From Gammaproteobacteria bacterium (GTDB lineage Bacteria > Pseudomonadota > Gammaproteobacteria > Steroidobacterales > Steroidobacteraceae): a stretch of 33,802 bases of DNA. The stretch is taken from NCBI GenBank assembly GCA_027452045.1, contig DAIDHH010000062.1, positions 1 to 33,802 on the forward strand, in the 5' to 3' direction. The notes beneath the pieces were generated by a model. It had not been told where the DNA came from. It ran no database searches and saw only the letters and a list, made by a program, of their open reading frames with translations. Position numbers and translations under genes: made by a program. Below, in pieces: positions 1 through 33,802 of the stretch. The stretch's first letter is position 1. Each line of letters begins with the position of its first letter.

Positions 1-1846
1 TAGACTTTTCCGGCCTCAGATCCGGGTTCGCCCCCACTCTGATCAGGACCGCCTCCGTATTCCCGTGGCTTCCCGGATACGGAGAATTGAACAGCTCCGC
101 CTGACTGGCACCGTACAACTCATAGAAGTTCGGGGCCCGGAATGACGAACTGACCGTGCCCCGAAATCGCAGACCGCGTGCCGGTTGCCATGCCAATCCG
201 GCCATGGGATTCAATGATGACCCGAAATCGCTGTAATGCTCGTATCTGCCTGCGAGATCCGCGCTGAGCAGGGGGCCGCGGCTCGGATCCTGTCGCCCGG
301 CCCAGAGCGGTATTCTTGATTCGACATATATTGCGTCGACCGTCCGTTTTTCGTCGAGGTTGCTCTCGGAGACGAACACCCCTGTGTAGCGGCTGGAAAA
401 TGACTCGCGACGCACCTCGGCGCCTATTGCGCCGCGGGCGACTCCAGATCTCAGACGGAGAATGGGCCCGTCCGCACCGACCGATGCAGTCAGCAATCGT
501 GAGCGCCCGCGTTCTGTGCCGAACACGTCATCGAGTGCATCACGGCTTTCCCCATATCGGAGCCGCATGTGCCCGTGCCATTGGGTCCCCAGCGCACTGG
601 CTGCCTCGATTCCGGCAGAGTATTCGCGCGAATGGGCATCAGAGCCGACCAGAATTCCGGCGTAGGGGAATGCGTTGTGGGTCCGCCGCTGCTCATAGAA
701 CAGATCGCCCTCCAGGCTGGCATTAACGCCGATGTTCTGCGTGGCCGTCACATAGAGGTTGTTTTGCGTCGAATCCGGCAGCAGCGAATATGGCCCGGCG
801 GAACTGCTGAAATTCCGATCGCCTGCGGACAGCGCAGTGCGCTTGTGAAACTCGTACGCGGCGAACAGATCTCCACCAGTCCAGCTCATGCCGACGGACT
901 GGGCGGCCCGGTAGTCCTTGAGACCACCCCGGGTCACCGACCCATATTCCAGGGATGTTTCGGCACCCTGCTCGTGCGATCGAAGGACGTAGTTCACGAC
1001 ACCGCCGATCGCATCCGCGCCGTAGATGGCCGAAGCACCGCCCGTCAGCACATCGATTCGCCTGATCGCGCTGATCGGAATGACTGAGATGTCCGTGAAC
1101 GCCCCTCGCGTCCCACTGGGCGCGAGGCGATGCCCGTTCACCAGCACGAGGGTGGAGTCGAATCCCAGTCCGTCCAGGTCCACCGCGGCGCCGTTGGAAA
1201 TGTTTCCCGAGTCATTTTCAGCGCCGAGATCGTAGGCTTGGCCCGACCCCACCGACGCGAAGTTCTCTGGCAGCGCATCCATCACCTGCTCAACGGACTG
1301 ATAGCCGGATGCTTCGATGTCCCGGCGCGTGATGGTGATGATGGGAGCCGAGGGAGGCGGTCCGCCACGGATGTGAGAGCCGGTCACCACCACTTCCTGC
1401 AGGGCTATTGCCTGAATGGGGCGGTGCGGGCGCGCGGACTCGTGGCCCGTCGGACCGGAATCGCCTGCGGCGTGCTCCTTCAGAGGCACGATTTTCACGC
1501 CATCGCGCTGCCGGATGAATCCCAGACCCGAGTTCTCGAGAAGCTCGTGGAGGGCTTCGTGCTCGGTCATTTTCCCGTGCAGACCGGGAGTGCTCAGGTG
1601 CCGCGTCAGGGACGCGGAGAACATGATCTGTACATGGGCCTGCAGGGCGAACTGCAGGAGCGCATGGCTTAGAGGCTGTGCGGGGATGTCGAACCGGATG
1701 ACCGGACTCAGATCATGCGCCAGGACGCGGTGACACGGCATCCAGCCGGCGAGCGCAAGAAGGGCGATGCACGCCGCGCGAGCCTGTAGTAGCGGACGTC
1801 TTCGATCTCTACGGGATCCTCGCCGAGCGTTGCCGACAGATGTCAT
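1..1846 (-). CDS. TonB-dependent outer-membrane receptor with STN signalling domain (3' end outside window)
   Basis: The reading frame is open from the ATG at 1846 to the window edge (615 codons) with no stop, so the C-terminal barrel is missing. A G-rich Shine-Dalgarno lies 7 nt upstream; a second ATG at 1852 is in frame but sits almost on it. The order is an Arg-rich signal peptide (about 1-42), an STN domain (about 46-110, starting IRFDIPAQPLSHALLQFA), a TonB-box-like LQEVVVTGS, a plug domain with LVLVNGHRL and GGASAIYGADAIGGVVNYVL, then barrel strands. STN-bearing receptors signal through FecR to a FecI-type sigma factor, and both genes lie directly upstream. The substrate (siderophore, haem, glycan or other) cannot be read from the sequence. 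Confidence 0.93.
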   Translation of the reverse strand, partial: MTSVGNARRGSRRDRRRPLLQARAACIALLALAGWMPCHRVLAHDLSPVIRFDIPAQPLSHALLQFALQAHVQIMFSASLTRHLSTPGLHGKMTEHEALHELLENSGLGFIRQRDGVKIVPLKEHAAGDSGPTGHESARPHRPIQAIALQEVVVTGSHIRGGPPPSAPIITITRRDIEASGYQSVEQVMDALPENFASVGSGQAYDLGAENDSGNISNGAAVDLDGLGFDSTLVLVNGHRLAPSGTRGAFTDISVIPISAIRRIDVLTGGASAIYGADAIGGVVNYVLRSHEQGAETSLEYGSVTRGGLKDYRAAQSVGMSWTGGDLFAAYEFHKRTALSAGDRNFSSSAGPYSLLPDSTQNNLYVTATQNIGVNASLEGDLFYEQRRTHNAFPYAGILVGSDAHSREYSAGIEAASALGTQWHGHMRLRYGESRDALDDVFGTERGRSRLLTASVGADGPILRLRSGVARGAIGAEVRRESFSSRYTGVFVSESNLDEKRTVDAIYVESRIPLWAGRQDPSRGPLLSADLAGRYEHYSDFGSSLNPMAGLAWQPARGLRFRGTVSSSFRAPNFYELYGASQAELFNSPYPGSHGNTEAVLIRVGANPDLRPEKS

Positions 1847-2060
1847 ACCCATACCCCCCGTTGTTCCTGGACGAACGACACACCGCGCGAACGCGGGTCG
1901 AGTTGGTGTTTCAATGCAATCGAGTCGATCAGAGCTCGATCTGATTGGAAGACGGTTCGCGATGGGAGACGTGAAGCAGTTGGCGTCAGAACCTGACGTG
2001 CGCGATCCACGCAAGAGGTGACGTGACGCTTGAGGTTCGTGAAAGCACTCGCCCGCTCGG

Positions 2061-3173
2061 TCAGCGGAGGAGTCCCGGACGTGGTGCCTGGTTGGGCCGC
2101 GGGGCGTTCGGAGCACGACTGTGGATGCCGATGGAGGAGCCGGCTTCCGCGACCGCAACCGGGAAGATGGTGCTCAAGCCGTTCAGCCAGTCCTGGATTC
2201 CGTTCTCGTAGATGAGGCCGCTGAACCGCAGCCGCCCCGCCCGGGGGCCGATGGTGATGCGCCGGGACCAGTAGCGTCCGATGTTCTCGACGACGTAGCG
2301 CAGAGGCACCCCGTTGAAGATCAGCTGCCCGTGCGCCCAAGCGGTGGCCGCCTGAGCGCTCACATGGGTGACGGGGCCGATATTGCCGAGGTCGGAATAG
2401 CTGAGCGCCTCTCCCCGTACCATGCGTACGGCGGGCGGATGTCGTGTCCTTGTTCCCGGATGGACGGTCCGCCTCGGCGCGGCATCAGGCATGGCCGAGA
2501 CTTCCACCGTGCCGCCGATCACGGTGACGACGACCCGATCGGAATCCCGATCCACGACGAAGGAAGTCCCGAGAGCGGTGATCGTGCCGTGCCCGGCTTT
2601 CACGCTGAACGGCTGACTCGCAATGTCCGTGTCGCGGAACCACGCCTCTCCGTGGAGCAGTCGCAGGGCGCGACGATGGGCGGTGAGCTCGGCGGTCAAC
2701 CGGGTCCGGGCGCCGAGCGTCACCGTCGATCCGTCGCTCAGATGGATGGTTTCCAGCTGTCCGACAGCGGTCTCGTACACCATCGCCCGCGGCCCGGCCG
2801 CTCGCGTCCCTGCCCAGCGCACTCGAAGCGCGAGCACCGCGCATGCCAGGGCGGCGCCGGCGAGCAGCACGCCCGCCGCTGCCTTGATCCATCCGAAGGG
2901 GGGTGAGCGGGCTCTCCCGGCGCCTGGGTCGCCGGGATCGGCGTCGGCGTCCTTCGGGCGCCCGTGCCGTTGGCAATAGGCGTCCCGGTCCTCGAGCAGC
3001 TGGCTGATCTGCTCGAAGATCCTGCGATTCTTCGGCTGCGAATACCACCGCCGCCACTCGGACAGCCTGGCGTCCGTCCATTCCATGTCGGAGCCCTCGT
3101 GCAGTGTTGCGTGCCACTCGAGCGCCTCCAGCCAAAGGCCGGCGCACGGCCATTGCGCCAAGTCCTCGCTCAC
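2061..3173 (-). CDS. FecR-family anti-sigma / signal-transducing inner-membrane protein
   Basis: A 370-residue protein if it starts at GTG 3173, chosen because that GTG overlaps the sigma-factor stop (GTGA), a usual translational coupling. A longer in-frame version would overlap the sigma gene by more than 160 nt. The N-terminus resembles DUF4880 (EALEWHATLHEG, then EWRRWYSQPKNRRIFEQ). One membrane span follows at about 93-115. The periplasmic FecR domain contains HLSDGSTVTLGARTRL and GTSFVV. The C-terminus (LRYVVENIGRYW, FSGLIYENGIQDWLNGL) resembles the STN-like tail of FecR proteins. Family knowledge: FecR relays receptor occupancy to its sigma factor. Confidence 0.9.
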   Translation of the reverse strand: MSEDLAQWPCAGLWLEALEWHATLHEGSDMEWTDARLSEWRRWYSQPKNRRIFEQISQLLEDRDAYCQRHGRPKDADADPGDPGAGRARSPPFGWIKAAAGVLLAGAALACAVLALRVRWAGTRAAGPRAMVYETAVGQLETIHLSDGSTVTLGARTRLTAELTAHRRALRLLHGEAWFRDTDIASQPFSVKAGHGTITALGTSFVVDRDSDRVVVTVIGGTVEVSAMPDAAPRRTVHPGTRTRHPPAVRMVRGEALSYSDLGNIGPVTHVSAQAATAWAHGQLIFNGVPLRYVVENIGRYWSRRITIGPRAGRLRFSGLIYENGIQDWLNGLSTIFPVAVAEAGSSIGIHSRAPNAPRPNQAPRPGLLR

Positions 3174-3823
3174 CGGCGGCTCCCCGGTGCATCGGCCGCA
3201 TCGAGACAGCTCTGCAGGTATTGCAGAGCGCGCGCGACGTAGGTCTTGGCCATTCGGTCGCTGATGCGCATCTCGCGGCCCACTTCTTCGAACCGCAGAC
3301 CCTCCAGCACTCGAAGTCGGAACGCATCGAGGCACCGGGGCGGCAGCTCATCGATGGCGCGTTCCACGATGGCCAGCCGCTGACGCGCCTCGACCACCCG
3401 CTCCGCCGAGGGCTCGAGCCCCTCACCGAGACCCTCGACGCCGGCGAATCGGTCACGGACCGCGCGACGACGCCTGCCGTCGATCGCCAGATTGGCGGCG
3501 ACGCGCCAAAGGTAGCCGGCGAGAAAGCTGATCGGCCCCTGGGTGTCGAGCGCCAGGAGCTTGGCGTAGGCCTCCTGCGCGACTTCCCGGGCTTCCTCCT
3601 GCGATCCGGTGCGGGCCATCAGGAATCGCACGAGCGCCGCGTGATGGTTCCGCGCGATATCGGCCAGCGCCTGGGCGCGGCCCTCATTCGGCGTCACGGC
3701 ACCCACGTCCGGCGTCGGCGGCTCGCAGATCGCCGGTATGCTCTCGCGCTCGGCGCTGGAGTCAGCGTTGCGCACGCCCTTCCCACCGCCGCACAGGAGA
3801 ACGGCCCGGACGTCCCGTCGCAT
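3170..3823 (-). CDS. ECF sigma factor, FecI-like
   Basis: 217 residues. A sigma-2 region (about 60-115) includes QEEAREVAQEAYAKLLAL and GYLWRVAANLAIDGRRRR. A sigma-4 region (about 150-205) includes AIDELPPRCLDAFRLRVLEG and FEEVGREMRISDRMAKTYVA, the usual FecI-type helix-turn-helix. About 45 N-terminal residues exceed the normal length, so a downstream GTG start is possible; the ATG at 3823 has a GGAG 4 nt upstream. It overlaps the FecR gene by 4 nt and lies 33 nt after the XRE gene, suggesting one transcript with FecR and perhaps the receptor. Confidence 0.92.
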   Translation of the reverse strand: MRRDVRAVLLCGGGKGVRNADSSAERESIPAICEPPTPDVGAVTPNEGRAQALADIARNHHAALVRFLMARTGSQEEAREVAQEAYAKLLALDTQGPISFLAGYLWRVAANLAIDGRRRRAVRDRFAGVEGLGEGLEPSAERVVEARQRLAIVERAIDELPPRCLDAFRLRVLEGLRFEEVGREMRISDRMAKTYVARALQYLQSCLDAADAPGSRR

Positions 3824-3856
3824 GGCGCTCCGCCATCGCCCCCCGATCCCTCTGCA

Positions 3857-4159
3857 TCACCGATACCCTTCCTCGGCCTCTCGAAGAATCACCCACAGCG
3901 GTTCCTTCAATCCCTTGGCCACCCGCTCGAGTGTCGTCAGCCGCAAGTCCCTGCGCCCTCGCTCGATGAACCCATACTGTGCGCGGTGCATTCCGATGTG
4001 ATCCGCGAATGTTTCCTGACTGAAGCGGGTCGCCTCGCGGTGACGCCGGATGACCTCAGCGAGACGCATCTGCAGCCGGGCGCGGTTGCCTTCCATAATA
4101 CGACTCTGACAGCAGCCCGTTTCCGTGACCATGCTCAAGTTGGCAGGCGCAAACGGCAT
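3857..4159 (-). CDS. XRE-family helix-turn-helix regulator
   Basis: 100 residues from ATG 4159, or 79 from the internal ATG at 4096 (MEGNRARLQ). The short form begins right at the conserved domain, but the upstream ATG has the better AGGAG, although 15 nt away. The HTH is the Cro/C1 type: RLAEVIRRHREATRFSQETF, then ADHIGMHRAQYGFIERGRRD, then LTTLERVAKGLKEPL. Length and content resemble small stand-alone controllers. It lies 33 nt upstream of the ECF sigma gene on the same strand, so it may control this surface-signalling operon or itself. Target unknown. Confidence 0.85.
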   Translation of the reverse strand: MPFAPANLSMVTETGCCQSRIMEGNRARLQMRLAEVIRRHREATRFSQETFADHIGMHRAQYGFIERGRRDLRLTTLERVAKGLKEPLWVILREAEEGYR

Positions 4160-4569
4160 CGCCTACTTTCTTTTCTCCTGACGGACATGCGGCACGACCG
4201 ACGATCCTCCACCGCTCTTCATCTATCAACGGTATACAACTTGACCAACAGACTCAACACTCACGCTGAAATCATTGCTGATCTACGGACGTGAACGACA
4301 CGCTGCGCCGACCTCGGATCGCTCGCGAGCGGCGCCAAAGGCGTTGACAGCCTCAACCCTCGACGTAGTGAGATCACGGACACGAAGACCCCGCGAGGCA
4401 CAAAACGACCCCCCGGTCAAGCCGCAAAATGACGCAAATTGGTCACATATGCAGGGTTATTTCCCGGCCTGAGTCGATCTACACTCGCCCCGGACCTGCT
4501 TCAGGGGCTGATGTTGTGCGGTCAAACTGCGATCATCGGCATGTAGGGCATTCACATGGGATGGGAAAC
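4160..4569. other. Intergenic region between divergent XRE and hypothetical genes
   Basis: About 410 nt without a convincing gene, more AT-rich than its surroundings at 4195-4280 and 4425-4465. It should hold the promoter of the minus-strand XRE-sigma-FecR set, but no good -35/-10 pair is evident there. A possible plus-strand promoter is listed separately. Confidence 0.5.
4457..4485 (+). promoter_or_regulatory. Possible sigma-70 promoter for the 4570 gene
   Basis: TTATTT, 17 nt, then TACACT. The -10 is reasonable, the -35 weak. It would give a leader of about 80 nt. Confidence 0.3.
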
Positions 4570-5058
4570 ATGAGCAAGAGGCGACGCGGGCACATTCTCG
4601 ATCTCCCCGAGTGGGAGTTGCCACGGCTGGATGACATCGAATACGAGCTGATCGAGAAGCTCGCGGCCATTGCGCGCCGAAAGGGCACCGAATCGGAATC
4701 CCTCGAGGATGGGTTCTCGTTTTACCTCCACGGCCGTCTGCGCAAAGTGGTGGAGTCCGCCGTGAACGAGACCATCGAGTACTGGCTGAAGGGGTTCGGC
4801 GACGGGCACAACGGCGATTGGCCGCAACTGTGCGTGGAGCTCCCCTACCTCGAGCGCGGGGAGAAGACCGAGCCGCTCACGCTCACCTACTGCGTGCAGA
4901 GCCGCCAGGACACGCGCACGGAGCTGAACCGCACGACGCTCGAAGACGTATTGTCCCGGATCCTGGAGGACGTGAGGCCCGAGGACCGGCTGGCGTCCCG
5001 CGCAAGAACCGTCGCGGCCCGATTGCACGAGCTCGCCGACCGGATCGAAGCGCTCTAG
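4570..5058 (+). CDS. Hypothetical protein, 162 residues
   Basis: I do not recognise a family. The start at 4570 (MSKRRRG) was chosen because coding-like composition begins there; an in-frame ATG three codons earlier (4561) is also possible. The protein is acidic and soluble, with no signal peptide or membrane span. It has a helical, charged N-terminus (LDDIEYELIEKLAAIARRKG), a middle with EYWLKGFGDG and a helical C-terminal end (RTVAARLHELADRIEAL). It converges with the YebC-like gene, and the two stops share CTAG at 5055-5058. High GC at third positions supports a real gene. Confidence 0.75.
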   Translation: MSKRRRGHILDLPEWELPRLDDIEYELIEKLAAIARRKGTESESLEDGFSFYLHGRLRKVVESAVNETIEYWLKGFGDGHNGDWPQLCVELPYLERGEKTEPLTLTYCVQSRQDTRTELNRTTLEDVLSRILEDVRPEDRLASRARTVAARLHELADRIEAL

Positions 5059-5621
5059 CAGGACCGCGCACCGATCAGCTCGGCGTTCGTGTATACATCG
5101 CACACGTCATCGAGCTCGGTCAGCGCTTCGACGAGCGACACCATGTGACGGGCCGCCTCGCCGCCCAAGGTCGCAGTGATGGCGGCGCGCTCGGTCACCT
5201 CGGCGTTGAGCGGCGCGAAGCCCGCTCGTCGCAGCTCGGCGCAGACGGCATCGAAGTCCCGCGGATCGGTCAGTACCTCGATCGAGCACTCTCGACCGAT
5301 CACGGCTTCCGCGCCGGCCGAGAGCGCCGCCGTGGTGAGCCATTGCGGACTCGGTCCCGCGCGATAGCGCAACACGCCGACGTGATCGAAAAGGTAGCCC
5401 ACCGAGCCCTCGGCCCCCAGATACCCGCCGTGCTCACGGAATGAGCGCCTCAGACGCGCCCGGGTGTCCTCGGGGTCGTCCGTACGGCAGTCGACGAGCA
5501 GCGCCGACCCGCCTGGGCCATAGCCCTCGTAGCGCACGCACCTCGAGCGCTCATCGCAAGGCACCCCGGCGCGCAAGCCCTTGACGTGCTGAACATTCGC
5601 CCACTGTGGATCGCTGGTCAT
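5055..5621 (-). CDS. YebC/TACO1-family protein lacking most of domain 1
   Basis: 188 residues; YebC proteins are usually about 240-250. The first 15 residues match the family start (QWANVQHVKG against the usual WANI-HRKG). The chain then jumps almost directly to the domain-2 motif VRYEGYGPGGSALLVDC. About 65 residues of the N-terminal helical domain are therefore absent. The rest is family-like: HGGYLGAEGSVGYLF, SIEVLTDPRDFDAV, NAEVTERA and TELDDVCDVYTNAELI. Family members act as DNA-binding regulators or as translation factors for difficult motifs. With domain 1 mostly missing the role here is uncertain. The frame is intact, so it is not an obvious pseudogene. Confidence 0.85.
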   Translation of the reverse strand: MTSDPQWANVQHVKGLRAGVPCDERSRCVRYEGYGPGGSALLVDCRTDDPEDTRARLRRSFREHGGYLGAEGSVGYLFDHVGVLRYRAGPSPQWLTTAALSAGAEAVIGRECSIEVLTDPRDFDAVCAELRRAGFAPLNAEVTERAAITATLGGEAARHMVSLVEALTELDDVCDVYTNAELIGARSC

Positions 5622-5724
5622 CTCAGGCGAGTCGCCGCCAAACTCGCGCTCCCGCGCTGGAAACGACCGGTATGATAGCCGTAAGGCGCCCTTTGAGACA
5701 TTAGATTAATCAGGCACTTAGCCC

Positions 5725-7845
5725 GTGGAGACGACGCAGCGCTGTCCCCCAGAGCTTCTCGAGGCGATCTCGGCGGCCCGGCGCGAGATCCTGGACGGCG
5801 CTGCGCTGGCGCCTGAAGGGCTTGCCGAAGCCGCCGAGGCGGCCGAAATCCTGGGGGCACTCACCGGGGATGTGGATCTCGCCAAGGCTGTGCTGGTTCA
5901 GGCCGCCCTCGCCCAGGGCGTCAGCGCCGAGTCCCTCGCCTCCAGGGTGGGCCCCGCGGCGAGTGAGATTGCCGCGGCGCTCTCGAGACTCGGGGAGATC
6001 GGCCTCGGTCCGCATTGGTCGCCCGCGCAAGGCCTGTCAGCGCGCCAGGCCGAGACGCTGCGCAAGATGCTGCTTGCGGTCGTGAGCGATCCAAGGCTGA
6101 TCCTCGCCAGGCTGGCCGAGCAGTTGGTGAGCCTGCGCCATGCCCGCGAGGCATCGCCCGAGACGCGCGAGCGGCTCGCGCTCGAGGCGCGAGCGATCTT
6201 TGGACCGCTCGCCAACCGCTTGGGCGTCTGGCAGCTGAAGTGGGAAATCGAGGATCTGTCCTTCCGCTACCTAGAGCCCGAGGACTATCGGCGCATCGCC
6301 ACCGCGCTCAACGAGCGGCGCAGCGATCGTGAGCGCTACATCGAGGCGCTCTGCCACGCCGTGCGCAGCGAGCTCGAGAAGGCCGGCATCAGGGCCCAGG
6401 TGACCGGGCGTCCCAAGCACATGTACAGCATCTACAGGAAGATGCAGCGCAAGCACCTCGAGTTCGAGCAGCTCTTCGATGTGCGCGCGGTGCGCATCAT
6501 CGTCGAGTCGATCCCCGATTGCTACGCAGCGCTCGGGGTGGTGCACGGCCTGTGGACCTATCTCCCCGGCGAGTTCGATGACTACATCGCCACGCCCAAG
6601 GGCAACTTCTACCGCTCCATCCACACGGCGGTGATCGGACCGGAGGGCAAGAGCGTTGAGGTTCAGATCCGCACCCGCGAGATGCATGAGCACGCCGAGC
6701 TCGGCGTGGCCGCGCACTGGACATACAAGGAAGGCGGCGCCGCGGATACGCAGTACCAGCGCAAGATCGAGTGGGTGCGCCGCCTGCTCGAGCCGAGCCG
6801 CGAGGGTCCGGATGCGGATCGCGAGTTCCTCGAGCAGGTGAGCGCGGAGCTCTTCCAGGACCGCGTGTACGTGCTGACTCCCAAGGGCGAGGTCATCGAC
6901 CTGCCCCATGACGCGACACCACTCGATTTCGCCTACACCCTGCACACCTCGCTCGGCCATCGCTGCCGGGGCGCTAAGGCGAATGGCCGCATCGTGCCCC
7001 TCACCCACGTCCTCGCCAACGGCGAGGTGGTCGAGATCATCACCGCCAAGCAGGAGGCGCCGAGCCGCGACTGGCTCGCCCCCGAGCTCGGCTTCCTCGT
7101 CTCCGGGCGCAATCGCGCCAAGGTGCGCGCGTGGTTTCGCAAGCTCGATGCGGCCGACAACCGCGGCGCGGGACGGCTCATCGCGGAGCGGGAGCTCGGC
7201 AAGCTCGGGGTTGGAGCGCAACAGCTGCCTCGGCTCATCGAGGAGCTCAAGGCGCACGATGCGGATCATTTCCACCAGCTGCTCGGAGAGGGCGAGATCA
7301 CGGTGGCGCAGCTCACGCATGCCGCGGAAAGGCTGCTGGGCTCTCTGAGGCAGCCCCAGGCGCCCGCCCCGAAGCGCACGCGCGGCGCACGAGCAGGCTC
7401 ACCGGTAGAGATCGAAGGCGTCGGGGACCTGCCGATCACGCTTGCTCGGTGCTGCTCGCCGTTGCGGCCGCAGCCCATCGTCGGTTATGTCACCGTGGGA
7501 CGCGGAGTGACCATCCACCGCGCCAACTGCCCGGGCTTTGTCCGGATGCGCTCGGTCAGGCCAGAGCGCGTGCTGAAGGTCGAGTGGAGCGTCCATGAGG
7601 CGCAGCAGCTGCCCGTCGAGATCTCCGTCCAGGCCTACGACCGCCGCGGACTCATCCGCGATCTGACCGATGTGCTCGCCATGGAGCGGCTGAGCATCCA
7701 GGCCATGAACACCACGACCGATCCTGCCGCTGGAGTCGCAAACGTGCACCTCACGGTGGGGATCGGCGATCAGGAGCAGCTTGCTCGGGTGCTACAGCGT
7801 CTCGCGGCGGTGCCGAACGTGACGGCGGCTCAACGGGTCCGTTAG
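5725..7845 (+). CDS. relA: RelA-type (p)ppGpp synthetase
   Basis: 706 residues from GTG 5725; an in-frame TAG two codons upstream excludes a longer start. The N-terminal hydrolase-like domain has lost its His-Asp pair (VLVQAALAQGV near 56-65), so it should not hydrolyse (p)ppGpp. The synthetase domain (about 220-335) has GRPKHMYSIYRKMQ, FDVRAVRI, YIATPKGNFYRSIHT and VEVQIRT. EFDD at 283-286 is the ExDD signature of monofunctional RelA rather than SpoT. Then come TGS (about 379-440), a helical region, a zinc-finger CC...H...C (Cys576, Cys577, His598, Cys602) and ACT (about 629-706). Family role: ribosome-associated stringent-response synthesis of pppGpp from ATP and GTP/GDP. Confidence 0.96.
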   Translation: METTQRCPPELLEAISAARREILDGAALAPEGLAEAAEAAEILGALTGDVDLAKAVLVQAALAQGVSAESLASRVGPAASEIAAALSRLGEIGLGPHWSPAQGLSARQAETLRKMLLAVVSDPRLILARLAEQLVSLRHAREASPETRERLALEARAIFGPLANRLGVWQLKWEIEDLSFRYLEPEDYRRIATALNERRSDRERYIEALCHAVRSELEKAGIRAQVTGRPKHMYSIYRKMQRKHLEFEQLFDVRAVRIIVESIPDCYAALGVVHGLWTYLPGEFDDYIATPKGNFYRSIHTAVIGPEGKSVEVQIRTREMHEHAELGVAAHWTYKEGGAADTQYQRKIEWVRRLLEPSREGPDADREFLEQVSAELFQDRVYVLTPKGEVIDLPHDATPLDFAYTLHTSLGHRCRGAKANGRIVPLTHVLANGEVVEIITAKQEAPSRDWLAPELGFLVSGRNRAKVRAWFRKLDAADNRGAGRLIAERELGKLGVGAQQLPRLIEELKAHDADHFHQLLGEGEITVAQLTHAAERLLGSLRQPQAPAPKRTRGARAGSPVEIEGVGDLPITLARCCSPLRPQPIVGYVTVGRGVTIHRANCPGFVRMRSVRPERVLKVEWSVHEAQQLPVEISVQAYDRRGLIRDLTDVLAMERLSIQAMNTTTDPAAGVANVHLTVGIGDQEQLARVLQRLAAVPNVTAAQRVR

Positions 7846-7885
7846 GCAATTGACAGCACCCGACGGTATGACTGGCCCGCGCGGG

Positions 7886-7914
7886 CGCGGGCTCGGATTC
7901 ACTTCGAGCCCGCG
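7886..7914. terminator. Hairpin between convergent relA and lpd
   Basis: Perfect 10-bp inverted repeat CGCGGGCTCG / CGAGCCCGCG with a 9-nt loop, 40 nt after the relA stop and about 60 nt beyond the lpd stop. No U-tract on either side, so it may be a weak bidirectional terminator or a 3'-end stabiliser. Confidence 0.6.
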
Positions 7915-7972
7915 TGTGCAGACGAACCGATAGGCGTGCCCGCTCGCCGCCCCGGGAGCGGCCGCGAGGCAA

Positions 7973-9400
7973 TCAGCGATTCAAGGAATCGATCGCGCGC
8001 TTGTCGGCGGCGAGCGCAGCCTCGTGCACCGCCTCGGACAACGTCGGATGCGCGTGGATGGTGCGTTGCAGGTCCTCGCTGCTCGCCGAGTACTCCATGG
8101 CGAGCACCGCTTCGGCGATCAGCTCCCCGGCCATGGGACCGACGATGTGCACGCCGAGGATCTCGTCATCATCCTGCGCGGCGATGACCTTGGCGAAGCC
8201 CTGTGCCTGTTCCATCGCGCGAGCGCGGCCGCTCGCGAGGAACGGGAATACGCCCGTCTTGTAGGCGCGGCCGCTCGCCTTGACCTGCTCCTCGGTCGCG
8301 CCTACCCAGGCGATCTCGGGAGCGGTATAGATGACCGAGGGAATGGTCTTGTAGTTGACCTCGCCGTAACGCCCGGCGATGAGGTCGGCCACCATGACCC
8401 CTTCCTCCTTGCCCTTGTGCGCGAGCATGGGGCCGCGCACGCAGTCCCCCACCGCCCAGACGCCCTCGGCGCCTGTGCGACACTGATGGTCTACCTTGAT
8501 GAAACCGCGCTCATCGAGTTCGACGCCGGTGCCGTTCGCGAGCAGCTCGCGCGTGTAGGGCCGGCGCCCGGCTGCGACGACCAGGCGATCGACCGTGAGA
8601 CCGTGGGTACCCTTGGCATCCTCGTAGCTCACCTCGACGGCATCACCGACGACCTTGGCACCGGTGACCTTGGCGCCCAGGCGAATGTCGAGCCCTTGCT
8701 TCTTGAAATGACGCGCAGCCTCCTTGGCGAGCTGCTGGTCGGCCACGCCCAGGAACTCAGGCAGCGCCTCGAGTACCGTCACCTCGCTCCCCAGGCGTCG
8801 CCAGACGCTTCCGAGCTCGAGTCCGATCACGCCCGCGCCGATCACGCCGAGGCGCTTCGGCACCGAATCGAACTCGAGCGCGCCCTGGGAGTCGACGATG
8901 TGCGGGCTCTGGAATGCCGCGGATTTGAGCTCCACCGGCACCGAGCCGGAGGCCAGGATCACCTGCTTGGCGCTCAACTCGCGCGTGGCGCCATCGGCTC
9001 CCGTGAACGCGACGCGCCTGCCCGGCAGGAGTTTGCCGTGACCCTGGAGCGGGGTGACACCGGCCCCCTTGAACAGCGCCAGGATCCCCTGGGTGCTGGT
9101 CTTGACGATGCCGGCCTTGCGCTTTTGCATCTGCGCCACATCGAAGCTGACGCCGCTCACCTTGATGCCGTGCACCGCGAACTCCTCGCGGGTGCGGTGG
9201 TAGAGCTCGCTCGATTCGAGCAGCGCCTTGGAAGGGATGCATCCGGCATTCAGGCACGTGCCGCCGAAGGCGTAGCTGCCATCGCGATTGCGCCACTCGT
9301 CGATGCAGGCGACGGAGAGTTTGTTCTGACCGGCGCGGATGGCGGCGGGATAGCCGGCGGGCCCCCCGCCGATGACGATGACATCGAAGGAATCAGCCAT
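7973..9400 (-). CDS. lpd: Dihydrolipoamide dehydrogenase (E3)
   Basis: 475 residues, family-typical length. The N-terminal FAD-binding GGGPAGYPAA (11-20) is followed by the redox-active disulfide in GGTCLNAGCIPSKALL (Cys49, Cys54). The NAD-binding GAGVIGLELGSVWRRLG comes next, and the C-terminal HAHPTLSE supplies catalytic His451 and Glu456. It reoxidises lipoyl groups of the 2-oxoglutarate (and possibly pyruvate) dehydrogenase complex with NAD+. An AAGGG lies 6 nt before the ATG. The sucB stop is 12 nt upstream, so the gene belongs to a sucA-sucB-lpd operon. Confidence 0.96.
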   Translation of the reverse strand: MADSFDVIVIGGGPAGYPAAIRAGQNKLSVACIDEWRNRDGSYAFGGTCLNAGCIPSKALLESSELYHRTREEFAVHGIKVSGVSFDVAQMQKRKAGIVKTSTQGILALFKGAGVTPLQGHGKLLPGRRVAFTGADGATRELSAKQVILASGSVPVELKSAAFQSPHIVDSQGALEFDSVPKRLGVIGAGVIGLELGSVWRRLGSEVTVLEALPEFLGVADQQLAKEAARHFKKQGLDIRLGAKVTGAKVVGDAVEVSYEDAKGTHGLTVDRLVVAAGRRPYTRELLANGTGVELDERGFIKVDHQCRTGAEGVWAVGDCVRGPMLAHKGKEEGVMVADLIAGRYGEVNYKTIPSVIYTAPEIAWVGATEEQVKASGRAYKTGVFPFLASGRARAMEQAQGFAKVIAAQDDDEILGVHIVGPMAGELIAEAVLAMEYSASSEDLQRTIHAHPTLSEAVHEAALAADKRAIDSLNR

Positions 9401-9412
9401 GGTATGCCCTTA

Positions 9413-10630
9413 TCAAATTCCCAACAGCATGCGGCCCGGATCCTCCAGGCACTCCTTGACGGTCACCAGGAACTGCACCGCTTCGCGCCCGTCGATGATG
9501 CGGTGATCGTAGGTGATCGCGATGTACATCATGGGACGGATCCGGATCTCCCCGCCGACCACCATCGGGCGCTCCTGGATCTTGTGCATGCCGAGAATGG
9601 CGCTCTGCGGGGCGTTCACGATGGGGGTCGACATGAGCGAGCCGAACACCCCGCCGTTGGTGATCGTGAACGTGCCGCCCGTCAGGTCCTCGATGGCAAG
9701 CGAGCCCGAGCGCGCCTTCTTCGCGTACTCGCCGATCTCCTTCTCGATGGCGCCGAATCCCTTCATGTCCGCATCCCGCACGACCGGCACGACCAGGCCG
9801 CGGTCGGTCGAGACCGCCACCCCGATGTCGTAGAACTCGTGATAGATGATGTCGCTCCCGTCGACCGAGGCGTTCACCACGGGGAACTTCTTCAACGCCT
9901 CGATGGAGGCTTTTACGAAGAACGACATGAAGCCGAGCTTCACGCCGTTCTCTTTCTCGAAGCGATCCTTGTAGCGGGCCCGCAGCTCGTTCACCGCGGT
10001 CAGATCGACTTCGTTGAACGAGGTGAGCAGTGCCTGGGTCGACTGGGCCTCGACCATGCGCTGCGCGATGCGCTGGCGGAGCCGGGTCATCGGCACGCGC
10101 TGCTCGGCTCGGGCGCCAGCGGGCAGGGCTGGTTTGGCGGCCGCGGCGGGCTTGACCGCCGCCGGCGCGGGGGCCGGCGCGGGCTGCTTGCCGAGGAAGC
10201 CCACGACATCGGACTTGGTGAGGCGTCCATCGCGGCCGCTAGCGGGAATCGCTCCCGGATCGAGGCGGTTCTCCTCCACCAGGCGGCGCACCGAGGGGCT
10301 CAACTTGTCCTTCGACGCCTCCCCTTCGGCCCTGGCTTCGCTCTTCGCCTCCGCCGCGGCGGGGGCGGCCTTGGGGGCCGCAGCCGCCTGGGCGCCCGCT
10401 TCAATCACGGCGAGCACCTGCCCGCTCCTCACCACGGCGCCGCTCTCGACCTTCAGCTCCCGCAGCACCCCATCGGCGGGGGCCGGCACCTCGAGCACCA
10501 CTTTGTCGGTCTCGAGGGCGGCCAGATTCTCATCGCGCTTCACGGCATCGCCCGGCCGCTTGTGCCAGGCGACGAGGGTGGCGTCGGTCACGGACTCCGG
10601 AAGTTGAGGGACTTTGATTTCGGTCGTCAT
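9413..10630 (-). CDS. sucB: Dihydrolipoyllysine succinyltransferase, E2 of 2-oxoglutarate dehydrogenase
   Basis: 405 residues starting at ATG 10630 ([17 protein letters not shown]). This start overlaps the sucA stop as TAATG, which excludes the longer in-frame extension. The lipoyl domain has the lipoylated lysine in LETDKVVLE (Lys43). An Ala/Pro-rich linker and an E3/E1-binding domain follow ([19 protein letters not shown], then [16 protein letters not shown]). A second Ala/Pro linker leads to the catalytic acyltransferase domain, ending with [12 protein letters not shown] (His376, Asp380). It transfers succinyl groups to CoA in the TCA cycle. Confidence 0.97.
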
Positions 10631-13521
10631 TAAGAGCTCTTTCTGATGGGAGTCGCGGCGGTCTTGCGGCCGCGCGAGGCGGAAGCGCTGCCCGAGAGGC
10701 GGCTCGTCTGTCGCGCGGACTTCTCGGCCACCGTGGAATGCAGCGCCGCATCGACCAGCGCGAGCTGCTCGGCGTCGTGGATCTTGCCGATGCCCGTGGC
10801 GGGCGCCGCGGCGGGCGCACGGCCGGCGTACAGCACCGTGAGGCGGTTCTCGAGCGGCTCCTGCAGCCGGTGACGGATCTGGTACCAGGCGCCCTGGTTC
10901 TGCGGCTCCTCCTGACACCAGACCACTTCGCGAAGACTCCGGTAGCGGCCGAGGATCGCCTCGTACTCCTCCGAGGGGAATGGATAGAGCTGCTCGATAC
11001 GCACCAGCGCCACATCGCGCAGGCCATCCTTGCGGCGCCCCTTGAGCAGGTCGAAGTAGACCTTGCCGCTGCAGAACACGACGCGGCGCACCTCGTCCGG
11101 CTCGATCTCGTCGGTCTCATCGATGATGCGCGCGAATCCACCGTGGGTGAGATCCTCGAGCTTCGACACCGACAGATCGTGGCGCAGCAGGCTCTTTGGC
11201 GTCATGACGATGAGCGGCTTGCGGAACGATTGCAGCATCTGCCGGCGCAGCATGTGGAACATCTGCGCCGGGGTCGACGGCACGCACACCTGCATGTTGT
11301 TTTCGGCGCACAGCTGCAGGTAGCGCTCGAGGCGCGCCGAGGAGTGTTCGGGCCCCTGACCCTCGTAGCCGTGTGGCAGGAAGAGCGCGAGGCCGCAGTA
11401 ACGCTCCCACTTCGCCTCGCCCGAGCTGATGAACTGGTCGATGATCACCTGGGCGCCGTTGGCGAAGTCCCCGAACTGGCCCTCCCAGATGGTCAGGCAC
11501 TTCGGCTCCGTGGTCGAGTAGCCGTACTCGAAGCCCATCACCGCCTCCTCGGAGAGCACCGAGTCGATGATCTGCACCCGTGGCTGACCCTCGGCAAGGT
11601 GCTGCAGCGGCAGATAGACCCGCGGGGAGTCCTGATCGTGCAACACCGCGTGCCGGTGGAAGAAGGTGCCGCGGCCGCTGTCCTGCCCGGAAACGCGAAT
11701 CGAGTAGCCGTCCTCGATGAGCGCGGCGTAGGCAAGCGTCTCGGCGCAGCCCCAGTCGAGCGGCATCTGCCCGGCGAGCATCTTGGCGCGGTTGGCCATC
11801 ACCTGCGCAACGCGCGGATGCAGCTTCAAGTCCGCGGGAAGCCGTCCCAGGCGCTCGCCGAGGGACTGCAAGCGCGCAAGCTCGACCCCTGTGGTCACCT
11901 GCTCGCTCCAGTCCGCCTGCGCGAAGTGCGTCCAGTCGACGGTGTACTGGTTGCCGATCAGGCCGAGCGCGGCGCGCGCGAGCGGCTTGCCCTGATCGAG
12001 TCCATCGCGGTAGCGATCCACGAGGGCTGAGGGCTCCGTTTCTGGGATGACCCCTTCGGCCACCAGACGCTCGGCGTAGAGCTTGCGCGTGGTGGGGTGC
12101 TGGCGGATCACCTGATACATCTGCGGCTGGGTCGCCGCCGGCTCGTCGGCCTCGTTGTGGCCGAGACGCCGATAGCAGACGAGGTCGATCACGACGTCCT
12201 TGTGAAAGCGCTCGCGGTACTCGAGCGCGAGGCGCATGACCAACACCGCCGCCTCCGGATCGTCGCCATTGACGTGGAAGATCGGAGCTTCCAGCATCTT
12301 GGCGACGTCGCTGCAATAGAGCGTCGAACGGGCGTCGTTCACCGCGGAGGTGGTGAAGCCGATCTGGTTGTTGATGACGAGGTGCAGCGTGCCGCCGGTG
12401 TAGTAGCCACGGGCCTGCGAGAGCTGCATCGTTTCCATCACGACGCCCTGGCCGGCGAATGCCGCATCGCCGTGCACCAGGACCGGCAGCACGTGCTCGC
12501 CCCTCGCATCGTTGCGCCGCTCCTGGCGCGCACGCACCGAGCCCTCCACCACCGGGTTCACCACCTCGAGGTGCGAAGGGTTGAAGGCGAGAACGGCATG
12601 CACATTGCCGGCCGGCGTGCGCAGGTCCGCGGAGAAGCCCTTGTGGTACTTCACATCGCCCGAGCCCCTCAGGTGACTCAGGTCGTAGTTGCCCTCGAAC
12701 TCCGAGAAAAGGAGCGAGGGGGGCTTGCCGAGCAGGTTCACCAGCACATTCAGTCGCCCGCGATGGGCCATGCCGATGACCACTTCCTCGACCGATGAGG
12801 GCCCGCAGCACTGGATCAGGTCATCGAGCATGGGGATCAGGGTCTCCCCGCCCTCGAGCGAGAAGCGCTTCTGGCCGACGAACCGTGTATGCAGGTAGCG
12901 CTCGAGTCCCTCGGCGGCGGTGAGCTGCCAGAGGATGTTGCGCTTCTCCTCGACGCTGAAGCGCTGGCGCAGCCGGCCCTCCTGGAAGCGGTCCTGCAGC
13001 CACAGGCGCTCCTCGGAATTCGACACGTGGGTGAACTCCGCCCCGACCGTGCCGGAGTAGATCGCCTCGAGCTGGCTCAGGATGTCGCGCAGCTTCATGC
13101 GCTGCGGCACCGCCTCGGTACGGCTGCCGGTGAAATACTCCGCCTCGAGGTCCGCACTCGAGAGGCCGTAGTAGGCGAGATCGAGCACGTGCGGCCGCGG
13201 GCGCGGAGTGAGTCCGAGCGGATCGAGCTTGGCGATGAGGTGTCCGCGATTGGTCCAGATCTGGATCAGGCGCGAGACGGCCGCTTGGCGGGCGTCCCCC
13301 GAAGCCGCCGGCGCTGCCGCGAGCGCGCGGGGCTGCCTGGCTCGCTCGGCGATCCCGGCCTCGATCGGGCCCGGCGCCGTCTCGTGGCCCGTCGGGCCCG
13401 GCAGCTGCTCGAAGTAGTTGCGCCAGCGTTCCTCTACGCTCGCTGGATCGCGGAGATATTGCTCGTAGAGAGTTTCCAGGAAGGCGGCGTTGCCGCCAAA
13501 AAGGGGTGTAGGTTGAAGCAT
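10630..13521 (-). CDS. sucA: 2-oxoglutarate dehydrogenase, E1 component
   Basis: 963 residues, close to the usual 930-960. The N-terminus has the E2-contact motif [13 protein letters not shown]. The thiamine-diphosphate region includes [39 protein letters not shown] and [13 protein letters not shown]. The C-terminal half has [25 protein letters not shown] and [13 protein letters not shown]. It decarboxylates 2-oxoglutarate and passes the succinyl group to the SucB lipoyl arm. It is first of the three-gene cluster and ends in a TAATG overlap with sucB. No strong Shine-Dalgarno precedes the ATG at 13521. Confidence 0.97.
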
Positions 13522-13546
13522 GCTGGAGTAGGAAGCGCGAGCCGGT

Positions 13547-13575
13547 AGTGTAACGGAAAGGGGCGAGGCGCGAAA
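13547..13575 (-). promoter_or_regulatory. Possible sucA promoter
   Basis: On the minus strand, TTTCGC, 17 nt, then TACACT, ending about 25 nt before the sucA ATG. The -10 is plausible, the -35 weak. Confidence 0.35.
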
Positions 13576-13589
13576 TATTCAATTCGCGC
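13568..13589. promoter_or_regulatory. Inverted repeat overlapping the proposed sucA -35
   Basis: GCGCGAA, 8 nt, TTCGCGC: perfect 7-bp arms in an AT-rich spot directly upstream of sucA. It could be an operator; no regulator can be named. Confidence 0.4.
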
Positions 13590-13663
13590 ATCAAGCGTTG
13601 AAAATTAACGGGAATTCAGTTTGGCGGCCTCACACGCTCTCTCCAATGGCATATGCGAGGCTC

Positions 13664-14206
13664 TCACAGCAGAGCGAGAAGCTTCAGCTCATAGGCGATA
13701 AGTACGACGTATCCGATCAGTACCGCGTAAAAGAGCGCTCTTGCCGGAAGGCGCCCGAATGCCTTTACTCTGGCGAGCAGCGTCAGAAAGACGATGCCGA
13801 CACCGGTGAGACCAACCTTCACCAGGATGAATGCGACGGGTGAGTCTCTCACGAGCGGTGCGAGCAGCGGGTTGATCTCGAAGGCGCCGCGGCCGATCAA
13901 CACCAGGGTGAGCGCCGCATCTGCGCACGAGAGGAGCAGGATGAGGATCGCGAGCGCGAGCCACCAGGGGTGGTGCCAGTCGAAGGCGCCCAGCCGATGC
14001 TCACCGGCGCGCCGAGGCCCCTGGCGCCGCGGACGAAAGCTGCCATAGAGCAGCGCCCTGGCGGTGCTTGCGCGCCGGTCGGGCCCGAGCCGGCGCTCCG
14101 GGCCCTGGGGCGGGCTCGCGGAGCGGCGTGATCGGCGAAAGAGCTGGGGCACGGTGCGGGGCTTCGGCTGTGGCGGCACGGGGATTGTAGGGCCGCGCCC
14201 GAGCAC
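13664..14206 (-). CDS. DUF5658-like small membrane protein
   Basis: 180 residues. The first about 75 are cytoplasmic, rich in Arg and Pro and low in complexity (RRSRRSASPPQGPERRLGPD). Three hydrophobic segments follow: WWLALAILILLLSCADAALT, FILVKVGLTGVGIVFLTLL and LFYAVLIGYVVLIAYELKLL. Between the first two is FEINPLLAPL, the Asn-Pro motif typical of DUF5658 proteins, whose function is unknown. It lies 142 nt upstream of sucA on the same strand, across the proposed sucA promoter, so co-regulation is not implied. Confidence 0.75.
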   Translation of the reverse strand: MLGRGPTIPVPPQPKPRTVPQLFRRSRRSASPPQGPERRLGPDRRASTARALLYGSFRPRRQGPRRAGEHRLGAFDWHHPWWLALAILILLLSCADAALTLVLIGRGAFEINPLLAPLVRDSPVAFILVKVGLTGVGIVFLTLLARVKAFGRLPARALFYAVLIGYVVLIAYELKLLALL

Positions 14207-14260
14207 GACCCGACCGGCACGGGTGGAACTGTGATGCCCTTCGCAGCGGCGTACCCGGTC

Positions 14261-14299
14261 CTCGGGGCCGGAGCCGGCTACGCCGGCTCCGGCCCCGAG
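14261..14299. terminator. Perfect 18-bp GC-rich hairpin
   Basis: Perfect inverted repeat (arms 14261-14278 and 14282-14299, loop TAC), 45 nt downstream of the phosphoesterase stop. No T-run follows in either direction. Probably a terminator or RNA 3'-end structure. Confidence 0.55.
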
Positions 14300-14343
14300 A
14301 ATAGCGCGTCCCGCCTGCCCGGGTGAGGCGGGCTGCAGAGCCC

Positions 14344-15975
14344 TCAGCGCAACGGTTCGCCCGTCTTCTCATCGAGGAAGAGCTTCGGATCGGGGCGATG
14401 GCCCTTGGAGAAATCGAAGAGGCTGCGGATGCTGCCGGCCGTGGCATCGAAGGAGCCGCCTCCCAGGCGCTCACCGTGCAGCCAGTTGTCCTCGATGAAG
14501 CGCACCACCGAGGCCTGGGAGATGCGTGCGTGGCTCACGTAATTGACCCTGGCGTAGGGGGAGATGACGAAGAACGGAATGCGCGTCCCCGGTCCGCAGC
14601 GGCCGTTCACCGGCCGGCCCTTGAGCCCCACCCGGGGTGTGCCCGTACCGCATACCCCGATGCCATTCAGACGGTCTGCCTGCTTGTCGTACGAGGAATT
14701 GCTCGGGGTGGCAAAGGCATGATCGTACCAGCCGTCCGAGTCGTCCCAGGCGATGATCACGGCCGTATCGCGCCACTGCGGCTGGCGCTCGAGGAAGTTG
14801 ATCACGCGGGTGAGCCAGGCCTGCTCATCGAGCGGGTCGGAGTTGCCGGCGTGGCCGTCCTGGTAGGCGCGCGCTTTGAGATAGCTCACCGCCGGGAAAT
14901 CGCCCGCCTTCACCGCGGCATAGAAATCCCTGAGGCCGTACTCGTGGTTGGCCGGATCGCGCCTGCCGTCGGCATCGAAGCTGTGGCCGATGGCCGCGAT
15001 CGAGGCCGGGCGCGCATGGGTCGGATTGGCCGTGGACTTGAAGTACTGGAACCAGTTGTGGTGCGGGGCGTAGTCGCGCACCCGGGCCGCAACCACCCTC
15101 GAGTAGATATCGCGCTGACAGCCAGTGGTGCCGTTGCGGTTGGTGTGCTCGAGATCGAATCCCCCCATGAACCCGCCCCAGCTCACCCGGTGCGCGGTGA
15201 GCAGGTCGCCGATGTTGCGCCCGAGCATGCGCACCTGGTAGCGCGAGTTCGAGCACACATCGTAGGCCGGGTCGATGTCGCTGATGAGGGTGTAGCCGCC
15301 GGCGCCATCGCGGATGATCTGTTTCGAGACCTGCGGCCCCTTCACCGCGAGAACGCCATTGGTCTGCCCCGAGACCACCTCGAGCGCCCCCGGCGTCGAG
15401 GGTCCGTATGTGTCGGTGTACGCGTCGTCGCTCATCGCAAAGTGTTGCGCGTAGTTCCAGAGCGCGGTGACCGTGTTGCCGTCGAAATAGCCCATGACCT
15501 GGCCCGGGGTCCCGAAGGTGCCCGCGCCTCCCGGGGTGCCGGCCCCGGTGTAGCGCGGAAACAGATCCGCCCTGCCGTGGTCATAGGCCTGCTGCTCGGG
15601 CGTGTAGCCGTGGTTCTGATCGGCCGTGTTCGCCTGCGTGCGATCGAGACGGAAGGGGTTGGCCGCCCCGGAGCCGTTCAGGCGGTTGGTGAAGTTCGGA
15701 TTGTGGGTCAGAAGGCGCGAGTTGAGGAGGTTGTTCACCCGAGGCGTACCGGGCGCGGCGATGAAGCGGGGCTCGCCCGCGACGTTGGCCGCATGCGGGT
15801 AGGTGGCGAAGTAGTGATCGAAGGAGACGTTCTCGTCGTAGATCACCACCAGGTGCTTGATGGGCGTGGCGGTGGGCAGCTCATCGGCACGAGGGCTGCG
15901 GCCATGGGCCTGCGCAGGCACGGTGCAGGTGGCGAGGACGGTGGCGCACAGGGCCAGCGGCAAAACGATACGCAT
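14344..15975 (-). CDS. Secreted phosphoesterase, phospholipase C / acid phosphatase family
   Basis: 543 residues with a Sec signal peptide (about 1-22, ending AQA) and a GGGGAG 5 nt before the ATG. The mature protein opens with IKHLVVIYDENVSFDHYFAT, the family active-site start (usually ENxSFDHYFG). Later family motifs are MSDDAYTDTYGPSTPGALEV, AVSYLKARAYQDGHAG and VIIAWDDSDGWYDHAF. RIPFFVISPYARVNYVSHA resembles the C-terminal metal-site segment. This family covers non-haemolytic phospholipase C and AcpA-type phosphatases, and the substrate cannot be decided here. Likely periplasmic or exported. It is monocistronic, flanked by an 18-bp hairpin. Confidence 0.88.
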   Translation of the reverse strand: MRIVLPLALCATVLATCTVPAQAHGRSPRADELPTATPIKHLVVIYDENVSFDHYFATYPHAANVAGEPRFIAAPGTPRVNNLLNSRLLTHNPNFTNRLNGSGAANPFRLDRTQANTADQNHGYTPEQQAYDHGRADLFPRYTGAGTPGGAGTFGTPGQVMGYFDGNTVTALWNYAQHFAMSDDAYTDTYGPSTPGALEVVSGQTNGVLAVKGPQVSKQIIRDGAGGYTLISDIDPAYDVCSNSRYQVRMLGRNIGDLLTAHRVSWGGFMGGFDLEHTNRNGTTGCQRDIYSRVVAARVRDYAPHHNWFQYFKSTANPTHARPASIAAIGHSFDADGRRDPANHEYGLRDFYAAVKAGDFPAVSYLKARAYQDGHAGNSDPLDEQAWLTRVINFLERQPQWRDTAVIIAWDDSDGWYDHAFATPSNSSYDKQADRLNGIGVCGTGTPRVGLKGRPVNGRCGPGTRIPFFVISPYARVNYVSHARISQASVVRFIEDNWLHGERLGGGSFDATAGSIRSLFDFSKGHRPDPKLFLDEKTGEPLR

Positions 15976-16088
15976 GCGATCTCCCCTGGGTCATATGGCA
16001 GATGGCCGTGACGTGCGCGTCGGGACCCTCCCGTGGCGCTCACCGCGGTCGCAGCCGATCATTGTAAAGGGGCTTCTGTGGCACCGCG

Positions 16089-16430
16089 ATGACAGCAGCG
16101 CGCGCTGGACTCATCGGGCCCGGGCATGCGCGGGACGCCCCGCGCCGTCTCCACCACGCACGACCGTGGCATCATAGCCGCGGCCCGCGCGGCGTCCTTA
16201 CGGCCCTCTACACGCGCTCCCGGCCAGCGCCCTACCCACTGTTTGACGATAACGAGCTCGAGACCCATCTCGAGGTCGATTTCAGCGGCGTGATCCTGCT
16301 CTCGCAGATCCTCAATTTCGACGACATGACCGGGCTCGCCTCCTTCGAACCCGGCATCGATCTGCCCTCGCTCAGGCAGGTGCACGACCACATCGCCGCA
16401 TTCATCCCCGCGACCCATCAACAGAGGTAG
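16089..16430 (+). CDS. Small orphan protein or gene fragment
   Basis: A 113-residue frame. The first about 45 residues look like translated non-coding DNA (Arg/His/Pro-rich). The last about 65 look like real protein, with GC-rich third positions: LFDDNELETHLEVDFSGVIL, NFDDMTGLASFEPGIDLPSL, then VHDHIAAFIP. The end faintly recalls the last helices of an acyl carrier protein, but no phosphopantetheine Ser motif is present. No good start or Shine-Dalgarno is seen at the point where coding character begins. It may be the remnant of a larger gene. Function unknown. Confidence 0.4.
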   Translation: MTAARAGLIGPGHARDAPRRLHHARPWHHSRGPRGVLTALYTRSRPAPYPLFDDNELETHLEVDFSGVILLSQILNFDDMTGLASFEPGIDLPSLRQVHDHIAAFIPATHQQR

Positions 16431-16612
16431 AGCAGCCCGGCCGTGGAGCGCTCGCCCCACCCAGGGGCTGGCCTCGCCCGGGCTGCGGACCGGGTGGCGA
16501 TGCCCGCATCGCCCGCAGCCACTTGAGCTCGACGGCGGACGGAGCATCGGGCAACGGCGATCGATCTGCACCTCGCCCGCCTCGAGGAAAGCGCCATAAG
16601 TCTTTGTTTTAT

Positions 16613-16688
16613 TGGCGCCCCCGGCCGGAGTTGAACCGACGACCTACCGCTTAGGAGGCGGTCGCTCTATCCACTGAGCTACGGGGGC
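16613..16688 (-). tRNA. tRNA-Arg (anticodon CCT)
   Basis: 76 nt including an encoded CCA. The acceptor stem is GCCCCCG with CGGGGGC, discriminator G. The D-arm begins TAGCTCAGTGG. The anticodon stem ACCGC/GCGGT encloses loop CTCCTAA. The T-arm is GTCGG TTCAACT CCGGC. A TACACT 14-19 nt upstream of the mature 5' end (complement 16702-16707) may be its -10 box. Confidence 0.96.
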
Positions 16689-16892
16689 GCCGAGGGCGGC
16701 AAGTGTACCGATCCGAGGCGCCCGGTGCTCGGCCGTTTCGCCGCATTCCCCCGGGCCCCGAGTACCCATGCGGCGCATTCGGAGTATGCTCGATTGCGCC
16801 ACGGTGGCCGGCAAGGGGCCCGGGCGCACCCTCAGAGCGCAGGCGGGCCAATCTGGCCGGCAGGGTCGCGGCGCACCGCGCGGGAGTCGCTC

Positions 16893-17666
16893 ATGAGCAC
16901 ATCCATCACCCTCGGAAAGCATCGCTTTCTTCATATCGAGCTGCACTCGGTCCCGATGAGACGGCCTCTCGTGTGGCTGCGGCGCGGCTGGGACGATCTG
17001 TGGAGCCGGCCGGCCGCGAGTCTCGCCCACGGCGTGCTGATCTCGGCGCTTGGCGCGGTGCTGCTCGCCATCGGCAGTACGCACCCTTACTTCGTGGCCG
17101 CCGCCGTGAGCGGGTATCTGCTGGTCGGACCGTTGATGACCACGGGGGCGTGCGAGCTCTCCCGGCGGCGCGCCGCGCGCGAGCCGCGCGGGTTCGATGA
17201 ATCCCTCTCGGCCGTCAGCCGCAATCCCGAGGGGCTGATGCAGTTCGGCGCCATCCTCGCGATGGTAGCGGCGCTGTGGTTCCTCGTCTCGATGGCGCTG
17301 CTCAGCTCGACGCTGCACCTGAGAATCCCCTCGCTCGCGGTCGCCATGTGGGGCGGCGCGGGCAACTTCGCGGACCTGCGCGAGGTCGTGGCGTATTTCT
17401 CCTCCGGCGCCGTATTCGCCGTCGTCGCCTTCCTCATGTCCATCGTCTCGGTGCCGCTCATCATCGACCGGCACGCGACAGCGACGGAGGCGATCGGCAT
17501 CAGCGTGCGGGCCTGCCTGCACAACATCCCGGCCATGATTCTCTGGGCCGCGCTGATCTGCGCGCTCACCGCGCTAGGCTTCCTCACCGCGCTCATCGGC
17601 ATGGTCGTGGTCGCACCGCTCCTCGGACATGCGACCTGGCACGCGTACCGGGACTTGATCCGCTAG
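16893..17666 (+). CDS. DUF2189-family integral membrane protein
   Basis: 257 residues from ATG 16893, preceded by GGGAG at 6 nt; the longer in-frame extension is rejected. Family-like opening: RPLVWLRRGWDDLWSRPAAS. About six hydrophobic segments follow, including AHGVLISALGAVLLAIG, YFVAAAVSGYLLVGPLM, ILAMVAALWFLVSMALLSST and VFAVVAFLMSIVSVPLII. The C-terminus has MIGMVVVAPLLGHATWHAYR-type family features. DUF2189 proteins are inner-membrane proteins of unknown role, sometimes near cytochrome c oxidase genes; no such context exists here. It converges with a diguanylate cyclase gene 40 nt away. Confidence 0.85.
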   Translation: MSTSITLGKHRFLHIELHSVPMRRPLVWLRRGWDDLWSRPAASLAHGVLISALGAVLLAIGSTHPYFVAAAVSGYLLVGPLMTTGACELSRRRAAREPRGFDESLSAVSRNPEGLMQFGAILAMVAALWFLVSMALLSSTLHLRIPSLAVAMWGGAGNFADLREVVAYFSSGAVFAVVAFLMSIVSVPLIIDRHATATEAIGISVRACLHNIPAMILWAALICALTALGFLTALIGMVVVAPLLGHATWHAYRDLIR

Positions 17667-17706
17667 AGCCTGATCCACTTGAGAAGGGCCGCGCCCGGCG
17701 GGCGCC

Positions 17707-18885
17707 TCAAACCGGGCGGCGCAGCGCCGCGAGCTCGAAGGGGCTCGGCTCCGGCAGCGGATTGGCGCTGCGGACTTCCACTCTGCCGCGGCCCGCGTTC
17801 TTCGCGGCATAGCACGCCGCGTCCGCCACCCGCAGGAGCGCTGCGGCATCGGCCTCGCCGGCCTGCGCACACGCCACTCCGATGCTCGCTCCGACGCGGA
17901 AATAGTACCCCCCCTCCCAGTGCAGCACGAAATCCTGGATCGCTCGGAGCACGCTCTGCGCCACCCCCTCGGCGCGCTCGCGCGGACAGCCCGGCAACAG
18001 GATGGCGAACTCGTCTCCGCCGAGTCGCGCCGCGGTGTCGCTCGAGCGCACGTGCTCCTTCAGGATCAGGCTGACGCGCCGCAGCGCCTCATCCCCGGCC
18101 GCGTGTCCGCCCTGATCGTTCACCTCCTTGAACCGGTCGAGGTCGATGAAGATGAGCGCACAGGGCTCATGGGCCGTCACGGCGCGATCGGCCACATCGG
18201 CGAGCCGCGTGTTGAACTCGCGATGATTGACCAGATCAACGAGCGAATCGTGGGTCGCCTGGTACTGCAGCGCCCGGGTGAGCTTGGCGTTCTCGGCGGT
18301 GATCTCGAGCGCGCTGCCCACGGTGCGATCGGTCTTGAACGCCGAGTAAATGACGACACTCACGAACAGCGCATTGACGAGCGCCAGGGGGTAATGGAGC
18401 GGCGTGCGCTCGAGCAACAGTCGCAATTCGACCAGAGCCTCGAAAGGTAGCAGGAACGTCATGTAGGCGCGCCACATCACCCCGTAGGAGGTCATCGCGC
18501 CGGCGGCGACTCCGGAGAATACGAGCACCGTGAACAGCTGATGCGCCAGATCGTCGGAAGCGAGGAACACGATCCCGCCGATGCCCCAGATAAGCCCCGC
18601 CACGGTAGTGCCGACCTGCAGCCGCCGGCTCCACGCGCGCGCCTCCCGCTGCGACGGCGCGCGCTGAAAAGCCCGCCACTCGAGCAGGCGCAGCACCGAG
18701 GCCGCCAATAGAAGGAAAAGCCATCCGAACAGTTTGGCGAGCGAGACCTCCCCGTAAAGGAGCGCCACGAGGACACAGGCCGCCGTGTTGCTGCCGGCCA
18801 GCATGAGCGGAAAGTTGCCGTAGACGAGCCGCAGCCGTTCGATATCGGCCGCGCTGTAGGCGGGTTCGGGCGTGCAGTCCGGCAT
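17707..18885 (-). CDS. Membrane diguanylate cyclase (GGDEF)
   Basis: 392 residues. About six transmembrane segments occupy 25-205 (for example LFGWLFLLLAASVLRLLEW and VALVNALFVSVV-like stretches). The C-terminal GGDEF domain contains ALIFIDLDRFKEVNDQGGHA, AARLGGDEFAILLPG and ASIGVACA. The active-site motif is canonical GGDEF, and RSSD five residues before it is an inhibitory I-site (RxxD). It should condense two GTP to c-di-GMP with product inhibition. No EAL domain. The sensory input is unknown. The neighbouring minus-strand gene encodes a second GGDEF protein. Confidence 0.92.
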   Translation of the reverse strand: MPDCTPEPAYSAADIERLRLVYGNFPLMLAGSNTAACVLVALLYGEVSLAKLFGWLFLLLAASVLRLLEWRAFQRAPSQREARAWSRRLQVGTTVAGLIWGIGGIVFLASDDLAHQLFTVLVFSGVAAGAMTSYGVMWRAYMTFLLPFEALVELRLLLERTPLHYPLALVNALFVSVVIYSAFKTDRTVGSALEITAENAKLTRALQYQATHDSLVDLVNHREFNTRLADVADRAVTAHEPCALIFIDLDRFKEVNDQGGHAAGDEALRRVSLILKEHVRSSDTAARLGGDEFAILLPGCPRERAEGVAQSVLRAIQDFVLHWEGGYYFRVGASIGVACAQAGEADAAALLRVADAACYAAKNAGRGRVEVRSANPLPEPSPFELAALRRPV

Positions 18886-19132
18886 TCAGGTGTGACCGGT
18901 GTCTCAGAGCAACAACACTCAGCCCTCATCGGCTGAACACGTCATCTTAGCCCCAATGCACCTCAAGTCCATGCGTCGCGCTTCGCGCTCAGGGCACCTT
19001 CGGAGCTATACCTTGACCGCTGCCATGATGTGCCTCCGGCAATCCAGCCCCCACGAAACGCGTGCCGCTCGGAGCTCCCGTGGACTTCGGCCCCGGCGCG
19101 CACACGCGAGCGGCAGAGATTAGGCCCGCGCC
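18886..19132. other. Gap between the two GGDEF genes
   Basis: About 250 nt without a supported gene. It should contain the promoter of the downstream GGDEF gene; no clear -35/-10 pair was found. Confidence 0.4.
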
Positions 19133-20359
19133 TCAGCGTGCGAGCGCCGACAATTCGCCCTTGGCGAACACGCCCGTCACCATGAGCCGATACTCGCTGT
19201 CGTCCACCAGCTCGATGCGGTTGCGGCCCTTTGACTTGGCGCGATAGAGCGCCTCATCGGCGAGCTGCAGCGCGCCAAGGGCGTTGCGCCCCGCGGTCGG
19301 TGAAACCACGGCCACTCCGACACTGATCGTCACCACATTGCCGGATGCCGACTCCCGATGTTCGATCCCGAGCTCCTCGACCGCCCGCCGCATCCGCTCC
19401 GCCGTGCCGCCTGCGCCTGCCGCATCGGTATCGTAGAGAATCACCGCGAATTCCTCGCCCCCGTAACGCGCAACGAGATCGAAGGGCCGGCGCGCCTGTT
19501 GCTGGATGGCGAGCGCAACGCGGCGCAGCACCGCATCGCCGGCCTGGTGGCCGTATCGATCGTTGTAGGGCTTGAACTGATCGACGTCGAGCACCAGAAC
19601 CGCGAGCAATCGCTCATCGCTCACGGCCTGGCGCCACAGCCGCGGCAGATACTCATCGAATACCCGCCGGTTCTTGGTCCAGGTGAGGGCGTCCTGCTGT
19701 GCGAGCTCGGCCACGACACGGTTTTCGAGAAACGCCTGACGCAGGCGCTTCTCGATGTGCCGGGCGGCGATTGCCAGCACTACGGTTGAGACGATGAGCA
19801 CCGTACCGCCGCGCATGGCGATGGAGAACGGCAGGGGAAACGCGATATCCGCCCCCACCAGGCTCGCAAGCGTGCACACGGCCGACAGGAGCGAGCTGCG
19901 ATACTTCAATCCCAGGAAGTAGAACGGTCCGATGAGCAGCATCGGCAGAATCAAGAGGACGTCGTACGCCCCCGCCGCGGCGACGTGGATGACCTGGATC
20001 GCGACCAGGGAGTTGCGGACGGGCACCAGCACGGTGGCCCAGGGCAGGTAGCGCTGCTCGTAGGAGCGGCTCCAGGCAAGCCAGGCCAGCACGATGCTGC
20101 CGATGAGCACGACCGAGAACACGGACAGCTCGCTCGGTGAGCGCAGCGCGCTCAGGAGGGATTCCGACCCTCGCAAGGCCATCAGCAGCAGTGCCAGGGT
20201 GCACGTGAAGCGCACCAGCGCACGTTCCTCACGCAGCCTGGTGCGCAGGTATTCGCTTTCGAGCGCAGCGGCAAAGCGCGCCCCCGCGGGCTGCTTGCGC
20301 AGCTCCGCCGCATAGGGCGAGTCGGGCAGCGCTTCGAGGCTCGGCCAAAGCGAAATCAT
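19133..20359 (-). CDS. Second membrane diguanylate cyclase (GGEEF)
   Basis: 408 residues from ATG 20359 (MISLWPSLEALPDSPYAAEL); a TTG 60 nt upstream is in frame but less likely. The N-terminal soluble part is followed by about six membrane spans (VRFTCTLALLLMALRG, SVFSVVLIGSIVLAWLAW, VLLILPMLLIGPFYFLGL and others). A signalling helix leads into the GGDEF domain with LAVLVLDVDQFKPYNDRYGH and ARYGGEEFAVILYDTD. GGEEF is an active variant, and RPFD five residues upstream forms an I-site. Predicted role: c-di-GMP synthesis at the inner membrane. Its layout differs from the adjacent cyclase, so it is unlikely to be a recent duplicate. Confidence 0.9.
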   Translation of the reverse strand: MISLWPSLEALPDSPYAAELRKQPAGARFAAALESEYLRTRLREERALVRFTCTLALLLMALRGSESLLSALRSPSELSVFSVVLIGSIVLAWLAWSRSYEQRYLPWATVLVPVRNSLVAIQVIHVAAAGAYDVLLILPMLLIGPFYFLGLKYRSSLLSAVCTLASLVGADIAFPLPFSIAMRGGTVLIVSTVVLAIAARHIEKRLRQAFLENRVVAELAQQDALTWTKNRRVFDEYLPRLWRQAVSDERLLAVLVLDVDQFKPYNDRYGHQAGDAVLRRVALAIQQQARRPFDLVARYGGEEFAVILYDTDAAGAGGTAERMRRAVEELGIEHRESASGNVVTISVGVAVVSPTAGRNALGALQLADEALYRAKSKGRNRIELVDDSEYRLMVTGVFAKGELSALAR

Positions 20360-20479
20360 GATTAACAATAATGGGCGGCGCCGACCCGCTGCTGTGACCG
20401 GGCGCAAGAAATACCACAACGGGGTTGCGACCGCTGCGCAGTTCGACGATGCGCCGGCCGGTGGAGCCGGCCTCCCCCG

Positions 20480-20692
20480 TCAATAGGTCGCGACCTCGAT
20501 GTGCTCGACGATGAACGGCGAACGGGTCTCGCCGGAGCGCGTGCGAAAGGCCAGGTACTGCGAGACCGCGGCGGCGCCGGCGCGTCGGACTTCATCGGGA
20601 ACCCTGGGAAGGCGTCTGCGGCTCGACAGGCGCGATTCGATCACCACCGTGTCATCGAGCGTAATCTCCACCGTTCGTGTCGTTCCGAGCAT
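20480..20692 (-). CDS. Small hypothetical protein, 70 residues
   Basis: Starts at ATG 20692 with GGAG 9 nt upstream (an adjacent GTG at 20695 is also in frame). Sequence: an N-terminal strand-like TRTVEITLDDTVVIESRL, a basic turn SSRRRLPRVP, a helix EVRRAGAAAVSQYLAF, and FIVEHIEVATY at the end. No signal peptide or membrane span. Family not recognised. It lies 120 nt upstream of the second GGDEF gene on the same strand, so it could share its transcript. Confidence 0.6.
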   Translation of the reverse strand: MLGTTRTVEITLDDTVVIESRLSSRRRLPRVPDEVRRAGAAAVSQYLAFRTRSGETRSPFIVEHIEVATY

Positions 20693-20892
20693 CACAGTCA
20701 GTATTCTCCGAGTTGCCCCAGGGCCGCCGTGCGGCGCATCGGCCTTTCAAACCCCGTACCCCCGTCTTAACGGTCCGGTATCGGTCAACTTGAAGCTCGA
20801 GTCGAAAAATGCGCACGCTCCCGCACGCCCGGCAATGTCTTGCCGCGGCACGCGGCTGCCCCGTGCCGCCGCCCAGGCGTGCGCAGCCACGC

Positions 20893-21306
20893 TCAGGGCA
20901 GCAGCTGACCGCGGATCTCCCCGGCCGGATGCTTCAGGCTGTGCACGTTGATGTACAGCTCTCCCGCCTGGAAGCTCTTGTACTGCGCCGGTGTGAGCTT
21001 CGCGCCCGAAGGCACCACCCAGGTGTCATGCGGACCGCGCTTCAGCCAGATGATGGGCGGGCCGTTCGAGTCGACCGGCCCGATGTGGATGTGCGCCATG
21101 GTCACCTTGAGCCCGTAGGTGGTGATCGCCCCGCTCACCTTGCCGTTGGATTCGACCCTGACCACTCCCGTGCCGCGGGCCAAGGTCTGCACCGGGGGCA
21201 CCTCGTGTGCCCCGGTCAACACCACGTGCACGGTGGTGGCATTTGCCAGGCCGAGACTCCCGGCGAGCAGCGTCGCAACCATGCCTTGCCTGAGGGAAGA
21301 ATTCAT
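20893..21306 (-). CDS. Secreted CHRD-domain protein
   Basis: 137 residues. The signal peptide (about 1-23) ends near LANA. The rest is a single CHRD domain: VVLTGAHEVPPVQTLARGTG, an internal MAHIHIGPVDSNGPPIIWL and a closing LYINVHSLKHPAGEIRGQL, all typical. CHRD domains occur in chordin and in many bacterial exported proteins of unknown function. A terminator could lie beyond the stop, but no clear hairpin was found. Probably monocistronic. Confidence 0.9.
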   Translation of the reverse strand: MNSSLRQGMVATLLAGSLGLANATTVHVVLTGAHEVPPVQTLARGTGVVRVESNGKVSGAITTYGLKVTMAHIHIGPVDSNGPPIIWLKRGPHDTWVVPSGAKLTPAQYKSFQAGELYINVHSLKHPAGEIRGQLLP

Positions 21307-21440
21307 GCTCCGTGCCCTCCTTTGATCGATCAGTGGCTTAACCCTAGCACCGGTCGGCGCAAGGCGTCACCTTGACGCCACGCGGCGACAAGCACCCGGC
21401 AATCGATCCGGCCAACACCGCTTCGCCCCGAGCGCCTCCC

Positions 21441-24400
21441 TCAGGAACTCGCGGGCGGCAGTGAAGGCGCTGCGCGCAGCCGCACCGGCCCCCCCGTTGG
21501 CAACGTGCTCACGCCTGCGGCATAGGCGGCGGCATTCCAGGCCTTCACCCGCGCGACCACCTGCCCGTTGTAATGCGCCAGCAGCCGCTCGACCTCGGCG
21601 CGGTAGGCCGAGCTCAGGGACAGCAGCTGCGCATCGGGCTTCGCTCCCCACAGATCCGAAGCGAATTGATACAGCGTGTCCACGTGTTGGTGCAGACGGC
21701 TGAAGTGGCGCAGGAAGTCCTCCTCGGCATGGTGCTGTGTATGCGGATTCCACAGCACGTCCTCGTAGGCGGCAAGCACCTTGTCGAGCGCCTTGCCCTG
21801 GTTCACCAGGGACGCGTGCCGCTTCGCCCACCGCGCATCGCTGCGGCCACGCGCGAGCACGCCGCCGAGCGCCTTGCGCATCGCGGCGACATGATCGAGC
21901 AGGCGGTTCATCGCCGAGAGCTCGGTGCGCGCGCTCAGTCCCGCCTGCGTATCGGCGCGATAGACCGGCTGCGGCACGCTGTAGCGGGGATCGGCCTGCG
22001 CGCGCACTGTCACCTTCCCGGCATCCGCTCCGGCGTGTACCGTCGCGGTATACGTGCCCGGGACCACGCTAGGGCCAGGCTCGCGCCCGGCGTGTCCGGG
22101 TTTGCCGAGCGGCGGTTCGAGTCTCGCGGGACCGCTGTAGCTCAGGTCCCACGCCACTTCATTGATGCCCGCCTTGCCGGGGGCATGGATCGTGTCGACT
22201 ATCGTACCGGCGGCATCGCGGATCACGATGCGCACCGGCCCGTGGTGCGCCGCCTTCTCGGCCGGGGTCGCCTTGATGGCCTTCGCCAGACGGTAGCTGA
22301 TCAGTGCGCCAAGGGGCGCATTGGCGGCCACGAAGGCCCCGGGGCCGACTCCATTGGTGTTGCGGGTGTAGAGCAGCACCCCGGGAGAGGCGCTGAACAC
22401 GTGCAGCGGCGCACGCGCCACCGCGGCGTCGTATTGCTCCAGGGGTCGAAGATTGTCGAGCGCCCAGATGCCGCGGCCGTGCGTGGCGAGCAGCAGTCCG
22501 CGCTGATCCGGCGCAAAGGTGAGGTCCCACACCGACAGTCCGCGGGGCAGGTTCGCGTGCAGCGCCTGCCAGTGCGCACCCGCATCGAGGGAGACATACA
22601 CGCCCGCGGACAGTGTGCCGGCAAAGAGGAGTCCGGCGCGGTTGGGATCCTCCCGGACCACTTCGACGCTGCTCAGCGGCAGGCCTTGGGTGATGCGCGT
22701 CCAGCGCTTTCCGTAGTCGGTGGTCCGATAGAGGTAGGGGCGCTCATCGCCGAGTTCATGCGCATCGAACGCCGCGTAAGCGGTGCCGGCGGCAAATGGC
22801 GAAGGGGTCACGTGGTAGACACGGGCCCATTGCGGAGCGCCTCGCGGTGTCACCTTGCGCCAGTGCGCACCGCCGTCGCGGCTCACCCACACCCAGCCGT
22901 CATCGGTCCCCACCCAGATGACGCGCGGGTCGCTCGGCGCGAGCGAGAGAGACTGGATGGTGTCGTAGGTCTCCGCGCCGCTCATGTCGCGGTTGATCGG
23001 TCCGCCGCTCGGCTGCTGCTTCGCCTTGACGTTGCGCGTCAGGTCGGGACTGATGACCCTCCAGTGCCGGCCGCCGTCGCCGCTGTGGAATACGACGTCG
23101 GCCCCGAGATACACATCGTCCGGGTCGCTCGCGGACACCGCCACCGGCGTCGTCCAGTCGAACCGGTACTTCTGCTTGGCCATCGGCTTGCCGGTAAAGA
23201 GCAGGCCCGCCAGCACATCGCGCAGGTACGGATTGATGAGCCGCTTGCGACCGCTCGCGAGATCGATCCGCTCGGCGTAACCGTCATCGGTGGTGGAGTA
23301 GATCACCTGGGCGTTGCCCGGGGCCGGCACCACGTATTGCCCATCGCCGCCGGCGAGATCCTGCCAGTCCTGGTAACCGGTCACGCCGCCGCGCTCGTAG
23401 TCGCTGCTCGCGCCGCACCAGGAATCGTTGTCCTGAAGGCCACCGCACACCCGGTACGGCCAGGGATCGTTGGATGCGCTCGCGGCCACCTGGTAGAACT
23501 GCTCGATCGGCAGGTTGTTGAGATAACGCCAGTGTTTGCCCGCATCGAGCGACAGGTAGACGCCGCCATCGTTGCCCTGGATGATGCGCCGAGGGTCTTT
23601 CGGATCTATCCAGATCGCGTGATGATCGACGTGCACGCCCTTGTCGGCGTAAAACATGTGGCTGCCGCCGTCCCTGCTCTCCATCATCTGCATCGAGAGC
23701 AGAAAGAGCCTGCGCGGATCGTTCGGCATGACCGCGAGCTGGGTGAAGTAGAACGGCCGCACGTCGCCGCTGTGATTGTTGCTCACCTTCGACCAGTGGC
23801 CGCCCAGGTCGTGCGACACCCACAGCACTCCGCCCTTCGCCTGCAGGACCGCGTACACCGTCTCGGGCTCACTCGGGGCGAAGGCGACCGCGCTGCGCCC
23901 GATGTCGCCCTTCGGCAGTCCGTGCTTCAGGCGCCGCCAGTGCCGGCCGCCGTCGGTCGAGCGATACAGCCCCCCGGATTTGCCGCCGCTCGTGAGCATC
24001 CAGGGCCGCCGCTGCAGCGGCCACATTCCAGCGATCAGCACCTTGGGATTGCCCGGCTCGAAGGCGATGGTGCTGCAGCCGGTATGATCGTTCAGATACA
24101 GCACGCGACTCCAGTGCGCGCCGTTGTCCGTGCTCATGAATACCCCGCGCCGCGTGCCTCGCTTCCAGACATCGCCCTCGGCGCAGACGAACACGGTGTT
24201 GCTGTCACTCGGATCGACCGCGATGGCGGCGATCTGTCCGGCCCGGTGCAGACCCTTGTCGACCCAGGTCTTGCCCCCATCCGGGGTGAAATAGACCCCA
24301 TCGCCATCGAGGATGTCGTTGCGCGGATTGCCCTCGCCCGTGCCCACCCACAGCCAGTTCGCGTTGCCGCCGGCCAGGGCGAGCGCTCCGATCGACTGGG

Positions 24401-24701
24401 TGGGCTCGTGGGTGAAGATCGCCTTCCACGTCGCACCGCCGTCCTCAGTCTTCCACACGCCGCCTCCGGCGCTGCCGATGTAGTAAAGGCGCGCATCGCC
24501 CGCCACGCCGAGCACGCTCGTCACTCGCCCGCCCGCAACCGCCGGCCCGAGCTCGCGGAACTTGAGGCCATGAAACGGACCGTGAGCGGCCGGTTTGGCG
24601 GGCATTGCCGCCGGTTTGGCGGGCGTTGCGGCCGGGGCGGCAGGCGCCATCAGGGGAATGCTGAGCAATACCGATGCGGTGAAAGCGGGCAAGAGACGCA
24701 T
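21441..24701 (-). CDS. Large secreted Asp-box (BNR/sortilin-like beta-propeller) protein
   Basis: 1086 residues from ATG 24701, which has GAGG 6 nt upstream and starts a signal peptide (MRLLPAFTASVLLSIP); a longer in-frame start lacks one. Linker TPAKPAAMPAKPAAH, then two propeller-type halves. At least ten Asp-box motifs are readable, such as TEDGGATWK (about 85), TPDGGKTWV, STDGGRHWRR, SLDAGKHWRY, SGDGGRHWRV, SRDGGAHWRK and SLDAGAHWQA. The last about 300 residues carry a beta-sandwich-like part (VRIVIRDAAGTIVDTI, VPGTYTATVHAG) and a helical end. Similar proteins are annotated as glycosyl hydrolase or VPS10/sortilin-like; no catalytic residues can be assigned, so enzymatic activity is unproven. 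Confidence 0.88.
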   Translation of the reverse strand: MRLLPAFTASVLLSIPLMAPAAPAATPAKPAAMPAKPAAHGPFHGLKFRELGPAVAGGRVTSVLGVAGDARLYYIGSAGGGVWKTEDGGATWKAIFTHEPTQSIGALALAGGNANWLWVGTGEGNPRNDILDGDGVYFTPDGGKTWVDKGLHRAGQIAAIAVDPSDSNTVFVCAEGDVWKRGTRRGVFMSTDNGAHWSRVLYLNDHTGCSTIAFEPGNPKVLIAGMWPLQRRPWMLTSGGKSGGLYRSTDGGRHWRRLKHGLPKGDIGRSAVAFAPSEPETVYAVLQAKGGVLWVSHDLGGHWSKVSNNHSGDVRPFYFTQLAVMPNDPRRLFLLSMQMMESRDGGSHMFYADKGVHVDHHAIWIDPKDPRRIIQGNDGGVYLSLDAGKHWRYLNNLPIEQFYQVAASASNDPWPYRVCGGLQDNDSWCGASSDYERGGVTGYQDWQDLAGGDGQYVVPAPGNAQVIYSTTDDGYAERIDLASGRKRLINPYLRDVLAGLLFTGKPMAKQKYRFDWTTPVAVSASDPDDVYLGADVVFHSGDGGRHWRVISPDLTRNVKAKQQPSGGPINRDMSGAETYDTIQSLSLAPSDPRVIWVGTDDGWVWVSRDGGAHWRKVTPRGAPQWARVYHVTPSPFAAGTAYAAFDAHELGDERPYLYRTTDYGKRWTRITQGLPLSSVEVVREDPNRAGLLFAGTLSAGVYVSLDAGAHWQALHANLPRGLSVWDLTFAPDQRGLLLATHGRGIWALDNLRPLEQYDAAVARAPLHVFSASPGVLLYTRNTNGVGPGAFVAANAPLGALISYRLAKAIKATPAEKAAHHGPVRIVIRDAAGTIVDTIHAPGKAGINEVAWDLSYSGPARLEPPLGKPGHAGREPGPSVVPGTYTATVHAGADAGKVTVRAQADPRYSVPQPVYRADTQAGLSARTELSAMNRLLDHVAAMRKALGGVLARGRSDARWAKRHASLVNQGKALDKVLAAYEDVLWNPHTQHHAEEDFLRHFSRLHQHVDTLYQFASDLWGAKPDAQLLSLSSAYRAEVERLLAHYNGQVVARVKAWNAAAYAAGVSTLPTGGPVRLRAAPSLPPASS

Positions 24702-24844
24702 TGCAGTCCTCTGGACAAGGGCACGGGGCGATAACCGCCTAGTCTGCGCTCGATCGAACCCGGCGCCATGCGCTTGAGCGAGCATTACGGTCGCCTCGTC
24801 GCGGCGCGCTTCCCCGCGCCGGGTCGTCGACCCGAAGTGACGGG

Positions 24845-25513
24845 CTATGGCGAGACGGGCTCGATCAGTCGGGCATCGTCGGAGGTGCTTCGCGCATACA
24901 AGCCCCGGCCGACCTGCCAGGCCCGCATCCCCTCGGCCTCATAAGGCCTCAGTGCCGCGAGCGCTTCCGCGGGTTGGCCGGTGAGCCACGCGGAATGATC
25001 CTCTTCGCGCAGCACCGCCGGCATCCTCGGCTTTTCGTTGTGCACTTCGGCGAGCAGGCGGTTCGGCGGCGTCGTGATGAGCGCGCAGGAGAGCACCTCG
25101 GCGCCGTCCTCGGCGCGCCTTCGCTCCCAGATGCCCGCGACGCCGAAGATCGGCCGATCGGTGAGGCGCACGACAAAGGGCTCCTTGCGACCGCCGGGGA
25201 AGACGTGCGGCTCGTAGAAGCCGGCCATGACGAGCAGGCACCGTTGTCCCTGCTCCCAGGGATGGCGCCAGCCGTACCAGCTCTCGAGCTTCTCGACCGT
25301 GGCATTGATCAGTGGGTAGCGGATCTCGCCGCGCTGCGGAATGAGTCCCCAGCGCATCATCCGCCCCGTCACCGCGCCGTCGATGGCAAGCACCACGGGA
25401 ACCCGTTGGGTCGGCAGCACACGCCAGCTCGCCTGGAAGTGCCAGAGCGGGGAGATGGTCCGCCAGTAGCGCTCGGCGGCGGCCTGCTCGGGAGTCAGGT
25501 AGCGGGCACACAT
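24845..25513 (-). CDS. SRAP-domain abasic-site DNA-protein crosslink protein (YedK/HMCES family)
   Basis: 222 residues starting MCARYLT at 25513. Cys2 becomes the N-terminal nucleophile after Met removal, which fixes this start and excludes a longer version. Other family residues: Asn70 in PLINATVEK, Glu101 in AGFYEP, and His158 in VHNEKPRMPAVL. WGLIPQ is also typical. The spacing between His158 and RMP is a little longer than the common H-x-RMP form. SRAP proteins form a thiazolidine link with abasic sites in single-stranded DNA and protect them. The gene is divergent from a small zinc-ribbon gene. Confidence 0.94.
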   Translation of the reverse strand: MCARYLTPEQAAAERYWRTISPLWHFQASWRVLPTQRVPVVLAIDGAVTGRMMRWGLIPQRGEIRYPLINATVEKLESWYGWRHPWEQGQRCLLVMAGFYEPHVFPGGRKEPFVVRLTDRPIFGVAGIWERRRAEDGAEVLSCALITTPPNRLLAEVHNEKPRMPAVLREEDHSAWLTGQPAEALAALRPYEAEGMRAWQVGRGLYARSTSDDARLIEPVSP

Positions 25514-25585
25514 GCGCCATACAGTACCCGATGCGCCCCGGCCCTGCATGGACAGCCGCGGCGATCGCATCAGATCATCATCTGC

Positions 25586-25861
25586 ATGTCCCCACGAAAG
25601 CCGCGCCTCGGTATCGGGATCCGCACGGGCAATGCGAACGATCCGCTGCGAGACTACCTGGCGCTCTATCGCCTCACCGCCCGTTGTCGCCGCCCCGGCT
25701 GCCTGCACCGGCGGGAGCTGCACACGGAGTTGCTGTTGCGTGTGTTTGGCGCCGAGGCCAGTCTCGGGAGCATCGCCGCGCGTCTGCGTTGCCATCGCTG
25801 CGGCATGCGCGGCGCGCGTATCGAGGCGACATACATCGGACCGGTCGAGGAGCTGCGCTGA
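25586..25861 (+). CDS. Small zinc-ribbon-like protein
   Basis: 91 residues from ATG 25586. Two cysteine pairs (Cys34-x4-Cys39 and Cys69-x2-Cys72) bracket a helix: TARCRRPGCLHRRELHTELL, then FGAEASLGSIAARLRCHRCG. The pattern matches a group of short hypothetical proteins common in proteobacteria (a C-rich pair, an fGa..tL segment, a RLRC..CG pair). A metal-binding structural role is likely; function is unknown. It is divergent from the SRAP gene, with 72 nt between starts. Confidence 0.75.
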   Translation: MSPRKPRLGIGIRTGNANDPLRDYLALYRLTARCRRPGCLHRRELHTELLLRVFGAEASLGSIAARLRCHRCGMRGARIEATYIGPVEELR

Positions 25862-25894
25862 AGACCTCCGGGGCCCGCGGGGTGTGCCAGGCAA

Positions 25895-25921
25895 CTGTGA
25901 CATGTTTCAAAGGTGTTACAG
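25895..25921. promoter_or_regulatory. Inverted repeat upstream of the VpsR-like gene
   Basis: CTGTGACA, 11 nt, TGTTACAG (7 of 8 positions paired). It encloses ACATGTTTC (25900-25908), a 9-mer also found upstream of the amyloid-like operon. Candidate binding site for the activator or another regulator. Confidence 0.45.
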
Positions 25922-26101
25922 TGGGCGAGCAAAGGATATGCCAAGAAAACCGCGCAACACGCCTGCCCTGAAAATAAAAATTGCACCGATGAATCTTACC
26001 CTGGCAACACTCGCCCCGGCCCTCGAAGTTAGGTACAATCCCGAACAGCAAGCTCGGATCATAAGCCTATAGACTACGAGCTTCGTGTCGCAGCGCGCCA
26101 A

Positions 26102-26109
26102 GGGGGGGG
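26102..26109 (+). promoter_or_regulatory. G8 tract in the ribosome-binding region of the VpsR-like gene
   Basis: Eight consecutive G bases one nt before the ATG at 26111 form the only Shine-Dalgarno-like sequence. Slippage here would alter the translation-initiation region without shifting the frame. Confidence 0.6.
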
Positions 26110-26110
26110 C

Positions 26111-27484
26111 ATGTCTCGGGGCGTGATCGTTCTGCAGGCGGCCGAGTCGGTTCCCGATCTCGGCCTTTTGCTTGCGGCCCATCACTGGCGGGTACGGCGG
26201 GCGACCCGGTCGGAGCAGGTTCACGAGGCGCTGCTGCGGGGCGACTGCAACGTCGGCGTCGCGGTATTCGACGAGGCGCTCGAGTGCTCACCGGAGAGCC
26301 TTGCCCAGCTCGCCGAGAACTCCGGCACCGAGTGGATCGCCGTGCTGCCGCGCGACTGCGCCCGCGACCGCCTCACGGCGCGCGCGCTCGCATCGAGCTA
26401 CTTCGATTACCACACGCTGCCGGTGGACGATGCGCGACTGCTGTACTCGATCGGCCACGCCTACGGCAAGGCTGTGTTGCGTCACACCGCCCTCGCACCC
26501 GCGGAGTCCAGCCAAGGCCGCTTCGGGATGATCGGCGAGAGCCCCGCCATGATCACCTTGCACGCCCGGCTCGAGAGGGTGATGCGCGCCAATGCCCCGT
26601 TGCTGCTCACCGGGGAGAGCGGGGTCGGTAAGGAGCTCGCCGCGCGCGCCGTGCATCTTGGCTCCAGCCGCTCGAGCGCGCCGTTCGTGCCGGTCAACTG
26701 CGGCGCCCTCCCCCAGGCACTCATCGAGAGCCTGCTGTTCGGTCACGAGAAGGGCGCATTCACCGGTGCCCACGAGCGGCAGATCGGTTCGATCGAAGCG
26801 GCCCACCGGGGCACCATCTTCCTCGATGAGATCGGCGATCTGCCGCGCTCGGCACAGGCGAGCCTGCTGCGCTTCCTGCAGGAGTCGACCGTCATGCGTG
26901 TCGGCTCCACGCGCGAGATCCGGATCGATGCGCGCGTCATCGCCGCTACCCACATGGACCTGCGACAGGCGGTGCGCATGGGGCGCTTCCGCGAAGACCT
27001 GTTCTACCGTCTCAATGTGCTCAGCATCGACATACCGCCGCTGCGGGCCCGAGGCAATGACAGCGTGCTCCTCGCCCAGCACTTTTTCCGCCACTGCGCC
27101 AATGGCCGCGCGCCCGGGGTGCGCGGCTTCTCGCACAATGCGCTCGCCGCCATCGAGCGCTACGGCTGGCCGGGTAACGTGCGGGAACTCCTGAACCGCG
27201 TACAGCACGCCACGGTCATGTGCGATGGCCCGCTCATCACGGCCGCCGATCTGCAGCTCTGCGGCCCCATCGCCGCCCGGCCCAACGGCTCTCTGGCGCT
27301 GGCCCGCGCCGGCACGGAACGCGGACTCATCGAAGCGACGCTCGAGCGGACCGGCAACAACATCGCCGCCACGGCTCGCGAGCTGTCGGTCTCTCGGGTC
27401 ACCCTCTACCGACGGCTCAAGCGGCTCGGCATCACCCCCCGCGGCCCGCCTTCCGCCTACCTGCAGCCGGAGATAGAAAAATGA
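26111..27484 (+). CDS. VpsR-like sigma-54-dependent transcriptional activator
   Basis: 457 residues. The N-terminal receiver-like domain (about 1-125) lacks a clear phospho-Asp pocket; its end (FDYHTLPVDDARLLYSIGHA) and the junction FGMIGESPAMITLHARL resemble VpsR of Vibrio. The AAA+ domain has Walker A GESGVGKE, GAFTGA (sigma-54 contact, intact), Walker B GTIFLDEIGD and the arginine-finger region REDLFYRLNV. The C-terminal Fis-type HTH is NNIAATARELSVSRVTLYRR. VpsR family proteins bind c-di-GMP and control biofilm matrix genes; c-di-GMP binding here is inference. The gene overlaps the beta-barrel gene by ATGA, and a sigma-54 promoter lies upstream of the facing matrix operon. Confidence 0.92.
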   Translation: MSRGVIVLQAAESVPDLGLLLAAHHWRVRRATRSEQVHEALLRGDCNVGVAVFDEALECSPESLAQLAENSGTEWIAVLPRDCARDRLTARALASSYFDYHTLPVDDARLLYSIGHAYGKAVLRHTALAPAESSQGRFGMIGESPAMITLHARLERVMRANAPLLLTGESGVGKELAARAVHLGSSRSSAPFVPVNCGALPQALIESLLFGHEKGAFTGAHERQIGSIEAAHRGTIFLDEIGDLPRSAQASLLRFLQESTVMRVGSTREIRIDARVIAATHMDLRQAVRMGRFREDLFYRLNVLSIDIPPLRARGNDSVLLAQHFFRHCANGRAPGVRGFSHNALAAIERYGWPGNVRELLNRVQHATVMCDGPLITAADLQLCGPIAARPNGSLALARAGTERGLIEATLERTGNNIAATARELSVSRVTLYRRLKRLGITPRGPPSAYLQPEIEK

Positions 27485-28530
27485 ATGCGCCACGAAGCCT
27501 CCCGGCACTTGCACTCGCCTCGACTCTTCTAGGGGGGACGGTCTGCGCCTCGGCCGCGCAGACGCAGACCACCCCTCCTCCGGCACCGGTCGGACAGGCG
27601 CCCGAGGCGCCAAAGGCGCCCGCCCCGGCTGCGCAGATTTTCGCCGAGCCGACGGTGCTCACGCCCCGCGGCACCCTCGTGCTCGAGCCCGATGCCCAGT
27701 ATGTGCACTCGACCAACAACCAGGTCGCGCTGGTCGGCTATACGGTGCTCCCGGCGATCACCATCGGGCTCATCGACATCCAGAGAATCGAGAGCAATCT
27801 CTCCACGTTCAGCCTGACGGCCCGCTACGGACTCTTCTCGCGTCTCGAGATCGAGGCGCGCGTGCCCTACGTCGTGGAAAATACGACCACCGAGACCCGG
27901 CCGCTCGCGACCGCCGCGACCACCAACTCCTTCTTCGATTCCTCCGGCAACGGCCTGGGGGATGCCGAACTCGCGCTACGCGCGCAGCTCAACCAGTTCC
28001 GCGGCAACAACATGGTCTGGATCGGCTCGCTGCTCTTGAAGTCGCGCACCGGGACCGATGTCTTTCAGGAGCCCATCGATGCGAACACGGGTCTGCAGAC
28101 CCGGCTCGCGACCGGCTCGGGCTTCTACGCCGTGCAGCCGGGCATCACCTTTCTCCTGCCCTCGGACCCGGCGGTGTTCTTCGGCGGCGCCGACTACACC
28201 TACAGCTTCGCCCGCAACGTGGGTTACGGTTACGGCCACATCCACCCGGGCGGCATCCTCGATCTGACCCTCGGTGTGGGCCTGTCGCTCAATTCGCGCG
28301 CCTCATTGAGCATCGGCTATCAGCACAGCGTGGTCGAGCAGACCACGCAGGCGGCCACCGCCACCGGGCGGGCGCTTGCGCGCCTGGGAACCCTGCAGCT
28401 CGGCACTCTGCGCTTCGGCGTGACCTACCAGGTAAACCCCAGAACGCTGCTCAACGTGACCATCGGGATCGGCGTCACCCGCGACACGCCGGATCTCGAG
28501 GCTACCGTCCGGCTGCCTCTCACCCTCTAA
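27481..28530 (+). CDS. Outer-membrane beta-barrel, candidate FapF-like exporter
   Basis: 349 residues; starts at 27481 in an ATGA overlap with the activator stop. The signal peptide (about 1-26) ends ASA. A Pro/Ala-rich linker (27-52) follows. The remainder shows alternating amphipathic strands: TLVLEPDAQYVHSTNN, LTARYGLFSRLEIEARVPYV, GSGFYAVQPGITFLLP, RASLSIGYQHSV and LRFGVTYQVNPRT. It ends in a strand finishing Leu-Thr-Leu. The strand pattern (RYG...LEIEARVPYV) resembles transporter-annotated barrels including FapF, the amyloid export pore. The short linker lacks the long coiled coil of Pseudomonas FapF, so export of the facing operon's products is inference. Confidence 0.8.
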   Translation: MNAPRSLPALALASTLLGGTVCASAAQTQTTPPPAPVGQAPEAPKAPAPAAQIFAEPTVLTPRGTLVLEPDAQYVHSTNNQVALVGYTVLPAITIGLIDIQRIESNLSTFSLTARYGLFSRLEIEARVPYVVENTTTETRPLATAATTNSFFDSSGNGLGDAELALRAQLNQFRGNNMVWIGSLLLKSRTGTDVFQEPIDANTGLQTRLATGSGFYAVQPGITFLLPSDPAVFFGGADYTYSFARNVGYGYGHIHPGGILDLTLGVGLSLNSRASLSIGYQHSVVEQTTQAATATGRALARLGTLQLGTLRFGVTYQVNPRTLLNVTIGIGVTRDTPDLEATVRLPLTL

Positions 28531-28546
28531 CCGGCTCCCGCGACAT

Positions 28547-29551
28547 TCAGCGACCCACGGCGCTCGCCACCTGTGCCTGGATTGCGCTCGCGAGGGCTAG
28601 CGAGTTGACGACCGGAATACTGTTCAGCGTCGCCGAGATGGTCGTCTGAGTCTGGATGGCGGTCCCGCGCACCTCGTTCTGCACCGCGGTCGTGATCGCA
28701 GTCGCGTTAGGCAGGTTGCTCACGACGATGATCGGAGTCGAGACTACCGCCGCGGTGTTGGCCGCCGGGGCCGGCACGCTCGCGGCGTTCGCAGCCGAAC
28801 CGGCCAAAGCAGACGGCGCGCTCGAGTTCGGCTGCGCGACGGGCTGGACGCTCGCGAGCGACGCCGCAGAGGCGGACGGTGTCTCAGCGGTCGCATTGTC
28901 CGCGCCCGTTGCGGAGGTCGCACCCGCCGCCGCTGCGACGGCGCTCGAGAGCGCACTGCCAAACTGAGTCATGGACCCGCTCTGGGTCCCGCCAGATGAA
29001 ATCGTCCCATTGGCCTGTGGGCCGACGCCCGTGGGTGTCGCAGCGGAACTGTGAGTCGTCGCGACGGCAGGTGTGGCGGGCGCGCTCACAGGAGCGCTCG
29101 AGGCGATTTGCGCGGTCACCGGCGCGGCACTCGAGGCCGCTGGCACCGCACTCGAGGCCGCTGACGCCGCACTCGAGGCCACCGGCACCGCACTCGAGGC
29201 GACTGGGGCACTCGGGATCCCTCCTCCATTCATGATCTGAACCACCTGCGCGAGGGGCCCTGAGACGGTGATCGTCGGCAGGCCCCCCGAGGCGAGCCGA
29301 TCGAGATTGGAGATCACGATCTCCGCCCTGGCCACCACCTCACCGTCCACCTCGACGATGCGCTCAATCGCGAAGTACGCCACGAGGTTGCTGAGATCGA
29401 TCCCACCTCGCAGCCGCCCGAGGACCGCATCCGGCACCACCGGCCAAGAAGCCACCGCGCGCTCGTCCGTGGGTGAGCTCGGCGCCGCCACGGCCGCTGC
29501 GGTTGCGACCGTCAGGCAGAAGCCGAGCATCATGGGTTTCAGGGTGTGCAT
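28547..29551 (-). CDS. Secreted Ala/Ser-rich protein, candidate FapE-like component
   Basis: 334 residues; AGGAG lies 6 nt before ATG 29551. Signal peptide about 1-22. Next comes a leader-like VPDAVLGRLRGG (Gly49-Gly50), then a folded-looking segment (LVAYFAIERIVEVDGEVVAR, 56-75). Residues 115-270 are low-complexity Ala/Ser/Pro, including four 7-residue repeats of the type ASSAVPV. The C-terminal domain (271-334) has TPIIVVSNLPNATAITTAV and QNEVRGTAIQ (Gln291 to Gln300), sharing QN-x6-[IV]-Q with the two other secreted products. It is last in the operon, 16 nt after the C39 gene, and converges with the barrel gene. The FapE equivalence is by position and motif only. Confidence 0.8.
   Translation of the reverse strand: MHTLKPMMLGFCLTVATAAAVAAPSSPTDERAVASWPVVPDAVLGRLRGGIDLSNLVAYFAIERIVEVDGEVVARAEIVISNLDRLASGGLPTITVSGPLAQVVQIMNGGGIPSAPVASSAVPVASSAASAASSAVPAASSAAPVTAQIASSAPVSAPATPAVATTHSSAATPTGVGPQANGTISSGGTQSGSMTQFGSALSSAVAAAAGATSATGADNATAETPSASAASLASVQPVAQPNSSAPSALAGSAANAASVPAPAANTAAVVSTPIIVVSNLPNATAITTAVQNEVRGTAIQTQTTISATLNSIPVVNSLALASAIQAQVASAVGR
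29127..29207. repeat. 21-bp tandem repeat, about 4 copies
   Basis: Units starting GCACTCGAGG recur at 29127, 29148, 29169 and 29190 with few mismatches. They encode 7-residue Ala/Ser/Pro/Val repeats of the FapE-like protein. In-frame length change by slippage is possible. Confidence 0.85.
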
Positions 29552-29567
29552 CTGGCTCTCCTAACAC

Positions 29568-30278
29568 TCAGAAGACGCTCGCATTCGGAATTTCGAGCAA
29601 CTCCGCCGCGAGTGAATTGCGATTGACGCCCGCGAACATCGGCGGTGCGGTGGGACTTCCCCAATCGGCCGCCAGGTTGAAGCGCGCCGCATGCAAATCG
29701 CTGCGGATGACGAAGAACAGGTTGCCGACGCGCGCAGCCTCGAACGCCCGCCGCGAGAGCACACGGCGTCCGAGCGCCGGATCGCCGATCACCACCTGGG
29801 TTGCATCGGCGCCCTTGACCACCACGAAATGGCGGTAGCCGCGGTCGGTGATGAGGGCGATCGCGGGAACCCCGACCTTGATGAGCGTGTTGAGCGACAC
29901 GCGTACGCCGTCCGCCGTGTAACCGAGGCTCTGGAGGTAACGCTTCATGTCGAGCAGCGAGAAACCCTTGGCCCGGATCTGAGCCTGATTACCGACGGCA
30001 TACATCGCCCGGAACACGGCCATCTCGCTCGTCGGGCGGCCGTACTGGTAAGTAAGGAGAGTCGCCACCGCGGCCGAGCCGCAACTGAAGTCGAACTGCT
30101 GATGGATGGTGCGCCTGAAGGCCTGCTCGAGCTTCATCTCCTTGAGCGAGCGCACCTGAATCGACAGCGACTCGCTCGCACTCGTCTGGGCCACGGCCGT
30201 GGCGCTCCGGGCGCACGGCACGCCCGCGGCCGTCACCGCGAGCCACAGCAGCAGCATGCTGAAGAGTCTGCGGGTCAT
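29568..30278 (-). CDS. C39-family peptidase-like protein, candidate FapD
   Basis: 236 residues. Signal peptide about 1-25 (MTRRLFSMLLLWLAVTAAG), so it acts in the periplasm, unlike C39 domains fused to ABC transporters. The C39 fold is clear: catalytic Cys in FDFSCGSAAVATLL, then GFSLLDMKRYLQSLGYTADG, His in RGYRHFVVVKG, and Asp in VIGDPALG; the triad is intact. In Pseudomonas fap operons a C39-like FapD is needed for fibre production. The gene is 4 nt after the small secreted protein gene and 16 nt before the FapE-like gene. Possible substrates are the two double-glycine-like motifs in its neighbours. Confidence 0.9.
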   Translation of the reverse strand: MTRRLFSMLLLWLAVTAAGVPCARSATAVAQTSASESLSIQVRSLKEMKLEQAFRRTIHQQFDFSCGSAAVATLLTYQYGRPTSEMAVFRAMYAVGNQAQIRAKGFSLLDMKRYLQSLGYTADGVRVSLNTLIKVGVPAIALITDRGYRHFVVVKGADATQVVIGDPALGRRVLSRRAFEAARVGNLFFVIRSDLHAARFNLAADWGSPTAPPMFAGVNRNSLAAELLEIPNASVF

Positions 30279-30282
30279 GGCC

Positions 30283-30786
30283 CTAGTGGGGGTTCGTCAG
30301 CTGCAGGTTGAGGATGGTGGAATTCTGGATGAGTACGTTGTTCCCCGTGTTCTGGATCACGATCGGAATCCCGGAGGAATTCGCGAAGGACCCCTGGCTG
30401 ATGGTATTCGAGCCGGTCGTGAGCTGCGAGGCGACGTTGCCGCTCACCGCGCCGGTGGCGTTGCTCGAATTGCTGGTGTTGGTGCCGCCCCGGTCGCCGG
30501 CGAGCTCCCGATCGCTGATGACCGCCGCGCTCAGCAGATCCTCAGATTTGCCGTGGCGATCGGACACCAATCGTTTCGGCCGAGCACGCGCGGCTCCCGC
30601 CGCGCTTCGCTGCGCCGCCACCGGCAGGCTGCGCTTCTGCGGGACAGCCCGAGATGCGCCGGGCGTCGCGGTTTTCTCGATCTTCGCAACGTGCGAGTCG
30701 CGAGGTGGCGTGGCCGCAGCACGTCCCCCGGCACTCAGCGCACCCAAGGCAAAGAGAAACACGGCAAAGGCACCGCGTGAGTTCAT
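30283..30786 (-). CDS. Small secreted protein with double-glycine-like motif and amyloid-type C-terminus
   Basis: 167 residues from ATG 30786, with GGGAGG 5 nt upstream. A signal peptide (about 1-25) is followed by a basic Ala/Arg/Pro region (26-75). VISDRELAGDRGG at 89-101 fits the double-glycine leader pattern [LI]SxxELxxxxGG. The last 65 residues are Asn/Ser/Thr-rich: ATGAVSGNVASQLTTGSNTI, then IQNTGNNVLIQNSTILNLQL. QN-x6-[IV]-Q runs from Gln145 to Gln154, and the stretch aligns with both ends of the 572-residue neighbour. Candidate minor or nucleating fibre subunit (FapB-like by position); no Cys is present. Function is inference. Confidence 0.82.
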   Translation of the reverse strand: MNSRGAFAVFLFALGALSAGGRAAATPPRDSHVAKIEKTATPGASRAVPQKRSLPVAAQRSAAGAARARPKRLVSDRHGKSEDLLSAAVISDRELAGDRGGTNTSNSSNATGAVSGNVASQLTTGSNTISQGSFANSSGIPIVIQNTGNNVLIQNSTILNLQLTNPH

Positions 30787-30802
30787 ATCGGCCTCCCGGA
30801 AC

Positions 30803-30839
30803 GTCCGGAGCGGGCGCGATGGCGCGCCTCGCCCCGGAC
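30803..30839 (-). terminator. Intercistronic hairpin after the Gly-rich gene
   Basis: GTCCGG...GGCGCG, loop ATGG, CGCGCC...CCGGAC: two 6-bp stems separated by an internal loop. It lies between the 572-residue gene stop and the Shine-Dalgarno of the next gene, with no T-run. It may attenuate downstream expression or protect the upstream message. Confidence 0.5.
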
Positions 30840-30850
30840 TGTGCCTTGTG

Positions 30851-32569
30851 CTAGTGCCCTGTCGCCGACAACGACAGATTCGCCTGCACGTTGACGCTCT
30901 GCTGGACCAGGGACGAGATGCCGGTGTTCTGGCTCGCAACCGTGATACCGGCGCCGTTGGTGAAGGCGGCGCTGATGTTGTTCGCCATGTCGAAAGTTCC
31001 GGCCGTGACGGTGTTCGCACCGCCCGCGCCACCGGCACCCCCGGCACCACCTACCGCACCATTGCCTACGCCACCGGTCCCGGTGGTGGTGTTTTGGCTT
31101 CCTCCAGTGCCCGCGCCGCCACTGCCGCCATTGCCACCGCTCCCGCCTCCTCCGCCGCTGCCGAGGGAGGCCGTGGCGCTGCCGTTGCTCGCACTGCCGT
31201 TGGTGGCCGAGCCGCCCGCGCCCGTCGTGCCGCCGGCATTGGAGGCCAGCCCGCCCGCCCCGCCACTGGCAGCACCGCCATTGCCGCCGGTGCCTTGGTT
31301 GGGTGTGAACGTACCGCCCGAGCCGCCCGAGCCACCTGCGCCTCCGGATCCGCCACCACCGCCCGAGCCGCCATTACCCGCGGTCGAGCTGCCATTTGAG
31401 GCACCGCCGTTGGTCGCGCTTCCGTTGGTGGCCGAGCCACCCGCACCGCCCGCGCCACCGGTCGTGGTGCTCGCGACCGAGTTCGCCGCACCACCGCCGG
31501 TACCACTGCCGGCGGTCGAGCCACCACCGGTGCCGCTGCTCCCACCTGCACCGCCGCCACCACCGGTGCCGGTTGACCCGTTCGAGCCGCCTGCGCCACT
31601 GCCGCTTGCGCTACCCGAGCCACCCGAACCACCACCGGCGGCCGCACTGAGTCCACCAAGCGACGCGCCTCCCTTGCCCGATCCGCCGCCACCGCCAATG
31701 GTCTTCACGAGACCGGCGTCGCCACCGGAACCGCCATTGCCGGCGCTCGCGCTGCCATTGCTCGCGCTACCGTTGGTCGCGCCACCGTTCGCGGCGTCAC
31801 CACCGGTCGCGCCCACGGCGCCCATGCCGCCGTCGGCCGTCGCGCCCGCGCCACCGTAGCCGGTGTTGTAGGAATCCCCGGCGTTGCCACCATTTGCATG
31901 GCCACCGCGCCCACCGTTGCCGCCGCTCGCCCCAGTGGCATTGGCGCCATCGCCGCCGTTGCCCGCGCTAGCGCTGCCGTTGCTCGCGCTGCCATTGCTC
32001 GTATCGCCATTGCTCACCGAGCCGCCCGGCGCCCCGACCGCGCCATTGGCGCCGTTACCGCCGCTCGTATCCATGCTCGCGGACGAACTGCCGCTCGCCC
32101 CGCCGTAGCCGGCGCCACCTTTGCCGCCGTTCCCGCCCGCCGCGGCATTGGCATTTCCCGCGTTCCAGGCGACGTTCCCGATGCCGGAAATCGTATTTCC
32201 AGAGACCGTCCCGCTGAGATTCGACGTCGCGGCAACCGTGGTGTTCCACGTATCGGTGGTTGCAGTATTGGTCGTGGTGTTGGTCGTGGTATTGGCTGTC
32301 GTGTTCGTCGTGTTCGTCGTATCCGTCGGAGTGATGGTCTTGGTGATGGTCACCGTCGGGTTGTAGCTGTTCGTGTTAGTGCTGGTGTTCGTGCTGGTGT
32401 CTGTGCTGGTGCTCGTATTGGTCTTGTTCGTCGTTGCCGTCTGCGACTGGTTTGGAGAGCCGCTGCCGCTGTTACTGAGAGTCCCGGTTCCGTTGCTGGC
32501 GATGGCCAGTCCGGACGCCGAGGCCAGCGCCAGGGCGACCGCCATGGCTATCAAGCGATTGGTCGTCAT
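30851..32569 (-). CDS. Large secreted Gly/Asn-rich repeat protein, candidate amyloid or adhesin matrix subunit
   Basis: 572 residues from ATG 32569, with GGAGG 8 nt upstream. Signal peptide about 1-25 (ending AIAS). Residues 41-112 are Thr/Asn/Ser-rich. SGTVSGNTISGIGN (119-132) precedes a Gly-rich region (about 145-515) with four spaced copies of a SNGSASNGSASAGNGG-type unit near 186, 262, 380 and 455. The C-terminus (about 520-572) has ANTVTAGTFDMANNISAAF and SQNTGISSLVQQSVNVQANL. QN-x6-V-Q runs from Gln547 to Gln556. The two ends together align with the end of the 167-residue protein, as if the Gly region were inserted. No Cys. It is first in the operon behind a sigma-54 promoter. Fibre formation is inference from composition and context. 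Confidence 0.85.
   Translation of the reverse strand: MTTNRLIAMAVALALASASGLAIASNGTGTLSNSGSGSPNQSQTATTNKTNTSTSTDTSTNTSTNTNSYNPTVTITKTITPTDTTNTTNTTANTTTNTTTNTATTDTWNTTVAATSNLSGTVSGNTISGIGNVAWNAGNANAAAGGNGGKGGAGYGGASGSSSASMDTSGGNGANGAVGAPGGSVSNGDTSNGSASNGSASAGNGGDGANATGASGGNGGRGGHANGGNAGDSYNTGYGGAGATADGGMGAVGATGGDAANGGATNGSASNGSASAGNGGSGGDAGLVKTIGGGGGSGKGGASLGGLSAAAGGGSGGSGSASGSGAGGSNGSTGTGGGGGAGGSSGTGGGSTAGSGTGGGAANSVASTTTGGAGGAGGSATNGSATNGGASNGSSTAGNGGSGGGGGSGGAGGSGGSGGTFTPNQGTGGNGGAASGGAGGLASNAGGTTGAGGSATNGSASNGSATASLGSGGGGGSGGNGGSGGAGTGGSQNTTTGTGGVGNGAVGGAGGAGGAGGANTVTAGTFDMANNISAAFTNGAGITVASQNTGISSLVQQSVNVQANLSLSATGH
31154..32012. repeat. Degenerate dispersed repeats in the Gly-rich coding region
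   Basis: Four related blocks (about 31154-31214, 31373-31436, 31738-31790, 31959-32012), each containing variants of GCTGCCGTTGCTCGC on the plus strand. They encode the NGSASNGSAS units and are separated by Gly-rich spacers. Confidence 0.75.
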
Positions 32570-32665
32570 GGAAAATACCTCCGCAATTGGATAGTTGAAC
32601 GCAGCGCTGCGCGGCAGGACCACTCACCGATGCGTGGCGCCGGTTCCTGGCTGCGCATCCGGGGA

Positions 32666-32681
32666 TGCAATGACCGCGCCA
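32666..32681 (-). promoter_or_regulatory. Sigma-54 (-24/-12) promoter of the amyloid-like operon
   Basis: The minus strand reads TGGCGC, 5 nt, TTGCA, against the consensus TGGCAC-N5-TTGC[AT]: one mismatch and exact spacing. The predicted start site is near 32655, giving a leader of about 86 nt before ATG 32569. A sigma-54 activator with GAFTGA is encoded in the same locus. Confidence 0.82.
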
Positions 32682-32754
32682 CCCGGCTGCGGCTGCGCAA
32701 GCGTATGATTTGCGGAGAAAGCGATGCGCCCGCGGCGCGCGGCGGACTGCAACA

Positions 32755-32772
32755 GTTTCGAAACATGTTTCG
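32755..32772. promoter_or_regulatory. Overlapping palindromes, candidate enhancer site
   Basis: GTTTCGAAAC (32755-32764) and CGAAACATGTTTCG (32759-32772) are both perfect palindromes. The centre is about 110 bp upstream of the predicted sigma-54 start site, a usual enhancer distance. The 9-mer ACATGTTTC recurs at 25900-25908. Confidence 0.55.
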
Positions 32773-32826
32773 TGAACGTACGGGCCGTCGAGCCACCCCG
32801 GCGCTCGCCCGAGCGGCGAGGCCGGG

Positions 32827-32835
32827 TGCTACACT
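32827..32835 (+). promoter_or_regulatory. Possible extended -10 of the SDR gene
   Basis: TGCTACACT, about 34 nt before ATG 32869; no recognisable -35. Confidence 0.3.
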
Positions 32836-32868
32836 CGCGGCGATACCCGCCAGGATCGGACCTCGTCC

Positions 32869-33627
32869 ATGCAGATCGACCTCGCGAACACGAACGCACT
32901 CGTCACGGGCGCGAGCCGCGGCATAGGCGCAGCCATCGCCCGCGCAATGGGCAGGGCCGGCGCGCGGGTCGCGGTGCACTACCACAGCCAACGAGACCAG
33001 GCGGACACCCTGGCGGCGGAAATCGGGCAGCGCGCGCAGACGTTTCAGGCGGACCTCGGCGATGCCGATGCCTGTGTCTCGCTATGGAAGGCCGTGACGG
33101 AGCGCTTCGGACGGATTCACACGCTGGTCAACAACGCCGGAATCGCCCTCTCCTGCCCGCCCGAGGGCGACATCACCGGCTGGGTGCGGGGATGGGACGC
33201 GACGATGGCAGTGAATCTGCGCGCCCCGGGCATTCTCTCGAAGCTTGCCGTCCAGCACTTCATCGAGCACGGCGGCGGCCGGATCATCAACATCTCTTCG
33301 CGCGCGGCCTTTCGCGGCGATCAGCCACCCTACCTCGCCTATGCCGCATCGAAGGCGGGACTCGTGGCGCTGACGCGATCCCTGGCCCGCGGCTTCGGCA
33401 AATCCGGCGTGCTCGCCTTCAATGTGGCGCCCGGATTTACGCGCACGGAAATGGCGGAGGATTTTATCCGCCAGTATGGAGAGGATTACGCCTGCGGCGA
33501 CATCGCGCTCTCGCGCCTGACGGAGCCGGCGGATATCGCCCCGATCGTCACGTTCCTCGCGAGCGGCCTTGCCGATCACGCAACCGGCTGCACCATCGAT
33601 GTGAACGCGGGCTCCTACGTACACTGA
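32869..33627 (+). CDS. Short-chain dehydrogenase/reductase (FabG-like)
   Basis: 252 residues, classical SDR length. The cofactor motif is TGASRGIG (about 13-20), followed by LVNNAGIAL, catalytic Ser in IINISSRAAF and Tyr-x3-Lys in AYAASK. Later landmarks are FNVAPGFTRTEMAEDF and FLASGLADHATGCTIDVNAG. The fold and motifs fit NAD(P)H-dependent 3-oxoacyl-ACP reductase-like enzymes, but the substrate cannot be assigned. No strong Shine-Dalgarno is seen. The gene is divergent from the amyloid-like operon, with about 300 nt of shared upstream DNA, and converges with tRNA-Pro. Confidence 0.93.
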   Translation: MQIDLANTNALVTGASRGIGAAIARAMGRAGARVAVHYHSQRDQADTLAAEIGQRAQTFQADLGDADACVSLWKAVTERFGRIHTLVNNAGIALSCPPEGDITGWVRGWDATMAVNLRAPGILSKLAVQHFIEHGGGRIINISSRAAFRGDQPPYLAYAASKAGLVALTRSLARGFGKSGVLAFNVAPGFTRTEMAEDFIRQYGEDYACGDIALSRLTEPADIAPIVTFLASGLADHATGCTIDVNAGSYVH

Positions 33628-33634
33628 TCGGGAT

Positions 33635-33676
33635 GACGAGGGCGCAAGCCATCGTCACTCGATTGTGCCCATCGTC
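33635..33676. terminator. Hairpin between the SDR gene and tRNA-Pro
   Basis: Arms 33635-33647 and 33663-33676 pair almost fully (one bulge, one G-T pair) with a 15-nt loop. It follows the SDR stop by 7 nt and, on the other strand, the tRNA 3' end by 10 nt. No T-run. Confidence 0.45.
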
Positions 33677-33686
33677 TCGATTGGAT

Positions 33687-33763
33687 TGGTCGGGGCGCCG
33701 AGATTTGAACTCGGGACCCCTTGCACCCCATGCAAGTGCGCTACCAGGCTGCGCCACGCCCCG
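33687..33763 (-). tRNA. tRNA-Pro (anticodon GGG)
   Basis: 77 nt with encoded CCA. The acceptor stem is CGGGGCG with CGCCCCG, discriminator A. The anticodon stem CTTGC/GCAAG has loop ATGGGGT. The T-loop is TTCAAAT. Confidence 0.96.
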
Positions 33764-33802
33764 ACCCTGAGCCTTTCGGCCGATTGACTGACTGACGCGA
33801 GT

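Follow-up and report, generated by a model that had tools for sequence, protein, structure and literature searches.

The question raised by this locus is whether six neighbouring genes that recall the fap operons of Pseudomonas encode a functional amyloid, as a first-pass annotation of the DNA had it, or a related export machine with another cargo, and how the parts of such a machine would work together. The window (the whole stretch of DNA that was analysed, 33,802 nucleotides long) carries genes for a sigma-54 activator, an outer-membrane barrel, a Gly-rich secreted protein, the low-complexity protein B, a secreted C39 peptidase and protein E, each found at the position at which it had first been read (Table 1). 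The group subunit/B/C39/E is closely spaced, with intergenic gaps of 64, 4 and 16 bases, and its order, subunit-subunit-D-E, is common to Pseudomonas fap as had been claimed. F is indeed split off with a regulator: the barrel gene is convergent with the E gene, 16 bases away on the other strand, and its 5′ end overlaps the activator gene by 4 bases. The operon control region (32666-32771) lies beyond the part of the window that the annotation had covered.

Table 1. Positions of genes, proposed leaders and control sites in the window.
Feature	Position	Strand	Description
Sigma-54 activator	26111-27484	+	VpsR-type N-terminal domain, AAA+ domain, Fis-type HTH
FapF-type outer-membrane barrel	27481-28530	+	349 aa, short N-terminus
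Protein E, FapE homologue, Ala/Ser-rich	28547-29551	-	334 aa; profile match to canonical-like FapE
Leader VPDAVLGRLRGG in E	29402-29437	-	Proposed C39 cleavage site
Secreted C39 peptidase, FapD homologue	29568-30278	-	236 aa
Protein B	30283-30786	-	167 aa, low-complexity; candidate minor subunit or nucleator
Leader ISDRELAGDRGG in B	30484-30519	-	Proposed C39 cleavage site
Gly-rich secreted protein	30851-32569	-	572 aa; candidate main fibre subunit
Sigma-54 promoter TGGCGCGGTCATTGCA (-24/-12)	32666-32681	-	~100 bases before subunit start codon
Palindrome GAAACATGTTTC	32760-32771	.	Proposed enhancer (upstream activator site)
Second ACATGT site GTGACATGTTTCA	25897-25909	+	211 bases before activator gene; weak

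The C39 peptidase and the barrel among their relatives

The C39-like protein, in which Cys-His-Asp had been seen, is kin of FapD. It matches Pfam PF03412 (E=4e-19) and, in the profile check that the annotation had proposed, the NCBIfam FapD model (E=2e-38), at 131.9 bits and thus below the model cut-off of 330, which was passed by 0/369 genomes scanned; the same model also matches in 7/14 control genomes. Gln60, Cys66, His150 and Asp166 are invariant in 109/109 aligned sequences, window included. The C39 tree falls into two branches with support 100/100, canonical FapD and the window's branch, so that by the tree the window protein is a sister branch of canonical FapD, and the suggestion of a divergent branch is borne out. 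Both kinds, canonical and window-type, appear to be carried by one genome on one contig, judging from coordinates: the contigs of L072 and L085 are both 382,093 long, and a weaker FapD-model match lies inside the L072 range.

The barrel is likewise kin of FapF, as searches of the PDB (FapF, 5o67, E=1.6e-18, residues 50-346) and of NCBIfam revealed (FapF, E=1.2e-30, 106.7 bits, below the model cut-off of 700). The NCBIfam match begins at model position 90/420, and the coiled-coil N-terminus of FapF was not found in the window barrel, which has ~50 residues before the barrel itself, signal peptide included. Loci of relatives were fetched by the C39 protein (best 80 of 172 relatives) and their neighbours called by tblastn at E<=1e-4. 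In the survey of conserved synteny that had been proposed, C39 and FapF homologues occurred together in 78/80 loci, within 3 kb of one another in 74 and on the same strand in 56 of the 78 (opposite in 22); as for the remaining two, L051 ends ~0.8 kb past the C39 gene and L066 measures 5.8 kb in all. This grouping is more than chance. The annotation had named an unrelated transporter family for the barrel as grounds for refutation, and an uptake channel of the COG4313 kind in an accidental neighbourhood is very improbable: FapF itself is described as similar to COG4313 channels (PMC6173800), but the best matches of the barrel are FapF in both searches and it accompanies C39 with the regularity just given. 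B was found in 71/80 loci, and a sigma-54 activator stands beside the locus in only 28/80.

The window recurs as L109 and L111, and L112-L116 come from the same genomes as L002, L004, L003, L005 and L007, respectively; none of these adds to the evidence. E and B were chosen in relatives by a crude signal-peptide score; L080, with no B pick, was left out of the B count, and L110 was left out of the E, B and tree counts because its C39 frame is broken.

A second leader in E and B

The Ala/Ser-rich protein E was rightly taken for kin of FapE: its profile matches that of canonical-like FapE with a profile-profile probability of 94.7 (E=6e-8, 51 columns), compared with 0.3 for the control of FapE against the subunit profile. 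The NCBIfam FapE model gave no match to P0004 and none in the genome, a scan in which the controls stayed silent too. The B profile in turn matches E and the C-terminal segment of the subunit. The double-glycine leader consensus of C39 substrates is LSxxELxxIxGG, and behind the signal peptide of both E and B there lies a C39-type leader that resembles LSxxELxxMxGG and is hydrophobic at P12, P7 and P4 before GG, the positions by which a C39-substrate leader is recognised.

When scored as [LIVM]x4[LM]x3[RH]G[GRKT], the leader was present in E of 101/109 loci (shuffles 0.8) and, after thinning at 50% identity, of 46/53 (shuffles 0.4). Positions beyond the imposed pattern also fit the consensus, namely P4 (38/46), P8 (24/46), P11 (29/46) and P15 (31/46), each with p<=1e-6 vs composition. 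The pattern occurs in 1/109 C39 frames and in only 7/489 other signal-peptide-like ORFs of the 80 loci, 3 of the 7 being FapF, and was not found in the window's subunit or barrel. Eight of the 109 E picks lack it: E of L061 reads ..QLEQARGG, with Ala at P12, and in L070 and six members of a single clade (L049, L050, L056, L068, L077 and L103) the picked gene is not E-like. For B the pattern was found in 66/108 loci (shuffles 0.29) and in 13/37 after thinning, with no enrichment at P15 and P1′; B is a candidate second C39 substrate in the window's branch, with a suspected site. The AlphaFold model of E (pLDDT 58.9; 0 Foldseek matches in the PDB at E<=0.001) has a helix at 41-48, immediately ahead of Gly49-Gly50, followed by a beta region at 57-107.

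Taken with the kept catalytic residues, these leaders are probably the exact sites where C39 cuts its partners. Canonical FapE tells a related story, since a leader is present in 15/15 canonical-like loci with R/K at P1, its last residue, as in the named Aeromonas caviae FapE (LADGELAHLRGRYV); in Acidithiobacillus FapE the end reads MIGK, which falls outside the strict pattern. As R/K stands there in place of G, the cut could fall elsewhere, and the conserved GG, with the aromatic residue that comes after it, may have a structural role. In Pseudomonas, FapC secretion requires the FapD Cys, and no peptides were detected from the first ~70 residues of FapE (PMC5557850). FapD is essential for Fap secretion; a 2018 review called its substrate undetermined (PMC6173800), and in 2025 FapE and FapF were ‘thought to’ be FapD substrates (PMC12822426); canonical C39 sequences are given as absent from Fap proteins in a 2017 study (PMC5557850). 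FapE had therefore been suspected as a substrate, and what is new here is a proposed site and a candidate second substrate, B; our search of open-licence PMC literature, without preprints, found no paper describing a leader motif in FapE. That the leader instead serves as a docking or export signal, with the C39 protein acting there as a chaperone without cutting, we consider unlikely: some C39-like domains are reported to function without proteolysis (PMC5557850, PMC6173800) and canonical FapE has R/K at P1, but the catalytic residues are invariant throughout the alignment. Cleavage remains our preferred reading, and the sister branch matters to it in that its leader is nearly classical, so that the altered form in FapE becomes recognisable and offers an exact site to test.

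Probable sigma-54 control and the nature of the cargo

The annotation had credited the locus with its own sigma-54 activator, and to this protein (AAA+ domain with GESGVGKE at 168 and GAFTGA at 215) a sigma-54 promoter and a palindrome, both conserved, can now be added. The promoter is the best site in 11/11 close loci (shuffle p 0.000-0.008; L009, L014, L038, L042, L047, L064 and L066 were left out of this count), and L001-L007 have the complete TGGCACG-N4-TTGCT consensus. At a distance of 85-87 bp upstream from the -24 box, 11/11 loci (window, L001-L008, L010, L011) carry ACATGT, where shuffles lead one to expect 0.02 loci with such spacing, and the upstream identity of these loci to the window is just 0.43-0.85. 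L011 is from Zeimonas arvi, in which the gene order is the same. The genome encodes rpoN (E=5e-135), and a sigma-70 promoter was looked for and not found. On this sequence evidence the sigma-54 link of the window is strong, and promoter and palindrome would provide a simple handle on the timing of fibre production. ACATGT stands at a like place before the activator gene in the window and L001 only, of 11 activator genes compared, and autoregulation is therefore not claimed.

The claim of a functional amyloid is not supported in the form in which it was made. The FapC model, above cut-off in 3/3 canonical-like loci scanned as a positive check, had no match in the genome (75% complete); a Fap repeat HMM built from 31 repeats of canonical-like loci had none in the window proteins, and at E<=1e-3 it found repeats in 0/79 B, 0/94 E and 0/76 subunit sequences. 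Its best B match was at E 0.027, with 3/79 at E<=0.1 and the best shuffle at 1.1. Structure prediction of the subunit, suggested at the outset, returned no confident fold (pLDDT 38.8) and nothing to search structurally, and neither the subunit nor B matched NCBIfam at E<=1. FapA was correctly reported as not apparent, since a scan of the 75%-complete genome with its model gave nothing at E<=1; many accepted fap operons are also described as being without FapA (PMC12822426), which is said to be dispensable (PMC6173800). An early guess, DUF3570, gave no match.

Two readings of the cargo have to be weighed. It is quite conceivable that the cargo is no amyloid but a Gly-rich surface protein, forming for instance polyglycine-II-like bundles, which is held or displayed by its C-terminal segment: the 380-residue core contains GGX runs and has Gly at spacing 3 (90 pairs vs 69 expected, z=4.3), and among loci the C-terminal segment is conserved whilst the core varies from Gly-rich to Ser/Asn-rich, but the periodicity is not pronounced (z=1.9 at lag 6, z=-0.6 at lag 9) and the AlphaFold model contains no such bundle. 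A true functional amyloid, in which the Gly-rich protein (or B) would form FapC-like cross-beta fibres with repeats no longer recognisable, seems more doubtful. The export machine is the same as that of Fap, some relatives have the Ser/Asn-rich subunits, and the C-terminal segment of B has a match in a portion of canonical-like FapE (probability 91, E=9e-7) and, in hhalign, scores 17.8 against the FapC repeat profile, above all reversed or column-shuffled controls (at most 0.7); a probability of 17.8 over 12 columns nevertheless falls far short of proof, and the silent repeat HMM, the unmatched FapC and FapA models and the low pLDDT of the subunit all speak against it.

The proposed system and its place among known ones

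We regard it as likely, from sequence comparison, that the locus encodes a surface-fibre system of two transcription units, in which an activator-switched operon supplies a C39 protein that matures E and B for FapF-type export of the Gly-rich subunit. The VpsR-domain activator would bind the palindrome and, with sigma-54, turn on the subunit/B/C39/E operon, all four products of which would be exported by Sec. In E and B, the periplasmic, FapD-like C39 would recognise the helical leader through its hydrophobic positions and would cut at RGG, a second, periplasmic maturation step that would license both proteins to engage the FapF-type barrel, where E and B may set off and steer the export of the Gly-rich subunit, presumed to be the fibre, and its assembly at the cell surface. 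On balance we also lean towards a wider form of this proposal, in which all members of the FapE superfamily, with canonical FapE among them (plus B in the window's branch), are Sec-exported and carry a second bacteriocin-style leader removed by periplasmic C39. Double-glycine processing would thus have been transferred from peptide export at the inner membrane to a checkpoint in the periplasm, which fibre proteins would pass before they are exported through the outer membrane. The branch concerned would be a large sister of Fap with Gly-rich or Ser/Asn-rich cargo, invisible to surveys anchored on Fap repeats. The 2025 survey was anchored on FapB/C repeats (PMC12822426), and by the method described there the window's branch would therefore go uncounted. 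The locus had also been called possibly undescribed, a word to be used with caution: the same literature search (open-licence PMC, without preprints) found no paper on a Gly-rich FapD/FapF system, but adjacent fapD and fapF homologues were already reported in five further phyla in a 2018 review (PMC6173800).

Among known systems, curli works alike in exporting a low-complexity surface subunit across the outer membrane with accessory proteins, but no curli family was matched by any of the six window proteins. The C39 peptidases of bacteriocin exporters share the fold, the catalytic residues and the leader spacing, whereas the window peptidase is a separate signal-peptide protein rather than an ABC-transporter domain, and its proposed substrates are large proteins, exported by Sec, with Arg at P3. 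From the putative pilus system ‘Fil’ of Acinetobacter, FilB matches C39 (E=5e-31) and FilC the barrel (E=5e-14), but both matches are weaker than those to FapD and FapF and no other Fil model was matched. With fapABCDEF of Pseudomonas the locus shares a secreted C39 peptidase, a FapF-type barrel, a FapE-type protein and secreted low-complexity subunits. It differs in its Gly-rich subunit, unmatched by the FapC and FapA models and Fap repeats, in a C39 of a separate branch, and in a barrel that is without the coiled-coil N-terminus and is encoded next to an activator, convergently on the other strand, whereas D-E-F stand in line in one operon in canonical Fap; fap operons are described as encoding no regulator (PMC6173800, PMC3684753). 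By these comparisons the window locus is Fap-like but distinct from a canonical Fap operon.

Gene layout and distribution of the locus

The first-pass annotation had placed a Fap-like amyloid locus with its own sigma-54 activator in this stretch, and all six of its genes were found, arranged as two converging units.

Features of the locus and its flanks
Feature	Position	Strand	Remark
Sigma-54 activator	26111-27484	+	
Barrel	27481-28530	+	4-base overlap with activator
E	29551-28547	-	16 bases after C39
C39	30278-29568	-	4 bases after B
B	30786-30283	-	64 bases after subunit gene
Gly-rich protein (subunit)	32569-30851	-	
Sigma-54 promoter, TGGCGCGGTCATTGCA	32681-32666		upstream of subunit gene
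Short-chain dehydrogenase-like ORF	32869-33627		flanks locus
tRNA-Pro gene	33687-33763		flanks locus

A genome scan found 172 relatives and, counted over the best 80 of these, B was found in 71 loci and the sigma-54 activator in 28; FapF accompanies the C39 gene in 78 of the 80, which upholds the synteny that the first-pass annotation had proposed surveying. Hosts among the relatives listed include Lysobacteraceae, Burkholderiales, Ectothiorhodospira, alphaproteobacteria and a Geomonas. Within the window's own genus the C39 gene was found in 5 of 24 other genomes, several of those genomes being incomplete. The related loci L001 and L002 share both flanks with the window and L007 shares the right-hand one, so there the locus has stayed in place. 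One clade (L049, L050, L056, L068, L077 and L103) is without a recognisable E, and here the gene after C39 encodes a protein that has a membrane segment and looks like a coiled coil.

The barrel, the C39 protein and E as Fap homologues

The assignments to FapF and FapD held when compared with the family models. FapF is the top NCBIfam model for the barrel (E=1.2e-30, under the model cut-off) and the closest solved structure (5o67, E=1.6e-18, residues 50-346), and FapD is the best-matching model for the C39 protein (E=2e-38, again under the cut-off). The FapD cut-off was reached by none of the 369 genomes scanned and is therefore set for near relatives of Pseudomonas. The catalytic residues Gln60, Cys66, His150 and Asp166 are invariant in 109/109 sequences. 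Ahead of the barrel, the FapF homologues of L001-L008, L013, L043, L075 and L078 have about 50 residues and many others 120-210; the long N-termini of L012, L060, L064 and L067 look like coiled coils.

Loci were called canonical-like if they reached 196.9 bits or more with the FapD model (n=15); six of them were confirmed by the FapC or FapE model, the others being assigned by score and tree. The FapC model matched all three canonical-like loci scanned, above its cut-off, and the FapE model all four scanned, below its cut-off, with L082 the sole locus counted in both sets. In the C39 tree, the 15 canonical FapD rows split from the 94 others, including the window, at 100/100. Both kinds are apparently present in one genome (L072 and L085 have contigs of identical length, 382,093, and a weaker hit, G012:C11:249107-249652, lies inside the range of L072), an argument for two separate systems over a single one with two states. 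E gave no family match among the Pfam and NCBIfam models; its profile matched, at probability 94.7 (E=6e-8), a FapE profile built from the canonical-like set of 15, the match covering the leader and the strands after it.

Leader segments and candidate substrates of FapD

A segment behind the signal peptide is conserved in E and B of the relatives (VPDAVLGRLRGG and ISDRELAGDRGG in the window), and its spacing is that of C39 leaders, whose consensus is LSxxELxxIxGG. The pattern [LIVM]x4[LM]x3[RH]G[GRKT] was found in E of 101/109 loci against 0.8 in shuffles (46/53 against 0.4 after thinning at 50% identity) and in B of 66/108 against 0.29 (thinned, 13/37 against 0.05); in E, positions left unconstrained by the pattern also fit. 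It occurs in 1/109 C39 frames and, among the 489 remaining signal-like ORFs in the 80 loci, in 7, of which three are FapF proteins; neither the subunit nor the barrel of the window has it. The strict pattern lies in the N-terminal part of the FapF barrels of L060, L067 and L071, a reminder of the published suggestion that FapF, too, may be cut by FapD. In B of at least L049, L050, L068 and L103, DDEL/LDEL..xRA stands where RGG otherwise does.

Comparing the profile of E with that of B gives a match (probability 98.3). Position P1, directly before the proposed cut, is R (11) or K (4) in all 15 canonical-like FapE proteins, and G (83, plus the window) or T (2) in the other pattern-bearing loci. 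The named Aeromonas caviae FapE leader is LADGELAHLRGRYV; Acidithiobacillus sp. AMEEHan, with its C39 gene annotated in pieces, has MIGK, which fails the pattern. The 6.5 kb Acidithiobacillus plasmid p5 (L119) carries FapD-like and FapE-like genes, the C39 gene being annotated in pieces. AlphaFold models residues 41-48 of E as a helix, directly ahead of Gly49-Gly50 (block pLDDT 68), and residues 57-107 as a beta region of better quality. E of L097 has a weak Pfam match to type-A lantibiotic (residues 42-61, E=0.11), noteworthy only for falling on the leader.

In the portions of PMC5557850 drawn on here, FapC secretion in Pseudomonas requires the catalytic Cys of FapD, FapE yielded no peptides from its first ~70 residues, the FapD substrate is called unclear and Fap proteins are said to be without canonical C39 sequences. 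A passage of a 2018 review again states the substrate to be undetermined (PMC6173800); FapE was already suspected, since a passage of a 2025 review has FapD thought to process FapE and FapF (PMC12822426). What the present analysis adds is the motif, its position and B as a candidate second substrate. These leader peptides make the maturation step of the window's system directly testable.

Cargo, control and relation to canonical Fap

The subunit core comprises 380 residues, 163 of them Gly, with Gly pairs at spacing 3 above shuffles (z=4.3; lag 6, z=1.9), and AlphaFold gave no fold for the protein (pLDDT 38.8). Its C-terminal segment (GI-QN-G-L-QQ-V-VQANL) recurs as a strict pattern in 55/76 upstream ORFs, and by eye in further ones; the segment profile weakly matches the B C-terminus (probability 58, E=1e-4). 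Gly-poor, Ser-rich and often Asn-rich proteins stand instead in L013, L043, L049, L050, L056, L068, L077 and L078. The B C-terminus (30283-30484; GSFANSSGIPIVIQNTGNNVLIQNSTILNL) is similar to a single Fap repeat; it scores higher than the controls but falls short of significance.

Loci L001-L007 carry the full sigma-54 consensus TGGCACG-N4-TTGCT as far upstream as in the window (-111 to -114), and L008, L010 and L011 weaker forms (shuffle p up to 0.008 in one comparison and 0.010 in another). ACATGT lies 85-87 bp upstream of the promoter in 11/11 loci, against 0.02 expected, in regions just 0.43-0.85 identical to the window; of 61 other loci, 3 have it no more than 450 bases from the start. 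In a broader comparison, 41/69 loci have their best sigma-54-like site between -115 and -70 (8.2 expected), and a site with a score of 26.5 or more is present in 14/24 loci with an activator nearby versus 7/47 without. The activator has VpsR-type (E=8e-11), AAA+ and Fis-type HTH domains and the motifs GESGVGKE and GAFTGA, and rpoN was found in the genome. VpsR relatives respond to c-di-GMP.

No Fap repeats were found in the window's proteins; a FapF coiled coil and a single-operon layout, also looked for there, are likewise absent, and because of these three differences the system falls outside canonical Fap. It can be said with fair confidence to work like Fap, and it is a variant of the Fap kind rather than a member of canonical Fap: the machine is homologous, whereas the cargo is different and the switch its own.
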